A stretch of DNA of 64,000 nucleotides, from contig JANWWS010000040.1 in the NCBI GenBank assembly GCA_025055765.1, positions 1 through 64,000 on the forward strand, given 5' to 3'. Of this stretch, positions 1-64,000 are shown one piece after another. The notes beneath the pieces are model-generated. The model saw only the letters and a program-made list of their open reading frames with translations, searched no databases and was not told the DNA's origin. Each line of letters starts with the position of its first letter. The first letter of the stretch is position 1. The translations under genes and the position numbers were made by a program. Source of the stretch: Leptospiraceae bacterium. GTDB lineage: Bacteria > Spirochaetota > Leptospiria > Turneriellales > Turneriellaceae.

Positions 1-425
1 ACCACAAACTTAATCCCATACCAAAAAAGTCTCCAATAGGGCACACGACCCTCTAGCAGCAGGTCTAAATATCTTACCAAAGCTATACGCACGACCATTG
101 TCGTCGTTAGCCGAAAACGATATTTGAGCTCGCAAAAAAGCCGCTCGTCATCCCCATAAAGGCACACATTGAGCCGACACAAACGCCTGGCAGGCAAGGG
201 CTCCTCTTGATTCTTCTCCCGTAAGGACTCTGCCAGCTCATGTAGCTTCTCCATATGAACCACTCTCTTGCGCGCTAGTCGAAAAACACAATAGCGCACT
301 ACCCATGACATACTCACCTTGTTGATCTCAGCAGCCCTCCTCACTTTTGCCATAAGGTGGGGATGCAGCAAAACCTCCCAGATCCCTGTCACACCCCTAC
401 AAGATGCCCTATGCTTCAAAATCAT
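1..425 (-). CDS. Unknown protein, edge-truncated, two RHH-like segments
   Basis: An open frame of 141 codons runs from an ATG at 425 leftwards off the window edge without a stop, so the 3' end is missing. The product is basic. It contains two similar short segments of the kind seen in ribbon-helix-helix or other small helical DNA-binding folds: one around residues 32-52 (VSMSWVVRYCVFRLA) and one around residues 107-124 (TTTMVVRIALVRYL), separated by a charged linker. An internal ATG 24 codons downstream could also start it. I recognise no family with certainty; small spirochaete-restricted families such as DUF1564 are possible relatives, but that is from memory. It diverges from the gene at 689. 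Coding status rests on the long open frame and plausible composition. Confidence 0.6.
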   Translation of the reverse strand, partial: MILKHRASCRGVTGIWEVLLHPHLMAKVRRAAEINKVSMSWVVRYCVFRLARKRVVHMEKLHELAESLREKNQEEPLPARRLCRLNVCLYGDDERLFCELKYRFRLTTTMVVRIALVRYLDLLLEGRVPYWRLFWYGIKFV

Positions 426-688
426 AGCGACTTTATATGATATATATCCCGAAAATCTGGTAAAATTTGCATATTTGTTACAAAAAACCACTTAAAATTA
501 ATAATGAGCCTTATATCTCTATCGAGTGTTACAACCCCAAAAATCTCTGGCATTATTTGCTATGGAAATCCTAGTCCGTACAGCCAAAGCTGCGGAAAGG
601 GCTTGACTCATGGCTCAGGCATGCTATATGCCGCCGTATGCCGAAAAATTGCGCCAAAATCTCTAGTAAGCCGCGGGAAGAGCTAGTT

Positions 689-1276
689 ATGGAATTCCTA
701 ACCAAAGCTATTAAAGAAAGCCAGACCATGCCATTTGGCAATACCTCCCCTCTCCCTGAGGACGAAAAATTCTTCCAGGCGTTGTGGGAGAGTTATTTGA
801 ATTACGAAACCCTACATGGGAGGTTTAGCCTCGCTCCGCGAAAAGGAAAAGCTACGGTTGAGAAAATCTCTCTCTTTTGGCATAAAGCAAGCTCTGCCTT
901 TTCTTTAAAAGAAGCCTTACTGCCGCTCAGTTTAGCGCCGGTTCCTCAATTGCGTTCTCGCCAGGTTGGCCCTCTTTACCACAAAGCCGAGTGGGAGCTC
1001 TCGCTACCATATATGCCCCACACACCCCTTAAATTGATTATTGAGGCTCACCTTTCGGGGCTTGAGCTAGCGATCACCTGTGAGAAAAAGCTACCAGCTT
1101 GGCTTATTTTCAAACTCTATCAAGGTGAAAAATTCGTGGAGTTGCAAAATTTTCGTGAGGGGGTATGTCGTTTTTATTGGGAAGCTCCCCAAGGCAGGTG
1201 GGTCCTTTGGGCTGCGGATAGCCGTGGTAAAAAGTCGGACAGCTGCCTTTTGGAGTTGTCCTTAGAAAAAAGATAG
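689..1276 (+). CDS. Hypothetical protein
   Basis: A 195-residue product of unknown function, without clear signal peptide or membrane helix. I start it at ATG 689, which has a purine-rich stretch (gggaagag, 675-682) at normal ribosome-binding distance; an in-frame ATG at 638 would add 17 residues but lacks one. The C-terminal half (about residues 95-195) is rich in aromatic residues and alternating hydrophobics, suggesting a beta-sandwich or carbohydrate-binding-like module, but no motif is recognisable. The gene ends at the base of the rnpB terminator hairpin, facing rnpB tail to tail. DNA upstream (500-690) contains protein-like fragments in other frames broken by stops, so this could be the surviving part of a longer gene. 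Confidence 0.55.
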   Translation: MEFLTKAIKESQTMPFGNTSPLPEDEKFFQALWESYLNYETLHGRFSLAPRKGKATVEKISLFWHKASSAFSLKEALLPLSLAPVPQLRSRQVGPLYHKAEWELSLPYMPHTPLKLIIEAHLSGLELAITCEKKLPAWLIFKLYQGEKFVELQNFREGVCRFYWEAPQGRWVLWAADSRGKKSDSCLLELSLEKR

Positions 1277-1295
1277 TATGCCCCGGGGGGCATAC
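1266..1295 (-). terminator. Rho-independent terminator of rnpB
   Basis: A perfect inverted repeat (GTATGCCCC at 1276-1284, GGGGCATAC at 1287-1295) is followed on the minus strand by a run of six T (1266-1271). It lies just past the 3' end of RNase P RNA. On the plus strand no T-run follows the hairpin, so it serves rnpB rather than the hypothetical gene that ends at its edge. Confidence 0.8.
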
Positions 1296-1296
1296 G

Positions 1297-1641
1297 ACAG
1301 GTACCCGTAAGCCAGATTCTGTTTTAGGCAGCCATTTCTCTTGGGCAATTGCCTCTTTGCTTTCCACCCGCCCTGTGGCTTGCGCCGGGGAGGGAGACCC
1401 ATCAGGGCTGCTTGAAATTGCACCGGAAGGGGTTTGCCCTGCCTCCTTGGTTACCCTCGGAGCGGTGAGCTCTTACCTCACCTTTTCACCCTTGCCAGTA
1501 CCGTGGTACTTCGGCGGTTTGTTTTCTGTGGCACTTTCCGTGGCCTTTCGACCCCCTGCTTTCGCAGGCTTCCTTCCCTCTGGTGTCTGGACTTTCCTCA
1601 CTTCCCCGTAGTAGGGGACCGCGCGGCTGCCCGGTACCGCC
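1297..1641 (-). ncRNA. rnpB: RNase P RNA (bacterial type A)
   Basis: Catalytic RNA of ribonuclease P, which matures tRNA 5' ends. Read on the minus strand it shows the conserved blocks in order: gaggaaagtccagac (P4 5' side) near the 5' end, a GGTACC-containing P1 strand at 1633-1638 matched by GGTACC near the 3' end (1301-1306), acagaaa, a gtgaaaaggtgaggtaagagctcaccg block, the ggcaaacccc segment, and the 3' consensus gaatctggcttac. Length about 345 nt is normal. A promoter lies immediately upstream and an intrinsic terminator downstream. Exact ends are estimated from the P1 pairing and the promoter position. Confidence 0.95.
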
Positions 1642-1646
1642 CCCTA

Positions 1647-1675
1647 ATTTAAAAAAAAGATTGCAGCAAAGGCAA
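1647..1675 (-). promoter_or_regulatory. Sigma70-type promoter for rnpB
   Basis: On the minus strand a -35 box TTGCCT (1670-1675) and a -10 box TTAAAT (1647-1652) are separated by exactly 17 bases. Initiation 6-7 bases further on would fall at about 1641, at the start of the RNase P RNA. Confidence 0.6.
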
Positions 1676-1703
1676 ATATTTTTTTCTTGAAAACTCTCGA
1701 TCT

Positions 1704-2480
1704 ATGGCGCACGGTGATAAAAAGTCGGCCAACTTTGCAAACGAGCAAGTAGCTTGGGGGAAAAGGGTAGCCCACGACATCCGAGGACTTCCTGAATTTC
1801 TGCACAGAATCCTATGCGGCTACTTTCGTCTTGAAACTCAGGGGTGGGAAAACGTTCCCAAAAAAGGCAAAGCCATCATTGTCGCAAATCACTCTAACGC
1901 GATGGGCTACGATGCCTTTATATTAGGCTATACCATCCGCAACTCACTTCGTCGCATACCCAGAATTATGGCTCATGGTTTTTGGTTTGGGGATCCTTTT
2001 CGAGAGCAGATTGCCCGCAGCTACGGCCTCTTTCCTGCTGATTTAAAAGAAGGCTTGAATCAGCTAAAGCGCAACCATTTGGTGGTGATATTTCCGGAGG
2101 GTCCTGATGGTAACTTTAAGGTGAGTTCTGCCATGTACAAATTAGTAGAGTTTAATCCCGGTTTTGTACCTTTGGCTATTATGCAAAGGGCTCCTGTGGT
2201 ACCGGCCGCCATTATTGGTGCCGAAGAATCCGTCTATAATCTAGCAAAATTGGATTGGTTCCAGGATATTATTGGCTCTCCGCTTCCTTTGCCATTAAAT
2301 ATCATACCATTTCCCGTCAAGTGGAAGATTAGGTTTTTGAAGCCCATTGACTTTGGAAAATATAACAAAAAAGATATCAAAGATCCTAGGTTCGTAAAGG
2401 AAATTAACCAAAACATCCGCTACCGTATCCAGCATGAAATCAATAAGGAATTAAAAAATCGGGATATAATATTTAAGTGA
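1704..2480 (+). CDS. PlsC-like lysophospholipid acyltransferase
   Basis: A 258-residue membrane-associated acyltransferase of the LPLAT/PlsC superfamily, which transfers acyl groups to glycerophosphate-type acceptors. The acyl-binding histidine motif reads NHSNAMGYD (His63, Asp70). The spacing is longer than the classical HX4D and is typical of the subfamily with an NHSG...D motif. The second conserved block, FPEG, is at 130-133. No clear N-terminal membrane helix is visible. It is the first gene of a run with the CBS protein and hpt, all on the plus strand with minimal spacing. The acceptor cannot be told from sequence; phospholipid or lipid A precursors are both possible. Confidence 0.8.
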   Translation: MAHGDKKSANFANEQVAWGKRVAHDIRGLPEFLHRILCGYFRLETQGWENVPKKGKAIIVANHSNAMGYDAFILGYTIRNSLRRIPRIMAHGFWFGDPFREQIARSYGLFPADLKEGLNQLKRNHLVVIFPEGPDGNFKVSSAMYKLVEFNPGFVPLAIMQRAPVVPAAIIGAEESVYNLAKLDWFQDIIGSPLPLPLNIIPFPVKWKIRFLKPIDFGKYNKKDIKDPRFVKEINQNIRYRIQHEINKELKNRDIIFK

Positions 2481-2487
2481 GGTGGTT

Positions 2488-2964
2488 ATGGAAAAACTAG
2501 ACCCTGTATTAGAGAAACTTCACTGGAGGCTTACGAAAATTAGGCAGACCCGGGTGGGGGATGTAATGAATCGGAAGGTCATCACCCTTGATGTGAAGGA
2601 CCTCTTAGCAACAGCAGCGCGCACCATGGTTGAAAATAAGATTAACGGTATTATTATCCTAAAGGAGGGAAAGCCCTATGCAGTTCTCTCAAGTTGGGAT
2701 TTGCTGCATGTAAGCTATATTGAAAGTTTTTCTGATAAAATGGATTATCTGCGCACCCCCCTTGAAGAGCTTATCGAACAGCCTAGGTTACATTATCTTA
2801 AACCTACGGATAGCCTCGACTCTGCCGCAAGACTCATAAGCCAGCATGGTCAGCGCACCATTCCTGTATTGGATGACAACGGTGAACTGGTAGGAGTGAT
2901 TAGTAAAACAGATCTCATTAAGGCATATCATAAGCTACTGCTGGAAAGTGAAGCCCTCCCATGA
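2488..2964 (+). CDS. Tandem CBS-domain protein
   Basis: A 158-residue soluble protein made of two CBS domains, a module that binds adenosine nucleotides and usually regulates another protein. The first begins near GDVMNRKVITLD and contains INGIIIL...AVLSSWDLL; the second has RTIPVLDDNGELVGVISKTDL. There is no attached enzyme domain. I choose ATG 2488, preceded by GAGGTGG, over the GTG at 2482. Its stop overlaps the hpt start as ATGA, so translation is probably coupled. The linkage suggests a role near purine salvage or lipid synthesis, but that is inference. Confidence 0.85.
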   Translation: MEKLDPVLEKLHWRLTKIRQTRVGDVMNRKVITLDVKDLLATAARTMVENKINGIIILKEGKPYAVLSSWDLLHVSYIESFSDKMDYLRTPLEELIEQPRLHYLKPTDSLDSAARLISQHGQRTIPVLDDNGELVGVISKTDLIKAYHKLLLESEALP

Positions 2965-3527
2965 TCGATAATCCCCCCCCTTTGATTTCCCAACAAGAGT
3001 TGCGGGACAGGGTGCGCGAGCTTGGTGAGGAGATTACCAAAGACTATCAGGGAAAGGACACATTAAGGGTTATAGGGGCCCTAAAAGGGTGCTTTGTCTT
3101 CATGGCAGATCTTATACGAGAAATAAAGATTCCTGTCCGGGTTGATTTTATGGAGGTTTCCAGCTATGGGAACCAAGCGCAAACAAGTGGTAACGTAAAA
3201 ATCATCAAGGATCTAACACATGATATCGCTGGAGAGCATGTTTTATTCACCGAAGACATAGTGGACACGGGGCTTACGCTAAACTTTGTTATGGAAATCC
3301 TGAGCCAGCGAAACCCAGCATCCCTCGAAATCTGTGCTTTGCTTACTAAACCTCGCAAGATGGCCCTGCGTTTTCCTGTAAAGTATAGGGGATTTGAGAT
3401 TGAGGATTATTTTGTGGTGGGCTATGGTCTTGACTATAAAGGTTACTACCGTAATCTCCCGTATATTGGGAAGATAAGTTCCCCTGAACAGCTCCCCCTT
3501 TTTGATGAGAAGGCGCGTTTTTCTTGA
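2961..3527 (+). CDS. hpt: Hypoxanthine phosphoribosyltransferase
   Basis: Purine salvage enzyme converting hypoxanthine (and often guanine) plus PRPP to IMP/GMP in the cytoplasm. The 188-residue length is normal. The PRPP-binding loop VLFTEDIVDTGLTL lies at 94-107, the basic/flexible loop region with SSYG at 67-70, and the C-terminal base-binding segment FVVGYGLDYKGYYRNLPYIG near the end. Its start overlaps the CBS gene stop by four bases. Its own 3' end overlaps the start of the next gene by about 23 bases. Confidence 0.92.
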   Translation: MIDNPPPLISQQELRDRVRELGEEITKDYQGKDTLRVIGALKGCFVFMADLIREIKIPVRVDFMEVSSYGNQAQTSGNVKIIKDLTHDIAGEHVLFTEDIVDTGLTLNFVMEILSQRNPASLEICALLTKPRKMALRFPVKYRGFEIEDYFVVGYGLDYKGYYRNLPYIGKISSPEQLPLFDEKARFS

Positions 3528-4344
3528 AATATTTCTCATAACAACCTCTGCTCTAGGGGCGATCTCGGATATTACGCTTCGCACTATTGGAGATGTTCCC
3601 CTGAGCATGGCTCGCTGGCATAGAGATCGTTTGCAGTCAGCCATGGGAAGGATTGTCCCCCTTTATGGCAATTCGCACTTTGCCATCCTAGGTCTTCCTC
3701 AAGTGCAGGCCTCAAACTTTCTCCCCTATGAGGGAACCCCATGGCAGCTATGGAGTGCTCAGTTAGGACTAGGGCTCTTTTATAGAATAAAAGATGGGTT
3801 TAGCCTTTTTACGGGGACCTATGCCCGTCGCGACCATATCACTGATCAAGAAAGCTATGCTTCCCGTTTTCTCTGGGGGGTAGAGCCACATTACTACAAT
3901 CGCTATTTACGCCGCTATGAGTATTTTTTTAGTCAGTTTGATCTTATCTTGTATGAAAAGACAAACATTCGTCTTAGTTTTACAACAAACCATCGCTTTT
4001 ATTTGCGTCTTTTTGCTCCTTTAGATCCTCCCGGTCTTGTCGCTTATAACGGTGGCCATCTGGAGTTAGGTTATGGCTCGCTGATACGTGCTTTTTGGGG
4101 AATCTATGCAGAGTATTTCTGGCTTAGGTATGGTTCGCTTTTAAGTGGCTATCGAGAGTCCTACCGCTACCCTCCAAGTTTTGGCTACGGCCTAGAAGGA
4201 GGGGTGCGTTGGCCATTTAGTCACTATCAAAATCTCCAATTTATCATAGGCTATCGTTCTACCCCAGGGCGGCAATTTGACTTTGTAGAACGCATCTCAG
4301 GGATAGACCTAACTCTTTCGCTCCATACTTATTTGGAGCCTTAG
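3505..4344 (+). CDS. Exported protein, probable beta-barrel
   Basis: A 279-residue product with an N-terminal arginine-rich stretch and hydrophobic core (MRRRVFLEIFLITTSALGA) that looks like a signal peptide. The rest is dense in aromatic, alternating segments (for example GLGLFYRIKDGFSLFTG, IIGYRSTPGRQFDF) as in outer-membrane beta-barrels. No family is recognised. The start ATG lies inside the hpt coding sequence; a TTG directly before it is an alternative. It converges on bolA with one base between stops. Confidence 0.7.
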   Translation: MRRRVFLEIFLITTSALGAISDITLRTIGDVPLSMARWHRDRLQSAMGRIVPLYGNSHFAILGLPQVQASNFLPYEGTPWQLWSAQLGLGLFYRIKDGFSLFTGTYARRDHITDQESYASRFLWGVEPHYYNRYLRRYEYFFSQFDLILYEKTNIRLSFTTNHRFYLRLFAPLDPPGLVAYNGGHLELGYGSLIRAFWGIYAEYFWLRYGSLLSGYRESYRYPPSFGYGLEGGVRWPFSHYQNLQFIIGYRSTPGRQFDFVERISGIDLTLSLHTYLEP

Positions 4345-4345
4345 C

Positions 4346-4600
4346 TCAGGGTGTTCTTAAATCCAGGGATAGAGCATGGATTTTACTTTGGAGTTCTTCT
4401 TCAAGACAGGCATAGACGAGTCTATGTCTTTCCAATGGGGAGAGCCCCAAAAAACGGGAGCTTTTCATCATAATGCGAAAGTGGGAAGCTTCGTGTTGGC
4501 CCAGGTGTCCTTTGTGCAGAGCGCTTTCGTTTTCAATAATAAGCTCTGTGGGGGAAAAAGTCTTTTCAAGTTTGGCTTGGATGATCTCCTCGAGCGTCAC
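4346..4600 (-). CDS. bolA: BolA family protein
   Basis: An 84-residue BolA-type protein with the class II-KH-like fold. Visible conserved blocks are HEASHFRI (36-43), the LSPLERHRLVY segment (53-63) and IHALSL (74-79). BolA proteins partner monothiol glutaredoxins in iron-sulfur trafficking and can act as regulators. The conserved histidine in the C-terminal IHALS block is present. The gene stands alone, divergent from the chemoreceptor. No glutaredoxin is in the window, but a suf operon lies near 52 kb. Confidence 0.88.
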   Translation of the reverse strand: MTLEEIIQAKLEKTFSPTELIIENESALHKGHLGQHEASHFRIMMKSSRFLGLSPLERHRLVYACLEEELQSKIHALSLDLRTP

Positions 4601-4715
4601 AGAGCAAGGTTGGCATTTCTTTTATTTTTGTAAAGCAAGAAGAATACCTAAAAAGAGATTTACAGATTATTTTGCCTGCCGATAATAAACGCATTGGCCG
4701 TCCAGAGAGAGTAGT

Positions 4716-6542
4716 ATTCGTCACCATATCTACTTATCTCTTGCCTTATTTTGCGTCCCCCTTCTCTTACTCAGTTTTTTTTACTTAAAAACAAGCCATC
4801 GCCTGCTAGATCAGGATAGACAAGAATTATGGGGGCTCTTGCGAGTTGAAACCATTAGTGAGCTCATCATAGCTTTACAGCGCCGTCGTGGCTTTATTGC
4901 TCCAGCGGCAAAAAAGGCCGAGGCGAGAGTCTATTACGAAGAAAACACACTAAAAGCCCAGAAAGCCCTAAACCATGCCAAAAATCTTTTGGAACGGGAG
5001 ATTTTCCCTACCTGGGCTGAGCTTCTTGGTAGGCTTGAAAAAATTTTGCAAGCACCTCTTAAGCCCGCAAGCCAAGAACTCATGAGCCTTCATACAACCC
5101 TTATAGCTGAGCTTTTTACTCTTCGCGACCAAGTTATGGAAAAAAGTCTTATTGATATGGACCCTGAACCGCAAACTTACTATCTCCTCCAGCTATCGCT
5201 AAACCACGCTCTTAACCTTACCGAAGCCTTGGGTCGCATGCGCTTCCGAGGTAGCGGCATATTAAGTGGCATCCTTGCTCAAGACACAGAATGGGACAAA
5301 GCCCAGGGAGAAAAAAATTTAGACTTAATTCTTATGCAAAAAGCCCTACAAAAAGCCAAAAATTATCTCCTTGACCCAAGAATAAGCGTAATAGAGAAAA
5401 AAGCCCACGCCATAGAGAATTTTCTTTCCCAAGCCATGTCGCTTTTCCAAAGCAAAACCCCAGATCCCGAGCTTTATTTTTCCCAGATCACGGAGGCCAT
5501 CGACAGTGCAGCTAGCATTGTTTCTCTTGGTATTCTTGTAAGCAGAGAGATACTGGAAAGAAGGGTAAAAGCGGCCAAGATATGGTTAGTTCTCTCCCTA
5601 GGGGGTGTGGCCATTATTTCTGTTCTACCTCTTGGCTTATGTTATCGCTATTTAAAAAAGCTTGAGAGAGGTGTTCACTCTCTAGTGCGCTCCACCGCTC
5701 GGCTTGCCGAGGGACATCTTAGCCTCGAACAAAATCAAACTTCGCTTTTGGAAGTGGCCACTATCGTGCGCGCATTAAAAGAGCTTACGCAAAAACTTGG
5801 AGAAGTCTTGGGTAAGGTACAAGAAAACGCCCGAGAACTACTTGCTTTTGCTTCAGAGCTTAAAGCAAGCTCAACCACCTTAAGCCAAAATGCCGCCGAG
5901 CAGGCTGCTCAATTTGAAGAAAACGAGGCCCAACTGCAAAACCTCCTCTCTTTATCTCAGCAAAATGCACAAAAAGCAAGCGAGCTTTCCGAAGCCTCAC
6001 AGAAAATGGAAAGCAAAGCTCAAGAAGCCCAAAAACAAGTAGAGGAGGTTTTGGATTTATTGCGCCAGGCTTTTGAAAAAATGCAGGTCATGGAAGAAAT
6101 TGCGCGCTCCACAAATCTTTTAACTTTAAATGCCACTATTGAAGCCGCCAAGGCCAAAGAGTATGGTCGAGGTTTTGCCGTCGTCGCGGAGGAAGTGGGT
6201 AAGCTCGCTCTCATGAGTCAAAGCGCAGCCCAGGATATCCGCCAAGTTATGCATAGGGTAAAAGAAATCTCGGCCCATGCCCGGCTTGCTCTCGAGGAAA
6301 TGCATACGTCTACCCGACTTTTCTCTCACGAAACCCAAGAGATTTTTGCAACAAGCCAGGAGCAGAAAGAAAATTTAAGCAATATAAGTCAAGGCATAAC
6401 GCAATTGTCAACCACGGTACAGAGCAATGCTTCGCTTTCCGAGGAGCTCTCCGCCATGGCCCAGGAGCTAGAGTTGCGAAGTAAAAGGCTCCATGAGAAT
6501 TTGCTATTCTTCAAGCTCTACATAGACTCAAAATCAAGATAA
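4716..6542 (+). CDS. Methyl-accepting chemotaxis protein, non-canonical start
   Basis: A transmembrane chemoreceptor signalling to CheA/CheW. From ATT 4716 it would be 608 residues: TM1 at about 5-24 ([20 protein letters not shown]), a helical periplasmic sensor resembling NIT-type domains ([12 protein letters not shown] near its start), TM2 around 285-305 ([19 protein letters not shown]), a HAMP-like region, and a cytoplasmic signalling domain whose hairpin tip has [15 protein letters not shown] and [15 protein letters not shown]. The first ordinary start-type codon, TTG 4839, would delete TM1 and leave one membrane helix. Between the in-frame stop at 4686 and TTG 4839 there is no ATG, GTG or TTG; ATT 4716 is preceded by GAGAGAG. 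The 3' end overlaps dcd by 25 bases, tail to tail. Confidence 0.85.
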
Positions 6543-7042
6543 AGCAGGCTTGGCTGAATCCCCTCGTTATTTTGGTACTTGTTACTGCGGTAGGGTTCAA
6601 AATTACCTAAAACCGTGTGGTAGAAAATCTGGCATATCTCGACCCCAGCATAGATACGTACAGGCTGGATAACGCTAATTTCCAGTGTCCAGTAACCACA
6701 AAAACCAATATCTCCAAAACCAGCCGTCACATGTACAAACATGCCAAGCCGACCCACACTGCTTCTTCCCTCAAGCATTGGTACGAGGTTATGGGTCTCT
6801 GTGTACTCAAGAGTACGGCCAAGATAAAGCTTGCCCGGCCTTAAGACAAGCCCTTCTGGGGGTATGATAATCTTTTCCGTAGGATTTGGCTTTTTCATAT
6901 CAAGCTCCAGGTCTTGATAGACTAAAAGTTCTGGAGCTAGGGTTAGGTTATACGAGTTGGGGTTTAATTTTTTCCGATCAAATGGTCGGATTATAATGTC
7001 TTTACCCAAACGATTTTCTATCTCAAGTCCTGAGAGTATCAT
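6518..7042 (-). CDS. dcd: dCTP deaminase
   Basis: A 174-residue deaminase of the dUTPase fold converting dCTP to dUTP (or to dUMP in bifunctional forms) for thymidylate synthesis. Conserved features are the N-terminal [13 protein letters not shown], the [21 protein letters not shown] core (from residue 91) and the catalytic glutamate of YWTLEI (Glu121). I start at ATG 7042, preceded by AAAGGA at good spacing; longer open frames upstream add a non-homologous tail and overlap the divergent gene. The length fits the family. Whether it also hydrolyses dUTP cannot be told here. Confidence 0.92.
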
Positions 7043-7167
7043 GGCATCCTTTTGCCTTTCCTTCGCGGCTGTAAAAGCCTTTTTCGCTCCCCAACACATG
7101 TGAAACGTAGTAGTTAGATGTAAGGCTTGCACTTGACAATACCCATTTTTGAGAAAAATTGCCCCTA

Positions 7168-8190
7168 ATGAAAAAGGCAATTACCTGGGCCTTTGGTTTT
7201 TTTTGCCTTGGGTCTGTCGAGGCCATCTACCGCCCTTTTGATATCCATTATCCCGGCGCCCGCAGCGCAGGAGCTGGGGCAACCGGAGTTTCCTCCATTG
7301 ACTCGTTAGGTTCTCTCCCGATGAACCCGGCTTATCTTGCGGATATCCATAAACCCGCCATAGCTCTCGGCCTCGATGCCCAAACCAGAATCCAAAGGGT
7401 GCAAGCCGAATTTTACATGGCCCCCCAATACCTGCCAATTGTTTCGTGGGGAACACCTCTTGGGCCTAACGGGGGGCTTGGCTTACTTGCTCACAGCCCT
7501 ATCCAAAGACTTTTCCCCGACAGCGAATACATACTTTATAACTTAGAAATAGCCTATGCCCATAGCCTCATGCGTCGACTTAATCTCGCCATCACAGGGG
7601 GGATGGCCTTGGGGCTTCAGGCACAAATCTACCATGCTTTTGCCCCTTGCTGGTCTCTAGCGGCTCTTTACCACCACGACTGGTTTGATCTAGGCATGAG
7701 TTTTCGACCAGGAATTACCCTGACCTACCGACCCTATCCAAATGGGGCTGTTGTCGAGGAGCGCACTCCCGATGTCCTGCGTCTAGGGCTCAGCCATCTT
7801 TGGGGTAGTGTACGGATAAGCTTTGAAATAGAACAGGTCTCTTGGGGAAGTTCCTATTTTCGGGAAAACCAGGTGGATATTACCCCCTCGTTTGAGCCTG
7901 GCTTTCTGCATGGCATCAATCCTCATCTGGGACTTGCCTTCCCCTTGCCCCCCTGGCCAGGTCTTACCTTTCGCACAGGAATGTACACCGCTGACTTTTA
8001 CGACTTTTTGGGACGAAATGACCGACAAATCCTACTTACCTTTGGTATAGGCGGCCTTGCTGGAGAAGATATCTGGGGGGAGAGGCTGCGTATTGATTTT
8101 TCCTTGGTCTCAAGCTTTCTTCCTTCTCTTTTTTGGCCAGAGTCAAACCGAATTGAAAAACTACAGATGACCTTTGAGTTTTTGTATTGA
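7168..8190 (+). CDS. UPF0164/PorV-like outer-membrane protein
   Basis: A 340-residue exported protein. ATG 7168 (AAA AAG next) opens a signal peptide ending near SVEA; an upstream TTG is less likely. The mature N-terminus holds the signature of FadL/PorV/UPF0164-type barrels: YPGARSAGAGATGVSSID followed by a xMNPAYLAD block, equivalent to the usual WNPAGLA. The rest alternates aromatic and polar residues like barrel strands and ends in FEFLY. It starts an operon with the HEAT lipoprotein, trmH and the glycosyltransferase, with overlapping ends. Its cargo is unknown. Confidence 0.75.
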   Translation: MKKAITWAFGFFCLGSVEAIYRPFDIHYPGARSAGAGATGVSSIDSLGSLPMNPAYLADIHKPAIALGLDAQTRIQRVQAEFYMAPQYLPIVSWGTPLGPNGGLGLLAHSPIQRLFPDSEYILYNLEIAYAHSLMRRLNLAITGGMALGLQAQIYHAFAPCWSLAALYHHDWFDLGMSFRPGITLTYRPYPNGAVVEERTPDVLRLGLSHLWGSVRISFEIEQVSWGSSYFRENQVDITPSFEPGFLHGINPHLGLAFPLPPWPGLTFRTGMYTADFYDFLGRNDRQILLTFGIGGLAGEDIWGERLRIDFSLVSSFLPSLFWPESNRIEKLQMTFEFLY

Positions 8191-8942
8191 TGGCTTTGGG
8201 CCATAAAACTTTTATTTTTCTGCTTCTTTATCTAAATGCCTGCCGTACGGTTTCCTCGACCAAAGAAGTAACTTCTTACGGAGAAAAACATCTCCCAGGC
8301 TTTGCAGAACGAAACTGGCAACAAAAAGTAGAGCTTTTTGAACTCTGGGATAGCCCCCCGCGTAGAGAGGCCGACCTTACCCTTATTCAGCTTGGACTTG
8401 AAGAAGAAAACGCGGCAGTTCTTGTAGCAACACTACAATACCTTATGCGCTATCCTGTGGAAGAAAAAAAACCTAGTATTTTACATCTCTTAGCCCACCC
8501 CGAAAGTATGGTTCGTTGGTATGCCCTCCTGGCTCTTGAGAGGTTGCCTCCACAAGCGGAAGATCTCTCCCTTGTGGCTGCCCGCTTATCTGACAAAGAG
8601 TGGCTTGTGCGCGAAGCTGCTCTGCGCAGCTTTCGACGCTATGCTCACGAAAAAAAAGAGAAGAGCTACTTTTATCAAATTATTTTCCATCTTGAGGAGA
8701 GAAATCCCTCCGTCTTACGGGAGGTTTATCGGACTTTGTTGTGGTATGAAGATGATAGAGCTTTTCCTTATCTTCTGCGAAGAACCTATGTCGCTCGTAG
8801 CGGGGCAGAACTCATAGCCACTTTAGAGGAATTACTTGTGACAGAGCGGCCTGAGGTGACAAGTCGCATTCGCGCCGTGGCACGCACCCACAGCCGACCT
8901 GATGTGCGCCATGCTGCTTCTCAATTATTGCGCCAAAGATGA
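8190..8942 (+). CDS. HEAT-repeat lipoprotein
   Basis: A 250-residue probable lipoprotein. The N-terminus is hydrophobic (TFIFLLLYLNAC) with a lipobox-like LNAC placing the lipidated cysteine at residue 18. The remainder is helical HEAT/PBS-lyase-type repeats, for example SMVRWYALLALERLP, EWLVREAALRSFRRY and PDVRHAASQLL, which usually form a protein-binding scaffold. The start ATG overlaps the stop of the preceding outer-membrane protein by one base, so the two may act together in the envelope. Confidence 0.75.
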   Translation: MALGHKTFIFLLLYLNACRTVSSTKEVTSYGEKHLPGFAERNWQQKVELFELWDSPPRREADLTLIQLGLEEENAAVLVATLQYLMRYPVEEKKPSILHLLAHPESMVRWYALLALERLPPQAEDLSLVAARLSDKEWLVREAALRSFRRYAHEKKEKSYFYQIIFHLEERNPSVLREVYRTLLWYEDDRAFPYLLRRTYVARSGAELIATLEELLVTERPEVTSRIRAVARTHSRPDVRHAASQLLRQR

Positions 8943-9622
8943 AGTACTCCTTAGCCCAATACCTAGCCTCTTTTTTAACAAAAAGACGGCGTGAGCTTAT
9001 TGACAAGGTTAGCTCTCAAAGGCTCTTAAATCTTGCCCTAATACTAGAAGATATCCATGATCCTCACAATGCCAATGCTGTCTTACGCAGTGCCGAGGTT
9101 ATTGGCATCCACCGAGTCTTTATTATTGAAAACCGCAATCGATTTGCCCTATCTCCCGGAGTAAACTTGGGAGCCGCCAAATGGCTCTTAATCGAACGCT
9201 TTCAGGAACTGTCTGTCGACAACACGGAGCTTTGCTTTGAACGCGTGCGCAAGTTGGGTTACCGCATTTACTGCTCTTCGGTGCACCATAAAGCCCTTAT
9301 GCTAGAGGATCTCCCCTGTGATAAACCCCTGGCTCTTCTTTTTGGCTCTGAAAAATGGGGAGTATCCCCAAAGGCACTTTCTCTGTGCGATGGGACTTTC
9401 CATATCCCTATGTATGGCTTTACCGAGAGTTTTAATATTTCTGTAAGTGCAGCCATAAGCCTTTACACTATAGCACGCAAAATGAGAGAAGAAAAAAAAG
9501 AGTTATCTCAAGAAGAGAAAGAAGAAATAAGGCTTTTCTTATTGCGTCGTTCCCTTAGACGAGCTGAATTATTAGAAAAAAGATTTTATGAAGAGCATAA
9601 ACCAAGCTCTCTTGAGACATAA
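8939..9622 (+). CDS. TrmH-like RNA 2'-O-methyltransferase
   Basis: A 227-residue SPOUT-class methyltransferase. All three motifs of the SpoU/TrmH family are present: EDIHDPHNANAVLRSAE (motif 1), LLFGSEKWGVS (motif 2) and IPMYGFTESFNISVSAAI (motif 3), the last forming the SAM-binding knot. The C-terminal helical extension after the knot resembles TrmH, which methylates G18 of tRNA, rather than RlmB, which has an N-terminal RNA-binding domain. Substrate assignment is therefore likely but not proven. It overlaps the HEAT gene by ATGA. Confidence 0.88.
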   Translation: MKYSLAQYLASFLTKRRRELIDKVSSQRLLNLALILEDIHDPHNANAVLRSAEVIGIHRVFIIENRNRFALSPGVNLGAAKWLLIERFQELSVDNTELCFERVRKLGYRIYCSSVHHKALMLEDLPCDKPLALLFGSEKWGVSPKALSLCDGTFHIPMYGFTESFNISVSAAISLYTIARKMREEKKELSQEEKEEIRLFLLRRSLRRAELLEKRFYEEHKPSSLET

Positions 9623-11000
9623 GACCATCCTTTTACTGGGCTTTTGGTCTATGTTTCAACTCCCGCATTTATTTTTACCCCTTGGCGGTGGGCATCGGTG
9701 GAGACAGGCTGATAGCTGGGCCATGGCTAAGAATTTTGCCTTTGAAGACGGGCGTTTTCTCTACCCAAGAGTGGATGTGCGCCGCGACACAGAGGGTGTC
9801 GATGCAGCGGAAACCCCATTTTATGCTTACACGGTTTCCCTTTTCTTTCGCCTTTTTAAGTGTGACTGCGAATTTTGGGGTAAACTCGTCTCATTTGCCT
9901 CGGGCCTTGCCTTAATTTTCATCTTAGGGCGCTGGCTTAGCAACTTACATCAAACGGAAAATTTCCGTGGATATTTTGTTGTATCTATCGTACAAATTTT
10001 TTTTTCCTACAGCGTAAGTTTTATGCCTGAAATGTTCTCTCTCTTTTTTTCTGTCGCAGGTAGCTATCTCTTATGGCGAGATTACCAGGAAAAAAAATTT
10101 CTTTTTCTCGTTGGCGCTGTGCTTTCTCTCATTATTGGCATAACCTCTCGGCCTATGCAAGTTTTTTGGGGCTTTATTTTTTTCTATGTACTTTACCTTT
10201 CCTGGAAAGAAAGAAAAGGTCACTACCTACGCTATTTTTTGGCCGGTAGTCTTACCCTTCTGCCTTTTCTCTTATGGTATTTTCCGTGGGCAGATTATCT
10301 TAGGCAATATGCAAATCTTCGGTACTTTTCCCGCTTTGTGGACCACTTTAGTTTAAGAAATTTCGCTTTATTTCTTGATCCCAGTCTCTATATTTCTTTT
10401 TTCCAGCATTTGGTGGGGGCAAGTGGCCTTCCTCTTTTTTTGCTAAGTGCAGTAGGAGTTCTTTTCTCGTGGAAAACAAGAGGACAAAACCTTGCCTCTT
10501 TTTTTATTGCTGTCTTTAGCTTAACTTTCTTTGGCATCGTGCTCATAACTCAGAAGCATTTTATTGCCCATAACTATTATTTAATTTCGCTTTACCCTGC
10601 TCTTGCCTACTTTGCCCTACTTGCCTATAAGCATCTGGAGGAAAGAAAGCCATCTTGGGCGAAAATCTATATCATTTTTTCTTTTCTCTTTTTATTTTTC
10701 AATAACGCACATACCTACCGCATTCACCCCGACTATTACGCCTTAAAAAGTATCCGCGATAAATTGCAGGCAGACTATCAAATCACAAGAGTAGCATGTG
10801 AGCATACCGAATATGCATGGGGCCTCTATGTGCTACGCCAAAGGGGCTTTGTGCTTTACTCCGATGAAATCCGCAACCCTGAGATTGTGAAAGAAGTTAT
10901 TGCCCGGGGAGTAACTCTCTTTGTCGTGCGCGAAGAAGACCGTTTTCAAAGCTATGTTGCCCAGGATTGGTTAAAGAAAATAATAGAAAAGAAAAGCTAA
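9588..11000 (+). CDS. GT39-like membrane glycosyltransferase
   Basis: A 470-residue polytopic membrane protein of the dolichyl-phosphate-mannose/ArnT-like (GT-C) type. After a first helix (about 12-28), the loop holds GGGHRWRQADSWAMAKNF and later DVRRDTEGVDAAETPFY, the acidic catalytic-loop pattern of such enzymes. About ten hydrophobic helices follow, then a small soluble C-terminal tail. It probably transfers a sugar from a polyprenyl phosphate donor onto an envelope acceptor. The start lies 35 bases inside the preceding methyltransferase gene. It converges on ilvC with one base between the stops. Confidence 0.75.
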   Translation: MKSINQALLRHKTILLLGFWSMFQLPHLFLPLGGGHRWRQADSWAMAKNFAFEDGRFLYPRVDVRRDTEGVDAAETPFYAYTVSLFFRLFKCDCEFWGKLVSFASGLALIFILGRWLSNLHQTENFRGYFVVSIVQIFFSYSVSFMPEMFSLFFSVAGSYLLWRDYQEKKFLFLVGAVLSLIIGITSRPMQVFWGFIFFYVLYLSWKERKGHYLRYFLAGSLTLLPFLLWYFPWADYLRQYANLRYFSRFVDHFSLRNFALFLDPSLYISFFQHLVGASGLPLFLLSAVGVLFSWKTRGQNLASFFIAVFSLTFFGIVLITQKHFIAHNYYLISLYPALAYFALLAYKHLEERKPSWAKIYIIFSFLFLFFNNAHTYRIHPDYYALKSIRDKLQADYQITRVACEHTEYAWGLYVLRQRGFVLYSDEIRNPEIVKEVIARGVTLFVVREEDRFQSYVAQDWLKKIIEKKS

Positions 11001-11001
11001 A

Positions 11002-12003
11002 TTATTTGTTGAGCCATTTCATCATGGCCCTCAGTTTTTTCCCTACCTTTTCAATAGGGTGATTCGCCTCACGACGCCGCAGGCGGTCAAATTCCTGGCC
11101 TCCGGCTTCTAAATCAGCTAAAAACCTCTTGGCAAAGCGAGCTCCCTTATCTTTTTGAATATCGGCCAATATTTCTTTCATTTTTTGTTTCACATGGCCA
11201 TCAATAACTTTGGGTCCACTTACATAATCTCCGTATTCGGCAGTATCCGAAATATAATAGCGCATCTTCTCAAGCCCACCCTCGTAAATTAGATCTACAA
11301 TAAGCTTTGTTTCATGTAAACATTCAAAATAAGCTATTTCCGGATCATAGCCAGCCTCAATAAGGGTCTCAAATCCTGCTTGGATTAGGTGGGAGATCCC
11401 CCCACATAAAACCGCCTGCTCTCCAAAAAGATCGGTCTCTGTTTCTTCGCGGAAGGTGGTTTCCAAAATTCCCGCTCGGCCTGCCCCAATCGCGGCCGCA
11501 TGGGCCAGAGCTCTTGATTTAGCCTTGCCTGTGGCATCTTGGTGGATGGCAATGAGACTTGGAACCCCCCCACCTTCGCTAAAAACCCTCCTTACGAGGT
11601 AGCCAGGCCCTTTGGGGGCTACCATGTATACATCCACATCTTTGGGAGGCACAATTTGTTCGTAATGAATGTTAAAACCATGCGAAAACACCAAGGCCTT
11701 GCCTGGTCGTAAACCCTGTACAATTTCTTTTTGGTAAAGGTCTTTTTGCACTTGGTCGGGAACGAGAATCTGGATGATGCTTGCCTCTTGGGCCGCCTCA
11801 GCGGGGGTCACTACCTTAAAGCCTAACCTTCTTGCTTCGCTAGCCGTAGCTGAGCTTGGCTTTAAACCAACAATAACCTCAAGTCCCGAATCTTTCATAT
11901 TTTGGGCTTGCGCAGCTCCTTGAGAGCCAAACCCTATAACAGCTATTTTTTCCTTTTTTAAAACCTGAAGGTCACAGTCTGCATCATAGTAAACCCGAGC
12001 CAT
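11002..12003 (-). CDS. ilvC: Ketol-acid reductoisomerase
   Basis: A 333-residue class I KARI, second step of valine/isoleucine (and leucine precursor) synthesis; it isomerises and reduces acetolactate with NADPH and Mg2+. The Rossmann motif [16 protein letters not shown] begins near residue 21. The metal-binding part includes [17 protein letters not shown], and the knotted helical C-terminus is complete. An AAGGAG Shine-Dalgarno sits seven bases before ATG. It is not next to ilvB/ilvN, so acetolactate synthase lies elsewhere. A TTGACA box within an inverted repeat precedes it. Confidence 0.96.
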
Positions 12004-12036
12004 AGATCACTCCTTTTGCGATAAGCTTAGGTTAAG

Positions 12037-12052
12037 ACACTCTGTCAAGTGT
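12037..12052 (-). promoter_or_regulatory. Inverted repeat on the ilvC -35 box
   Basis: ACACT (12037-12041) and AGTGT (12048-12052) form an inverted repeat with a six-base centre. The minus-strand sequence TTGACA (12043-12048), a perfect -35 hexamer, sits inside it, about 40 bases before the ilvC start. A -10 box is weak (CTTATC at 17-base spacing). The arrangement suggests an operator over the ilvC promoter, but the binding protein is unknown. Confidence 0.35.
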
Positions 12053-12085
12053 TAGAAGGTCTATTTTCCTAGAGCTAAAGATCGC

Positions 12086-13108
12086 TTATGTGAGATCAAG
12101 CCGACAGCTTAAAAAAGGAATTGTTTTTTGGCGAAACGAAGGATCTCGTGTCAAAGAAAGAGAGTCCCAAAACAACTCATGAGAATCACAAAGGTATAAG
12201 CTCGTATAGGGATTATGGTTTAGTTTTTCTCTTGCTTTTTTGTATAGGCTATGAAAGCCCGTGGGATTATTATGGCCCTCTAGTTTATCATAAGCCATGG
12301 CTAGCTGGATGAGGCCATGTAAGAATCGTAGGTAATCCCTATTGTTTCCTTGCCTACGGTAAATATGCCAAGCCAACTCCCAGGCTTCGTGGGCATAGTG
12401 GTAACGCCTTTCATTGAAGTATAGTTGACCAAGACGAAACACCCCCTGAGGAATAGTCAATTGTTTGATTTTTCCTTCTAAGTAGTCCCGAAGCGGCGCT
12501 CCCCTTATTGGACGAAAGCGCTCCCGTAAGTGAGATACGAAGCGCCTAAAAAACTCCTCTAGGCTCACCTTTTCGTTACAGACATCGACAAGTCTATTCA
12601 CGGGAAGGCTTAGGCCACAGCTACGGATCACTTGATAGTCTTCTAGAGAATTGGCAATATTAACAGCAATACCATGGTAGATGACATTTTTCTTTAAGCC
12701 AAGACCCACAAAGGCTATTTTCCCCTCGCGTGTAAAAACTCCTGACATTGCTTTTCTTTGAAAAGCCAACACCCCGTATTCCCAAAGAGTTTCTATAATA
12801 CTCCCCTCCAGGTAACGGACAAAGGTAGCAAGTCCTGGTGTTTTTTCTAGGGGGATGGCAAAATATACCACCAGTTGGCCTGGGTTATGTAGAGTAACAG
12901 AGCCACCTCGGCGTGCAGGAAGAACCTCTAATTGCTCTGCCAATATATGCTCCGCGATTGTCTTAAGCCCTGCGGTATAGACAAGGGGATGCTCTAAACC
13001 AAAGACAAACGCCTCTTTTGTTTGGGAGGCCCTTAGAACAGCTTCGTCCATCCGCTCCATGGCCTCCTGGTAAGGCACAAGCCCCCAATACTGGATTTTC
13101 CATTCCAT
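12086..13108 (-). CDS. lipB: Octanoyltransferase LipB fused to DUF309
   Basis: The N-terminal part (about 1-215) is LipB, which moves octanoyl from acyl carrier protein to lipoyl domains. RRGGSVTLHNPGQLVVYF is the signature block. Lys130 (REGKIAFVG), the HGIAVNI segment and Cys164 (IRSCG) match the catalytic lysine and cysteine. A DUF309 domain follows at about 222-313, recognised by LYFNERRYHYAHEAWELAW and FLHGLIQLAMAY. I start at ATG 13108, giving 340 residues; a TTG 21 bases earlier would run into the divergent gene. LipB alone is about 210-230 residues, so the fusion explains the size. The dihydrolipoamide dehydrogenase near 63 kb is a pathway user. Confidence 0.88.
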   Translation of the reverse strand: MEWKIQYWGLVPYQEAMERMDEAVLRASQTKEAFVFGLEHPLVYTAGLKTIAEHILAEQLEVLPARRGGSVTLHNPGQLVVYFAIPLEKTPGLATFVRYLEGSIIETLWEYGVLAFQRKAMSGVFTREGKIAFVGLGLKKNVIYHGIAVNIANSLEDYQVIRSCGLSLPVNRLVDVCNEKVSLEEFFRRFVSHLRERFRPIRGAPLRDYLEGKIKQLTIPQGVFRLGQLYFNERRYHYAHEAWELAWHIYRRQGNNRDYLRFLHGLIQLAMAYDKLEGHNNPTGFHSLYKKAREKLNHNPYTSLYLCDSHELFWDSLSLTRDPSFRQKTIPFLSCRLDLT

Positions 13109-13123
13109 GCCGATAAAATAATT

Positions 13124-13711
13124 ATGCAAGGCAAATTTCGGGAGAGTTTAGAGCTCGTAAATGATATTTACGAAAAAACCCCGCGGCTGCGCTCAGCTAT
13201 CTTGTTTTTCTTAAACCGTCTGCCAGAAAAACTCAACCGCAGTGCTCTCTGCAAGTATCTGTACTATGCTGATGGACATTTTTATCAAAAATCAGGCTAT
13301 CCTCTTTTTGAGGTTCCCTTCTTGCACGGCGAAGATGCTCCTGAGCCTCTTTTTATAAACGAAATCTTTCACAAAATGATCCAAAAAGGCGAGCTTGAAA
13401 TTGTACCGTTTGTGAAGACAGTGGCCCATGAGGGCAAACCCATCACCGTACTTCAGGGGATGGTGCTACGCACAAGGCAGCAGCCCGCCGATATCTTCAC
13501 AAGAGAGGAAAAAAAGGTGCTCACAAGCATAGCCCTCACCTTAGCGGGGGATCTTAGTCTTGAAACCCGCTATTTCCCCCAGCTCTACCAACATTATACC
13601 GGCACCGGGCTTTACGAGCTAATTCCCCATATGGTTTTTCCTAAAGGCCGTAGGCCCCACTTAAGCTTTAAGGCGTGGGCAAGAAAGATTTTTCGACTCA
13701 TGTGGCAATAA
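13124..13711 (+). CDS. Panacea/SocA-like (DUF4065) protein
   Basis: A 195-residue cytoplasmic protein. Its N-terminal half resembles the Panacea (SocA, DUF4065) domain: a helical lead followed by ALCKYLYYADGHFYQKSGYP, then a GEDAPEP segment where the family often has YGPVP. Panacea domains are known as antitoxins in hyperpromiscuous toxin-antitoxin pairs and as proteolysis adaptors. No obvious small toxin ORF accompanies it; the next gene encodes DUF190. The start is 15 bases from the divergent lipB start, so promoters of both genes must overlap coding DNA. Family assignment is by pattern only. Confidence 0.5.
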   Translation: MQGKFRESLELVNDIYEKTPRLRSAILFFLNRLPEKLNRSALCKYLYYADGHFYQKSGYPLFEVPFLHGEDAPEPLFINEIFHKMIQKGELEIVPFVKTVAHEGKPITVLQGMVLRTRQQPADIFTREEKKVLTSIALTLAGDLSLETRYFPQLYQHYTGTGLYELIPHMVFPKGRRPHLSFKAWARKIFRLMWQ

Positions 13712-13736
13712 AAAATAGGTTTTCGACAAACCACAT

Positions 13737-14075
13737 ATGGAACGCAAAATTTACCGCCGCATGCGGATTTACTTAAACGAGTCGGATATGTTGGGGGAAA
13801 AAGCCCTCTATCTCATTCTTTTGGAACAATTGCGGCGCAACGAAATTCGGGGCGCTACGGTTATTCGTGCTTTAACAGGCTATGGACAGCACGGCAAGGT
13901 AAGACCAATAGGTAGCCTCAAAGAAAACCACATGCCCTTAATTATTGAAGCCGTCGATGAACCTGAAAAAATCCACCATATCTTGCCCATCATAGAGCAT
14001 CTCGCTCAAGACGCCAATTGCGGTGTGCTCATTACTACAGAAACCGTGGAGGCCGTGCGTATACAGTCCTATTAA
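13737..14075 (+). CDS. DUF190 (UPF0166) protein
   Basis: A 112-residue cytoplasmic protein of the DUF190 family, with a ferredoxin-like, PII-related fold. Recognised by RIYLNESDMLGEKALYLILLE and the IRGATVIRALTGYGQHG block at residues 39-55. In many bacteria such genes sit beside fluoride channels (crcB/fluC), but none is seen here; the neighbours are a Panacea-like protein and an outer-membrane protein. Function is unsettled. Confidence 0.85.
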   Translation: MERKIYRRMRIYLNESDMLGEKALYLILLEQLRRNEIRGATVIRALTGYGQHGKVRPIGSLKENHMPLIIEAVDEPEKIHHILPIIEHLAQDANCGVLITTETVEAVRIQSY

Positions 14076-14115
14076 ATATTTAACTTTTTTATTTTCATAT
14101 CGTCTAAAAATTAAA

Positions 14116-15678
14116 ATGGCCATTAGGGCTTACATCCTTTTTGCAGTCGTGGCCTTAAGGGCTCTGTGGGCAGATAGCCTTTTTTTAACTGTTCCCGTAG
14201 AGGCCCAATACCAAAGTTTAGGAAACGCAGGTGTTGCGCTTGCCCAAGGTACTGCCGCTATGCGTTACAACCCCGCGGGTCTCGGCCTTTCAGGATTTCA
14301 TGAGCTCTCGTTAAATTACCTACGCATGGGAGCCTATCTATCTGCCAATAGTGTCTACTATACGCATAGCTTTGCCCCCTACTTTGCTGCGGGAGTATTT
14401 GCAACGGCCCTATATCTAAACCGCGGTTTCATTTTAGTAGAGGATTTTGAGGAAAAAGGCACCGAGCTTAGCATGGTCAATGCGGAATTAGGAGCTTCTG
14501 CAGGTTATGAGATTCTACCCAACTTAGCTATGGGCTCCACTTTGCGCTATTTCCGACTGCAGCTAGGTCCTCAGATATCCCAAAGTTTTGGGGCAGACTT
14601 CGGTATCCAATATGTATTACTGATCCCTTCCCTAGACCGTCCTCAAAGTCAATTACGCCTGGGATCCGCCTTGCGTAACCTAGGTCCTTCCTTTGACTTC
14701 TACAGTGGCGGGCAAAAAGAGCGCCAACCCCTCATGTACCGTCTAGGACTTAGCCATGAGGTCCTGCGCTATGTGACCATAGCTCTAGAATATAGCTACA
14801 ATGTAATTGAGAACTCAAGCTATCATTTAGGTTTTCTTTTCTTGCCTGATTTCTATATTAGTCCACGGCTTGGCCTTCAGTATGATTTTTCAGGCATAAG
14901 CTACACACTAGGCAGTGGTTTTCGCTTCCAAAAAGGAGATGATGAATTTGGTGCCCATATGGGACTTTCTTTAGGACACGGCCCCAACGGTGGCGACTTT
15001 TTTGTCAATGTAATGTACCGAACCACCCACATTTACTTAGCACGTGAGCCAAGACGCAAAGGGTCTGCCTCCACCTTCTGGGCAGAAGAGGAACTTGCTC
15101 TAAGTTATGAGCCAAGTCGTCTTGTAAGCTTCCGCAGCGCTTATAAGGGCGAAAAGTTACAGGGGATCATCATAAGCACCATAGAGGCTCAGGGGTACTT
15201 ACAAAAAAACCACCGGCTACGCCGCGTGGCTATCCAACCTGAAGATGAAATCTATCTCAGAGAAATGGAAAAATTAGGCCAGCGAGAACTGAAACTTACC
15301 AAAAGAAAAATGGGACTGTGGCTTAAACTGGAAAGCTTCGCTCCCAAAGATGTTTTCCCAAGTTGGGAACAACTCTCCGCTATTTTAGAACAGAATGGAC
15401 GCATCACCACCATGCTAGGAGATGACCTCCAATACCTTAATGCCAACCCCAACGCGCCGTTAAAAGCAGAATGGCGGCTTGAGCTAAAAATCGTCACAAC
15501 AGAGCGTCGAAAAGAAATACGCAGTGTGCTCTACGAACTCTATGAGGGCACCATGGTGGCCGCGCGCAATGTACCACTGGAAGATGACCTTGCCCTTGCC
15601 CTTGAAGAGCTGGGCGAATTTTATGAAAATTACCTATCTCAAGTAGACAGCTACTATTTGCTTAGGCTTTACCCATGA
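14116..15678 (+). CDS. UPF0164-like barrel protein with C-terminal domain
   Basis: A 520-residue exported protein. The signal peptide spans about residues 1-19 (LFAVVALRALWA). The mature start has the family pattern YQSLGNAGVALAQGTAAMRYNPAGL, as in UPF0164/PorV proteins of spirochaetes and Bacteroidetes. Barrel-like strands continue to about residue 325. A charged segment (AREPRRKG) then leads into roughly 190 residues of mixed alpha/beta composition (RVAIQPEDEIYLREMEKLG onward) that is not barrel-like. Start at ATG 14116, since the longer frame would add a non-signal extension. Its stop overlaps the next start as ATGA, so the two exported proteins may be co-translated. Confidence 0.72.
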   Translation: MAIRAYILFAVVALRALWADSLFLTVPVEAQYQSLGNAGVALAQGTAAMRYNPAGLGLSGFHELSLNYLRMGAYLSANSVYYTHSFAPYFAAGVFATALYLNRGFILVEDFEEKGTELSMVNAELGASAGYEILPNLAMGSTLRYFRLQLGPQISQSFGADFGIQYVLLIPSLDRPQSQLRLGSALRNLGPSFDFYSGGQKERQPLMYRLGLSHEVLRYVTIALEYSYNVIENSSYHLGFLFLPDFYISPRLGLQYDFSGISYTLGSGFRFQKGDDEFGAHMGLSLGHGPNGGDFFVNVMYRTTHIYLAREPRRKGSASTFWAEEELALSYEPSRLVSFRSAYKGEKLQGIIISTIEAQGYLQKNHRLRRVAIQPEDEIYLREMEKLGQRELKLTKRKMGLWLKLESFAPKDVFPSWEQLSAILEQNGRITTMLGDDLQYLNANPNAPLKAEWRLELKIVTTERRKEIRSVLYELYEGTMVAARNVPLEDDLALALEELGEFYENYLSQVDSYYLLRLYP

Positions 15679-16691
15679 AAGATAGCACTTGGTTTAATAT
15701 CGCATGGCTTGCCATAATTCCCAGTCTTTGGGCACAGACTTGGATTGATTTTGATACAGCGGTAGGCAAGAAAAAGTTGCCCTCTTTTGCCAATTACTCA
15801 AGTAAGCTTTCTTTTCCTATTAGCACCCAAGGCATCCAAAAGTATTTTGAACGGGACTATGTCCCAGAGACTATCTCTCCCTATCTTTTGCGCTTTCGCA
15901 AAGACCACATTGTAGAAGAATTTGTCGATCTCGACCTTAGCGAGCTTTTTGAAACTTGGCGCCATTTTGAAAATGGTATCTTAATATTTGAAGCAAAGAT
16001 CCATGAAGACAAAGCTCTCATAAGCGAAAAGTACTATTACTCTCCCGATGGAAAAATTATTTTTTCTATGATGGATCGACAAAAAAGCGGCCGTTTTGAT
16101 GAAATGAGCTACTACGATTCAGGTCGCATTTACAAAACGCTAAAAGATGAAAACAAAGATGAACTCTTTGAGACCGAAATCTTATTCTTTTTACCAGGTG
16201 AACAAAAAAGAAAAGAAATTTTTGCAGAAAGGGAGTTAACCTCTCCTACCCTGCCAGCCGATGCGCCACTTTATTTTGCGGGCATTTATGTTTTCGATAC
16301 GGAACTAAAACCCGCTACGTCTTTAAATACACAGACAGAAAATGCCTACCGATTCAGCACTTGGCCAGGTATATCTTTTTGGCAGGCCATAAGCTCTGAG
16401 ATAAGTGGTAGAAAGCGGCCTCCTCACCGCTTAGAACTTTTTAAAGTAGCTCAAAAAATAAGCGGTGGAAGAATCCCCCCTGCATACCTGTTCTACGCCG
16501 AACTCAGCTATACCCCTGCCACAACAAAACTAAACCTAAAGGTTTTGGGGCCACAAAGTGGGGACCTTTTCTTAAGCCGGATATTTCTATATAGCAGCCG
16601 TGAAGTTACCGAAAGCGCCATGCTAAAAGATATTTTAGCAACTCTTGGTTCCTTAAAGAATGTTACACATTCCGCTGAGGCACAACCCTAA
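15675..16691 (+). CDS. Exported hypothetical protein
   Basis: A 338-residue protein with an N-terminal signal peptide ending near SLWAQ. The middle contains repeated short beta-hairpin-like stretches (KYYYSPDGKIIFSMMD, MSYYDSGRIYKTLKDEN) reminiscent of MORN or YD-type antitoxin-like repeats, here following a tyrosine/aspartate pattern. No enzyme motif is visible. The ATGA overlap with the barrel protein upstream suggests a joint envelope role. It converges with the HAD phosphatase gene, overlapping it by 29 bases. Confidence 0.6.
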   Translation: MKDSTWFNIAWLAIIPSLWAQTWIDFDTAVGKKKLPSFANYSSKLSFPISTQGIQKYFERDYVPETISPYLLRFRKDHIVEEFVDLDLSELFETWRHFENGILIFEAKIHEDKALISEKYYYSPDGKIIFSMMDRQKSGRFDEMSYYDSGRIYKTLKDENKDELFETEILFFLPGEQKRKEIFAERELTSPTLPADAPLYFAGIYVFDTELKPATSLNTQTENAYRFSTWPGISFWQAISSEISGRKRPPHRLELFKVAQKISGGRIPPAYLFYAELSYTPATTKLNLKVLGPQSGDLFLSRIFLYSSREVTESAMLKDILATLGSLKNVTHSAEAQP

Positions 16692-17760
16692 GGTACCTTT
16701 CTACAAGGCTCATATGCTTATCCTCTTTCCTACGCATAGGGTGGGAAAAGGAATCAGGGATGGGACTTATGGTTGTAAAAATTCGCTGAAATTCAGACCA
16801 AAGCTCTGTTAAAATCCTCCGTGGAAGAAAGAGAGGATTGTTCTTCGCAATGATTTTTAAGAGTCTTTTTGCCTCATCCGGATCTATGAGATTGCGCTTA
16901 AGGAGATCTTCGGTTGAGGCCGTAAAAACAGGGACAGTAAATTTGTAGGTGCGGATTAACTCAGAAATCACACGAAATAGTCCTGCTCTTGTGATATACC
17001 CTCCCGAGTAAAGTAGCACAGCGGTTTGATAATAATTCTGCGTCGGCACCACAAGGCGGGATAGCTGGGTATGCATCGCCGGAGGTGTTTTCATCTCTAA
17101 ATGGATAAAAATCCGCTCCACTACTTCTCGTTTGCGAAATGGCGATTCCTCGAGCATGTGCAAGATATCGCGGATCATATTCCTTTCATCTTCGGCAACC
17201 TGCCACTTCTTCAGGATGGTGAGCACCTCGTAGTCGTCAAGTCTGCCTGCCACAATATCGGAATAGAGTGAGTATATGAGCGCATCATATTCAGAGTCAT
17301 CCCCAAATAATAGCTCTCTGGCCTTGGGTGGGAAAGTAGTACGGGCATAGAGAAGAGCCGCTAACTTATAGCCTATTTTATCAATGAGTTTTTTAAATTG
17401 CAGTTTTTTTATAGCAGAGCGAAAATCCCTAAATAAAATGCCATCAATACTAACCCCATCTAGCTCAAGTTTTTGTCTAATAACTTTTTCAAGCATTTGG
17501 GGAGAAGCCGAGATAAAGAATATTGGGGTTGGTGGTGAATCTTTTTTTACCCCCCTACGCAACTCTCTCACTACCGCAGCTGCCCCAGGAATATTTTGCT
17601 TTTCCTCGGGTTTTTCAAAAGGGATCTTAACAAGACCTGACAATTTCTCAAATTTCGTCGCAAGATAAGTCTTATCAAGGTCAAAGGTGCAAATAATACC
17701 ATCATATTTGGGAGGCAGCTTTCTTTTGTGGTAAACCTCACTTAGTTGGCGCATAATCAT
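16663..17760 (-). CDS. HAD-like phosphatase (App1/DUF2183-related)
   Basis: A 365-residue protein with a haloacid dehalogenase domain in the N-terminal half. Motif I is FDLDKTYLAT (Asp27, Asp29), motif II the serine of FFISASPQ, motif III a lysine in KKLQFKK, and motif IV LLFGDDSEYD. The set resembles App1/DUF2183-type phosphatidate phosphatase-like proteins. The C-terminal 170 residues are helical and unassigned. Substrate unknown; a lipid or phosphoprotein phosphatase is possible. The gene is monocistronic and divergent from the TPR gene at 17834. Confidence 0.7.
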   Translation of the reverse strand: MIMRQLSEVYHKRKLPPKYDGIICTFDLDKTYLATKFEKLSGLVKIPFEKPEEKQNIPGAAAVVRELRRGVKKDSPPTPIFFISASPQMLEKVIRQKLELDGVSIDGILFRDFRSAIKKLQFKKLIDKIGYKLAALLYARTTFPPKARELLFGDDSEYDALIYSLYSDIVAGRLDDYEVLTILKKWQVAEDERNMIRDILHMLEESPFRKREVVERIFIHLEMKTPPAMHTQLSRLVVPTQNYYQTAVLLYSGGYITRAGLFRVISELIRTYKFTVPVFTASTEDLLKRNLIDPDEAKRLLKIIAKNNPLFLPRRILTELWSEFQRIFTTISPIPDSFSHPMRRKEDKHMSLVERYLRVVPQRNV

Positions 17761-17833
17761 GGGTAGTACGAAATACTGCTCTTGTCAAACCTAAAAAAAG
17801 TTGCCATGCCAACGCCGTCTCTACCGTGAGCTC

Positions 17834-18595
17834 ATGGGTAAGCCTTTTATCTCTCCTTCTCGGCGCAAAAAAAGCCCCCCCATCCCTGAAACCATGCCTG
17901 AACCACCCCAGGCAAGGACGAATCCCCTCCTTGGCTATCTATGGCAGCTGCGTGCCAAGCTCCAGCAAAAGCAAATGCGCTATGCCCTCTACGCCTTTCT
18001 TGGTTTAGCTCTTGTAACTTTGGCTTTCTTTATTATGCAACTTTACCGCAGCCAGCGCCATAACGAACAATTTTTCTCGCTTTTTGAAGAGTACAAGAAA
18101 ATCTCCTCTCTTCCCGAGGGAGAGACAAAAAAAGAAGAACATCGAAAGCTTGCCCAGCGTGCTTTTGAGCTCTGCGATGTGATTTTCCCAACAAAAGAAA
18201 GCCGGGGCAGCTGCCTTCTTGCTGCAGCAGCTAGTATACAGGCAAAATCCCCCCAAAAAGCAGCATTTTATCTCGAAAAAGTCTATGACAACTACCATGG
18301 ACGCTACATAGGACCCTTCACTCTTTTTTATGCCGCCTATGCCTACGAAGAAGCCGGCGACTTTCAAAAGGCTCTGGAACTTTATCGAGAAAGTGAGGCC
18401 ATCTTCAAGAAAATTGAAAAAGAAGATATAGCCCTCTACCATCAGGGGCGTATTCTGTACTATTTAGGTTCTCTTGATGAAGCAGAAAAAATTTTCCAGA
18501 AAATAGAGGAAAGCTTTCCTGCAAGTCCGTACTTAGAAGATGCACAAAAATACCGAATCCTCATTGCCAAAGAGCGGCTGAAAAAAAACCCATGA
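17834..18595 (+). CDS. Membrane-anchored TPR protein
   Basis: A 253-residue protein with a basic, proline-rich cytoplasmic N-terminus, one membrane helix at about 59-77 (LYAFLGLALVTLAFFIMQL), then tetratricopeptide repeats facing the periplasm (AYAYEEAGDFQKALELYRE, GRILYYLGSLDEAEKIFQK). The layout resembles YfgM-like chaperone or scaffold proteins. I start at ATG 17834 rather than a TTG at 17801. It overlaps hisG by ATGA. Confidence 0.72.
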   Translation: MGKPFISPSRRKKSPPIPETMPEPPQARTNPLLGYLWQLRAKLQQKQMRYALYAFLGLALVTLAFFIMQLYRSQRHNEQFFSLFEEYKKISSLPEGETKKEEHRKLAQRAFELCDVIFPTKESRGSCLLAAAASIQAKSPQKAAFYLEKVYDNYHGRYIGPFTLFYAAYAYEEAGDFQKALELYRESEAIFKKIEKEDIALYHQGRILYYLGSLDEAEKIFQKIEESFPASPYLEDAQKYRILIAKERLKKNP

Positions 18596-19209
18596 GGTCG
18601 CTAAGACTTGCCCTCCCCAAAGGCCGTCTTAGTGACGAGGCCATTGCTTATTTGCAGGAAAAAGGTATTGTGGCAAAAGATTTTCGCTTCGATGAACGCC
18701 GGCTCATTTACCAAACCTCTCAACTAGAGATATTAATGGTGCGGGCTAGAGATGTCGGTCAATATGTAGAGAGCCAGGCAGCAGACCTAGGCATTGTGGG
18801 GGAAGACATGTTGCAGGAGTATGGCTTTGATGTTTTTGTGGCACTTTGCCTACCCTTTGGCTATTGCAGGCTATCGGTAGCCCATAAAAAAGACGACAAA
18901 AGTTGGCTAAACCTGCCAACGATCCGCGTGGCCACCAAATACCCGAAACTTGCTTCACGCTACTTTTTTGAGAGAGGGCTTTATGTGCAAATCTATGAGC
19001 TCTACGGCTCTGTAGAACTCGCCCCCCACACAGGACTTTGTGACATAATAGTTGATTTAGTGTCGACGGGGCAAACACTAAAAGCCCATGGTTTACAAGA
19101 AGAAGAAACCATTCTCCACTCGTCAGCGAGACTTATTATCAATCCTACCTCCTTTTTCTTTCAGCGTGAGGCTATCCGAAGCCTGCTTGACGCCCTAAAT
19201 TCTTCCTAG
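18592..19209 (+). CDS. hisG: ATP phosphoribosyltransferase, short form
   Basis: First enzyme of histidine synthesis, joining ATP and PRPP. At 205 residues it is the short HisG_S type, lacking the C-terminal ACT-like regulatory domain. Recognisable parts are [10 protein letters not shown] at the start, [13 protein letters not shown], and the PRPP loop [12 protein letters not shown] near 149-160. Short HisG normally requires HisZ, a HisRS-like subunit, for activity and feedback; no hisZ is in the window. It is followed after 10 bases by rpmF and preceded by the TPR gene with an overlap. Confidence 0.93.
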
Positions 19210-19219
19210 AGAGTTACCT

Positions 19220-19417
19220 ATGGCCGTACCCAAGCGAAAAACTTCCCATTCCAAAAAAGGGATGCGGCGCTCCCATCATGCCCTAGGTAAACCAAATCTT
19301 AGGCCATGCCCCAACTGTGGTGCCTATGGGCTCTCCCATCGGGTTTGCCCTAATTGTGGCTACTATAAAGGAAGGATTGCGCTTGCTCCAAAAGTAAGAA
19401 CGGTAAAAGAAACCTAA
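19220..19417 (+). CDS. rpmF: Ribosomal protein bL32
   Basis: A 65-residue large-subunit ribosomal protein. The basic N-terminus [20 protein letters not shown] is typical, followed by a four-cysteine zinc ribbon, CPNCG at 30-34 and CPNCG at 43-47. It therefore belongs to the zinc-binding (C+) form. The usual partners (plsX, fabH, yceD) are not adjacent; hisG is upstream. The 3' end overlaps the convergent gene by four bases. Confidence 0.96.
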
Positions 19418-20007
19418 CTTCCCCTCAAAAAGATATCGTAAAGATAAAGAACGCTCCCAGGTCGGTAGGGGATGCGGATTTCCACATCAACACGGCCATC
19501 TTCGCTTAAAATATATGGCAGCGGTATCACCAGTGGTCCCTGCGGGGCCGAGCCATAACCCATTTCTAGATCATGCACTTTTGTGCCAGATACATAGATT
19601 TCGGCCCTTGTAGCCAACAGTTGGCCTTCTTTAGCAAGCTTAGAACCACGGTGACGGCAATAACTAAAGGAAGCGTAGTCAATCACGATTGCCCAACCTG
19701 TCTTGCTTCGTTCCCCCCGTAAATCCGTCGGGGTATAAAGAAAGATGCGATAACGACCACCTTCGAGTTTAGCTGCATACCGGTATTGGTAACCCCCCTC
19801 GGGGTTATCAGGGCTAACACAATAACCTTGGGCCTCCGCGTATGCCTTGAGTTTTCTCTCAGAAAGAACTACGGGGGGTGGAGGGACAATTTGGCCTGCA
19901 ACCCTACCTTCGGGAAAGGCTAGGGCCGAGGCAAAAGTCAAAATCTCCCCCTTAGCTAGGCTTTGCCAGAGTACCAGCTTAATGAAAAAAGCTTGTGGGG
20001 ATCTCAT
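19414..20007 (-). CDS. Exported hypothetical protein
   Basis: A 197-residue protein with a hydrophobic N-terminus ([24 protein letters not shown]) that may be a signal peptide, then beta-rich sequence with glycine and aromatic residues ([32 protein letters not shown]). Two cysteines occur in the middle. No family is recognised. It overlaps the TPR gene upstream by 29 bases and probably forms a pair with it. Confidence 0.6.
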
Positions 20008-20845
20008 ACTTTTTCCCTAGATGAAGGACAAAACTTTTCCATTCAGGATAGTTTTTTAGATGAGAAAAGGAGGGGTTCTGCCACAAAAATAATAACATGT
20101 TCGCGGCAAGTTCACTACTATGGCGTTCTAATTTTTCTAGAAAACGGCGCAAATAAGCAAACGTGGATTCCTTATCCTGGGCATCTAGGGCCATATAGTA
20201 ATCATAGAGGAGTTGAGAGGGATCTTTTGTCTTTTGGTGCTCCTCGTAAGTATAAGCTGGATCAATAAAGCTCTCACTACGGCGCAGATGCGAAAAATCT
20301 AGCAATTGCCGTTCCTCATCTTTTTTTTTATTCTTAGCTATTTCAAAAAAACCTAAGGAAGAGAAGAGCGGATTTTCTTGAAAATAGACTAGGCTTGCAC
20401 CATGGTTCAAGGCTTTTTTTATTTCTTGCCTAGCTAGGTCTTTTTTATTTCGTTCTACGAAGTAAAGCGCCCGAAAGTAGTGGTGTAATGCCCTGTCTTT
20501 AAGCTCAATGGGTTCTTTAAGTATATTAAGTTTAAAATTTAATGCGGGCACAAAGTTGGGTTTTAGCTTTAGGCTTTCTTCAATATATTGTTTGGCAGAA
20601 GAGACTTGTCTTTTCTCCCATAAGATTTTCCCAAGGGTGTAGCAGGCATAGTAAGAAAAGGCTTCTTTTTTTAAGCAAAGTCGCCCGAGCTCTCCAAGTC
20701 CCTTGTCCTCATGACGCTGCCAAAGCTGGAGAGCTTCATCTATATCGTAGTGAATTTCACCCGGCCCATAGAAAACATCATGGGCATAAAGAGAAAAAAA
20801 AATAGCAGCCCCCCAAAATTGCCACATATATTTTAATATCGGCAA
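19979..20845 (-). CDS. Exported TPR protein
   Basis: A 288-residue protein starting with a signal-like segment (MWQFWGAAIFFSLYAH) followed by helical repeats of TPR type, for example YTLGKILWEKRQVSSAKQYIEESLKLKPNF written across two helices. A C-terminal helical region is rich in lysine and glutamate. It starts 14 bases from the divergent ccmH. The downstream gene on the same strand overlaps it by 29 bases. Function unknown; TPR proteins in the envelope are usually scaffolds. Confidence 0.65.
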   Translation of the reverse strand: MPILKYMWQFWGAAIFFSLYAHDVFYGPGEIHYDIDEALQLWQRHEDKGLGELGRLCLKKEAFSYYACYTLGKILWEKRQVSSAKQYIEESLKLKPNFVPALNFKLNILKEPIELKDRALHHYFRALYFVERNKKDLARQEIKKALNHGASLVYFQENPLFSSLGFFEIAKNKKKDEERQLLDFSHLRRSESFIDPAYTYEEHQKTKDPSQLLYDYYMALDAQDKESTFAYLRRFLEKLERHSSELAANMLLFLWQNPSFSHLKNYPEWKSFVLHLGKKYEIPTSFFH

Positions 20846-20859
20846 AGCTGGAGATTTGT

Positions 20860-21417
20860 ATGCGGTTTTATTCCCTTCTAATATTTGTTATCTTTTCATG
20901 GGCCCATCCCTTGTCCTCAGGAAGCACCCATAGCAGCCTTAAAGATCCTGAACTCCTGAAAAAATTCCAGTCTTTATCTTTAAAACTCATGTGCCGCTGT
21001 GGTTGCAACATGCCCCTTGCCTATTGCAATCATATAGGTCATTGCAATGCCTGGCCCATGCGGGCAGCCATAGATTCTTTATTAACGGAAGGGCGAAGTG
21101 AGGAAGACATTTTAGAGGGCTTTGTGGTAGGCTTTGGCGATCTTGTCGATACTCATCCTGCATTTGCTCTTGCCCGCAGTGCAGAATATAGCTATCTTTT
21201 GCCTGAATTTCGCCATGGCATGGGGGAAAAAATACTTACCAAGCCAAGGCAAAAAAGCCTATGGATTTTTTTAGTTTTAGGATTTCTTGCAATTGGCCTT
21301 GCTGGCATCTTGCTTATTCGCAAAAAAATTCGTAACCCAGCGCTTATTGTCAAAGAAGAGGAAGAACGGGAATTAGAAGAAAGTTTTACAGAGTTTTTAA
21401 GAAAGCATCCACAGTAA
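20860..21417 (+). CDS. ccmH: Cytochrome c maturation protein CcmH-like
   Basis: A 185-residue membrane-anchored periplasmic thiol protein. After a signal peptide comes the cysteine motif LMCRCGCNMPLAYCNH, the extended variant of the LRCxxC motif of CcmH seen outside Proteobacteria, then MRAAIDSLLTEGRSEEDILEGFVVGFGD, typical of the three-helix bundle. One membrane helix lies near 129-147 (LWIFLVLGFLAIGLAGILL), with a charged cytoplasmic tail. CcmH keeps apocytochrome haem-binding cysteines reduced for haem ligation. Other ccm genes are not in the window, but a triheme cytochrome is encoded at 47.4 kb. Confidence 0.85.
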   Translation: MRFYSLLIFVIFSWAHPLSSGSTHSSLKDPELLKKFQSLSLKLMCRCGCNMPLAYCNHIGHCNAWPMRAAIDSLLTEGRSEEDILEGFVVGFGDLVDTHPAFALARSAEYSYLLPEFRHGMGEKILTKPRQKSLWIFLVLGFLAIGLAGILLIRKKIRNPALIVKEEEERELEESFTEFLRKHPQ

Positions 21418-22525
21418 GGGCCACTTTTCTTAGTTGAGACTCTTTAAGTAGGGGAAAAAAGGGCAAACTAAGGGCACCTTGGTAATAGTTTTCTGTATTT
21501 GGGAAGTCACTGGGGCGAAAGCCATAGGTCTTACGCACGGCAGAAAAGCGATAGAGCGGGATAAAATGCACCGAGTGGCCAATTTTTTTTTCTCTAAGAT
21601 AATTGCTAAGAGCCTCGCGCTTTGCGTATTTGGGATCAAGAGAAATCACAAACAAATGATGAGCTGAAATTGCCTCTGGCCAGAGGCCCTGTAACCTAAT
21701 CCCATCTTTATGTAAGAGCTTGCGATAGAGACGATCTAGCTTTTGTCTTTTTTCGTGATTCTCTTTAAGTTTTTCTATTTGGGCCAGGCCAATAGCTGCA
21801 TGTACATCTGACAAATTCATCTTGTAACCAAAATCTTTCACATCGTAGTGCCAAGTCCCTCCCTGGTATCGCAACCACGCTTCTCGGGTCATCCCATGTA
21901 GCGAGAGGCTGCGAGCCTTTTCGTAGAGACTCTCCTGAGCTAAGTAAAGAGCCCCTCCCTCAGCCGTGGTGAGATTTTTGGTCGCATAAAAACTAAAGGC
22001 ACAGGCATCCGCATACTCATGTAAAAACCTTTCCTTATATCGTGCCTCAAGAGCATGCGCACTGTCCAAAATAAGTTTTAGTCCGTATTTTTGGCATAGC
22101 ATCTGGATCTCATCCATAGGTGGGGGGTTGCCCGCAAAAGGTACAAGAAGCAGGGCCTTGGCTCCCCTTCCTTTTTTTTTAATTTCATCAAGGGAAAGAT
22201 TCCAGCTGTAGGGACAAATATCCCCTAGCACCGGCACTGCCCCTAGGTGGTGAACCACTTCTAAGGTTGCCACAAAGGTGTTCGCAGGTAGTAAAACTCG
22301 GTCCTTGGGTCCAATCCCCAAAACCCTGAGAGCTAGGTGAAGTGCCGCTGTACCCGAAGACACAGCCAAAATTCTTTTTACCTTTAAGAACTGAGCTAGT
22401 TTTTCCTCAAACTCAGCTGTTAAAGGACCAGTGGTAAGCCAATGATTTTTTAACGCTTGGTTTAAATAAAAAAGCGCCTTTTTTTTAGGAACAGAGGGTA
22501 TATAGAAAGGTATGGGTTCATCCAT
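21386..22525 (-). CDS. DegT/DnrJ/EryC1/StrS aminotransferase
   Basis: A 379-residue PLP-dependent sugar aminotransferase family member, acting on nucleotide-linked keto sugars for polysaccharide or LPS synthesis. Features: VSSGTAALHLALRVLGIG near residue 55, NTFVAT, the aspartate of LILDSAHALEA, the PLP lysine in FSFYATKNLTTAEGG (about 181), and the DFGYKMNLSDVHAAIGLAQ block. Full length. Its start overlaps the M23 peptidase gene by eight bases and its stop overlaps ccmH on the other strand by 32 bases. Sugar substrate cannot be told from sequence. Confidence 0.9.
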   Translation of the reverse strand: MDEPIPFYIPSVPKKKALFYLNQALKNHWLTTGPLTAEFEEKLAQFLKVKRILAVSSGTAALHLALRVLGIGPKDRVLLPANTFVATLEVVHHLGAVPVLGDICPYSWNLSLDEIKKKGRGAKALLLVPFAGNPPPMDEIQMLCQKYGLKLILDSAHALEARYKERFLHEYADACAFSFYATKNLTTAEGGALYLAQESLYEKARSLSLHGMTREAWLRYQGGTWHYDVKDFGYKMNLSDVHAAIGLAQIEKLKENHEKRQKLDRLYRKLLHKDGIRLQGLWPEAISAHHLFVISLDPKYAKREALSNYLREKKIGHSVHFIPLYRFSAVRKTYGFRPSDFPNTENYYQGALSLPFFPLLKESQLRKVALTVDAFLKTL

Positions 22526-23570
22526 TCTCTTTACTGATACGGATGGTTTCTTTTAAGGCCACTATGGGATTTATGGGACGCGATTTTCTTTTTACTTCAA
22601 AATGTAGATGTGGCCCTGTAGCGGTACCTGTGCTGCCAACACGTGCGATAAGCTGACCTTGCTTGACATAATCCCCCTCTTGCACAAGAAGCGAGGAACA
22701 GTGCCCATAGACCGTAAAATAGTCATCTTGGTGACGCAAGATGACGACAAAACCATAACTACCGGCCTCTCCTGCAAAAACCACAATCCCGCTTGCCGCA
22801 GCGCGAATGGGCGTACCCTCCGGCGCTGCAATGTCAATACCCGAATGAAATGTCTTTCCACCATAGATGGGGTGGTGGCGCCAACCAAAGCGACTGGTAA
22901 AACGCCCACCGGCAATTGGTAAGATAAATCTTTTTTTCGATATATAAACTGTCTCTGGTAAGGGCTTAGCTTTATAAAGAAATATTTCTTTTTTGCCGCT
23001 TAGATTGCGAATTGGGTTTCCTTCAAGATCGAAGATATCGCTCAACGTGATTTTAAAGCGCTTGGCTAGAGATTCTAGCGAATCACCTTTTTTTACTTGG
23101 TAGACAAGACCTGGTCTTGTGGGTATGCGTAGCTCTTCGCCAGGGAATATAGGGGAGTTCTTCTTAGTTGGATTAGCAGAAACGATGGTATAGACGGGAA
23201 CTCCATAGCGCTGGGCTATCCGCCATAAAGACTCTCCTGCTTCCACACGGTGGTTTTGCAGAGAAAACTTCTCTCGCTTGAGAAAAGATCTCTCTTCTAT
23301 TTTAGTTTCTTTCGATGGCAAAGAGACCATGCGTTCATGTTCCTCAGCCTTTGCGGGATTTGACCGAATATTTTCAAAATAGCGCTCAATTAAGCGATCT
23401 ACCTCGTCGCTTAGAACCACCATTTCTTCTTTTGGGGCAGCCGCCTGTGTAGGGGCAGTGGAAAGTTTTTTCTTCTCTACAGAAGGGGGATCACTAATAG
23501 CAAAAATGGCGACAATACCCGCTAAAGAAATACCCGTAATGGACAGCAAAAAGCGCTCAATAATTTGCAT
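22518..23570 (-). CDS. LysM and M23 peptidase domain protein
   Basis: A 350-residue cell-wall protein. N-terminal signal anchor at about 8-26, a charged linker, two LysM motifs (HRVEAGESLWRIAQRYGVP near 109 and YQVKKGDSLESLAKRF near 156), and a C-terminal LytM/M23 domain with the zinc-site pattern HSGIDIAAPEGTP, YGHCSS and GPHLHFEV. The zinc ligands His, Asp and the HxH pair are all present, so it should be an active endopeptidase, or an amidase activator like NlpD/EnvC that has kept its metal site. It follows two exported genes on the same strand. Confidence 0.9.
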   Translation of the reverse strand: MQIIERFLLSITGISLAGIVAIFAISDPPSVEKKKLSTAPTQAAAPKEEMVVLSDEVDRLIERYFENIRSNPAKAEEHERMVSLPSKETKIEERSFLKREKFSLQNHRVEAGESLWRIAQRYGVPVYTIVSANPTKKNSPIFPGEELRIPTRPGLVYQVKKGDSLESLAKRFKITLSDIFDLEGNPIRNLSGKKEIFLYKAKPLPETVYISKKRFILPIAGGRFTSRFGWRHHPIYGGKTFHSGIDIAAPEGTPIRAAASGIVVFAGEAGSYGFVVILRHQDDYFTVYGHCSSLLVQEGDYVKQGQLIARVGSTGTATGPHLHFEVKRKSRPINPIVALKETIRISKENG

Positions 23571-23599
23571 CGATTTAAATTTGATATCGGCGTTTTAGC

Positions 23600-24364
23600 T
23601 TAAAAATTAAGCCTTTTTAGATGCTCTCGGGTTTTTTCTCTTAAGAGAGAATTTTGGATGCGTAACACCTTTTCATAGGCTTTTCTTGCCATCACAATAT
23701 TACGCCTGTGGGGATCTTCTTCGTAGAGCTGCCCTAAGAGAAACCATGCATAGTCTATGGGAGGAGTTAGGTTATTCTTGTTCTCTTCTAATAGTCCAAG
23801 GAGTAATTCATGAGCTCTGTCATAGTTTTTTTCTTGGAGATATAAACGAGAAAGCCTAATTTTCGCCAAGATATAGCCCTTTTTCCCCCAACTTTTTTCC
23901 AATAGCCGTTTCTCCAGTTCTTGGCATTCTTGAAATTTCTCCCCAAGGTTTTGACATAAAACATAACCATCGGAAAGAGCCAAAAGGGTCTTTTCGTTTT
24001 CCTCGAAAAACTCTGCCTTAGGTAGGGCCCTGTTCTTGGCCTTTTCTAAAAAATAAAGATATTTTAATCGCATAAAGAGTGGATCCTCTTTTTTGGCTTG
24101 AGAAAGTACTTCTTCTAAAAGCGCAAACGCCTCGTTGTTTTTGCCTGCTTCAAAAAGAAAAAATGCTTCTTTATATTTTTGCAAAAGAATATTGTGGGGC
24201 TCATCCTTCTCGTTTGTGTGGGTTGTATCTCTTGGCTCTTCTTTTGTGGAACCATCATGGGATGGGCTAATTTGTTCTTCAATTTTTTCTCCGCGCACGC
24301 TATAGCTTTCTCCCCAAACTGGGCATAAAAAAAACACTAAGAGAAAACCCAGAAAAAGCCTCAT
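23600..24364 (-). CDS. Exported TPR-like protein
   Basis: A 254-residue protein with a clear signal peptide (LFLGFLLVFFLCPVWGES), a charged spacer, and helical repeats of TPR type (LLQKYKEAFFLFEAGKNNEA, LYLQEKNYDRAHELLLGLL). It lies two bases after the membrane protein gene at 24367 and 29 bases before the M23 peptidase gene, so the three probably form one operon for a cell-wall task. No family name can be given. Confidence 0.65.
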   Translation of the reverse strand: MRLFLGFLLVFFLCPVWGESYSVRGEKIEEQISPSHDGSTKEEPRDTTHTNEKDEPHNILLQKYKEAFFLFEAGKNNEAFALLEEVLSQAKKEDPLFMRLKYLYFLEKAKNRALPKAEFFEENEKTLLALSDGYVLCQNLGEKFQECQELEKRLLEKSWGKKGYILAKIRLSRLYLQEKNYDRAHELLLGLLEENKNNLTPPIDYAWFLLGQLYEEDPHRRNIVMARKAYEKVLRIQNSLLREKTREHLKRLNF

Positions 24365-24366
24365 TG

Positions 24367-24930
24367 TTATTCCAAAAAATCCATTTTTCGATCTTGGGAG
24401 CTTAGAGCAGATTTGTGCCCAAGAGAGCTCTTTTTATTAGGAGCTAGAAGTTCGGATGTTTCCTCTCGGATTTCATGTTGCTCCTGGGCAAACCTACGGG
24501 GGGTAAAAATGTCCTCTTCTACAAAAACAGGTCCTTTACTTTTAGGACGTAGGAAATCTGGGTCTCGTAAAAATTCTTCCTTCTCTCCCAAGAGACGATC
24601 ACTAGTATCTTTGCCCATTGTGGCAAAGTTCGTTTGGCGGGAGGGAAAGGACATAGGATCCACCTCCACATCCTCAAAAAGCCTTTGTTTTTTCTCATTA
24701 GCTTCCCTTAACTCTTGCAAATAAAAAAGATCTTTTGTGCTACCAGAAAGCTGGATCCCAGCGGGGATGGCATCACGTACCCCCATACGAATACCATAGG
24801 TTAGGGCTAAGAGAAATACTATGGCAAGTATAGCTAGGCCAGCCTTCTTTAATATGTCCCTTATATGGGGGGGAATCTTGGAGATAATAAAATCAATAAA
24901 AGAATCTACCTTTTCGAGGTATTTTTGCAT
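24367..24930 (-). CDS. Single-pass membrane protein, unknown
   Basis: A 187-residue protein with one membrane helix near 31-47 (LAILAIVFLLALTYGIR), a short N-terminal amphipathic part and a long charged, low-complexity C-terminal tail. No catalytic motif is visible. It opens the operon leading to the TPR-like protein and the LysM/M23 peptidase, which suggests an envelope or divisome-related role. Coding support comes from the operon position and full-length open frame. Confidence 0.6.
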   Translation of the reverse strand: MQKYLEKVDSFIDFIISKIPPHIRDILKKAGLAILAIVFLLALTYGIRMGVRDAIPAGIQLSGSTKDLFYLQELREANEKKQRLFEDVEVDPMSFPSRQTNFATMGKDTSDRLLGEKEEFLRDPDFLRPKSKGPVFVEEDIFTPRRFAQEQHEIREETSELLAPNKKSSLGHKSALSSQDRKMDFLE

Positions 24931-25056
24931 GCTTTTTTATCGCTCCTTTAACTTAGCTTTTATAGATTTTTTTCTTTTCTAAAATAAGAAAACGAAAGAT
25001 AACTCCCGTGGCAACAAAAGCAGCAAGCCTTTCTGCCTCGAGAAGCGCCTGCCTAA

Positions 25057-25218
25057 TGGCGCCCCAAAATTCAAGCTAGGACCCCAGACGAAAAAAGGAT
25101 AGGAGTGTTGGGCTATTTTGGAATTGCCTATCCCCAGTCGGTTATGGCTCGGGAAATAGAGAAGATTGAGCCAGAGGCAGCAGGGAAAACTTCTTTATCA
25201 CAAATGGCTAGTTGGTAA
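25057..25218 (+). pseudogene. Possible gene remnant
   Basis: Fifty-three codons open between stops at 25054 and 25216 read as a convincing, charged protein segment (DEKRIGVLGYFGIAYPQS, then MAREIEKIEPEAAGKTSLSQ) yet have no plausible start. The text has the feel of a conserved internal part of a helical protein. No family recognised. Confidence 0.35.
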
Positions 25219-25419
25219 ATGAACACTTTGTGTTAACTGCCAAAAAGTGGCCTTTCGTAAATAGAGATATTCATTTCTTGCAAAAACTATTTCCTCACCA
25301 AGTGCCTATCATCCTAACCACTGTAGCAGGGACTAGAGTCAAAATAGCAAGATCACTAAGGCGACAAAAAAGCAATTCATACCCCGTGTTCTTTAGCGAC
25401 ATCCTAAATAAGCTACTTT

Positions 25420-25447
25420 CCTTAAATTAACAACCTTAAATTAACAA
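25420..25447. repeat. Tandem 14-bp repeat, two copies
   Basis: CCTTAAATTAACAA occurs twice head to tail (25420-25433 and 25434-25447), both copies perfect. It sits in the decayed intergenic region at the end of the minus-strand gene fragment. It could be a replication-slippage scar or a small direct repeat left by a lost insertion. Confidence 0.8.
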
Positions 25448-25583
25448 AAGGTTCAAAGTTAATTATCAAAATTTCCTTTACTTCACCGCCGTTTTCTTTG
25501 GCATCGGCATAAAGAAAAGCTCTTTTATGCGGCTGTAAAGCAGCGAAACCAATTGAGGAACCATCGGAGCAGTTTTGTGAGGC
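25422..25583 (-). pseudogene. Possible gene 3' remnant
   Basis: On the minus strand, 53 sense codons and a stop form a protein-like C-terminus (SIGFAALQPHKRAFLYADAK, then ENGGEVKEILIINFEPF) that is cut upstream by a TAG at 25584-25586. No start codon is available. The stop falls inside the tandem 14-bp repeat. Probably the tail of a decayed gene. Confidence 0.35.
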
Positions 25584-25847
25584 CTACCATTAGAGGTTTT
25601 CCCGCAAAGCCAACACATATGAATGCCGGCCAAACTCCGATGGGGAAAGACTATTTTTATTTACCAGTAATCCTGCACAGCAAACCAAAGAAAAAATGGT
25701 CTCTTGGGCAGTCTAGAGTAAAAGTGTTTTCGAAATTTTTATGGCCTTGCCAGAATACGATGGCTCTAGAATAGCTGACATTGTGGCAACTATGGTTTTA
25801 CTTACGAACTTTTGCCAAGCCATTACCTTAATGGCTGTGTCTTACCA

Positions 25848-26684
25848 ATGAGGAAAACACCTATTTTCTCGTTTTTACACATAGCTTTACTGACATCCCT
25901 TTGGGCCTATCCCCCTGAGTTGGGTTTTGCAGAGATGTTCTTTCAAGAAAACGATTACTACCGAGCAGCCACCGAATTCCAAAGAGCAGCCTATATGACA
26001 GCAAACACGCCTTTTTCTACCCTAGCCCATATACGTGCGGCTGAAAGCTTTTATTTAGGTAATCAGTACACCCTTTGCCTAGAAGAACTCTTGCGAGCAA
26101 AAATAGAGGAAAAATACAAACAACGGGTGCTCTTTTTAAAAACCTTTTGTACCCAAGGTAAGAAAGAATATCACTTAGCCCTGGAGCTAGCTCAAAGTTG
26201 GCCCCATCCCTTTGGCTACCACCAACAAAAGGTATATAGAGCGCTTCTCTTCCCCGATTCTCTCCATACAGAAGGGTGGCTGTGGGAATCTGAAATTCCC
26301 CTTCCTAATGGTCTTGCCCCTCCCTTGGCAGGAAAAGAGTATTTAGCTGCGCTTGAAAATAGAGAGGGCAAAAAAATCCCCATTTTAGGGGCGGTCTTAA
26401 GCTCGCTTATGCCTGGTCTTGGTCAAATTTATTATGGCTCTTGGGGTGATGCCCTTAGTTCATTTCTTGTTGTAGCCAGTCTTGCAAGTTTTGGCTATGT
26501 AGCTCACCGCTACCAAGAAAGGCCCCTTTCTGTGCTTTTTTTTAGCGGTGCTGCTCTTTTCTACGTGAGTAGCGTCTATGGAGCCTATCTTGGTGCTGAA
26601 AGAAAAAATAAAGAGCTTAGCCAAGAATATGAGGAAAGGGTTTTGCAGCTTTCTTTTCGTTACGAAGTGCTTTCACTACCTTGA
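25848..26684 (+). CDS. Exported protein with TPR-like and C-terminal TM domain
   Basis: A 278-residue protein. ATG 25848 opens a signal peptide (FSFLHIALLTSLWAYP); a TTG at 25812 is less likely. The N-terminal half is TPR-like (MFFQENDYYRAATEFQRAAY, SFYLGNQYTLCLEELLRAK). The C-terminal half carries a glycine-proline turn (SSLMPGLGQIYYGSWGDAL) between hydrophobic helices, as in the DUF5683/TM2-like domain found in Bacteroidetes and spirochaete membrane proteins. It converges on infC, overlapping it by 25 bases. Confidence 0.68.
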   Translation: MRKTPIFSFLHIALLTSLWAYPPELGFAEMFFQENDYYRAATEFQRAAYMTANTPFSTLAHIRAAESFYLGNQYTLCLEELLRAKIEEKYKQRVLFLKTFCTQGKKEYHLALELAQSWPHPFGYHQQKVYRALLFPDSLHTEGWLWESEIPLPNGLAPPLAGKEYLAALENREGKKIPILGAVLSSLMPGLGQIYYGSWGDALSSFLVVASLASFGYVAHRYQERPLSVLFFSGAALFYVSSVYGAYLGAERKNKELSQEYEERVLQLSFRYEVLSLP

Positions 26685-27277
26685 GGAGGTTCCACAGAAC
26701 TCGAAGGTGTGCTTTTTTTGGGAGGATTGTTTTTCCCTCTTGGCCTTAAGACCATGCTCATCATACGTCCCTCCATGGAAGGCATCTTTTCAACTATTGC
26801 CACCTGCTCCAAGCGATCTTTGAACTCCATGAGCTTCTCAAGCCCAAGCTCTGTGTGGGCTATTTCCCTACCCTTAAAACGCATGGTGACTTTTACATTA
26901 TCTCCCTCGTTTAAAAATTCCTGAGCCAGCTGCACTTTTCGGTCAAAGTCCCCCGTATCAATTTTGGGACCCATTTTAATTTCCTTTACCTGAATGATTT
27001 TTTGTTTCTTGCGACTTTCCTTGTCTTTTTTTGTTTTTTCAAATTTAAATTTTCCATAATCGATAATCTTGACGACAGGCATATCCGGGGCTTGGGCAAT
27101 TTCAACAAGATCCACACCGGCCTCTCTTGCGCGGCGCAGGGCCTCAGAAAGCGGAACGACCTCGGCCCCCTTTTCACCCACAAGTCTTACTGTCTCTGCT
27201 GTAATTTCCTCGTTAATGCGATGCTCGCGCGTTGTCCTACGTGCTCCGGGGAAAGGTGGTTTGTTTCTAGTCTTCAT
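26660..27277 (-). CDS. infC: Translation initiation factor IF-3
   Basis: A 205-residue IF-3, which binds the 30S subunit and checks start-codon selection. N-terminal domain: REHRINEEITAETVRLVG and LVEIAQAPDMPVVKIIDYGKF; C-terminal domain: KEIKMGPKIDTGDFDRKVQ and VTMRFKGREIAHTELG. I start at ATG 27277; an upstream TTG frame is not homologous. It has a proline/serine-rich tail of about 20 residues. The usual partners rpmI and rplT do not follow: the next gene is convergent and unrelated. metK lies 50 bases upstream on the same strand. Confidence 0.94.
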   Translation of the reverse strand: MKTRNKPPFPGARRTTREHRINEEITAETVRLVGEKGAEVVPLSEALRRAREAGVDLVEIAQAPDMPVVKIIDYGKFKFEKTKKDKESRKKQKIIQVKEIKMGPKIDTGDFDRKVQLAQEFLNEGDNVKVTMRFKGREIAHTELGLEKLMEFKDRLEQVAIVEKMPSMEGRMMSMVLRPRGKNNPPKKSTPSSSVEPPQGSESTS

Positions 27278-27327
27278 ACTAGACAAATGCCTTCTCTTGA
27301 GAAAATTAAAAAAAGACAACCATTTTT

Positions 27328-28491
27328 CTACAGCAATTCTGCTACTCTATCGGTTTTTTCCCACGAAAAGGAATTTTGTCCCTCACGACCAAAATGTCCA
27401 TAAACCGCTGTAGGTAGATATTTCATCTCCCTAAGCCGCAAAATTTCTCTGATGCCTTTGGGACTTAGATCAAAAATCTCTTGCACTCTTTTTTCTAGCT
27501 TCTCTTCACTGACCTTACCTGTACCAAAGGTCTCAACGAGAACAGATACAGGCTTTGCTACTCCAATTGCATAAGAAACTTGAATCTCGCATTCTTCAGC
27601 AAGGCCGGCAGCTACAATATTTTTAGCCACATATCTTGCCATATAAGCGGCACTACGATCTACTTTAGAAGGGTCCTTACCGCTAAAGGCCCCTCCCCCA
27701 TGTCGGGCAAAACCACCGTAAGTATCTACAATAATTTTTCTGCCAGTCAACCCGCAATCACCGTGCGGCCCCCCAACAACAAACCTACCTGTGGGATTAA
27801 TGAGATAGCGTGTACTTTGTAAAAGCTCTTGAGGTATGGTTTTCTTAATGCATTCCTCAATCACCGCCTCGCGCACGGTTTCATAAGACACATCCTCACT
27901 ATGCTGAGTTGAAATAACAACCGTTTCTATTGCCTTTGGCCTTCCTTCGCTGTAACGTACCGATACCTGAGATTTGGCATCAGGACGTAAAAAAGGTATT
28001 TTGCCGGACTTTCTTAGAGCAGAAAGATTTTCTAAAAGTTTATGCGCATAGTAAATGGGAGCTGGCATAAGCATTTGCGTATCCCTGACCGCATAGCCAA
28101 ACATCATCCCCTGATCACCAGCCCCTTCTTCTTTAAAAAGCCCCTGACCAGTCACCCCTTGCGCAATATCAGGACTCTGCTCATGGAGTAAAACCTCCAC
28201 GTGAGCTGTGTCTGCATTTAAGCCTATTTCTTCTGAAGTATAACCAATCTGGCGCGCAATGCTGCGTGCAATAGCTTCGATATCTGACTTTTCTATTTTT
28301 GCTTGCGATGCCACCTCCCCTGCAATGACAATGCGGCCCGTCGTGGCCAAAGTCTCACATGCCACCCTACTTGTTGGGTCTTTTTCGAGATAGGCATCAA
28401 GTACCGCATCCGAAATTTGGTCACACAATTTGTCCGGGTGCCCTTCAGAGACAGATTCAGAAGTAAAAACAAAATCCCTTCTGCGCAACAT
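27328..28491 (-). CDS. metK: S-adenosylmethionine synthetase
   Basis: A 387-residue enzyme making SAM from methionine and ATP. Family blocks are all present: [20 protein letters not shown] at the N-terminus, [12 protein letters not shown] (about 120), and [20 protein letters not shown] (about 238) followed by [19 protein letters not shown]. It is a single full-length gene, probably co-transcribed with infC. Confidence 0.97.
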
Positions 28492-28510
28492 TTTAAACCA
28501 GAGTGTAAAA

Positions 28511-29086
28511 CTATTCTATTGGGCAAAGATTTTTTTCATATTGGAGAAAATCGCCTTTGTCTTGATATGCTCTACGTAAAAGGCTTAGGACCTCATCCCC
28601 TTCATGGAATAACAAATTGGGCAACTTTTCAAGTGCTTTTCCATGTTTCTTAATGCAAGAGAAAAAGTGCTTTATGGTATAAGCTGTTTTTAGTCCCTCT
28701 TGTCCTGTTAAATTAAAGAAATAAGCACTTTTGTCCTCACCGGTTTCTGCCACGAGGACTTTGTGAATAAGCCCCCGACTTGGGCTTTGAAGCTTACCCG
28801 AAAATCGAATTTCCCTTAAGCGAGGGTAGGAGGAGCAATTGCTTTGAGGGCGGTAATAGATGCATCTGCGATAACCCTGGGCCTCCAAAAAGCGCACTAA
28901 GAGATAATAGCGTCGGTTTGCCTCCCAGCTATGGGCCTCGGCAGGTGAGTATGTAGGACGACGAAAGTACCACGGTAGATCCTGGGGATCGTGACAACCA
29001 AGTATAATAAATCCGACTATGAAAACCTTAATAATCGCGCCTTGGTCTGTCGTGGTTAATTTTGTTAAAAATATAAATGGCGGCAT
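28511..29086 (-). CDS. Probable lipoprotein, unknown
   Basis: A 191-residue protein from ATG 29086. A hydrophobic stretch ending in GFIILGC forms a lipobox, but its N-region is unusually long (about 18 residues) with this start. A TTG at 29095 is an alternative; no ATG, GTG or TTG lies nearer. The mature part is basic, with several cysteines ([14 protein letters not shown]) and no known motif. The start overlaps the upstream small membrane protein gene by about 59 bases, suggesting coupled translation. Confidence 0.55.
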
Positions 29087-29336
29087 AACCACCAATGAGA
29101 CCCGCTATTACGTTAACATTGGCAATGTAAAAGCCTCGTTGCAAAAAATCAATAAGAAAATTGACTGTGTCCGAGACCACAAAACCGCCGAGAATGGAGC
29201 CAAAAAAAGCCACGACCATACCCCCTAAAAAACCACCCAGTAAATCTCGCCGTTTCCACGAATAAAAAAGCCAACTTAAAAAAGCTGCTATTAAGATGTA
29301 GACTAAAGTAGCTATAATAAACTTCAATACATCCAT
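29028..29336 (-). CDS. Small GlsB/YeaQ-like membrane protein
   Basis: A 102-residue protein with three hydrophobic helices: residues 6-24, a glycine-rich one at 34-54 (GGFLGGMVVAFFGSILGGFVV) and 71-90. The glycine pattern resembles the transglycosylase-associated (GlsB/YeaQ/YmgE) family, though it is longer than usual. It precedes the probable lipoprotein on the same strand. Function unknown. Confidence 0.6.
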   Translation of the reverse strand: MDVLKFIIATLVYILIAAFLSWLFYSWKRRDLLGGFLGGMVVAFFGSILGGFVVSDTVNFLIDFLQRGFYIANVNVIAGLIGGYAAIYIFNKINHDRPRRDY

Positions 29337-29378
29337 TACCCAAAGTATCGGAATGCAAAGGAATTTTTCAACATCTTT

Positions 29379-30281
29379 TTAAAAGCGCACATTAGGGCGG
29401 ATTAGCACCTGAAAATTCTGAGTGCCTCGGCGGTCCGCTAAAGGTCCCGTATACTTTCGGTTTGCCTCGTAGTTAAAGCCAAGACCCAAAATAAACACAA
29501 ACGGCTCTTTATAGGGAAAATTTTTTTCCGCCAGAAAAAAATGTCTCATCCACGCCATCTCTTGAATAGAGAGATCAAAGATGTATTCAATACCGCTATT
29601 TTCAAAAAAACTCCATAGAGACGCCAAAAAATCAATACGGTTTCGACGCAAGGAAAGGTAAATCACATCGGCTATGTGAGGATGACTATGCACCTTTGTT
29701 CCCACACGAAAACTCCAATTGTGAAGACTGTGCTCAAAAATTCTCTCTCCTTTCATTTTCCATTCAACCTCAAACCAATGATCATCAATAAGAACATTAT
29801 CCTTTATATGGAAATTCCCATAGCTAAAGAGATAACCCATGTAACCCAAGTTACGTGCTTTAGGTTGTTCCCCCGTTTTGCGAAAAATAGCAAGATTTCC
29901 CAAAAATAAAGAAACACTGTAGGGCTCTTCAAAGCCCGCAGTAACAGTTTTTACTAAATTAAAACTGTCGGTAATATTGGCTTGTGCATAAATCTCGGGA
30001 GATTGCTGACGTACAGCAACGCCTGCTAAAGGCAGGGGGTAGACGCTTGCCTCGAGGAGCAAATAGCTTGGCAAAAAAGAGCGGCGCAAAAGATAGGTGT
30101 ACAGCTCTTTTTCCGGGGTTTCCTCTAAAATAGGAATAGGCTCCCCCCAAAAGCTAAAAATAATACCTGCACTGGAGTAGTAAGGATCAAGCCCAAAATC
30201 AAAAGAAATATAATCTTTTTCTTCTGGACTTATTGATAAATTGAGCAAAACCAAACCCAAAAAGAAAGACTTAATCCTCAT
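29379..30281 (-). CDS. Exported outer-membrane-like protein
   Basis: A 300-residue protein with a signal peptide (FFLGLVLLNLSI), tyrosine- and phenylalanine-rich alternating strands and a C-terminus ending in phenylalanine (FQVLIRPNVRF), a typical beta-barrel assembly signal. The middle has GFEEPYSVSLFLGNLAIF and SFRVGTKVHSHPHIADVIYL. No family is recognised. It is divergent from the antiporter pair, with a perfect palindrome in the intergenic region. Confidence 0.65.
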   Translation of the reverse strand: MRIKSFFLGLVLLNLSISPEEKDYISFDFGLDPYYSSAGIIFSFWGEPIPILEETPEKELYTYLLRRSFLPSYLLLEASVYPLPLAGVAVRQQSPEIYAQANITDSFNLVKTVTAGFEEPYSVSLFLGNLAIFRKTGEQPKARNLGYMGYLFSYGNFHIKDNVLIDDHWFEVEWKMKGERIFEHSLHNWSFRVGTKVHSHPHIADVIYLSLRRNRIDFLASLWSFFENSGIEYIFDLSIQEMAWMRHFFLAEKNFPYKEPFVFILGLGFNYEANRKYTGPLADRRGTQNFQVLIRPNVRF

Positions 30282-30334
30282 ACCTCGTTTTTATGGTAAT
30301 AGCGAGATGAAGCGTTCAATAAATCAATAGGCAA

Positions 30335-30344
30335 ACCACGTGGT
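30335..30344. promoter_or_regulatory. Palindrome in divergent promoter region
   Basis: ACCACGTGGT is a perfect 10-bp palindrome in the 106-bp gap between the minus-strand barrel gene and the plus-strand antiporter gene. On the minus strand it overlaps a TTGACC -35-like box. A dimeric regulator site is possible; the TetR gene encoded at 34.5 kb downstream of the antiporters is one candidate binder. Confidence 0.35.
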
Positions 30345-30387
30345 CAACAATCTCTTTACCCCCTGAGTTCTAAACTTCCTTGGGACT

Positions 30388-32004
30388 ATGCCTCTTCAAC
30401 TAAGCGAACAGCTAGGGATTATTCTTCTTTGCGCTACTCTCTTTGCCTTAATGGGAAACTTACTTCACGTCCCACCCCTTGTGGTCTATCTCTTTACCGG
30501 ACTTTTTCTCGGTCCAATAGCGAAAATAGTCTTTCCGCTGCCCCTCTTTGAGATGATTAGCGAAACCGGCATAACCTTATTGCTCTTTTTAGTTGGCCTT
30601 GAAATTCACTTCTCTAAGATGAAAGATATTGGCCGAGATGTTCTATTTGCTGGCATGGCACAAATTATTTTAACAGCTCTTCTTGGTTTTTTACTAGCAA
30701 GAATCTTGGGTTACACATGGTTCAACAGTCTCTATCTAGCCATCGCCTTAACCTTTTCCAGCACGGTAGTCGTCGTAAAACTTCTAGACGAAAAAGGCCA
30801 CTTGGGTCGACTCTATGGTCGTCTCTCTGTGGGCATCTTCCTTGTGCAGGATTTGGTCGCCATTCTCCTTTTAACTTTAGTGGCAGCTTTGCCCAGACAA
30901 GGTGAGGTGCAACTCGCCAAGCTTTTGTGGCAGATTGGCCAATCTTTTGTTTCCCTGGGTGGCTTACTCATTGCTGTGATATTCTTAGGTCGCTATGCTC
31001 TACCTTCCGTCTTCCACTGGGGCTCCCGCAGTATGGACACCTTGGTCATCTGGTCATTAGCTCTTTGTTTTGGAATATCATTGCTTGCCGAAAAATTGGG
31101 GCTTTCGATGGAGATTGGGTCTTTTACAACAGGCCTTGCGCTTGCCCAGCACCCCTGGGCAAAGGACTTACGGCGAAGGGTGCACCCCCTTATGAATTTC
31201 TTTATTATGGTCTTTTTTGTACTACTGGGTGTCCAGATGGATTTAGCCTCAGCCTTGCGGCAAATAGATCAAGCTCTTCTTTTGTCCATAGTGGTGCTCT
31301 TGGGGAAACCTCTAGTTTTTTACCTCATCTTACAGAAAATGCACCATAGCCAGCAAACCTCTTTTTTAACCGGGATCACTGTCGCACAAATTAGCGAATT
31401 TTCTTTTATTTTTGTAGCTCTTGGCATTAGCCTAGGCATAGCTTCTCAAGAACTTATGGCGTTAGTCTCGCTTATTGGTATTTTAACTATTTCTTTATCG
31501 GCCTATATGATCTTGCATGGGGAAAAACTCTTCGAACTTTGGAAAAAAGTGAAAACTCGAGGCATAGATTCACTATCTCAAGACAAATTCTTAGAGTCCC
31601 ACGCACCATGGGAAAATCATATTGTGGTGGTTGGCATGAATGAACTGGGGACAGCTATCTGTAAAAAATTGCTTAAGTTCAAAGAAAAAGTAATTGCCAT
31701 TGACATGAACCCACACCGCTTGCAAAACTTAAAAACAGCCACCGTTCTTGGCAATATAGAACACCCCTCGACTATCGAAGAGAGCTATTTTCGCCAGGCA
31801 AAACTCGTTATCTCAGCCCTCTCCTCAGAGGAAACAAATAACTTTTTGGCCTTTCTCTGCCAGCGCTACCACATACCTTTTGTAGCCCATGCGCGTGATC
31901 CCTCCATGAAGGATGGGCTTATGGCGACTAATACCCGATACATAATCAGTCCAAAAGAAGATGTTATAGAGCACTTTCGCCAAATTGTGAAATCACAAAA
32001 GTAA
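30388..32004 (+). CDS. CPA2 cation/proton antiporter with TrkA-N domain
   Basis: A 538-residue Kef/CPA2-type transporter exchanging K+ or Na+ for protons. About twelve membrane helices occupy residues 1-385, beginning LGIILLCATLFALMGNLLHV and containing GPIAKIVFP, FLVGLEI and TFSSTVVVVKLL. A cytoplasmic TrkA-N/RCK-type Rossmann domain follows (HIVVVGMNELGTAICKKLL, about 412-430). It lies three bases before a paralogous gene, so the two are an operon. No TrkA-C domain is visible. Confidence 0.88.
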   Translation: MPLQLSEQLGIILLCATLFALMGNLLHVPPLVVYLFTGLFLGPIAKIVFPLPLFEMISETGITLLLFLVGLEIHFSKMKDIGRDVLFAGMAQIILTALLGFLLARILGYTWFNSLYLAIALTFSSTVVVVKLLDEKGHLGRLYGRLSVGIFLVQDLVAILLLTLVAALPRQGEVQLAKLLWQIGQSFVSLGGLLIAVIFLGRYALPSVFHWGSRSMDTLVIWSLALCFGISLLAEKLGLSMEIGSFTTGLALAQHPWAKDLRRRVHPLMNFFIMVFFVLLGVQMDLASALRQIDQALLLSIVVLLGKPLVFYLILQKMHHSQQTSFLTGITVAQISEFSFIFVALGISLGIASQELMALVSLIGILTISLSAYMILHGEKLFELWKKVKTRGIDSLSQDKFLESHAPWENHIVVVGMNELGTAICKKLLKFKEKVIAIDMNPHRLQNLKTATVLGNIEHPSTIEESYFRQAKLVISALSSEETNNFLAFLCQRYHIPFVAHARDPSMKDGLMATNTRYIISPKEDVIEHFRQIVKSQK

Positions 32005-32007
32005 ATC

Positions 32008-33588
32008 ATGGAACAACTTTTCTTAATCTTGCTCTCGGCATCTGTGGCTTTTGCCCTGGCTCGTCTGTCATCTCTACCTGTCATTGCACTTTTAGTACTC
32101 TCCGGTTATGTTTTACAAAACCTGGTGCACCTTCCTCCCCATCTATTAGAAAATTCCATGGAACTTGGTCTTTCCTTTTTACTTTTCTCTATGGGAATAG
32201 AACTTTCCCCAGAAAGATTTAGCAATCGCCTTAAAACAGTAACTATAATCGCCTTAGTACAAATCCTAGTGGTTTTTTTCCACGGCTATTTATTAGCCTC
32301 GCTTCTAGGCTATCATTTAACAGCCTCTCTCTTACTGTCGCTTTCGGTTACTTCTTCGTCTACCATCGCCATTATTAGCTATTTGCGCAAGGAGGGAAAA
32401 CTCTACGAACCCTTTGGTCGCCTCGTAACTGGCGTATTACTAATACAGGATTTTCTTATTATTATTGCTCTCCTCTATTGGCAACAGTGGCATGCCAAAG
32501 TAGATCCTTGGGTAACTACCTATGCTGTTTTTCTACTCACGGCCTTGGCATTTATTGCTCATATGGTCGTTATGCCTAAAATTATTCTTTATTTGCAAGA
32601 GAAAACTGAAATTTTACTCTTGGTTTCCCTATCAGTACTTTTTCTCTTTGCAGGTATTGCCCACTTCTTATCCATCCCTCATTTAGTAGGGGCCTTTGCT
32701 GCAGGTTTTGCCCTATCACAATTCCCTGTCAATGGCTTGGTACGGGCCCAACTTTACTCCATAACCGACTTTTTTTTAGCTTTTTTCTTTGTCAGTGTGG
32801 GGGCCTATATTGAGATCCCTTCTGTCAAAGGAATACTCACCGTTATCTTGTTTTTGCTCCTATTATTCCTACTTACTCCACTTGTAGTCACGATCACAGC
32901 CGAGCGTTTCCACATATCAACCCGCTCCTCTATGGAAACGGGCCTTCTTTTGTCCCAAGCAGGGGAACTCTCACTAGCAGCCGGACTCTTTGCCTTTACC
33001 CATGGCCAAATAGATCGCGATCTATTCTCAGTAATCGCCCTCATTACTGTTATCTCCATGGCCTTAACTCCCCTTGTTGCCAGGGAAGACATTACCTATT
33101 TTTTTATGCAAAAACGGACCAGGCTTTTTCAGGGTGAAAAAATTCCTCCTCTTGAAAATCATGTGGTACTCATTGGCTATGGTACCGTGAGTAGGAATCT
33201 TCGCAATGAGATACTCGCCTTAAAAAGACCGGTTGTGGTAATTGATGATGATCCTAGAGTTATCCGCGATCTGAAGAACAAAAATTTTATTGCCATAAAT
33301 ACCGACATCCGCAATAAAGAGGCGATCAAAACCTTGTCACTCGACAAGGCTTTTCTTATTTTCTCTTTTGCCCGCCAAGTGCAAGATTCCCTTTACTTGC
33401 TGCATACCCTTAAGGGAAGCCGAGCTAAAATTGTGGTACGTGTTTTTGACAAAAGAGCTGAAAAATTAGTGAGATCAGCAGGAGGTATTCCGGTAAATGC
33501 CAGCGACATTGCAATAAAGCACTTTATAGAATGGTTTTCGCAAAACATGGCACGTCCTAGGAGAAAAAAAACAAAGGCAAGAACATGA
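32008..33588 (+). CDS. Second CPA2 antiporter with TrkA-N domain
   Basis: A 526-residue paralogue of the preceding transporter, with the same layout: membrane part (LIALLVLSG-like helices, FLLFSMGIELSPERF, SVTSSSTIAIISYLRKEG) and a C-terminal Rossmann domain (HVVLIGYGTVSRNLRNEIL, then VVVIDDDPRVI). Tandem divergent paralogues suggest a heteromeric antiporter or two ion preferences, but this is inference. Followed after 50 bases by an alpha/beta hydrolase gene on the same strand. Confidence 0.87.
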   Translation: MEQLFLILLSASVAFALARLSSLPVIALLVLSGYVLQNLVHLPPHLLENSMELGLSFLLFSMGIELSPERFSNRLKTVTIIALVQILVVFFHGYLLASLLGYHLTASLLLSLSVTSSSTIAIISYLRKEGKLYEPFGRLVTGVLLIQDFLIIIALLYWQQWHAKVDPWVTTYAVFLLTALAFIAHMVVMPKIILYLQEKTEILLLVSLSVLFLFAGIAHFLSIPHLVGAFAAGFALSQFPVNGLVRAQLYSITDFFLAFFFVSVGAYIEIPSVKGILTVILFLLLLFLLTPLVVTITAERFHISTRSSMETGLLLSQAGELSLAAGLFAFTHGQIDRDLFSVIALITVISMALTPLVAREDITYFFMQKRTRLFQGEKIPPLENHVVLIGYGTVSRNLRNEILALKRPVVVIDDDPRVIRDLKNKNFIAINTDIRNKEAIKTLSLDKAFLIFSFARQVQDSLYLLHTLKGSRAKIVVRVFDKRAEKLVRSAGGIPVNASDIAIKHFIEWFSQNMARPRRKKTKART

Positions 33589-33638
33589 TTTGAAAATTTT
33601 CGAATTGCCTATTTGGTGTCTTTCATCAACTTGGAATT

Positions 33639-34547
33639 ATGAGTCTTGAGGCACAACTTATAAAATACACCTGCCGGTTATTTTTTAAGTACTACCCGCG
33701 TACCCAACAAGACATGCTGAAACATGCTCGCAGCCGTTTTAATCATCTCCCTGTGCCCAATTTGTTACCTGCCTTTTTAAAGCACCGGTCTTTTCTGTGG
33801 GAATATGATGGTCAAAAATTAAGGGGCGAAGCAATTTTGCAGGAAGCCCCCACCTACCACATACTTTACCTTCATGGGGGAGCTTTTGTCGCGGGCAGGG
33901 CTAGCACCTACCTCAACATGGTGGGTAAGCTCGCACAGGAGCTTCACGCTAACGCTTACCTGCTAGACTATCGCCTGGCACCCGAACATCCCTTTCCCGC
34001 AGCTCTGGAGGATGCTTTCCGAGCCTACCGTTTCATACAAGAAAATCTAGAAACAAGCGAAAAACTCATCGTTGCTGGAGACTCGGCTGGGGGAGGGCTT
34101 ACTTTAAGCTTGCTCCTAAAGATACGAGACGAAAAGTTGCCTCTACCTCGCTGTGCTATCGCTCTTTCGCCCGTCACAGATCTCACCTTTAGCTCCCCCT
34201 CAATTTGGCAAAACAGCGAATGTGATGATGTACTGACGGCAACTTTTATTGAAAAAGGGAAAGGTCTTTATTGCAAAAAGGAGGAAACAGCCCATCCATA
34301 TGTCTCTCCTCTTTTTGGAGATTTAAGCAACCTTTGCCCTATTTTACTTACCGTAAGTGAAACCGAATGCCTGCGAGATGACAGCCTGCGTTTTAAGCAA
34401 AAAGCCCAAGAGGCCGGCACATCGATAACTCTTCTTATTAGAGAAGACCTACCCCATGTCTGGCCCGTCTTTCATCCTATTCTACCCGAAGCTACAGAGG
34501 ATTTACACAAGATTAGCAAATTTATCCTACAACTGCGGCTACCATGA
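33639..34547 (+). CDS. HSL-type alpha/beta hydrolase
   Basis: A 302-residue esterase of the hormone-sensitive-lipase (alpha/beta hydrolase) family. Oxyanion-hole motif YLHGGAFVAG, nucleophile elbow GDSAGGG with serine at about 151, the acid in the SETECLRDD region and the histidine in DLPHVWPVFHP make a complete triad. Likely acts on short-chain esters or acylated compounds. It overlaps the TetR gene start as ATGA, so regulator and enzyme are probably co-transcribed. Confidence 0.85.
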   Translation: MSLEAQLIKYTCRLFFKYYPRTQQDMLKHARSRFNHLPVPNLLPAFLKHRSFLWEYDGQKLRGEAILQEAPTYHILYLHGGAFVAGRASTYLNMVGKLAQELHANAYLLDYRLAPEHPFPAALEDAFRAYRFIQENLETSEKLIVAGDSAGGGLTLSLLLKIRDEKLPLPRCAIALSPVTDLTFSSPSIWQNSECDDVLTATFIEKGKGLYCKKEETAHPYVSPLFGDLSNLCPILLTVSETECLRDDSLRFKQKAQEAGTSITLLIREDLPHVWPVFHPILPEATEDLHKISKFILQLRLP

Positions 34548-35194
34548 AAGAAAACCATAAGACTACACCTAAAACATTGGGGAAAAGAGAAATCACAAAG
34601 CAAGTCAACCGCCAACAAATTCTCGATGCTGCCTTTGAACTTTTCTGTAAGCAGGGTTTTGAAGCAACTAATGTACGAGATATTATACGCGAATCAGGAC
34701 TTTCTGCAGGCACCTTTTACAACTATTTTCAAAGCAAAGAGGAAATCTTTGAAGAACTTAAAAACAACATTATAGAGGACCTACGAATTGCTATTAGAGC
34801 CGCCCGTTGGCGCTACAACTTCGCATTAGACAAAATTGTTGATAGCTTTAAGGCATTCTTTCAGGTTTTAGCAGATAGACCTAAGCTCATGCTCTTTTTA
34901 TCGCGCAATCAATCATACCTAAGGCAGTTGCGTAGTGAAGGGGGGCTTGATGTGTTCTTGCGAGATCTCGAAGAAGATTTGCAAAAAGCCATGGACTCCG
35001 GTCGGTTACCCCCTATGCCTGTCCACATCGTGAGTCTTGCCCTTTTCGGGACCATCTTTGAATTAGTCTCCGAATTTGTGCGCAATCCGCAATTTTCTAT
35101 TGAAGAAACATCCCAAGCTCTGGCCAAACTTTTTTATGGCGCCTTTAACCGCAAGTGGAAAGATACCAAAAAAAGCCGAGAGAAAAAGAATTAA
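34544..35194 (+). CDS. TetR-family transcriptional regulator
   Basis: A 216-residue regulator. The N-terminal helix-turn-helix is typical: RQQILDAAFELFCKQGFEAT, then VRDIIRESGLSAGTFYNYF followed by KEEIFEEL, at about 24-70. The C-terminal ligand domain is helical and unassigned. Overlapping the hydrolase gene, it probably controls that gene or the antiporter operon. Its stop overlaps mnmA by four bases, tail to tail. Confidence 0.9.
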   Translation: MKENHKTTPKTLGKREITKQVNRQQILDAAFELFCKQGFEATNVRDIIRESGLSAGTFYNYFQSKEEIFEELKNNIIEDLRIAIRAARWRYNFALDKIVDSFKAFFQVLADRPKLMLFLSRNQSYLRQLRSEGGLDVFLRDLEEDLQKAMDSGRLPPMPVHIVSLALFGTIFELVSEFVRNPQFSIEETSQALAKLFYGAFNRKWKDTKKSREKKN

Positions 35195-36285
35195 GCATGT
35201 TCACAGCGGCCTATCTTACCACCCAACAAGATATAACCCCTTTCCGGGTCATAGCACACAGCCGCCTGGCCCGGTGCGATAGCACGCTGAGGCTCCTTAA
35301 GCATAACCCAGACCTTCCCCGTACTTAAAAAGATTTTGGCCGGCACGGGACTGCTATTATAGCGGATTTGTACCAAAACCTCCCTTTCCCTCGTGAGATC
35401 TTCTTCTCTCAGGCCTTGGTATACCACGGATTCGATAGCAAAAAGCTGCCCATATTGTTCCTCTCGTGTACCAATGATGACATCCCCATTTTCTTGAATT
35501 TCTAGAACATAGAAAGCTTGCGGGCTTTGCAGGCCTAGCCCCCTGCGTTGCCCTACCGTAAAATTTTCCTTCCCTCCATGTCTTCCTAAAATTTGACCCT
35601 GCCGATTTCGAAAATATCCTGGTTGGAAATTGACACCCTCTCGACGCAAAAATTGGCGATAGTCATTGTCAGGAATAAAACAGATCTCTTGAGAATCACG
35701 TTTGGATGCCACTGGGAGCTTATTTTCCTCGGCAATCTTACGAACCTCTTTTTTGGTGAGATCCGCTAAAGGAAAAAGCGTATGCTGCAGAGCCTCTTGA
35801 GAGAGACCATATAGATAATAGGCCTGGTTTTTTTCCCTGTCTTTGCAAGGAAAAATGGCATAGCGCCCATTTTCTAGGAGTCCTACACGGGCGTAATGGC
35901 CCGTGGCTATGTAATGAAAACCTAATTTTCTTGCTTTTTCAAAAAATTCCCCAAACTTTACAAACGTATTGCAGTTCACACATGGGTTGGGTGTGCGGCC
36001 GTGCCGGTAGTCATCGATGAAAGGCTCGATTACTTTTTCGCGAAAATTTTTTTCCATTTTGAGTGCGTAAAAGGGAATGCCGATGCTCACCGCGCACCTT
36101 TGCGCATCCATGAGATCCTCGGGCGAACAGCACGAACCCCTTCTCGTAGGACGTAAGTTTTGACAAGAGTCTTTGTATTCCCAAAAACGCATGTTGGCGC
36201 CTACCACCTCATAGCCTTGTTTTTTTAATAGAAGGGCAGCCACCGCACTATCAACTCCCCCCGACATTGCTACAAGTACCCGCAT
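35191..36285 (-). CDS. mnmA: tRNA-specific 2-thiouridylase
   Basis: A 364-residue enzyme that thiolates U34 of tRNA-Lys, Glu and Gln using ATP and persulfide sulfur. PP-loop SGGVDSAVAALLL begins at residue 8; catalytic cysteines lie in NPCVNCNTFVKFG (about 102) and SQEICFIPD (about 200), with GHYARV between. The C-terminal beta-barrel ends in QAAVCYD..GYILLGG. Full length, monocistronic. Confidence 0.95.
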   Translation of the reverse strand: MRVLVAMSGGVDSAVAALLLKKQGYEVVGANMRFWEYKDSCQNLRPTRRGSCCSPEDLMDAQRCAVSIGIPFYALKMEKNFREKVIEPFIDDYRHGRTPNPCVNCNTFVKFGEFFEKARKLGFHYIATGHYARVGLLENGRYAIFPCKDREKNQAYYLYGLSQEALQHTLFPLADLTKKEVRKIAEENKLPVASKRDSQEICFIPDNDYRQFLRREGVNFQPGYFRNRQGQILGRHGGKENFTVGQRRGLGLQSPQAFYVLEIQENGDVIIGTREEQYGQLFAIESVVYQGLREEDLTREREVLVQIRYNSSPVPAKIFLSTGKVWVMLKEPQRAIAPGQAAVCYDPERGYILLGGKIGRCEHA

Positions 36286-36320
36286 GGCCTTATGTTAATA
36301 AAGAAAGCTCTTACCATCCA

Positions 36321-37616
36321 CTAAAGCTCATAAAAGTCAGGTACCGTGGCATTTTTTTCAATGACAATGATCCCATCCCGTATGTATACGCCAGGACATT
36401 TGGGATCATCAAAGTAATCGAGTTTTTTCAAATTTTCAAGCCTCACATGGCGCCCAATCCGAGCATTTTTATCTATTATGGCATTCTTAATGATGCTATG
36501 CTCGCCAATACCCATAGGAATATGCCCAGCTTTAGGAGAACGCAGCTCTAATGGCTCATAGTAGTCTGCACCTAAGACCACTGTATTCTGCAGGGTGACA
36601 TTGCGCTGGATGAGGGTACGCAATCCCACAATGCTATTGCGCAAAAAACCACCCATAACAATAGCACCATCAGCAATTAAGGCTTTATCGATATCACAAC
36701 CATCAAGGTAAGCAGGGGGCAAAAAGCGAGGATTCGTGTATAAGGGAGCTTCCGGCGTGTATAGCTTAAAGGGCGGATTCTCTGCCACCAAAGCTAAGTT
36801 TGCTTGGTGAAAGGAGGCAATCGTGCCAATATCCTCCCAGTATCCGTTGAACAAGAAAGGTGATACCCGACGAGTGGTAATCAACTTGGGAATAACATGT
36901 TGACCAAAATCCTCAGATTTGTCTTTGCGCAATTCTTCAATTAACACCTTTTTGTCAAAAAGGTAAATTCCCATAGAGGCTAGGTAGTTCCTCTCAGGGT
37001 CATGAAAACCTAAGGCCTCTAGCTCTTCTCTCGTACAAGCTAGGTATTTTAATCGACTCTCGTCTTTGGGTTTTTCCACAAAATCTACAATACGCATGGC
37101 ATTATCTCGCTGAGCGACCTTTAATATGCCAAAACCTGTGGCCTTTTGTTCTGTCACGGGTAAACAGGCCAGAGTCATTTCCGCTTGGCTTTCCCTGTGT
37201 ACGGCAACGAGTTTCGAGAAATCCATGCGATAGAGTTGATCTCCTGACAAGATTAGGACAAGGTCACAATCTGCGTAATCCTCAAGGTAGCGGATATTTC
37301 GCCGAACGGCATCCGCAGTGCCCTGATACCAATCTTGGGATTCCATAGTCTGTTCGGCTGCCAAAATATCCACAAACATTCCACCATAAATGTCAAAGCG
37401 ATAGGTATGGTTGATATGATGATTGAGGGATTTCGAGTTAAATTGTGTTATGACAAACATCCTCCTGATACCCGAATTAATACAATTGGAGATGGGGATG
37501 TCGATAATCCGATACTGGCCAGCTAGAGGCACGGCAGGCTTTGAACGATATTTGGTCAAAGGATAGAGCCTAGTCCCCTTACCCCCACCTAAAATTAAGG
37601 CGATGATATTCTGCAT
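36321..37616 (-). CDS. glgC: Glucose-1-phosphate adenylyltransferase
   Basis: A 431-residue ADP-glucose pyrophosphorylase making ADP-glucose for glycogen. N-terminal nucleotide-binding block GGGKGTRLYPLTKYRSKPA, then IPISNCINSG, catalytic LSGDQLYRMDF (about 141) and glucose-1-phosphate-binding VEKPKDE. C-terminal left-handed beta-helix with DCxxHxx-like repeats ends at the window of IRDGIIVIEKNATVPDF. Allosteric regions look intact. No glycogen synthase is nearby. Confidence 0.95.
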   Translation of the reverse strand: MQNIIALILGGGKGTRLYPLTKYRSKPAVPLAGQYRIIDIPISNCINSGIRRMFVITQFNSKSLNHHINHTYRFDIYGGMFVDILAAEQTMESQDWYQGTADAVRRNIRYLEDYADCDLVLILSGDQLYRMDFSKLVAVHRESQAEMTLACLPVTEQKATGFGILKVAQRDNAMRIVDFVEKPKDESRLKYLACTREELEALGFHDPERNYLASMGIYLFDKKVLIEELRKDKSEDFGQHVIPKLITTRRVSPFLFNGYWEDIGTIASFHQANLALVAENPPFKLYTPEAPLYTNPRFLPPAYLDGCDIDKALIADGAIVMGGFLRNSIVGLRTLIQRNVTLQNTVVLGADYYEPLELRSPKAGHIPMGIGEHSIIKNAIIDKNARIGRHVRLENLKKLDYFDDPKCPGVYIRDGIIVIEKNATVPDFYEL

Positions 37617-37711
37617 GGGTATACGAGAGTTGCTCCTAAAGATACGTCAATCCCTTTTGCTAGCTTTCTTAAAATCACTTGCTGATTGATTAATTGTAAA
37701 AAGTTTTGGTT

Positions 37712-38545
37712 ATGGAAATCCTAACCCCCAGAGAATTACAAGAGGCTTTTCATTTTGTACGGGAAAAAGTGGATTTCCCCCTGCAAGTTGGCATGGTTTT
37801 AGGCTCTGGTCTCGGCGCCTTTACCGACAGTATGCAAAAGGCCATATCTTTCCCTTATCGGGACATCCCCCATTTTCCTATTTCAACTATTACCGGACAT
37901 GCCGGATTTCTACACTTTGGCTTTGTGGAGGGGGTATCTGTGGGTGTTATGGAAGGGCGCTTCCATTACTACGAAGGGCACCACCCTTCGCGTGTGGTGA
38001 TGGGAATAAGACTTCTGGCAGCCCTTGGCATAAGAACGCTTATTGTAACTAATGCAGCGGGCATCATAAACGAAAGCTACCATCCTGGGGAATTTATGCT
38101 TATTAAGGATCATATCAACCTAACAGGCAATAATCCCCTCATTGGCCCTTCTTTTGCCGAGTGGGGAGACAAATTTGTGGATATGTCACAGGCCTATGAC
38201 CCTCATCTTGCCCAGTATGCCCGCCAGGCAGCTCACGAGCTACAGATAAGCCTACATGAAGGTGTCTATTGCGGCCTAGCAGGTCCAAGTTATGAGACAC
38301 CAGCCGAGATCCGTATGCTGCGCCTTTTAGGAGCCGATGCTGTCGGTATGAGCACAGTATATGAAGTCATTGTTGCGCGCCAGCTCCACATGCGGGTTTT
38401 GGGTATTAGTTTCTTAACTAATTTCGGTGCCGGGCTTTCCCCCAAAAACTTAGATCATGGGGAGGTCCTTGAAATAGCACAAAAAGAAAAAGTAAAATTC
38501 GTAGCCTTATTACAAAATATCTTGCAAAAAATTGATTCCGAATAA
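37712..38545 (+). CDS. Purine nucleoside phosphorylase (class I)
   Basis: A 277-residue trimeric-type PNP that phosphorolyses inosine/guanosine to the free base. Phosphate- and ribose-binding blocks: GMVLGSGLGAF, ITGHAGFLHFG, EGRFHYYEGH, and the base-binding VTNAAGIINESY and AGPSYETPAEIRML with ADAVGMSTVYE. I start at ATG 37712, not the TTG 37706. Together with hpt it allows purine salvage. The next gene starts inside its last codons. Confidence 0.93.
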   Translation: MEILTPRELQEAFHFVREKVDFPLQVGMVLGSGLGAFTDSMQKAISFPYRDIPHFPISTITGHAGFLHFGFVEGVSVGVMEGRFHYYEGHHPSRVVMGIRLLAALGIRTLIVTNAAGIINESYHPGEFMLIKDHINLTGNNPLIGPSFAEWGDKFVDMSQAYDPHLAQYARQAAHELQISLHEGVYCGLAGPSYETPAEIRMLRLLGADAVGMSTVYEVIVARQLHMRVLGISFLTNFGAGLSPKNLDHGEVLEIAQKEKVKFVALLQNILQKIDSE

Positions 38546-39431
38546 AAAACATATCTGGCTCTTCCTCTTTTTGACGGTAACCAATATCCCAGCCCAAGAA
38601 TACCTCATTTATGCCATTCCCGATTATGCTTTGCCCCGAGAAGACCTTGCCATTGAGGGACAATTCATATCTCAGGTTCTGTGGGTTAGCTTTCAAATTG
38701 AAAAGGATGGCAAAATCAGCTGGAAGGGCAAAAAAAGACCTGAGAGGACCACAAAATTAGCTCAGGGATTTTTACTTACCTGCGCTAAGAAAGTTTATTG
38801 TATAGAAGTATTAGAGAAAAAAAGCACACAGGAAAATTTCCTCTACCACCTCCAAATTTTGCTTAAAGAAGAGAGTAATCTATCGGAAGTTCAATTCGAC
38901 TGGGAATATTTACCACCACACTTAGCTAGTGCCTACAACAATCTACTAGCTAGAGTACACCGAATACTCTGGCCCAGAGTCTTACTCTCTGCTACGGTTT
39001 TCCCCCAGCTTGATTTTACTCCAATGCTGCGAAAATTCCCCCATTTCCCCTCAATACTGCAAGTAAGCGATCGCGTTGTAGTTATGCTCTACGATCGCCA
39101 TGGACCAAACACATCAGCTGGCTGTGTTAGCCCCATGAGCTGGCTAAGAAAAAACATTAATTACCTAGAACGCTTTAACAAAAAACAAATTCTTTTAGGA
39201 GTACCCCTCTACGGCTACTGTTTTCGCAACGGCAAGGCTAGGGCCATCTCTCGTAGTCAATTTTTCGACATAAAAAGTCACATAAAGAAAGAAGATGGCT
39301 GCTATGTCAAAGAAACCGCAGATAAAGGCCAATGTTATTACCCATCTGAAGAAATCTACTCTTTCTTTCAAGAGAGCCTTAAAAAAGGTTTTGCCGGGCT
39401 TGCTTTTTGGCGGCTAGGTTTTGAGAACTAG
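38532..39431 (+). CDS. Exported GH18-like (chitinase/YaaH-like) protein
   Basis: A 299-residue protein with a signal peptide (HIWLFLFLTVTNIPAQ). The (beta/alpha)8 pattern of family 18 glycoside hydrolases is seen: LSEVQFDWEYL corresponds to the DxxDxDxE catalytic strand, keeping the last Asp and the Glu but having Ser and Gln at the first two positions. QILLGVPLYGY and GFAGLAFWRLG match other conserved strands. It may be a peptidoglycan- or chitin-related hydrolase, with reduced catalytic dyad support. The start is a TTG inside the 3' end of the PNP gene; no ATG is available close by. Confidence 0.72.
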   Translation: MIPNKKHIWLFLFLTVTNIPAQEYLIYAIPDYALPREDLAIEGQFISQVLWVSFQIEKDGKISWKGKKRPERTTKLAQGFLLTCAKKVYCIEVLEKKSTQENFLYHLQILLKEESNLSEVQFDWEYLPPHLASAYNNLLARVHRILWPRVLLSATVFPQLDFTPMLRKFPHFPSILQVSDRVVVMLYDRHGPNTSAGCVSPMSWLRKNINYLERFNKKQILLGVPLYGYCFRNGKARAISRSQFFDIKSHIKKEDGCYVKETADKGQCYYPSEEIYSFFQESLKKGFAGLAFWRLGFEN

Positions 39432-39433
39432 AA

Positions 39434-40324
39434 TCATGATGGCGATTTTTCTTGTTTTTCAAACCACAAACGCAAGCAACGGTTTACAAACTCGGGTTTT
39501 TCAAGATGCACAAAGTGCCCTGCCTGGGGCACCTTGATAATTTCGGGGGGATAGACAAAGTCTTCCCTAGTAAACAAGGCATCGTACAAACGGTGATCGA
39601 CGCATCCATCATTAAGGCCCGCTATTACCATAAGGGGTGCTTCAATCTTTTGCGTTATAAGACGAAAGCTTTCTCTTCCCTTTGCTGAAAAAAAATCAAA
39701 AAAACAGCGATAGTAAGACAGGGCAGCATTGACCACACCTGGCTGTGAAAAGATTTTTTTTACCTTGCCAAGGTGAGCCCCTTTCCCGGGCCAGGCAGGG
39801 GACCATGCCTCGTACAAGCGGTCTAAAAACGAAAAGTTATCCTGGGAAAAAACATAGTCACTGAGACCAAGCAATTGAAAAAAAAACATGTACCAGCTCT
39901 TAGCAAGCTGTGAGGGAAATTTCCACACGGCGTCAAGCATTCGTTTCAAATAAGGCACAGACAAGGCTGTAGCCGAGTAAAGCCGGTCAGGCCAGTTGGC
40001 TGCCACAGCATAAGTCACAATAGCTCCCCAATCATGGCCTACTAAATGCACACGGTCTAGTTGCATATTGTTTAGTTGCTCTAAGAAATCCTCCACAAGA
40101 GAAGAAATGTAGTAATCAGGGGGTTCTATCTGAGACGAGGGCTCATAACCGCGCAAAAGCGGGGCAAAAACCTCATAGCCTCTTTGAGCCAAGTACTGCA
40201 TTTGAGGCAAAAAGCTTTCATAGCTATCACCAAAACCATGCAGGAAAAAAACAGGGCTTCCTTGACCCCCATGTAAAAGGGAAAATTCAAGGCCACTTGA
40301 GCGAACGCGGCTCAATCTCAGCAT
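39434..40324 (-). CDS. Alpha/beta hydrolase, epoxide-hydrolase-like
   Basis: A 296-residue hydrolase with HGFGDSYESF (oxyanion HG), a nucleophile elbow GHDWGA in which aspartate is the nucleophile (about 99), as in epoxide hydrolases and haloalkane dehalogenases, and AGHFVHLEKPE carrying the catalytic histidine. A helical cap lies between. Substrate unknown. Promoter sequence TTGACA lies upstream on the minus strand at about 40354. It converges with the GH18-like gene. Confidence 0.85.
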   Translation of the reverse strand: MLRLSRVRSSGLEFSLLHGGQGSPVFFLHGFGDSYESFLPQMQYLAQRGYEVFAPLLRGYEPSSQIEPPDYYISSLVEDFLEQLNNMQLDRVHLVGHDWGAIVTYAVAANWPDRLYSATALSVPYLKRMLDAVWKFPSQLAKSWYMFFFQLLGLSDYVFSQDNFSFLDRLYEAWSPAWPGKGAHLGKVKKIFSQPGVVNAALSYYRCFFDFFSAKGRESFRLITQKIEAPLMVIAGLNDGCVDHRLYDALFTREDFVYPPEIIKVPQAGHFVHLEKPEFVNRCLRLWFEKQEKSPS

Positions 40325-40390
40325 GGTTCTTCTAGATAAATTGTTGCAGCATTGTCAACGCATAATAAAAAGATCTACGTGGTGCTTGAG

Positions 40391-40846
40391 ATGAAAAAAA
40401 TTGGCTTACCCCTGGCTTGGAAGACAAAATTTCATGACTGGCTATCTCGTTTAAAAGAATCTTATAATGAGATCGAGGAAAAGGTAAAAAGCTCTCCTCC
40501 TTGGCAAAGATGGGAAAAGTACTATAAGTTCTGGCTGCAAGATTTCATGCTCACTGGGCCCACACTTATAGGTTATTTATGGGAACTATGGCTCAAAAAA
40601 GCAGAGGATGTCCGCTTTGCTCTTGCCTTACAGTCCTTTATTTTATTTTTCCTATATCTTTTTTTGCTTGTGTTGACAGAATTTGTTGGGTATATCATGG
40701 AAAGTCTCCAGGGAGTTTTATACACGCGCTCCCTACTAGCCCTAGTTTATTTAGGCACTGGCTTTTATCAATTTTACCGTCTGCGCCAAGGAAATCCTCT
40801 TCTCTTGTTGCCATGGAACAAAATACAAAAATACCTCCAGCACTAG
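40391..40846 (+). CDS. Small membrane protein, unknown
   Basis: A 151-residue protein with at least two hydrophobic helices (FILFFLYLFLLVLTEFVG and LALVYLGTGFYQFY), preceded by an amphipathic, tryptophan-rich N-terminal region. ATG 40391 is preferred to TTG 40352. Its 3' end overlaps the tsaE start by 34 bases, so it is the first gene of the tsaE-tsaB-rnr run. No family is recognised. Confidence 0.6.
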   Translation: MKKIGLPLAWKTKFHDWLSRLKESYNEIEEKVKSSPPWQRWEKYYKFWLQDFMLTGPTLIGYLWELWLKKAEDVRFALALQSFILFFLYLFLLVLTEFVGYIMESLQGVLYTRSLLALVYLGTGFYQFYRLRQGNPLLLLPWNKIQKYLQH

Positions 40847-41277
40847 ACGAGAGTGTTTTTCTCTCCTATTCGGAAGAGGATACACGAGAGTTAGCAAAGG
40901 AACTAGCAACCAAGATACATCCCCCTCTTTTTATCCTTTTGAAAGGGGAATTAGGGACAGGTAAGACCTCTTTTACCCGCTATCTTGTAGAAGCTTTAGG
41001 CTACAAGGGGGTAGTAAATTCCCCAAGTTTTGCCCTTCATCAGATTTACGAAATAAAGAGAAATCTAAACTTTCACCACCTAGACCTTTACCGCTTACAA
41101 AACGAGCATTATGAAGAGCTTTTTAGCTTCACACAGGCTGAGGACAATTTTATTGCAGCTGTAGAGTGGCCTGAAATTGCCGAAGGGTATATCCTAAGTT
41201 TAGGCTATCCGGTACTCTTTTTACATTTCAGGTATTACTCTCAAGGGCGCCAAATAATCATAAAAAATTTCTCTTAA
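40813..41277 (+). CDS. tsaE: tRNA t6A modification ATPase TsaE
   Basis: A 154-residue P-loop ATPase required with TsaB and TsaD for threonylcarbamoyl-A37 on ANN-decoding tRNAs. Walker A is GELGTGKTSFTR (about 42), followed by VVNSPSFALHQIYEI, typical of the family, and HHLDLYRL. The aromatic-rich VEWPEIAEGY block lies near the C-terminus. Start ATG 40813 within the preceding gene. Two bases separate it from tsaB. Confidence 0.92.
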   Translation: MEQNTKIPPALDESVFLSYSEEDTRELAKELATKIHPPLFILLKGELGTGKTSFTRYLVEALGYKGVVNSPSFALHQIYEIKRNLNFHHLDLYRLQNEHYEELFSFTQAEDNFIAAVEWPEIAEGYILSLGYPVLFLHFRYYSQGRQIIIKNFS

Positions 41278-41279
41278 GC

Positions 41280-41969
41280 ATGGACAAACCAACTCTGCTT
41301 TTTGCGGATTCTTCTACTGTTTACTTTGTGCTTATGCTTTTTTCTTGGGAGGGAAGATGGGAACTTAAAGAGAAGGTAGCCTTCCTAATTCCGGAAGACA
41401 GAGATGACTGGTTCTATAAAGCAACGGTTGACCTCTTAAATAAATATGGCACGAAACCTGACATTCTTGCGATTGGGAAAGGTCCTGGTTCGTTTACTGG
41501 TCTAAAAGTGGGGTTTGCTTTTATGCGCACCTGGGCTCTTCTTAGCAATACACCTCTTTTTCCACTTTCGAGTTTATGGTTTTGGTATCATGTGTTTTGC
41601 GCCCAAGAAAAAGAGCCCTTACTGGTGCGCACAAACCGCAGCCTCTACTTGGGGCAACAGCAAGACCGTTACTTAGGTGCAAAACCCCTAGCTGAGTGGG
41701 GTAAAGAATTTAGTAAAGCCTTTGTTTTTGGCTCTGCTTGGCGGGGACATTCTCGCTTTCCTATTGACTATAAGGATTTCCCTAATTTCGAGGAGGTGCA
41801 CTTGACCATAGAAAAACTAATCCCCCCCCCACTCCCCTCCCTTCACGAAATTCTGGATAATAAAGAAAAATACCATTGGAGTTTGGCTCTACCTCACTAC
41901 GGCTTTGAGCTATCTTACCTGGCAAAAGAGCGCAAGATGGTTTTTCACCATGAAAGAGAAAAAAAGTGA
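41280..41969 (+). CDS. tsaB: tRNA t6A modification protein TsaB
   Basis: A 229-residue paralogue of TsaD that lacks catalytic metal ligands and scaffolds the t6A synthase. Signature GKGPGSFTGLKVGFAFMRT (about 61-79) matches the GPGSFTGLRIG motif. The C-terminus is less conserved, as usual. Its end overlaps the start of rnr by 20 bases. Confidence 0.87.
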   Translation: MDKPTLLFADSSTVYFVLMLFSWEGRWELKEKVAFLIPEDRDDWFYKATVDLLNKYGTKPDILAIGKGPGSFTGLKVGFAFMRTWALLSNTPLFPLSSLWFWYHVFCAQEKEPLLVRTNRSLYLGQQQDRYLGAKPLAEWGKEFSKAFVFGSAWRGHSRFPIDYKDFPNFEEVHLTIEKLIPPPLPSLHEILDNKEKYHWSLALPHYGFELSYLAKERKMVFHHEREKK

Positions 41970-44055
41970 AGTCTTAGCAAATCTCTTTCAAATTCTTAAG
42001 ACCAAGAAATTTCTATCTTGGAAGAAGTACCATGAGCTCACCCAAAAGACTTCCTTACGTTTACATGAGCCTTTTTTAGATTATCTCACTCAACTCGAAA
42101 CATTGGGGGCCTTAGAATTAAAAGATGACGGCATTTATTGCCCTACGAGTTTTTTTGTGGAAGCAAACTTAAATGTTACTCGCCGAGGCTTAATCTTCGC
42201 TTCTTCGGACAAAGGGGGAGAGGTAGTAATTTTGCAGCATTCTCTTCTTGCCCACCACCGAGACCGAGTTGTTGTGGAAATCCTGCCCATATTAGAGAAA
42301 GGGCGGTTTTGCGCAAGGCTCGTTGAGATAAGACAGCCATTTGCCCAAGAATTCTTAGCAAAGGTAGTAGCCGAGGATAAAAAAGGCTATCTTATACAAC
42401 TAATTGATCTGCCCAACGAACCTTGGGGATACTTGCAGACAAAAGCAAAACTCTTAGCGGAAAGTTACGTCATCGTAAAGAGCACCCAGGCTATATCACA
42501 AAAGCACTCTGCCTTGAAGAAATTAAGCCGCCATCTCTCTTCCCTTGGAATCTATGAATATCGGGAGATCTTGGATCCTAATGATCTCATGGGTGACATG
42601 AAACGGATTGCTCTGAAATACCAGCTCCCTCTGGAATATCCCAAGGAGGCTATCCCTTCCCGTCGGGAGGTAAAACAATTGCACGAGGCGGGTTTGCAAC
42701 AAAAAGACCGGCTGGATTTAAGACATCTCTATACTTGTACTATCGACGGAGAAGATGCCAAGGATTTTGACGATGCTATCTCTATGGAAAAGAGAGATGA
42801 TGGCTATCGGCTCTATGTGCATATTGCGGATGTCTCACATTTTGTAAAACCTCATACCACACTAGACCGCGAAGCGCTGCGCCGGGGTAACTCCACCTAC
42901 CTGACTTCCCTTGTACTTCCTATGCTCCCCCCTATTCTCTCTGAAGAATTTTGCTCGCTTATGCCTCAAAAAGAGAGACTATGTTTTAGCTGTATTTTAG
43001 ATTTCGCCCTCGACGGAACTTTACAACACTACGAATTTCACAAATCGATTATCTACATTCACCGGAGATATTCATACGAAGAAGCAGAAAAGGAACTTGA
43101 AGAGCAAAAACCACCTCTGCCTTTGTTTTGGGAGCTCGCTCAAAAGCTCATGGCTTTACGGGAAAAAGCAGGGCGAATTGAGCTAAATATTAAAGAAACA
43201 GAAAATATTCTTGATGAACATGGTCGACTGGTTGCAATTATCCATAAGAAAAAGCTGCGCTCCCACCGCATTATTGAAGAATTCATGCTCTCGGCAAACC
43301 AGGCCGCTGCCCATCTTGGGCGCAAACATCATATCCCCATGTTGCACCGCATCCATGAAAGTATTGCAGAAGACAAATTAGAGAAAATTAATTCTTTCTT
43401 ACGTCTGTTTGGATTTTCTCTTGCGCTTAAAGATCTCTCTTACCGGGAAATACACCGGGCGCTTGCAGCGGTAGCCAACTCTAAGTATGAGAGCATTTTC
43501 CATTATCTTTTGTTGCGCTCTTTTACCCAAGCTGCTTATCAAAGAGAAAATAGGGGCCATTGGGCCTTAGCCTTTCGCGACTATACTCACTTTACCTCGC
43601 CCATCCGACGCTATAGTGATCTTGTAGTCCACCGCCAAATGGCCGCCTTTTTAAAAGGCGAGAAATTCCCACATACCGTAGAAGAATTAGATAAATTTGG
43701 GCCAAGTACGACACGCTGTGAAAGAATTTCTATGGAAGCAGAACGTGCTATGGTTAAACTCTTAGCCATTAGGTTCTTGCAAAAACAGGTGGGTCGCAAA
43801 TTTACAGGTTGGCTAACTGGTTTTAACTCAGAGGGTCTTTTTGTAAGTCTTGAAGAACCCATGGTGGAGGGGTTTGTCCCTGCCTCGAGTTTTTCCCCTA
43901 GAGGGGAAGTGGTTGCCCTAGATGATTTTCGTGTGGTTTTAGCAAAATGGCACAAGGTAGTACCCATAGGCACTGAGCTTAGCCTAAGGCTTGAAAGTTG
44001 TGAGTGGGAAAAAATACAACTAATCTTTTCTATCTTGGCTATACGCAAAACATAA
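41950..44055 (+). CDS. rnr: Ribonuclease R
   Basis: A 701-residue 3'-5' exoribonuclease for structured RNA. N-terminal winged-helix-like region, cold-shock-like OB domains, then the RNB catalytic core with TIDGEDAKDFDDAISME (about 262, aspartate-rich metal site) and HIADVSHFVKPHTTLDREA. FTSPIRRYSDLVVHRQ marks the family's RNA-anchoring segment, and the C-terminal S1 domain begins GRKFTGWLTGFNSEGLFVS. Full length. ATG 41950 is chosen over upstream in-frame codons inside tsaB. Confidence 0.95.
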   Translation: MKEKKSEVLANLFQILKTKKFLSWKKYHELTQKTSLRLHEPFLDYLTQLETLGALELKDDGIYCPTSFFVEANLNVTRRGLIFASSDKGGEVVILQHSLLAHHRDRVVVEILPILEKGRFCARLVEIRQPFAQEFLAKVVAEDKKGYLIQLIDLPNEPWGYLQTKAKLLAESYVIVKSTQAISQKHSALKKLSRHLSSLGIYEYREILDPNDLMGDMKRIALKYQLPLEYPKEAIPSRREVKQLHEAGLQQKDRLDLRHLYTCTIDGEDAKDFDDAISMEKRDDGYRLYVHIADVSHFVKPHTTLDREALRRGNSTYLTSLVLPMLPPILSEEFCSLMPQKERLCFSCILDFALDGTLQHYEFHKSIIYIHRRYSYEEAEKELEEQKPPLPLFWELAQKLMALREKAGRIELNIKETENILDEHGRLVAIIHKKKLRSHRIIEEFMLSANQAAAHLGRKHHIPMLHRIHESIAEDKLEKINSFLRLFGFSLALKDLSYREIHRALAAVANSKYESIFHYLLLRSFTQAAYQRENRGHWALAFRDYTHFTSPIRRYSDLVVHRQMAAFLKGEKFPHTVEELDKFGPSTTRCERISMEAERAMVKLLAIRFLQKQVGRKFTGWLTGFNSEGLFVSLEEPMVEGFVPASSFSPRGEVVALDDFRVVLAKWHKVVPIGTELSLRLESCEWEKIQLIFSILAIRKT

Positions 44056-44061
44056 AAGATT

Positions 44062-44085
44062 AACTTTTTTTGTCGAAAAAAAGTT
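44062..44085. promoter_or_regulatory. Perfect inverted repeat abutting a start codon
   Basis: AACTTTTTTT and AAAAAAAGTT flank a GTCG loop, forming a perfect 10-bp-arm inverted repeat whose last base is next to ATG 44086. No Shine-Dalgarno is visible before the ATG. It may work as a transcription terminator for rnr or as an RNA hairpin limiting translation of the methyltransferase. Confidence 0.6.
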
Positions 44086-44943
44086 ATGCACTGCTACCTT
44101 TGCTCAGGTAAAGTTAAACACTTATATGAAAAAGCCTCTCGCCACGGAAAAAACTATCCCATTTATCGATGTCTTTCTTGTGGGCTTTGGCAACTAGATC
44201 TGTCAGAACAAGAAAAAGAAACTTTAAATGCTCTATATGACACAAGTTATTTTTCTCAGCGCAAAGAAAGGGGTTATGACAATTATGCGGGAAAGCTCGT
44301 GGAAAAAAGTGTTCTCCATACTTTTGAAAAAAACCTTAAGGATTTAAAGCTAAGCTTTCTTCTACATGAAAAAGGCCGCTATTTAGAAATTGGCTGTGCG
44401 GCTGGTCACATTCTACATTATTTAAAGGAAAAGGGATGGGAGGTCTGTGGGGTAGACATCTCCCCCCATATGGTGGCAATAGCCCAAAGCCGTGGACTTA
44501 AGGTCTATTGTGCAGACTTCCTTAGCCTAGATTTGCCTGAGTCTTATTTTGATGTTATTGCCATGTGGGCCACGATAGAGCATCTACCTGATCCTTTAGC
44601 TTTTGTGCACAAGGCAAAAAAACACCTTAAAAAAGAAGGCCATTTTCTTATAACAACCTGCCACAATGGCTTTTTTGCGAGAATTTACGGAGCCAATTGG
44701 CGCTACCTAAATGTCCCTGAGCATATCTATTATTTTTCAAAGAAGTCGCTAAAAATACTTTTTGAGAAAGAGGGCTTTGCGCTACGGCGCTCTATTACTT
44801 ATGGCTCAGGCTTTACAAGCAGAGAGGGGGCTTCTTGGTCTTATCGGCTTGCAAAGAAAATTTTTGACAAAGTAGCTAAGCTATCTATGGGCGATATGAT
44901 AGCCATGGACTTCGTATTAAAAACGTCGGATAAGCTCATCTAA
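44086..44943 (+). CDS. SAM-dependent methyltransferase with zinc-ribbon N-terminus
   Basis: A 285-residue class I methyltransferase. Residues 3-36 hold CYLC and CLSCG pairs resembling a zinc ribbon, as in sugar-modifying C-methyltransferase-like proteins. The Rossmann motif YLEIGCAAGHILHYL is at about 104, with the acidic end of strand two at VCGVDISPHMV. FDVIAMWATIEHLPDP is the post-motif II region. Substrate is unknown; O-antigen sugars or lipids are plausible. It converges on fliR, overlapping it by 27 bases. Confidence 0.85.
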   Translation: MHCYLCSGKVKHLYEKASRHGKNYPIYRCLSCGLWQLDLSEQEKETLNALYDTSYFSQRKERGYDNYAGKLVEKSVLHTFEKNLKDLKLSFLLHEKGRYLEIGCAAGHILHYLKEKGWEVCGVDISPHMVAIAQSRGLKVYCADFLSLDLPESYFDVIAMWATIEHLPDPLAFVHKAKKHLKKEGHFLITTCHNGFFARIYGANWRYLNVPEHIYYFSKKSLKILFEKEGFALRRSITYGSGFTSREGASWSYRLAKKIFDKVAKLSMGDMIAMDFVLKTSDKLI

Positions 44944-45702
44944 ATGATGAAAGAGGATGTCAAATTGAGCCGACATGGTTTCAATAGCCACAGGCGCAAT
45001 CCACATGAGCACGAGAAATCCCACCAAAATTTTTAAGGGGTAACCCATCATAAGCATATTCATCTGAGGAGCCGCTTTAGAAATCATACCTATACTAACC
45101 GAAACCAAAAGGAGAGTACCCATAATAGGCAAGGCCACTTTTAGACCAATTAAAAACATCGAGGAACTTAGAAAAAAAAGAAAGTCGACGAGGCTTTCTT
45201 GGCCCACACGGTTTTCCCAAAAATTTTGAGGGAGAAAAGGTATCCTTTCAAAACTATAAGCAAGAGCCCTAATGACTTCCAGGTATGCATTTGAGACAAA
45301 AAACACAAATAGGGCAATAAGGTTCTTAAAACTACCCATTAAGGGCAGGGAGACCTGTCCCATCGGGTCAAAAACTTCATTTATGCCAAAGCCCATCTGC
45401 ACCGAGAAAAATTCCCCTGCCATTTGGAAAGCGGCAAAGATGACTTGTAAACAAAAAGCCAAAAAGAGCCCTATTATGGCTTGTTCCAAGAGCACAGTAA
45501 AATACCTTTCTCGAAGCATGTTGGAAAGCTCAGCTGTCACAGGCATGACGGGTGTAAGGATGACCGCTGTGAAAAATGACAAGGCCATCCTCTGGAAAAA
45601 TGTTAAGGTTTCCCCGCTGTAGCCAGGGGCAAAGGAAAAAAGAGCAAGCAGGCGACTTAGGACAACAGTGAAGAGCTCGAATTGGCGAATAAAGACCTCC
45701 AT
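44917..45702 (-). CDS. fliR: Flagellar export protein FliR
   Basis: A 261-residue inner-membrane component of the flagellar type III export gate (FliP5Q4R1). About six helices, with the conserved FQMAGEFFSVQMGFGINEVFD-like block written here near 88-108 (QVIFAAFQMAGEFFSVQ, GFGINEVFDP) and IGMISKAAPQMNMLM near 205. It is the last gene of fliOPQR; flhB and flhA do not follow, because the next gene is convergent. Confidence 0.94.
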   Translation of the reverse strand: MEVFIRQFELFTVVLSRLLALFSFAPGYSGETLTFFQRMALSFFTAVILTPVMPVTAELSNMLRERYFTVLLEQAIIGLFLAFCLQVIFAAFQMAGEFFSVQMGFGINEVFDPMGQVSLPLMGSFKNLIALFVFFVSNAYLEVIRALAYSFERIPFLPQNFWENRVGQESLVDFLFFLSSSMFLIGLKVALPIMGTLLLVSVSIGMISKAAPQMNMLMMGYPLKILVGFLVLMWIAPVAIETMSAQFDILFHHLDELIRRF

Positions 45703-45704
45703 AG

Positions 45705-45968
45705 CTAAAAGCGGGCAACCATGCGGAAGAGCTCTTTTGTGTAGTCAGTCATGTTTTGTACCATCCAGGCAGCTAGAACTATAATGGATAGCAGGGTTAC
45801 AATGAGCTTGGGCACAAAGGTAAGCGTCTGTTCTTGGATACTCGTTGTTGTCTGTAATATACTTATGATGAGACCCACCACCATACCCACAAGCAAGACA
45901 GGTGTGGAAAGTTTGATGGTTAGCCAAATGGATTCCCGCAATAAAGTAACCACATCTGCTTCGCTCAT
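45705..45968 (-). CDS. fliQ: Flagellar export protein FliQ
   Basis: An 87-residue two-helix membrane subunit of the flagellar export gate. Recognised by PVLLVGMVVGLIISILQTTT followed by SIQEQTLTFVPKL, the conserved FliQ signature. Its start overlaps the fliP stop by ATGA; two bases separate it from fliR. Confidence 0.95.
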   Translation of the reverse strand: MSEADVVTLLRESIWLTIKLSTPVLLVGMVVGLIISILQTTTSIQEQTLTFVPKLIVTLLSIIVLAAWMVQNMTDYTKELFRMVARF

Positions 45969-46720
45969 GAACTCACTCCATAACTGCGTACAATTTCATA
46001 GGTTAAAAGAGACCATCCGTCCACTAGTACAAACAAAATAATCTTAAACGGTAAAGATATCATGACGGGTGGCAGCATGATCATACCCATAGACATAAGA
46101 GTTGAGGCCACCACCATATCGATAATTAGAAATGGTATAAAAAGGTAGATACCAATAATAAAGGCTTTCTTAAGTTCCGAAAGCATAAAGGCAGGCACTA
46201 AGATATGAAAGGGTACCTCATCATAATTTTTCGGACGGGGGCTTTTACTAAGCCGAATAAAGAGCGCTACTTCCCTAATCCCTTCTTTACCTAGCTGACG
46301 AATCATAAACTGTCTTAAGGGCTTTGCTGCTTCTGTGAAAAATTTTCCCGTCTCCAGTTTGCCATCGAGATATGGCGAGAGGGCTTTTTGGTTAATTTCA
46401 TTTAAAGTGGGTGCCATAATAAAAAAGGTCACAAAGAGGGCCAGAGAAACCATTACTTGGTTTGGCGGCATATTTTGCAAGGAAAGGGCCCTTTTAATAA
46501 AATCAAATACAATAATGATTTTAGTAAAGGAGGTGAGCATAAGGATAATGGCAGGAGCCATGCTGAGAAGGGTAAGTAAAAGCAAGATTTGTAGAGATAA
46601 GGCAACCTCCTTGGGGCCCTTAGCAGGGGTTATATTAAAATCAATTTTAGGAATAGGTATTTCCTGGGACCACAAGAACGTGGGGAAAAGCAAGACTAGC
46701 CAAAAAAGGACCCTTCTCAT
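45965..46720 (-). CDS. fliP: Flagellar export protein FliP
   Basis: A 251-residue component of the export gate with an N-terminal signal peptide (FWLVLLFPTFLWSQ), then LLTLLSMAPAIILMLTSFTK, MPPNQVMVSLALFVTFFIMAP and DMVVASTLMSMGMIMLPPVM, all hallmark FliP segments. The start overlaps the fliO stop by ATGA. Confidence 0.96.
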   Translation of the reverse strand: MRRVLFWLVLLFPTFLWSQEIPIPKIDFNITPAKGPKEVALSLQILLLLTLLSMAPAIILMLTSFTKIIIVFDFIKRALSLQNMPPNQVMVSLALFVTFFIMAPTLNEINQKALSPYLDGKLETGKFFTEAAKPLRQFMIRQLGKEGIREVALFIRLSKSPRPKNYDEVPFHILVPAFMLSELKKAFIIGIYLFIPFLIIDMVVASTLMSMGMIMLPPVMISLPFKIILFVLVDGWSLLTYEIVRSYGVSS

Positions 46721-47382
46721 AGATCTTCGCGCCGTAGAGAATCTCTGTCGTGGCGTAGTTTTTGAAGCTTGGCCTGACTTCTTTTGCGGTAGTCCTCCAT
46801 GAGCTCCTTTTCTTCTGCACTTATAGAGGCAGTAAATTTTGTACCAAAAACTTCGCGAGCCTTGCGTGTGATTTCTTCTTTTAGCTCATGAAAAAAGTCT
46901 GGAACTTTTTCCCCCATGTCTTTCTCGCACTCCAGGCGGATTAACTCCATTTCCGCTCTGTCTTGGATTTCGCGAATAAGCTCAATCCCTGCCTCCGAAA
47001 CACCCAGAATCAAAAGCCGATTGGGGATTTCCACAACCTGCAGGGATTTGCCCGTACCAAGAGGAAAGTTGTATATGAGCCGAAATGCCCTTGTTTTTTT
47101 TTGGGGGAGACTTTTACGAAAGACATAGGTCCTATAGATAACATAAAATACCCCTAAAAAAATAGCTAAGACAAGCGTTGTCTTTACAAGCTGCGCAAGC
47201 CAAGAAGGCTTTGGGGCAGATCTTTCTGTCTCTTGGGACAGTTCTTTTTCAAGGAGTTTCTCAAAGCTCTCTTCTTCACTCTTCGTGGCTTTATTTGGCT
47301 CATTAGCAAGACAGGGAAGAAAAAGGACTAGGGTGAGTACCCAGAAAAAAGGTTTTGGTAGTTTATGCCAGAGATAGCCCAT
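46717..47382 (-). CDS. fliO: Flagellar biosynthesis protein FliO
   Basis: A 221-residue FliO/FliZ-type protein that helps assemble the FliP ring. Signal-like N-terminus, a lysine/glutamate-rich periplasmic spacer, one membrane helix at about 69-86 (VKTTLVLAIFLGVFYVIY), then a small beta domain with the typical LGTGKSLQVVEIPNRLLILGV. A long charged C-terminal tail is larger than in E. coli FliO. ATG 47382 is chosen; a GTG 12 bases upstream is possible. Confidence 0.88.
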   Translation of the reverse strand: MGYLWHKLPKPFFWVLTLVLFLPCLANEPNKATKSEEESFEKLLEKELSQETERSAPKPSWLAQLVKTTLVLAIFLGVFYVIYRTYVFRKSLPQKKTRAFRLIYNFPLGTGKSLQVVEIPNRLLILGVSEAGIELIREIQDRAEMELIRLECEKDMGEKVPDFFHELKEEITRKAREVFGTKFTASISAEEKELMEDYRKRSQAKLQKLRHDRDSLRREDL

Positions 47383-47431
47383 CCCCGTCAGCACGAGGTA
47401 TCATGTGACATAATACAAAAGCCTTGTCAAG

Positions 47432-47905
47432 CTATTTCAAATGGCGCAAACTCTGGGCTTCCTGCCGCAAAAAGCGGAAGGGATGTTCTTCTTGTTTCTG
47501 GGGAGGGATGTGGCAGCTTACGCAGTTCAATACCTTCTTGCCTTGGCGATTGTACTGCCGCATAAATTGAAGGTCCTCTTCGGCTTTTTTTCCCATATCT
47601 GTAAATTTATCTTTTCCTGCATGGCAATAGCCACAGTTTACGAAAAATTTTTTAGCTAGTGGGAACATTACCTGCTGGGCAAATTCTCCTTTTTTTGTAA
47701 GTACAGTAAAATCGCCCAAACGAAGACCTTTATCCGCTTCGCTATGGCAAAAACGGCACTTCACCCCTAAAGAGCGCGCAAGTTTTTTCATGTCCTCTGC
47801 TATTTTTTTCTTTTCTTCGTAACTTTTGACAAATCTTCGCTGGGCTATGAGCCCAAAGCTGGCCATATAAAGTAAAAGCATTACCAGAAGGGACTTCGCC
47901 CTCAC
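47432..47905 (-). CDS. Triheme c-type cytochrome
   Basis: A 157-residue exported protein with a signal peptide (SLLVMLLLYMASFGLIAQ) and three haem-binding CxxCH motifs: CRFCH, CGYCH and CVSCH at about 50, 92 and 128. The spacing and the SLGVKCRFCH context resemble the cytochrome family related to photosynthetic reaction-centre cytochrome c subunits, which is common as small electron carriers in non-phototrophs. It is 37 bases upstream of the flagellar genes on the same strand, probably by chance. Needs c-type cytochrome maturation, for which ccmH is present. Confidence 0.88.
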   Translation of the reverse strand: MRAKSLLVMLLLYMASFGLIAQRRFVKSYEEKKKIAEDMKKLARSLGVKCRFCHSEADKGLRLGDFTVLTKKGEFAQQVMFPLAKKFFVNCGYCHAGKDKFTDMGKKAEEDLQFMRQYNRQGKKVLNCVSCHIPPQKQEEHPFRFLRQEAQSLRHLK

Positions 47906-47968
47906 CTCTCCAGCCTATAGAAATTTTCTTGGCAGGGCAATTTTTTTCTATTCTTGGGCTAAGTCAAA

Positions 47969-49975
47969 GTGGCAAATAAAAAAAAGTTTGCTTTTCGCCG
48001 CAGACTTCTGCAATTTTTTTACCATAAGAAAAAAAACCGCCGCCGAAGACTTAAAGGAGAATTTGAACTTATCTTTGCTTTAGCCTTTGCTTTCCTCTTG
48101 GCTATAGGTGGCATCTTTATAATAACCCGTAACTACTATCTGCGCTCTCCCGAAATGCTGCGTTCCTTTTTACGAGAAAATAAGATTGAATTAAGTGAAA
48201 CCTCCTTCCAAAGTCGTTTTTTTCCCTATCCGCATCTTTATGCACCCCAGCTTGAGCTACTCATTGATAACTCGGTATACCTTAAATTACAACATGTGTC
48301 CCTTTCCCCTAATTACCTCTCGTTACTTTTTTCTAAACCCGGTGAGATTGGTAAAGTGCATGTTGATTTTGCAGAACTCCGGGTTCTTCGCTCTCCACCT
48401 CCTTTAACTAGAATTACACCCCTACCCTTAAAAAAAATTAAGGAGATTGTAATAAATGACATCATCCGTATCACCCACATTGTCGTACGCCAGTTTTTGT
48501 TAGCTCGGGAATTCACCATGAACGATTTCCTCCTTTATGTAGAAGATGTGAACCAAAACACTCCTCTCGTAGAAGTATACGATTTTATCCTCAAAAGAAA
48601 AGAGCATATTGATATTTCCCTAAAGGCCTATATGGGAAAGTGGCTTTCAAGCTTAATCTCTATCCAAGCCTACCTAAAAGACCAGCTACCCTCTCAAAGC
48701 GACCGATTATACCACCTTTCCTCTGTTTTGCTGGAAATCCAACACCGCTATGTGCTTGAAGAAATTGGCAATTTTTTTAACATAAAGCCCTTTCCCTTCC
48801 GCGGCCAAGGAGAAGGTCTCTTGCAAATTGAGTTTGATATACCACTAAAAAAGATAAAAGGTCATTTTCAAAGCCGCCCGGAAAATGTCTATATCGGCAA
48901 AGAACCCACCTATTTTCAGCTCAAGAAATCGGACAACACAGCTCTTGCCTTTCACTTTTGGGCAAGTGAAGATGAACTGCGCACCGACAAGATGGCACTA
49001 CAGGTGGGCACTGCCACAATATGGCCAGAGCTAGTCTGGGACTTTGCCAAGTTTTCCCTTCTAATAAATTTTGCAAAAACAAACCTAATCCCGGGCCATG
49101 AGGCGAAGCTTATCCTAGGGGATTTTTTTGAGCCTTTTTTACAATACATCACCACAGAAAAAAGCTATCTTAAGCCTCACTTTTTCTACCTTCTACCCCT
49201 TGAGGGCAAAATCGCATACCGCAGTGAATTTATTTTAAGCTCACGCAAAAAATCCCCAGGTCAGATGGGCCACCTTGCCTTAAGTGGCACCATCTCGGGA
49301 AACGAACGATACGTGGTTTCCCAAAATCTCTCCCTCCAAGGGGAAAATACTACGGTCTTTTTGCAAAACCTGAGGTTAAGCTTAGGAAAAGAAAGGGAGC
49401 TTAAAAGCAGTGTCGATGGAGAGCTATCTCTTGCTGATTTCTTTGAGAAAGTAAAGGGCACCATTGACGTAAACGGGTACTTTATCTGCCGCTTTCCAGA
49501 ACGAACGTTAGATTGCTTGCGAGGCGATTTTTCTATAGCGGGTGCCGACTTACAGATCCCTATGGACAATGCCGTGCGCTTCTATCGCATCTTAAGTGTG
49601 GATGTCTTTTCCTACTGGAAAAGCCTCAAGAGGCATAGCGAAATCACAATTAGCCAGCTCAACGCCCAAGGCTATGTACAAAAGGATCGCCTCTTCATTG
49701 AAAAATCTGTCATTGACTCAGATACGGGGCGTATTCAGCTAACGGGAAGCTACTATATTCTAAAAGATGAAGGGCATTTTGTCTTAAGACTTCTGCCCTT
49801 TGGCATGGATAGAGTACTCGAGCCGATTCCCTATGTGGGAGGGGCATTAAGCTCTTCTCTATCTCTAGCAGCTCAAATGATCTATGACATTCGCTATGAG
49901 CGAGGTAGCTTTGCTGTAGAGCGCTTTACCATGGGCACGGGGTTTGAGCGTCTTCGCCGTTTGTTCCGCAACTAA
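47969..49975 (+). CDS. AsmA-like membrane-anchored protein
   Basis: A 668-residue protein starting at GTG 47969. Highly basic cytoplasmic N-terminus, a membrane anchor at about 31-51 (FELIFALAFAFLLAIGGIFII), then a long periplasmic beta-rich region. The start of the periplasmic part (LRENKIELSETSFQSRFFPY) and the C-terminal segment (SVIDSDTGRIQLTGSYYI to PYVGGALSSSL) resemble AsmA/DUF3971 and TamB-type bridge proteins that move lipid or assemble outer-membrane proteins. The stop overlaps the convergent porin gene by four bases. Confidence 0.72.
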   Translation: MANKKKFAFRRRLLQFFYHKKKNRRRRLKGEFELIFALAFAFLLAIGGIFIITRNYYLRSPEMLRSFLRENKIELSETSFQSRFFPYPHLYAPQLELLIDNSVYLKLQHVSLSPNYLSLLFSKPGEIGKVHVDFAELRVLRSPPPLTRITPLPLKKIKEIVINDIIRITHIVVRQFLLAREFTMNDFLLYVEDVNQNTPLVEVYDFILKRKEHIDISLKAYMGKWLSSLISIQAYLKDQLPSQSDRLYHLSSVLLEIQHRYVLEEIGNFFNIKPFPFRGQGEGLLQIEFDIPLKKIKGHFQSRPENVYIGKEPTYFQLKKSDNTALAFHFWASEDELRTDKMALQVGTATIWPELVWDFAKFSLLINFAKTNLIPGHEAKLILGDFFEPFLQYITTEKSYLKPHFFYLLPLEGKIAYRSEFILSSRKKSPGQMGHLALSGTISGNERYVVSQNLSLQGENTTVFLQNLRLSLGKERELKSSVDGELSLADFFEKVKGTIDVNGYFICRFPERTLDCLRGDFSIAGADLQIPMDNAVRFYRILSVDVFSYWKSLKRHSEITISQLNAQGYVQKDRLFIEKSVIDSDTGRIQLTGSYYILKDEGHFVLRLLPFGMDRVLEPIPYVGGALSSSLSLAAQMIYDIRYERGSFAVERFTMGTGFERLRRLFRN

Positions 49976-51885
49976 AAAATGAGCCTTGATCCTATAAGAA
50001 AGCCCCAAAACGTATCATGTCCATAGGGAGAATTGGGCTTAATACCTGGGGTGGCATAGTAAGCTCCCGGCAGAAACACTGCTCCAATGACATAGACAGT
50101 CCAATATTTGCTGTGGAAATAGTTTAAGGAAAGATTCATCTCCTGGCCCATAAGTTTACCATGGCGCTCTTGGGCTTTTAATACTGTTGAGGTTACCCAA
50201 GACGTATCGCCACTTGCAAAAAGTTCACTTTTGCCCGTATCTCCTACGAGCCAATAATCAAGTCCTAGGCGAACGAGGTCGTAAAAGGTTATCGCCCCAC
50301 CAATATGGCCAAACCAAGCTCCCGACTTCTTGTTATACTCGTGGGGGAAATCCGCAATGCCGTTATTGGCCACATAGGCATATGGTCTTACCCCCCAAAA
50401 ACGGTTTAACAGTAAGCCTCCCATATAGTTGCCCTTAAAGCTCACAAAGCCATGCGAGGTCTGTATGCCATTGCGGTTGTAATGCGGCCCCTTAGCCCAA
50501 AAACCGTCCAGGTTTACCTCAACATCGAAATTTTCCCGGATGTCGTAGATATAGAAATCCACACCCCCACCCCCTGCATAACCACGGGTATCGATATCTT
50601 GGCTTTCTCCCGCTGCCGTGGGCAGTCTGCGGTCAATACCAAAGGAGTAAGCGCCATCGACATAAACTCGCAGTTCATTTTTAAACGCAAGGGGCATGGG
50701 CATGGTAAAATTCCACCGGTTTCCCACCATGGCGGTATAATCATTGTCCGCAAAATTACCTGTTGCACCGAGATTAGTCCGATCAGAACCACCTTGGCTT
50801 ACTGCTCCAAAACGGGCAAAAAAACCGTAAAGCCTTGCCCTAAGAGCAGGATCCTTGGAGGTACTCTCTCGTCGCCAACGCAAGATATTACGGCTTTCAT
50901 AAACAAGTCCATGTCGGATGGTATTTACATCCCCATTAAAGTTTTGTACACGGCGGTTGTCGTGTGAAAAAAAGCGGACATAGTTTACATTTAAAGTGGC
51001 ATCTCCCGCCATTTGAAAGACATCAAAGAGCAAGAGATGAAAATTTCCAACACGGGAATCAGCATAGTGAACGGTAATGGCATCCAAAATATCTCGAAGC
51101 ATATAGTCGTTGGTTACCCCACCTATTTCGAAAAATTGTCGTCCAACCCTGACCATTAGGTCTGACCAGTTGGTACGCCAAATCACCGACTGTAGGTAAA
51201 GCTCCCCAAAAGCAAAAGGGTCTGCACCTATGGGGGTTGAGGCAGAATTATTGTTTGTGGAGGCACCTCCCAACTGGTCATTACCCCAAAAACCATTTTT
51301 AAATACGTCCACACGAAAGAAAAAGGTCTCTGAAAGAGGAAAAAATAAGTTAAGAAAGAAACGAGAATAAGCTAAGCTAAGGCGGTCATCTGTTAGATCA
51401 ATGGTTGCTTGGTTTGATTCATTGAGTTTGCGCAAATCTGCATTATCAAAAAGACCTCCTTCACTTATAAAACCTATTTGGTATTCCATCTTACTTAGAA
51501 TCTCATCTTTTTCAAATTTATCCCCAAAGACATTTTCTCTTTGATCAATCTCTGGTGGGATGTAGGGCATTTCATCGGTGTCGATACGGGCACTTGTATT
51601 ACCCTCGCGATAAGCGGGGGCCCTCTTTTCAGCCTTCCTTTCCTTACCCTCACCTGCCGTATTATCCTCGCCCTTGCCTTCTGGCTCAAGTGTTTCACTG
51701 GGTGACGTGGAGCGTATCTCCCCCTTTTCTTTCCCCCCTGACTCCACACTGCCTCGTTTTTCCGATTTTAAGCGGAGTTTTATCTTCTCCTCTCTTTTTT
51801 CCTCACGAGGCTCAGAACGCATCGGAAAGTTTTGGGCCGACAAGGCAAAAACAACCACAAAAAAAGAAACAATGCTTCCTCTCAT
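49972..51885 (-). CDS. Outer-membrane porin-like protein
   Basis: A 637-residue protein. ATG 51885 opens a signal peptide (SIVSFFVVVFALSAQ). Residues about 20-105 are a highly charged lysine/glutamate/glycine-rich linker. The C-terminal 500 residues form a beta-barrel pattern, with FRVDVFKNGFWGNDQLGGA, LMVRVGRQFFEIGG and a C-terminus ending in phenylalanine (GFLIGSRLIF). The barrel part resembles alginate-export or long-chain porin types of spirochaetes. Substrate unknown. Divergent from the Rrf2 regulator. Confidence 0.75.
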   Translation of the reverse strand: MRGSIVSFFVVVFALSAQNFPMRSEPREEKREEKIKLRLKSEKRGSVESGGKEKGEIRSTSPSETLEPEGKGEDNTAGEGKERKAEKRAPAYREGNTSARIDTDEMPYIPPEIDQRENVFGDKFEKDEILSKMEYQIGFISEGGLFDNADLRKLNESNQATIDLTDDRLSLAYSRFFLNLFFPLSETFFFRVDVFKNGFWGNDQLGGASTNNNSASTPIGADPFAFGELYLQSVIWRTNWSDLMVRVGRQFFEIGGVTNDYMLRDILDAITVHYADSRVGNFHLLLFDVFQMAGDATLNVNYVRFFSHDNRRVQNFNGDVNTIRHGLVYESRNILRWRRESTSKDPALRARLYGFFARFGAVSQGGSDRTNLGATGNFADNDYTAMVGNRWNFTMPMPLAFKNELRVYVDGAYSFGIDRRLPTAAGESQDIDTRGYAGGGGVDFYIYDIRENFDVEVNLDGFWAKGPHYNRNGIQTSHGFVSFKGNYMGGLLLNRFWGVRPYAYVANNGIADFPHEYNKKSGAWFGHIGGAITFYDLVRLGLDYWLVGDTGKSELFASGDTSWVTSTVLKAQERHGKLMGQEMNLSLNYFHSKYWTVYVIGAVFLPGAYYATPGIKPNSPYGHDTFWGFLIGSRLIF

Positions 51886-51948
51886 AATAGGAAACACATA
51901 AAAAACGCTCATGTGCGCAATTTTTTTTCAACTATCTGTACAAAATTG

Positions 51949-51978
51949 TTGACCAAATTAGTAAACTTTTGTTATTTT
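51949..51978 (+). promoter_or_regulatory. Promoter and operator for the rrf2-suf operon
   Basis: TTGACCAAATTAGTAAA (51949-51965) is a near-palindrome of the kind bound by Rrf2/SufR-type regulators, with half-sites TTGAC and GTAAA. TTGACC also serves as a -35 box; 18 bases later TATTTT (51973-51978) is a -10 box. Transcription would begin at about 51985, close to the first ATG, so the regulator may be translated from a near-leaderless message. Repressor binding here would cover the -35. Confidence 0.5.
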
Positions 51979-51992
51979 TAGTGCAAATGCAA

Positions 51993-52397
51993 ATGTCGAT
52001 GAAGACAGAATATGCCTTACGGGCCCTCTATGAGCTTGCGCAAAGCCCCCAATTTTTGTCCCGGCGAGATATCGCCCAAAGGCAGGGCATCCCTATCTCG
52101 TTTTTAGAGCAGATCCTTATTCAGTTAAAAAATGCGGGAATTATTGCATCCCGCCCTGGTCCGGGTGGGGGGTTTGGACTTGCCCGCAAAAAAGAGGCGA
52201 TAACCCTCTGGGATATTTACGTGGCAGTAGAAAACCCCTTCCCTTATGAGGGACAACCTTGTTTTCCTTCACTTAAAGCTCCCTGCGAGAGACTTCCCAT
52301 TTGTAAGCTAAAACAGGTATGGTTTGCGGTCAACGAAAACATCAGAAAAACCATGGCCTCCTTGAGTTTAGATAAGATGGTAGGGAACCTATCATGA
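51993..52397 (+). CDS. Rrf2-family regulator (IscR/SufR-like)
   Basis: A 134-residue winged-helix regulator. DNA-binding part: [15 protein letters not shown], then [21 protein letters not shown] and the wing [12 protein letters not shown]. Three cysteines in the C-terminal region (C x7 C x5 C, in [18 protein letters not shown]) fit iron-sulfur cluster ligands of IscR/SufR-type sensors, with wider first spacing than CX5CX5C. It leads sufB by a four-base overlap, so it most likely regulates the operon by cluster status. ATGs at 51987, 51993 and 51999 all fit; 51993 gives MSMKTEYAL. Confidence 0.88.
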
Positions 52398-53836
52398 AAG
52401 AAATCCTCGACAAAGTTCAAGAAGATTACGAGGCAGGTTTCGTCACCCCAGTAGAGCAAGATATCTTGCCCAAGGGCCTCAATGAAGACATCATTAGGGA
52501 AATTTCTCGGCGAAAAAATGAACCGGAGTTTTTGCTGAAGTGGCGACTTGCAGCCTATGAGGCCTGGAAAAAAATGCCAGAGCCAAAATGGGCCAAGGTC
52601 ATATACCCCCCTATTGATTACCAAGCTATAAGCTACTTTGCAGCACCCAAGAAAAAGATAAAAAGTCTGGATGAGCTTGATCCGGAAATTAGAGCCACCT
52701 TTGAACGCTTAGGCATTCCCCTAAAAGAACAGGAGGTCTTAGCTGGTGTCGAGGGAGCACCCGTAGCGGTAGATGCTGTCTTTGATTCTGTATCTGTAGG
52801 AACCACCTTCAAGGAAAAATTACGGGAGCTTGGGATTATCTTTTGCTCCTTTTCAGAAGCCGTAGCAAATCATCCCGAACTTGTAGAGCAGTATCTAGGT
52901 TCGGTTGTACCCGTACGAGATAACTATTTCGCCGCCTTGAACTCCGCTGTCTTTAGCGATGGCTCTTTTTGTTACATCCCCAAAGGCGTAAAATGTCCTA
53001 TGGAATTATCAACTTACTTTCGCATTAATGCCGCTGGCACCGGCCAGTTTGAACGCACCCTCATTATAGCAGATGAAGATAGCTATGTAAGTTACCTTGA
53101 GGGTTGTACCGCTCCTCGACGCGATGAAAACCAACTCCATGCTGCGGTTGTGGAACTAATTGCCATGAAAAATGCCTACATTAAATATTCCACCGTACAA
53201 AATTGGTACCCAGGAGACCGAGAGGGGCGGGGAGGTGTCTATAACTTTGTCACTAAACGGGGGCTCTGTAAAGGAGAAAACTCACGTATTAGCTGGACCC
53301 AAGTGGAAACAGGAAGTGCTATTACCTGGAAATATCCTTCCTGTATACTCAAAGGAGATAATTCGATAGGGGAATTCTATTCGGTCGCCCTGACACGCAA
53401 CTATCAGCAAGCCGACACGGGCACAAAGATGATCCACCTTGGCAAAAACACCCGTTCCACGATTATCTCAAAAGGGATTTCTGCAGGAAAATCCGTCAAC
53501 ACCTACCGAGGACTTGTACGCATTAGTAGCAAAGCACAGCAGGCTCGTAACTTCTCCCGCTGCGACTCGTTAATTTTAGGCAGCGAAGCAAAAGCCAACA
53601 CACTTCCTTACCTTGAAGTAAAGAACAAGTCCGCTGTGGTAGAACACGAAGCCACGACAAGCAAAGTAAGTGAAGAGCAACTTTATTACCTGCGCCAAAG
53701 AGGATTAGGGGAAGAAGAGGCGGTATACCTAATTGTGAGCGGCTTTTGCAAAGAAGTTTTTCGCAACTTGCCCATGGAATTTGCAGTAGAAGCACAAAAA
53801 CTACTTTCGGTAAGCCTTGAGGGGGCCATAGGTTAG
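52394..53836 (+). CDS. sufB: Iron-sulfur cluster scaffold SufB
   Basis: A 480-residue subunit of the SufBCD cluster assembly complex. Recognisable parts are [54 protein letters not shown] and [20 protein letters not shown]. The conserved cysteine in LEGCTAP, proposed as cluster ligand, is present. The C-terminal [20 protein letters not shown] is typical. Start ATG 52394 overlaps the regulator stop. Four bases separate it from sufC. Confidence 0.97.
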
Positions 53837-53840
53837 CACC

Positions 53841-54593
53841 ATGCTTACCATACAAAATCTTCATGTAAGAATTGGGGAAAAAGAAATTTTGCGGGGTATT
53901 GACCTCACTGTCAAGGCCGGAGAAATCCATGCTATTATGGGACCCAATGGATCTGGGAAGTCGACCCTGAGCCAAGTAATTGCGGGCCGAGAGGACTTGG
54001 TGGTAAGCCAGGGAAGCCTCGTCTTTGAGCAAGAAAACCTACTCGAGTTATCGGTGGAAGAAAGAGCTCGCCGGGGTATTTTTGTCGCCTTTCAATACCC
54101 TGTTGCCGTACCGGGACTAAACAACCTACAGTTTATGCGAGAGGCCGTAAATGCACAGCGCCGTTTTCGAGGTGAAAAGGAACTTTCAAGTAGCGATTTT
54201 CTAAAAAAAGCGCAAAAAGTCATGCACGATCTAGGCATCCCACAGGAGTTTAGCAAACGCTCGCTTAACGATGGTTTTTCCGGTGGAGAAAAAAAGAAAA
54301 ATGAAATTTTGCAAATGTACCTTTTAGAACCTAAGCTTATTATTTTAGATGAAATTGACTCAGGCCTCGACATTGACGCTCTGCAAATGGTAGCTCGTTC
54401 GGTCAATAGCTTTCATAACGAAAAAAGAGCATTCCTTTTGGTAACCCATTACCAGCGTTTGCTGCACTATATTGAGCCAAATTATGTCCATGTGCTTGTG
54501 GATGGCAAAATTGTAGAAAGCGGCGGCAAAGAGCTTGCTGAGAAGCTAGAAAAGCATGGCTATGATATCTACAAAAACCAACTCTCTTCTTGA
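53841..54593 (+). CDS. sufC: Suf complex ATPase SufC
   Basis: A 250-residue ABC-type ATPase that energises SufBCD. Walker A GPNGSGKSTLS (about 35), signature LNDGFSGGEKKKNEILQ, Walker B LIILDEIDSGLDID and a D-loop follow. The FSGGE signature with K-rich segment is typical for SufC, not for transport ABC proteins. It overlaps sufD by 38 bases. Confidence 0.97.
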   Translation: MLTIQNLHVRIGEKEILRGIDLTVKAGEIHAIMGPNGSGKSTLSQVIAGREDLVVSQGSLVFEQENLLELSVEERARRGIFVAFQYPVAVPGLNNLQFMREAVNAQRRFRGEKELSSSDFLKKAQKVMHDLGIPQEFSKRSLNDGFSGGEKKKNEILQMYLLEPKLIILDEIDSGLDIDALQMVARSVNSFHNEKRAFLLVTHYQRLLHYIEPNYVHVLVDGKIVESGGKELAEKLEKHGYDIYKNQLSS

Positions 54594-55704
54594 GCTCGCG
54601 CAGTTTTGGAGCCAAAGACTCTCCCCTGATTTTTCTTTAAGGGACCATGAAAAATACCTTTATACCCCTTTAGACGCCATTTCCTTTGGTATATCTCCCA
54701 AGGAGCCTTGGCACAGGGCCCTGGGGGATGTGGTTTTCCATAACGGCTATCTCGCCCAGGGTGACGTATTGGGTATGGAAGATGCCCCCGCCTTCCTACA
54801 AGAAAAATATCTCAGCTTGCGCCAAAAAGAAGATGATTTCCTTTGTCGCTACAACCTGGCCTACTCACCCGCCTTTTATTACCTACCTCTGCGCCAAAAT
54901 AATAGCAAAATTACGATAGCCGACTCTGAAAGACGCCACGCTGTGGCAACCTCTCTCCTCTGCTACATACCTCCGGGAGCAGAGCACTACCTGGAAATCC
55001 ATAATATGGCCCAAGAAACACGGCTATCTCACTGCCATATAGTGGTTTTTCTTGCTTCAGGCTCAAAACTCCAGCTTTTGTTAATTCATGAATTAGACGA
55101 GCCAAGCCAAAGCATAGTTCATCTACACTTCATCTTAAGCGTAGAAAGCCAAGCCGTGGTCTATGATCTCCAACTCTCGGGTAAACTAAGCCGCACAAGT
55201 ATAGAAGCAGATCTTGAAGGAGAAAGAAGTTTTTTTTCCCTAAATGGCCTTTTGCTGGGACGTGGTGAAGAACATCGCGACAGCACAAGTCTTTTAATCC
55301 ACCGCTCCTCCTATAGCGAGAGCAAAACCCTGTGTTTATCTCTTTTAAACAACAAGGCAAGCTCTGCCATTACCGGTAATATAGTAGTAGAGCCGAGAAT
55401 TCGGGAGGCCAAAGCTCACCAACTCTTGCGTTCCCTTCTTCTCAGTGATGATGCCAAGGCCTTTTGCCGTCCCCAATTAGAAATAGGATCTCATGAGGTA
55501 AACTGCTCCCACGGATCTTCGATAGGAGAACTCGACCAAGAAGCTCTCTACTACTTGCAAAGCCGCGGTGTAAGTAAAGAGGAGGCCCGACAGCTCCTTC
55601 TAAAAGCTGCAACAGCTCACTTGCTTCAAGACCTTGCCCCCATTTTTTTGCCAACAACCCAAGAGAGGCTTAACTATTATTTAAAAGAGGTCGCTTATGG
55701 ATAA
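54556..55704 (+). CDS. sufD: Suf assembly protein SufD
   Basis: A 382-residue SufB paralogue. The C-terminal half has HLLRSLLL-like segments (HQLLRSLLLSDDAKAFCRPQ), VNCSHGSSIGELDQEALYYL and ALYYLQSRGVSKEEARQLLL, which identify the family; the conserved histidine of SufD corresponds to that in CSHGSS. The N-terminal half is more divergent. The start is inside sufC, and ATG 54562 is also possible. It overlaps the SufT-like gene by 8 bases. Confidence 0.92.
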   Translation: MAMISTKTNSLLELAQFWSQRLSPDFSLRDHEKYLYTPLDAISFGISPKEPWHRALGDVVFHNGYLAQGDVLGMEDAPAFLQEKYLSLRQKEDDFLCRYNLAYSPAFYYLPLRQNNSKITIADSERRHAVATSLLCYIPPGAEHYLEIHNMAQETRLSHCHIVVFLASGSKLQLLLIHELDEPSQSIVHLHFILSVESQAVVYDLQLSGKLSRTSIEADLEGERSFFSLNGLLLGRGEEHRDSTSLLIHRSSYSESKTLCLSLLNNKASSAITGNIVVEPRIREAKAHQLLRSLLLSDDAKAFCRPQLEIGSHEVNCSHGSSIGELDQEALYYLQSRGVSKEEARQLLLKAATAHLLQDLAPIFLPTTQERLNYYLKEVAYG

Positions 55705-56056
55705 TTTGGCCAAGGTAAATGAAAACAACGTGGATGAGGCAAAAGAAGCACGGCAAAATATCCAGGAAGAAGTAATTGAAGTCTTACGTACCTGCTATGA
55801 TCCAGAAATCCCCCTGAATATTTATGACCTTGGTCTTATTTATAATGTAGATGTGAGCCCCGAAGGCTTTGTGCGCATTGATATGACACTCACCTCACCA
55901 AACTGCCCTTCCATAGAAAGCCTACCTCTTGAAGTAGAAGAGAAAGTACGCCAAATAGATGGAGTAACAGGGGTGGATGTACGCCTCGTATGGGACCCCC
56001 CGTTCCATATAGGTATGATGTCTGACGAGGCTAAACTTGCCCTTGGCCTTTTATAG
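55697..56056 (+). CDS. SufT-like MIP18/DUF59 protein
   Basis: A 119-residue DUF59 protein related to SufT/PaaD/MIP18, involved in the maturation of iron-sulfur proteins. Signature: EVLRTCYDPEIPLNIYDLGL (about 28-47, with the conserved cysteine and DPEIP) and MTLTSPNCPSIESLP. Last gene of the suf operon; a cysteine desulfurase (sufS) and sufE/sufU are missing from the cluster. Confidence 0.9.
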   Translation: MDNLAKVNENNVDEAKEARQNIQEEVIEVLRTCYDPEIPLNIYDLGLIYNVDVSPEGFVRIDMTLTSPNCPSIESLPLEVEEKVRQIDGVTGVDVRLVWDPPFHIGMMSDEAKLALGLL

Positions 56057-56098
56057 CATCAGCACTTGACAGGCTGAGATTTAAGCAGAGTTGAAGCC

Positions 56099-57082
56099 AT
56101 GATTATCCTCACAGGGGGGTGTGGTTTTATTGGCAGTGCCACTCTTTGGGCACTCAATAAGCTTGGCAGAAAAGATGTCCTAATAGTAGATAATTTAGGC
56201 CACAGCGAAAAATGGAGAAATCTTGTGTCATTAACCTTTCGAGATTACATACATAAAGACAAATTTTGGTATGAGCTGCAGAAAAAAAAGCTACCTCGTT
56301 TTATTGATGGTGTCCTCCATTTGGGGGCATGCTCATGCACAACAGAGAGCGACGCAGACTACCTTTACCGCAACAACTACCTTTATACGAAACACTTAGC
56401 AGAATACTGCTTACAGCATGGCATTCGGTTTATCTATGCCTCTAGCGGAGCCACTTACGGCAAGGGAGAATTTGGCTTTAGTGATGATGAGGAAACCACC
56501 CGCAAACTAAGGCCCCTTAACATGTATGGTTACTCAAAACACCTCTTTGATTTACTAGCTCTTGAAAAAGGCTATTTTGAAAAAATAGTTGGGCTTAAGT
56601 TCTTTAATGTGTATGGTCCCAATGAATTTCACAAAGGGGATATGCGCAGTGTCGTAACCAAAGCCTTTGAACAAATTAGCGCAACAGGAAAATTAAAACT
56701 CTTTCGTTCATATCGAAGTGATTATCCCGATGGGGGTCAAATGAGAGACTTTATTTACGTAAAGGACGTTGTCAAAGTGATTATTTTTTTCCTAGAGAAC
56801 CCTCGTATCAATGGCTTGTTCAATTTAGGCAGTGGAGAGGCTAGAACCTGGAACAGCTTAGCGGAGGCCGTCTTTTCTGCTATGGGAAAAAAAACCAATA
56901 TTGAGTATATTGATATGCCCCCCTCCCTGGAAAAAAACTACCAATATTATACAGAAGCTAAAATGGACAAACTGCGGCAGGCAGGTTATCGGGAAAAGTT
57001 TTATAGCCTCGAGGAAGGTGTACACGATTACATCCGGAATTATCTAATGCAAGACTATCCCTATCTTGTAAGCAAAAGTTAA
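56099..57082 (+). CDS. hldD: ADP-heptose 6-epimerase
   Basis: A 327-residue short-chain dehydrogenase-type epimerase that converts ADP-D,D-heptose to ADP-L,D-heptose for the LPS inner core. NADP-binding GGCGFIGSATLWALNKLG at the start, catalytic YGYSK (about 140), and FNVYGPNEFHKGDMRSV with GGQMRDFIYVKDVV, all family specific. Presence implies heptose-containing LPS, as in Leptospira. Followed after one base by the GST gene. Confidence 0.93.
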   Translation: MIILTGGCGFIGSATLWALNKLGRKDVLIVDNLGHSEKWRNLVSLTFRDYIHKDKFWYELQKKKLPRFIDGVLHLGACSCTTESDADYLYRNNYLYTKHLAEYCLQHGIRFIYASSGATYGKGEFGFSDDEETTRKLRPLNMYGYSKHLFDLLALEKGYFEKIVGLKFFNVYGPNEFHKGDMRSVVTKAFEQISATGKLKLFRSYRSDYPDGGQMRDFIYVKDVVKVIIFFLENPRINGLFNLGSGEARTWNSLAEAVFSAMGKKTNIEYIDMPPSLEKNYQYYTEAKMDKLRQAGYREKFYSLEEGVHDYIRNYLMQDYPYLVSKS

Positions 57083-57083
57083 T

Positions 57084-57704
57084 ATGGTCCTCTACGGCAC
57101 CTATACCTCCCCCTTCGTGCGAAAAGTAAGACTTGCCCTTCACTTCACTGGGCTTGCCAAAAATGTAGAATTCCGCCTAGTAGAGACAAATCCTACAATC
57201 CCAAATTTAAATTATGCGCAAAAAAACCCACTTATGCGGGTACCTGCTCTTGAGCTCGAAAATGGCATGATTTTAGCCGACAGTAAGCTTATATGTCGCT
57301 ACCTCGATGAACTTTCGCCCAACACTATATTACCCACAGGCCATGACAAATGGCGGGTAGAATCCCGTCATTTTTTAGCTGATGGCGCCCTGGACTCAGC
57401 GGTACTCATTCGCTATGAGGAAGCTCTTCGCCCCAAGGAGAAGCTCTGGCCTGAATGGATAAAGGGCCAGGAGGAAAAAATCCGTAAGACACTAAGCTTT
57501 TTGCAAGGGTATCTTGATGAGATGAAAGACCGATACTACCTAGATAGCCTTGCGCTTCATTGTCTTTTAGGCTATCTTAAATTTCGTGGCATCTGTAAAT
57601 CGTGGGAGGAAGACTTTCCCAAACTTGCTGATTATTATACGACCAACGAAAAAAAAGAAGCTTTTTGCCAAACTGCCCCTGACTATGCCCAAAGGGGGAG
57701 TTGA
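57084..57704 (+). CDS. Glutathione S-transferase family protein
   Basis: A 206-residue GST-like protein. The N-terminal thioredoxin-like part has LYGTYTSPFVRKVRLAL and NPLMRVPALELENG, with the glutathione-binding DSKLICRYL block (about 66). The C-terminal helical domain includes WPEWIKGQEEKIRKTLSFL and DSLALHCLLGYLKF. The function (detoxification or other) is unclear. The stop lies 19 bases inside the tRNA-Leu gene on the other strand. One base separates it from hldD. Confidence 0.88.
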   Translation: MVLYGTYTSPFVRKVRLALHFTGLAKNVEFRLVETNPTIPNLNYAQKNPLMRVPALELENGMILADSKLICRYLDELSPNTILPTGHDKWRVESRHFLADGALDSAVLIRYEEALRPKEKLWPEWIKGQEEKIRKTLSFLQGYLDEMKDRYYLDSLALHCLLGYLKFRGICKSWEEDFPKLADYYTTNEKKEAFCQTAPDYAQRGS

Positions 57705-57769
57705 ACCCCCACGAGGTTGCCCTCACTGGTACCTGAAACCAGCGCGTCTACCAATTCCGCCATCTGGGC
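57686..57769 (-). tRNA. tRNA-Leu (anticodon CAG)
   Basis: An 84-nt class II tRNA. The acceptor GCCCAGA pairs with TTTGGGC with one G-U; the anticodon stem CTGGT/ACCAG encloses the loop TTCAGGT with anticodon CAG; a variable arm (TGAGGGCAACCTCG) and a T-arm with GGGGGTTCAACTCCCCC complete the fold. The 3' CCA is not encoded. The 3' end overlaps the GST gene on the opposite strand. A TTGACA box lies 33 bases upstream. Confidence 0.95.
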
Positions 57770-57802
57770 TTTCCCACCCATAGGCATAAGACATATAGCA
57801 CA

Positions 57803-57808
57803 TGTCAA
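57803..57808 (-). promoter_or_regulatory. -35 box upstream of tRNA-Leu
   Basis: TTGACA on the minus strand ends 33 bases before the tRNA 5' end. A good -10 box is not evident at 16-18 spacing, so the assignment is tentative. The rest of 57770-58043 shows no gene. Confidence 0.35.
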
Positions 57809-58043
57809 GGATTTTATCATTTTCATGCCATGGAGAGTTAGATTCGAAAAACCGGCTAGGGCTTTAAAACGGCTCTTTGGAAAAAGATCCTGACATCCAA
57901 ATTTTTTTGCTGGCCCTAATCCAAGGCTTATCGGGAACTATTGTACTAGCGCCCGAAAAAAGCGCCTAATAATTGCTGGCTCGGTCCATCACAAGAGTAA
58001 AGAGGGCTATTTCCCTTAAAGTAAGGTCTATGCCCCCACAGCT

Positions 58044-58973
58044 CTAGCGCTCCAGCTCCTGGGCAACAAAACCCTCAAGGGAAAGATAGCGCTCACCTGT
58101 GTCGTAGTTTACCGTGAGGATTTTTTTAGGGGGATGCAGTTCCCGAATTTTTTTAGCCACGGCCGCCAAGGCCGCTCCCGTGGAGATGCCCACCAAAAGA
58201 CCTTCTTTACGAGCACATAGCTGGGCATAGTGGTAGGCATCTTCCTTCGTGACCGTAATAACCCCATCTAATAAATCTTTGCGTAAGATGGGGGGTATAA
58301 AACCGGCCCCTATCCCTTGAATGGCATGAGGACCAGGTTTTCCGCCACTTAACACCGCCGAAGCCTCTGGCTCCACAGCCCAGATCTGAAGGGAGGGCCA
58401 TTTTTGTTTTAAGATCTCCGCCATGGCTGTTATATGCCCCCCTGTACCTACACCTGTGATGATATAATCAAAACCATCAGGGAAATCCTGCAAAATTTCT
58501 TGTACCGTTGTTTGGCGGTGGATTTCCACATTGGCCGCATTTTCAAATTGCTGAGGCATCCAACTATTAGGTATGCTTTGGAGTAGCTCATGGGCCTTTT
58601 CGATAGCTCCCCGCATACCTTTTTCACGGGGAGTTAACACGAATTCGGCACCAAAGGCGGCCATGATCTGCCGTCTTTCCACGGACATGGACTCGGGCAT
58701 CACCAAAACAACACGATAGCCTTTCACCGCCCCTACCATGGCAAGGCCTACCCCCGTATTGCCCGAGGTTGGTTCCACAATAACCCCTCCTGGTTTCAAA
58801 AGCCCTCTTCTTTCTGCATCCTCCACCATAGAAAGGGCAATCCGGTCCTTGATACTCCCCCCCGGGTTCTGCTTTTCTAACTTAATCCACACCTCAAATT
58901 CCGCCGGGAATAACCGCTCGAGACGCAAATGGGGTGTTGCACCAATAAGCTCTAAGACATTTTGGACCTTCAT
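58044..58973 (-). CDS. cysK: Cysteine synthase
   Basis: A 309-residue PLP enzyme making cysteine from O-acetylserine and sulfide. PLP lysine in [14 protein letters not shown] (about 42), [13 protein letters not shown] (about 67) and the C-terminal [13 protein letters not shown] and [10 protein letters not shown] glycine loops are all present. Full length, monocistronic. Could be CysM-like, but the SGNTG and GVGTGG motifs and length fit CysK. Confidence 0.93.
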
Positions 58974-59056
58974 GGCAATCTTGCTATCTCCGTCTTATAT
59001 ATCGTACAAACATCTAGTTTTAAAGACGAACTCGCTGTCAAGAACAGAAAAAAATT

Positions 59057-59086
59057 TGGACTCAATATAATCATATGCATATAATT
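59057..59086 (+). promoter_or_regulatory. Strong sigma70-type promoter before leuA
   Basis: TTGGAC (59057-59062) and TATAAT (59081-59086) are separated by 18 bases. The -10 is a consensus match. Expected initiation, six to eight bases on, is at about 59093, which is the A of the ATG opening a small ORF. Confidence 0.65.
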
Positions 59087-59092
59087 GTATTA

Positions 59093-59176
59093 TGTGGGCA
59101 AAATGCCGGACTCCTCAACAAGCTCAGCTTCGCGTTTTTCTATTTCTACGCCCGTAAGGGCGTTCTTGGTACTTAG
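59093..59176 (+). CDS. Possible leaderless leader peptide of leuA
   Basis: A 27-codon ORF between the promoter and leuA. It carries two adjacent leucine codons (CTC CTC, codons 7-8), two more leucines, and a phenylalanine/tyrosine-rich stretch (FAFFYFY). A stem-loop of ACGCCC/GGGCGT (59148-59163, GTAA loop) lies over codons 19-24. Such an arrangement suggests transcription attenuation by charged tRNA supply, but no U-run follows the stem. Without comparative data it may be chance. Confidence 0.3.
   Translation, partial: CGQNAGLLNKLSFAFFYFYARKGVLGT
59148..59163 (+). promoter_or_regulatory. Stem-loop in leuA leader
   Basis: ACGCCC, GTAA loop, GGGCGT: a perfect six-base-pair hairpin with a GNRA-type tetraloop, 49 bases before the leuA ATG. 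A Shine-Dalgarno AAAGGAG precedes leuA. It lacks a T-run, so it may be an anti-structure or a stabiliser rather than a terminator. Confidence 0.45.
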
Positions 59177-59211
59177 CTTAAGCCAGCAAGAGAAAAGTAA
59201 AAGGAGTTTTT

Positions 59212-60912
59212 ATGAAAAAAGAGGTAGTTCAAAAATACCGGCCATATAGGCCCATAGAATTAAAAGATCGCACTTGGCCTGATAGGACTATTGATAAAGC
59301 ACCGCTGTGGTGTAGTGTCGATCTACGAGATGGCAACCAGGCCCTTATCTACCCCATGAGTATACGGCAGAAAACGGAGTTTTTTGAGACTCTAGTCAAA
59401 ATTGGTTTTCGCCATATTGAAGTGGGATTTCCGGCTGCTTCGGAAATTGAGTATCGCTTTCTGAGAAAAATTATTGAAGAAAAGCTTATCCCTGAGCAGG
59501 TCACGATTCAAGTTTTAACCCAAGCGCGGGAACACCTCATCCGGCGTACCTTTGAAGCTTTGGCTGGTGTGCCCAAAGCCATCGTCCATCTCTATAATTC
59601 CACCTCCACTCTGCAAAGAGATGTGGTTTTTGGCATGGACAAAGATGGCATCATCAATTTAGCAGTACAGGGAACAAAACTTATAAAAAAGCTAACGAAA
59701 GAATACGGTCTCAACATAACATTAGAGTACAGCCCGGAAAGTTTTACAGGCACAGAGTGTGACTTTGCTGTGGAAATTTGTACTCGTGTTATGGAGGAAT
59801 GGGAACCTGATCCACACAACAAGATAATACTTAATTTACCCGCCACGGTTGAGATGACCACCCCCAACATCTATGCTGATCAAGTAGAGTATTTTATCCG
59901 CCATATCCCCCACCGTGAGCTTGCTATCATTAGTCTACACACGCATAACGACCGTGGCACTGCCGTCGCAGCAACAGAACTTGGCTTAATGGCGGGAGCC
60001 GATAGGGTAGAGGGTACTCTTTTTGGAAATGGGGAGCGCACCGGAAATGTGGATATCGTGACTTTGGCGTTAAATATGCTTACCCAAGGGGTTGACCCAG
60101 AACTCGATTTAAGTGACATTAACCACCTTGTGGAGGTTTTTGAGCGCAATACAGGAATGGAAGTCCATCCCCGCCATCCCTATGCAGGGGATCTGGTCTT
60201 TACTGCCTTTAGTGGCTCCCACCAAGATGCCATAAACAAAGGCATGAAGGCCTACCGTGAACGCCAGAGCAAGTATTGGGAGGTACCCTATCTGCCTATC
60301 GACCCCCAGGACATTGGGCGAACTTACGACTCTATTATACGCATTAACAGCCAGTCCGGAAAAGGGGGGGTCGCCTATGTCATGGAGCATGACTTTGGCT
60401 TCTGCTTACCCAAAACCATGCATCCAGAATTTGCTGCTATAATTCAAAAAATAGCGGAAGAACAAGGAGGGGAGATCTTACCCGAAGAAATTTATGAGGC
60501 TTTTAAACGGGAATATTTAGACCGGAAACTCCCCTTTGAACTTTTGCACATTACCACAGGAAGAGGAGATTTAGAGGAACAAGAGATTGAGGTGGAGCTC
60601 GAGGTTCTTTACGCAGGAGAAAAGTTGCATTTGGTGGGTCGCGGCAACGGCCCCTTAGACAGTATTCGCCATGCGCTGGTCTCCTCAGGACTTATTAATT
60701 TCAACATAAAAAACTATAGTGAGCATTCTCTTTCTGAAGGCTCGGATTCCAAAGCAATAGCCTATATTCAGGTAGAACGAGCCGATGGTGCCACTTTTTA
60801 CGGGGTGGGGATATCCCCCAACATTGGTCGTGCTTCGGTAGAGGCGCTTTTTTCTGCTGTTAACCGGGCTTTTGCCCATCTACCAGCAAAAAAACTGCTT
60901 TATCTTTCTTAA
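59212..60912 (+). CDS. leuA: 2-isopropylmalate synthase (LeuA type 2)
   Basis: A 566-residue enzyme committing ketoisovalerate and acetyl-CoA to leucine synthesis. The N-terminus (KYRPYRPIELKDRTWPDRTI) and length match the fungal/actinobacterial-like LeuA2 class. The catalytic barrel starts with SVDLRDGNQALIYPM (about 36-50) and has ISLHTHNDRGTAVAA with metal-binding histidines. The C-terminal regulatory domain (ADGATFYGVGISPNIGRASV) binds leucine for feedback. With ilvC it belongs to branched-chain amino-acid synthesis. Confidence 0.96.
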   Translation: MKKEVVQKYRPYRPIELKDRTWPDRTIDKAPLWCSVDLRDGNQALIYPMSIRQKTEFFETLVKIGFRHIEVGFPAASEIEYRFLRKIIEEKLIPEQVTIQVLTQAREHLIRRTFEALAGVPKAIVHLYNSTSTLQRDVVFGMDKDGIINLAVQGTKLIKKLTKEYGLNITLEYSPESFTGTECDFAVEICTRVMEEWEPDPHNKIILNLPATVEMTTPNIYADQVEYFIRHIPHRELAIISLHTHNDRGTAVAATELGLMAGADRVEGTLFGNGERTGNVDIVTLALNMLTQGVDPELDLSDINHLVEVFERNTGMEVHPRHPYAGDLVFTAFSGSHQDAINKGMKAYRERQSKYWEVPYLPIDPQDIGRTYDSIIRINSQSGKGGVAYVMEHDFGFCLPKTMHPEFAAIIQKIAEEQGGEILPEEIYEAFKREYLDRKLPFELLHITTGRGDLEEQEIEVELEVLYAGEKLHLVGRGNGPLDSIRHALVSSGLINFNIKNYSEHSLSEGSDSKAIAYIQVERADGATFYGVGISPNIGRASVEALFSAVNRAFAHLPAKKLLYLS

Positions 60913-60940
60913 AAAATGCCGAGAGTCAAAAAGGGGGCAT

Positions 60941-62920
60941 ATGCCAATTACAGTAAGTGGAATGGCCTCAGGCATCAATACCCACGAGATGGTGGAAAAA
61001 CTCGTGGAGCTTGAGAAAGCCCCCATAGAAAGACTACAGCAGAGTGAGAAAAGTTTAAAAGCAGAAAACGAAGCTCTCGAAGAGCTGCGCCGCAAAACAA
61101 AGAAACTGCAAGACAGCTTAAGGACTTTAAGTGGCTTTGAAGCAGCTTTTGAACAAAAAAAAGTAATATCAGATCCCCCTGGCTTTGTGGAGGGGATCGC
61201 CAATAAAAAAGCTCTGCCCGGCAATTATAAAATAGAAATCATAGCCCTAGCAAGCTCCCTTGCCTTTTCTAGTAAACCAATCAATAAAGATTTACGCATC
61301 AAAGGAGGGCGACTAGTTTTTAACAACAAGAGCGCAGAGTTTAAGGGTGGCTCACTAAGCGAATTTAGGGATTTCCTAAATAAATACTTTAAAGACGACA
61401 TTGGCGCCACAATTGTTCATTTGCAACAAGATCAGTCCATGTTAGTTATCGAAAGTAAGAAAACGGGACGAAATTCAGAATTAAAAATCGAAGATCCCGA
61501 TGGACTTCTCAACGAGCTTGACATGTATAAAAGCGGCCCTCCTCAATTGGAAAGCCAAGAGAAGAAAAATCCCCCTGAAGTATTCTCTCTTTTATTTGAT
61601 AAAAAAGACTTAAAAGTCCACAAAGGCCAATTTGGACTTTCCCCTGACAAAAAGACCTTAGAACTAAAAGCAAACTCCCTCGTAGAAATGGATCTCTCTA
61701 GGAATCCCGATATAGAAAAATTTGCGAAGCTTCGCTTTAGCTTTGAACCTAAAAAAAAGGAAGCAGAGCACAATAAAAAACAAAGTCCGTTATTTTTAGA
61801 GGAAGGCTACACGGAGACCATCCAAATCCGGGGCATTGAGCTCTCTACCTACACTATTGCAAGGGGGGGGGAGCGGCCCGCGCCCCCAAAAACTTCCAAG
61901 ACTACAGTCACCGTAGTCTATGATGGAGAAGAAGAAACCAAAGAAGTCGACACCGCAACGGAAATAGAGCTTTCACTTAAAAAAACTCCTAAAGGCTTAC
62001 GCTTTAGTAGCGCTGGCCAAGAAGTTCTCGTGGCCAACTTAAAAGCTCTGCCCCAAGAAACAACATCCCCCTCTACCTCAGAAAAAGGGGAGTTCCCCCA
62101 TCTCATACGCAAGGGTCAAAACGCGCGTATCCGTTTTTCAGGCGTTGAAATGGAAAGGGAAAGCAACGAAGATATAAAGGATTTGTTAGAGGGAGTGAGT
62201 CTTAATTTGCGCAAAGCTTCCCCCGGGGAGGAAATTGAAATTCGTATCGTAGCTAATTCAGACAAGGCCTTAGAGCAAATTAAGAGCTTTGTAGAAGCAT
62301 ATAATGAGCTTATTACCTATGCCCAAGATAGCACGCGCTCAGCAGAGATTAAAGAAGTGGGCAAATTTCACGAGATGAAACAAAAACAAGGTATTCTTGT
62401 TACGAACGCCACCGTGCGTTCCCTAATACAAGGACTTAAAATGCATGTCTCAAATCCCTATCCTTCCTCCAAAGAACCTAGATTCCGTATTCTAGCTGAC
62501 ATTGGCATAACTACGGGAGCCATAGGAGCCAAGTGGGAGGATATTTCCCGGGGACTCTTACAAATTAACGAAGAAAAACTTCAAGAGGTCCTAGCAAACC
62601 ATCCCCTTTCGGTAAAAGAATTGTTTGTGTCAGATACCAACAGCGACAATCGCCCCGACAATGGCTTTGCCTATACCACAGAGAAATTCCTCGAGCCCTA
62701 TACCCGCCTTACAGGTGGTATCATCACTACGCAAATCAATAACAACAAAGAAAAATTAAAACAAATAGCCAAAGAAATTGAGAAAGTTGAGCAGCATGCC
62801 AAGACCTACGAAAATAAGCTAAAACAAAAATTTGGCTACATGGAAGCTAATGTGGCCAAGCAGAAGGCCACTGGTAAATTTTTAAGCGATAGATTAAATC
62901 CCCCCAAGAAAGAGGATTAA
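60941..62920 (+). CDS. fliD: Flagellar filament cap protein FliD
   Basis: A 659-residue cap protein (HAP2) needed for flagellin polymerisation. The N-terminal coiled segment MPITVSGMASGINTHEMVEK then VELEKAPIERLQQSEKSLK is typical. The C-terminal FliD domain includes IKSFVEAYNELITYAQD, LADIGITTGAIGAKWEDISR and a terminal coiled coil. The middle, glutamate/lysine-rich part is variable and longer than in enteric FliD. ATG 60941 has AAAGGGGG before it. Distant from the other flagellar genes of the window. Confidence 0.93.
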   Translation: MPITVSGMASGINTHEMVEKLVELEKAPIERLQQSEKSLKAENEALEELRRKTKKLQDSLRTLSGFEAAFEQKKVISDPPGFVEGIANKKALPGNYKIEIIALASSLAFSSKPINKDLRIKGGRLVFNNKSAEFKGGSLSEFRDFLNKYFKDDIGATIVHLQQDQSMLVIESKKTGRNSELKIEDPDGLLNELDMYKSGPPQLESQEKKNPPEVFSLLFDKKDLKVHKGQFGLSPDKKTLELKANSLVEMDLSRNPDIEKFAKLRFSFEPKKKEAEHNKKQSPLFLEEGYTETIQIRGIELSTYTIARGGERPAPPKTSKTTVTVVYDGEEETKEVDTATEIELSLKKTPKGLRFSSAGQEVLVANLKALPQETTSPSTSEKGEFPHLIRKGQNARIRFSGVEMERESNEDIKDLLEGVSLNLRKASPGEEIEIRIVANSDKALEQIKSFVEAYNELITYAQDSTRSAEIKEVGKFHEMKQKQGILVTNATVRSLIQGLKMHVSNPYPSSKEPRFRILADIGITTGAIGAKWEDISRGLLQINEEKLQEVLANHPLSVKELFVSDTNSDNRPDNGFAYTTEKFLEPYTRLTGGIITTQINNNKEKLKQIAKEIEKVEQHAKTYENKLKQKFGYMEANVAKQKATGKFLSDRLNPPKKED

Positions 62921-64000
62921 TCATTGGTGGATAGCCCAGTTGCCAACCGCCTGGGCGGCATCTCTTATTACTTCGGCAAGAGTTGGATGGGCATGTACAC
63001 TTCGAGCAATATCTTCTGCGGAAGCATAAAACTCAAACGCCAGAGCCAGCTCTGCAATTAATTCGGAGGCACGAGGTCCCACTACAAAAGCACCTAAAAG
63101 CCTATCGGATTTTTTTTCTGAGATAAGCTTTACCATCCCCTCCATCTCGTTCATAGCTTTGGCGCGGCCATTAGCTTTAAAAAAAGACCGACCCACCTGG
63201 TAGGCAATCCCCTGTCTTTGCAGCTCTTCTTCACCTCGCCCAACCCAAGCTACCTCTGGATGTGTATAAACTATATACGGAATGGCCTCATAATTGACAT
63301 GGCCTTTCTGGCCAGCAATAATTTCGGCAACAGCAATACCCTCATCTTCTGCCTTATGGGCAAGCATAGGACCCTCAATGACATCCCCTATAGCATAAAT
63401 ATGGGGGATATTTGTTTGGTACCTATCATTTACCTGAATCTTACCATTTGCTGCCACAATAATCCCTAATTCCTGAGCACCCAAACCCTCGGTATATGGT
63501 TTGCGGCCGACAGCTACCAAGACAATTTCTCCCGCAAGCTCTTTTTCTTCACCACTTTTCCCCTGTATTTTCAATTTTACACCATCTTTTGTCTTCTCAC
63601 CAGAGACAACCCGGTGTTCCAAATAAAATTCAAGTCCCTGCTTTTGGTAAAGCCGCAAGGCTAAATCTGCAATTTGTCTATCACAGCTCGGGAAAAGTCG
63701 ATCCAAGACCTCCACAAGAGTTACCTTTGCTCCTAGCCGCCGCCACACGCTACCTAACTCCACCCCAATAACCCCCGCCCCTATGATAATCATCGAGGAT
63801 GGAACTTTTTGCAGCGACAGAGCCTCATCGCTCGAGATAATTCTTTCACCATCAAAGGGCAAAAAAGGAAGACTCATAGGGACCGAACCCGTAGCTATTA
63901 CAATATTTTGTCCATAAATCGTTTCTTTTTCACCGGTGCGAGGGGTAATCTCAACTTCATGAAATCCCTTGAGATGTGCCACACCCGTATAACGAGCTAT
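62921..64000 (-). CDS. lpd: Dihydrolipoamide dehydrogenase, 5' end cut by window
   Basis: The frame is open to the right edge, so the N-terminus (FAD-binding part with the redox disulfide) is beyond the window. Visible: the NAD-binding IIIGAGVIGVELGSVWRRLG, the FAD-binding YAIGDVIEGPMLAHKAEDEG, and the C-terminal dimerisation domain with HAHPTLAEVIRDA, the catalytic His-Glu pair. The E3 subunit serves pyruvate or 2-oxoglutarate dehydrogenase or glycine cleavage; it oxidises lipoyl groups that LipB (12-13 kb) helps attach. Confidence 0.94.
   Translation of the reverse strand: MARYTGVAHLKGFHEVEITPRTGEKETIYGQNIVIATGSVPMSLPFLPFDGERIISSDEALSLQKVPSSMIIIGAGVIGVELGSVWRRLGAKVTLVEVLDRLFPSCDRQIADLALRLYQKQGLEFYLEHRVVSGEKTKDGVKLKIQGKSGEEKELAGEIVLVAVGRKPYTEGLGAQELGIIVAANGKIQVNDRYQTNIPHIYAIGDVIEGPMLAHKAEDEGIAVAEIIAGQKGHVNYEAIPYIVYTHPEVAWVGRGEEELQRQGIAYQVGRSFFKANGRAKAMNEMEGMVKLISEKKSDRLLGAFVVGPRASELIAELALAFEFYASAEDIARSVHAHPTLAEVIRDAAQAVGNWAIHQ

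Follow-up and report, generated by a model that had tools for sequence, protein, structure and literature searches.

In this Leptospiraceae bacterium, we identified a chemoreceptor gene (methyl-accepting chemotaxis protein) whose first transmembrane helix (TM1) is genuine coding sequence, while its reading frame contains no ATG, GTG, or TTG ahead of this helix. The best remaining start is ATT 4716. Tentatively, we favor the explanation that a weak start at this AUU took over after the loss of an ancestral ATG and that the receptor still works at a low level. All positions refer to the window, i.e., the whole stretch of DNA that was analyzed, which corresponds to the initial 64 kb of contig C5; the genome comprises 2.51 Mb in 50 contigs. 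The relevant features are:

4346 to 4600, minus strand: bolA-like gene, divergent (PF01722, E = 1e-25)
4659 to 4686, plus strand: promoter-like site with TTTACA (4659-4664), a spacing of 16 nt, and GATAAT (4681-4686)
4686 to 4688, plus strand: stop codon TAA, directly before the open frame
4689 to 6539, plus strand: open frame of 617 codons by ORF reading, with its stop at 6540-6542
4689 to 4715, plus strand: in-frame codons THWPSRESS, which look like an untranslated leader by the coding model and the lack of homology
4691 to 4693, plus strand: predicted start of transcription, 6-8 nt past the -10 element
4704 to 4711, plus strand: Shine-Dalgarno (SD)-like purine tract AGAGAGAG, 4 nt before ATT, duplex of -4.8 kcal/mol
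4716 to 4718, plus strand: ATT, best candidate start, giving MRHHIYLSL... and coding for the first residue of ungapped homology
4716 to 6542, plus strand: chemoreceptor coding sequence if started at ATT (PF00015, hydropathy)
4728 to 4787, plus strand: TM1, 20 hydrophobic residues, followed by KTSHR at 4788-4802
4839 to 4841, plus strand: TTG, first ordinary start-type codon, located after TM1, with GGGGG 3 nt upstream and a duplex of -7.8 kcal/mol
26660 to 27319, minus strand: infC, with an ATG start

The encoded protein has the layout of a receptor with TM1, a sensor region, TM2 (near 5586-5642), and a signaling domain, the latter identified as MCPsignal (PF00015) with an E-value of 1.1e-25 and 90.9 bits at a cut-off of 34.6. 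The two helices flank the sensor region; counted along the 617-codon frame, hydropathy peaks at residue 14 and at residue 300, and within a 19-residue window TM1 reaches a peak of 2.22 compared to 2.33 for TM2. Pfam assigned no named sensor family to the receptor; NIT was found in only 1 of 8 members, with an E-value of 0.064. Structure prediction of positions 4716-5699 alone gave a mean pLDDT of 45.6. Elsewhere in the window, a bacterial RNase P RNA lies at 1292-1642 on the minus strand, where several mechanical ORFs overlap it.

A family search yielded 13 genomes in 6 genera, with the source genome alone in its genus, which is sampled by one 50-contig assembly and for which no second sequence was found in our searches. 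Among 41 genomes searched, full-length receptor homologs with 27% to 30% identity were present in 5 genomes of the same family. With the N-terminal half as query, 8 of the 13 family genomes including the source genome matched, which added one further genome (G001) and the N-terminus of another homolog (G010). The N-terminal comparison is therefore based on 7 homologs, all from the same taxonomic family. Contig scans for closer relatives, using the protein from the window as well as one homolog, confirmed nothing, and no relatives of the receptor were found in the viral contigs scanned.

From ATT 4716 onward, the frame aligns with the 7 homologs without a gap over the 41 residues that precede TTG 4839. 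Ungapped similarity begins at ATT 4716 itself, where I-R corresponds to I/V-R in 6 of the 7 relatives, and 5 residues (P15, L16, L19, E37, and G40, counted from ATT 4716) are invariant in all 8 sequences, all of them encoded before TTG 4839. The mean ungapped BLOSUM62 score of this stretch is +34.9, compared to -18.1 (standard deviation 10.4) for shuffles that kept its hydrophobic layout, none of which reached the observed value (0 of 20,000); the other two frames over the same stretch score -21 and -19. Furthermore, a phase-specific Markov model trained on the genome favors frame 0 over positions 4716-4838 as a whole (+2.0 bits vs. -8.8 and -26.0 bits). The alignment with a distant Pantoea receptor (26% identity) begins at residue 7, a point 19 codons downstream of the start annotated for that receptor. 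TM1 is thus genuine coding sequence, and frame 0 is correct from 4716 on. Since TM1 is homologous and in frame, the start of a normal receptor must precede it.

The original prediction had described a frame open from 4689 with TM1 at 4728-4787 followed by KTSHR, as well as GAGAGAG at 4705-4711, ATT 4716, and TTG 4839, all of which the sequence bears out. Its argument that the receptor needs TM1 and that TTG 4839 lies past it gains support from the homology of the 41 upstream residues. The same 41 residues speak against translation from TTG 4839, which would produce a receptor without TM1. The GGGGG upstream of this codon does provide a comparatively strong duplex, with 7.9% of random positions being as strong, and TTG starts are common in this genome (112 of 417 genes by a crude choice of the best SD). 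However, the 41 residues with homology, TM1 among them, are encoded upstream of it in the same frame, and a receptor lacking TM1 would have its sensor domain in the wrong place. We therefore consider a start at TTG 4839 very unlikely.

The lack of an ordinary start is rare in this genome. A survey of long non-overlapping frames of 200 codons or more in 798 kb revealed 547 such frames, of which 5 begin with at least 50 start-less codons. Among these 5, the receptor alone scores high in coding potential (0.136 per codon, above the 75th percentile of the 547 frames), the other 4 reaching 0.037 or below. A stricter cut on the coding score (56 frames) excludes the receptor gene, and the 547-frame survey was used here.

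The homologs suggest where the start used to be. An ATG is present upstream of the residue aligned to 4716 in all 7 of them, and in 6 it lies exactly 9 codons before that residue, the exception being L065, for which an ATG 28 codons upstream was taken. The aligned codon itself is internal in the 7 homologs (ATA in 2, ATT in 1, GTG in 3, and GTA in 1). Because relatives carry an internal Ile or Val codon here, ATT 4716 needs no role as a start in order to exist, and it is most simply read as an old internal codon. Moreover, in 5 of the 7 homologs (L002-L006), the ATG is found 7 nt after a box resembling GCCGATAA (6 or 7 of 8 matches), with L004 and L005 carrying 2 tandem ATGs, of which the second has this spacing; the box of L066 is weaker and differently spaced, and none is present in L065. 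This spacing suggests leaderless receptor mRNAs in a sister genus. It does not hold as a general rule, as only 6 of 47 receptor frames share it when a loose box pattern is applied, namely the 5 homologs and a chance-looking internal GTG (L159), the other receptors having longer box gaps or no box. In the window, the position at 7 nt is occupied by ATT 4693, which is out of frame, and the distance from the box to the aligned residue is 4 nt shorter than in the homologs. Leaderless translation begins with a start at the mRNA 5' end, and at the predicted 4691-4693 the window has no in-frame start. We infer that an ancestral leaderless start was probably lost in the source lineage. Two other sites of the source genome, on contig C26 (plus strand, 54190) and contig C37 (minus strand, 142949), have an ATG or GTG 7 and 5 nt after CCGATAAT, respectively, which resembles a leaderless arrangement.

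A transcript for the receptor could begin just downstream of the promoter-like site. A sigma70 scan matched this site at 10 of 12 positions, with 1 site found vs. a shuffle mean of 0.6, so that it is not rarer than chance; when the region 4601-4715 was shuffled, 4.75% of the shuffles reached a 10/12 sigma70 match and 0.3% held the exact GCCGATAA. This exact sigma28-type -10 octamer lies at 4678-4685 and overlaps the sigma70-like site. Within 798 kb of the genome, the octamer is present 26 times, about the frequency expected by chance. A clear sigma28 promoter was rejected, as the -35 element TTTACAGA at a spacing of 11 nt matches the consensus at only 2 of 8 positions (10 of 16 in all) and the octamer is not enriched. 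The upstream regions of 30 flagellin loci contain GCCGA[CT]A-type boxes in some but not all cases, one of them without a recognized start. The Escherichia coli aer transcript begins 6 bp past the sigma28 -10 octamer (PMC2859248), and on both the sigma70 and the sigma28 reading, the mRNA 5' end would lie near 4691-4693. A similar arrangement was seen in the promoter region of another receptor of the genome (L055, G000:C20:124180, minus strand), where CCGATAAT, GGCCGTC, AGGA, and an ATG 33 nt past the octamer follow each other. Both this region and window positions 4679-4702 contain CCGATAAT and then GGCCGTC at 8-9 nt, a two-part pattern that was not seen elsewhere in the DNA compared.

Downstream of this predicted 5' end, positions 4689-4715 appear untranslated according to the coding statistics. 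In frame 0 they score -4.9 bits, a value equaled or undercut by none of 160 presumed N-termini (codons 2-10) compared to 64 of 160 in-frame upstream regions, the controls being genes with a strong SD. In the band from -6 to -3.8 bits, the separation is only two-fold (1.9% of N-termini vs. 3.8% of upstream regions). In addition, the residues encoded by 4689-4715 showed no similarity to the homologous N-terminus in the alignment. These observations led us to reject ACG 4689 as a start: it lies 9 codons ahead of the aligned residue, like the ATG in 6 homologs, but its codons score as non-coding, its residues are unlike the homologous N-terminus, and it is located before or at the predicted 5' end. 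A 5' end near 4691-4693 would exclude ACG 4689 and anything upstream. Read-through from an upstream 70-aa frame (4473-4685) was likewise rejected, given 2 tandem stops and a coding score of -0.33 per codon, and since the bolA-like gene is divergent, the receptor has no preceding gene on its own strand to which its translation could be coupled.

The same region bears on the programmed frameshift that had originally been offered as an alternative, in which translation would begin further upstream and in a different frame. A score of +2.6 bits is obtained for 4689-4715 in another phase, yet 23.8% of upstream regions reach this value in their best phase, and TTG 4672, which lies in that frame, is upstream of the -10 element. 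Positions 4693-4716 contain no run of 3 identical bases and thus no slippery run, 4689-4715 does not resemble the N-terminus of the homologs, and from 4716 on the homologs run collinear with frame 0. These results leave a frameshift extremely improbable.

Two near-cognate codons occur in frame between the predicted 5' end and TM1, namely ATT 4716 and ATC 4728. The SD-like duplex is stronger at ATT 4716 (-4.8 kcal/mol) than at ATC 4728 (-1.7 kcal/mol), making ATT the strongest of the near-cognates tested before TM1, although 26% of random internal positions are equally strong. The anti-SD used for these duplexes was the 16S tail of relatives, as a 16S search of the source genome gave no match. 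The control for SD strength is a crude one, as the median for first-in-frame starts, many of which are not true starts, is -2.7 kcal/mol vs. -2.8 kcal/mol at random positions. The first 14 codons from ATT score -1.6 bits in frame, with -0.9 and -1.9 bits in the other phases, and are thus not clearly coding. An MRHH sequence ahead of TM1 agrees with the positive-inside rule. ATT 4716 is therefore supported as the best remaining start by homology and, more weakly, by the coding statistics and the promoter position. The original proposal of a start at ATT 4716 stands to this extent; the ATG upstream in the relatives, the weak SD, and the predicted hairpin described below speak against its actual use. 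Conservation of AUU as a start was not seen among the 7 homologs, which all belong to other genera; one of them has ATT at the aligned position, and there it is internal.

In the scenario that we infer, an ordinary chemoreceptor with 2 transmembrane helices would have lost, in this lineage, the ancestral ATG 9 codons upstream of 4716. The promoter at 4659-4686 would give an mRNA beginning near 4691-4693, on which ribosomes would start weakly at AUU 4716, 4 nt after AGAGAGAG, and produce MRHH followed by TM1. A leader hairpin (4692-4765) was predicted, in which 4704-4717 pairs with 4726-4741 at -13 kcal/mol (z = -1.85), covering the purine tract and the first 2 bases of AUU; 10 of 200 shuffles fold as well. 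Conceivably, the receptor level might be set by a double brake, i.e., the AUU start together with a hairpin locking the SD-like tract and most of the start codon, an arrangement that would replace the ancestral leaderless AUG start and be possibly sensitive to temperature or IF3. We regard this extension as improbable.

Early decay of the gene, in which the start region was lost by mutation while decay has not yet reached the remainder of the frame, is a strong rival and a real possibility, because the signaling tip is the most divergent of 53 and another receptor is apparently frameshifted. The altered start region itself fits such decay, with the ATG 7 nt after the box kept in 5 of 7 homologs, ATT 4693 out of frame in its place, and the 4-nt shortening. 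Of 33 conserved positions, the tip deviates at 5, compared to a maximum of 4 in the other 52 tips, the positions being those conserved in at least 85% of these 52 and the collecting pattern being one that would miss worse tips. At window positions 6108-6161, it departs from QTNLLALNA.IEAARAGE, the reading of most of the 52 others. In a second receptor of the genome (L064, G000:C37:165763-167650), the TM1-like stretch (165763-165885) and the body (from 165881) lie in different frames, with the shift within a few bases of 165878-165885; this lesion was judged by eye and coding score without homologs. However, the body of the window gene has no disabling lesion, its 617 codons being open and its coding score in the upper quarter noted above. 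Weak initiation at AUU and decay also overlap, as the former could be all the expression that remains.

An error in the assembly or consensus, also raised in the original prediction, would mean that an ordinary start is masked by a wrong base or a small insertion or deletion at roughly 4686-4715. This is plausible insofar as the genus is known from one 50-contig assembly, homology fixes frame 0 only from 4716 on, and the second receptor also has an apparent frame lesion. On the other hand, 4686-4715 is free of runs of 4 or more identical bases, and the listed completeness of 99.41% and contamination of 0.71% argue against many broken genes. We consider such an error unlikely.

AUU starts have been described in E. 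coli infC and pcnB (PMC9410913), and in Staphylococcus aureus cvfC1, non-canonical starts yield about 10% of AUG expression (PMC13009471). What these genes share with the receptor candidate is an AUU shortly preceded by a purine tract, together with the lack of an ordinary start where one would be expected. Their starts are reported with experiments in these papers or in the references therein, and the cvfC1 start is conserved with a strong extended SD (PMC13009471), in contrast to the weak SD of the receptor. The parallel to infC that had been drawn initially does not extend to this family: infC has an ATG upstream of the REHRINE-type motif here and in all 10 untruncated relatives (13 genomes were compared, with one relative locus truncated and one genome without a match). 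The closest parallel is rcsD-Hpt of Yersinia pestis, where an internal AUU is used after a frameshift (PMC10191623). As would be the case for the receptor, an internal Ile codon serves as start there after the normal N-terminal reading was lost; however, this was shown by mutation and concerns a separate short domain (PMC10191623), while the receptor candidate would be near full-length. In Leptospira interrogans, about 440 leaderless mRNAs have been reported, which were less frequent than expected among cell motility genes at 37 °C (PMC5243855). The ATG 7 nt after a -10-like box in the 5 homologs is reminiscent of these, unlike the window, where the matching position has no start and is out of frame, so that a leader of approximately 24 nt would be needed. 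Among the literature titles and abstracts searched, no chemoreceptor with an AUU start was found.

Should translation begin at the AUU, gene callers that accept only ATG, GTG, and TTG would start this gene at TTG 4839 and cut off TM1, and the receptor would represent a natural case of a lineage in which a weak internal start has replaced a leaderless AUG. In the case of decay, the gene would instead provide a snapshot of chemoreceptor loss in a genome that is listed as smaller than those of 10 of 12 family members (by rounded sizes, some from incomplete genomes). Either way, the finding calls for caution in start-codon annotation rather than pointing to a new mechanism.
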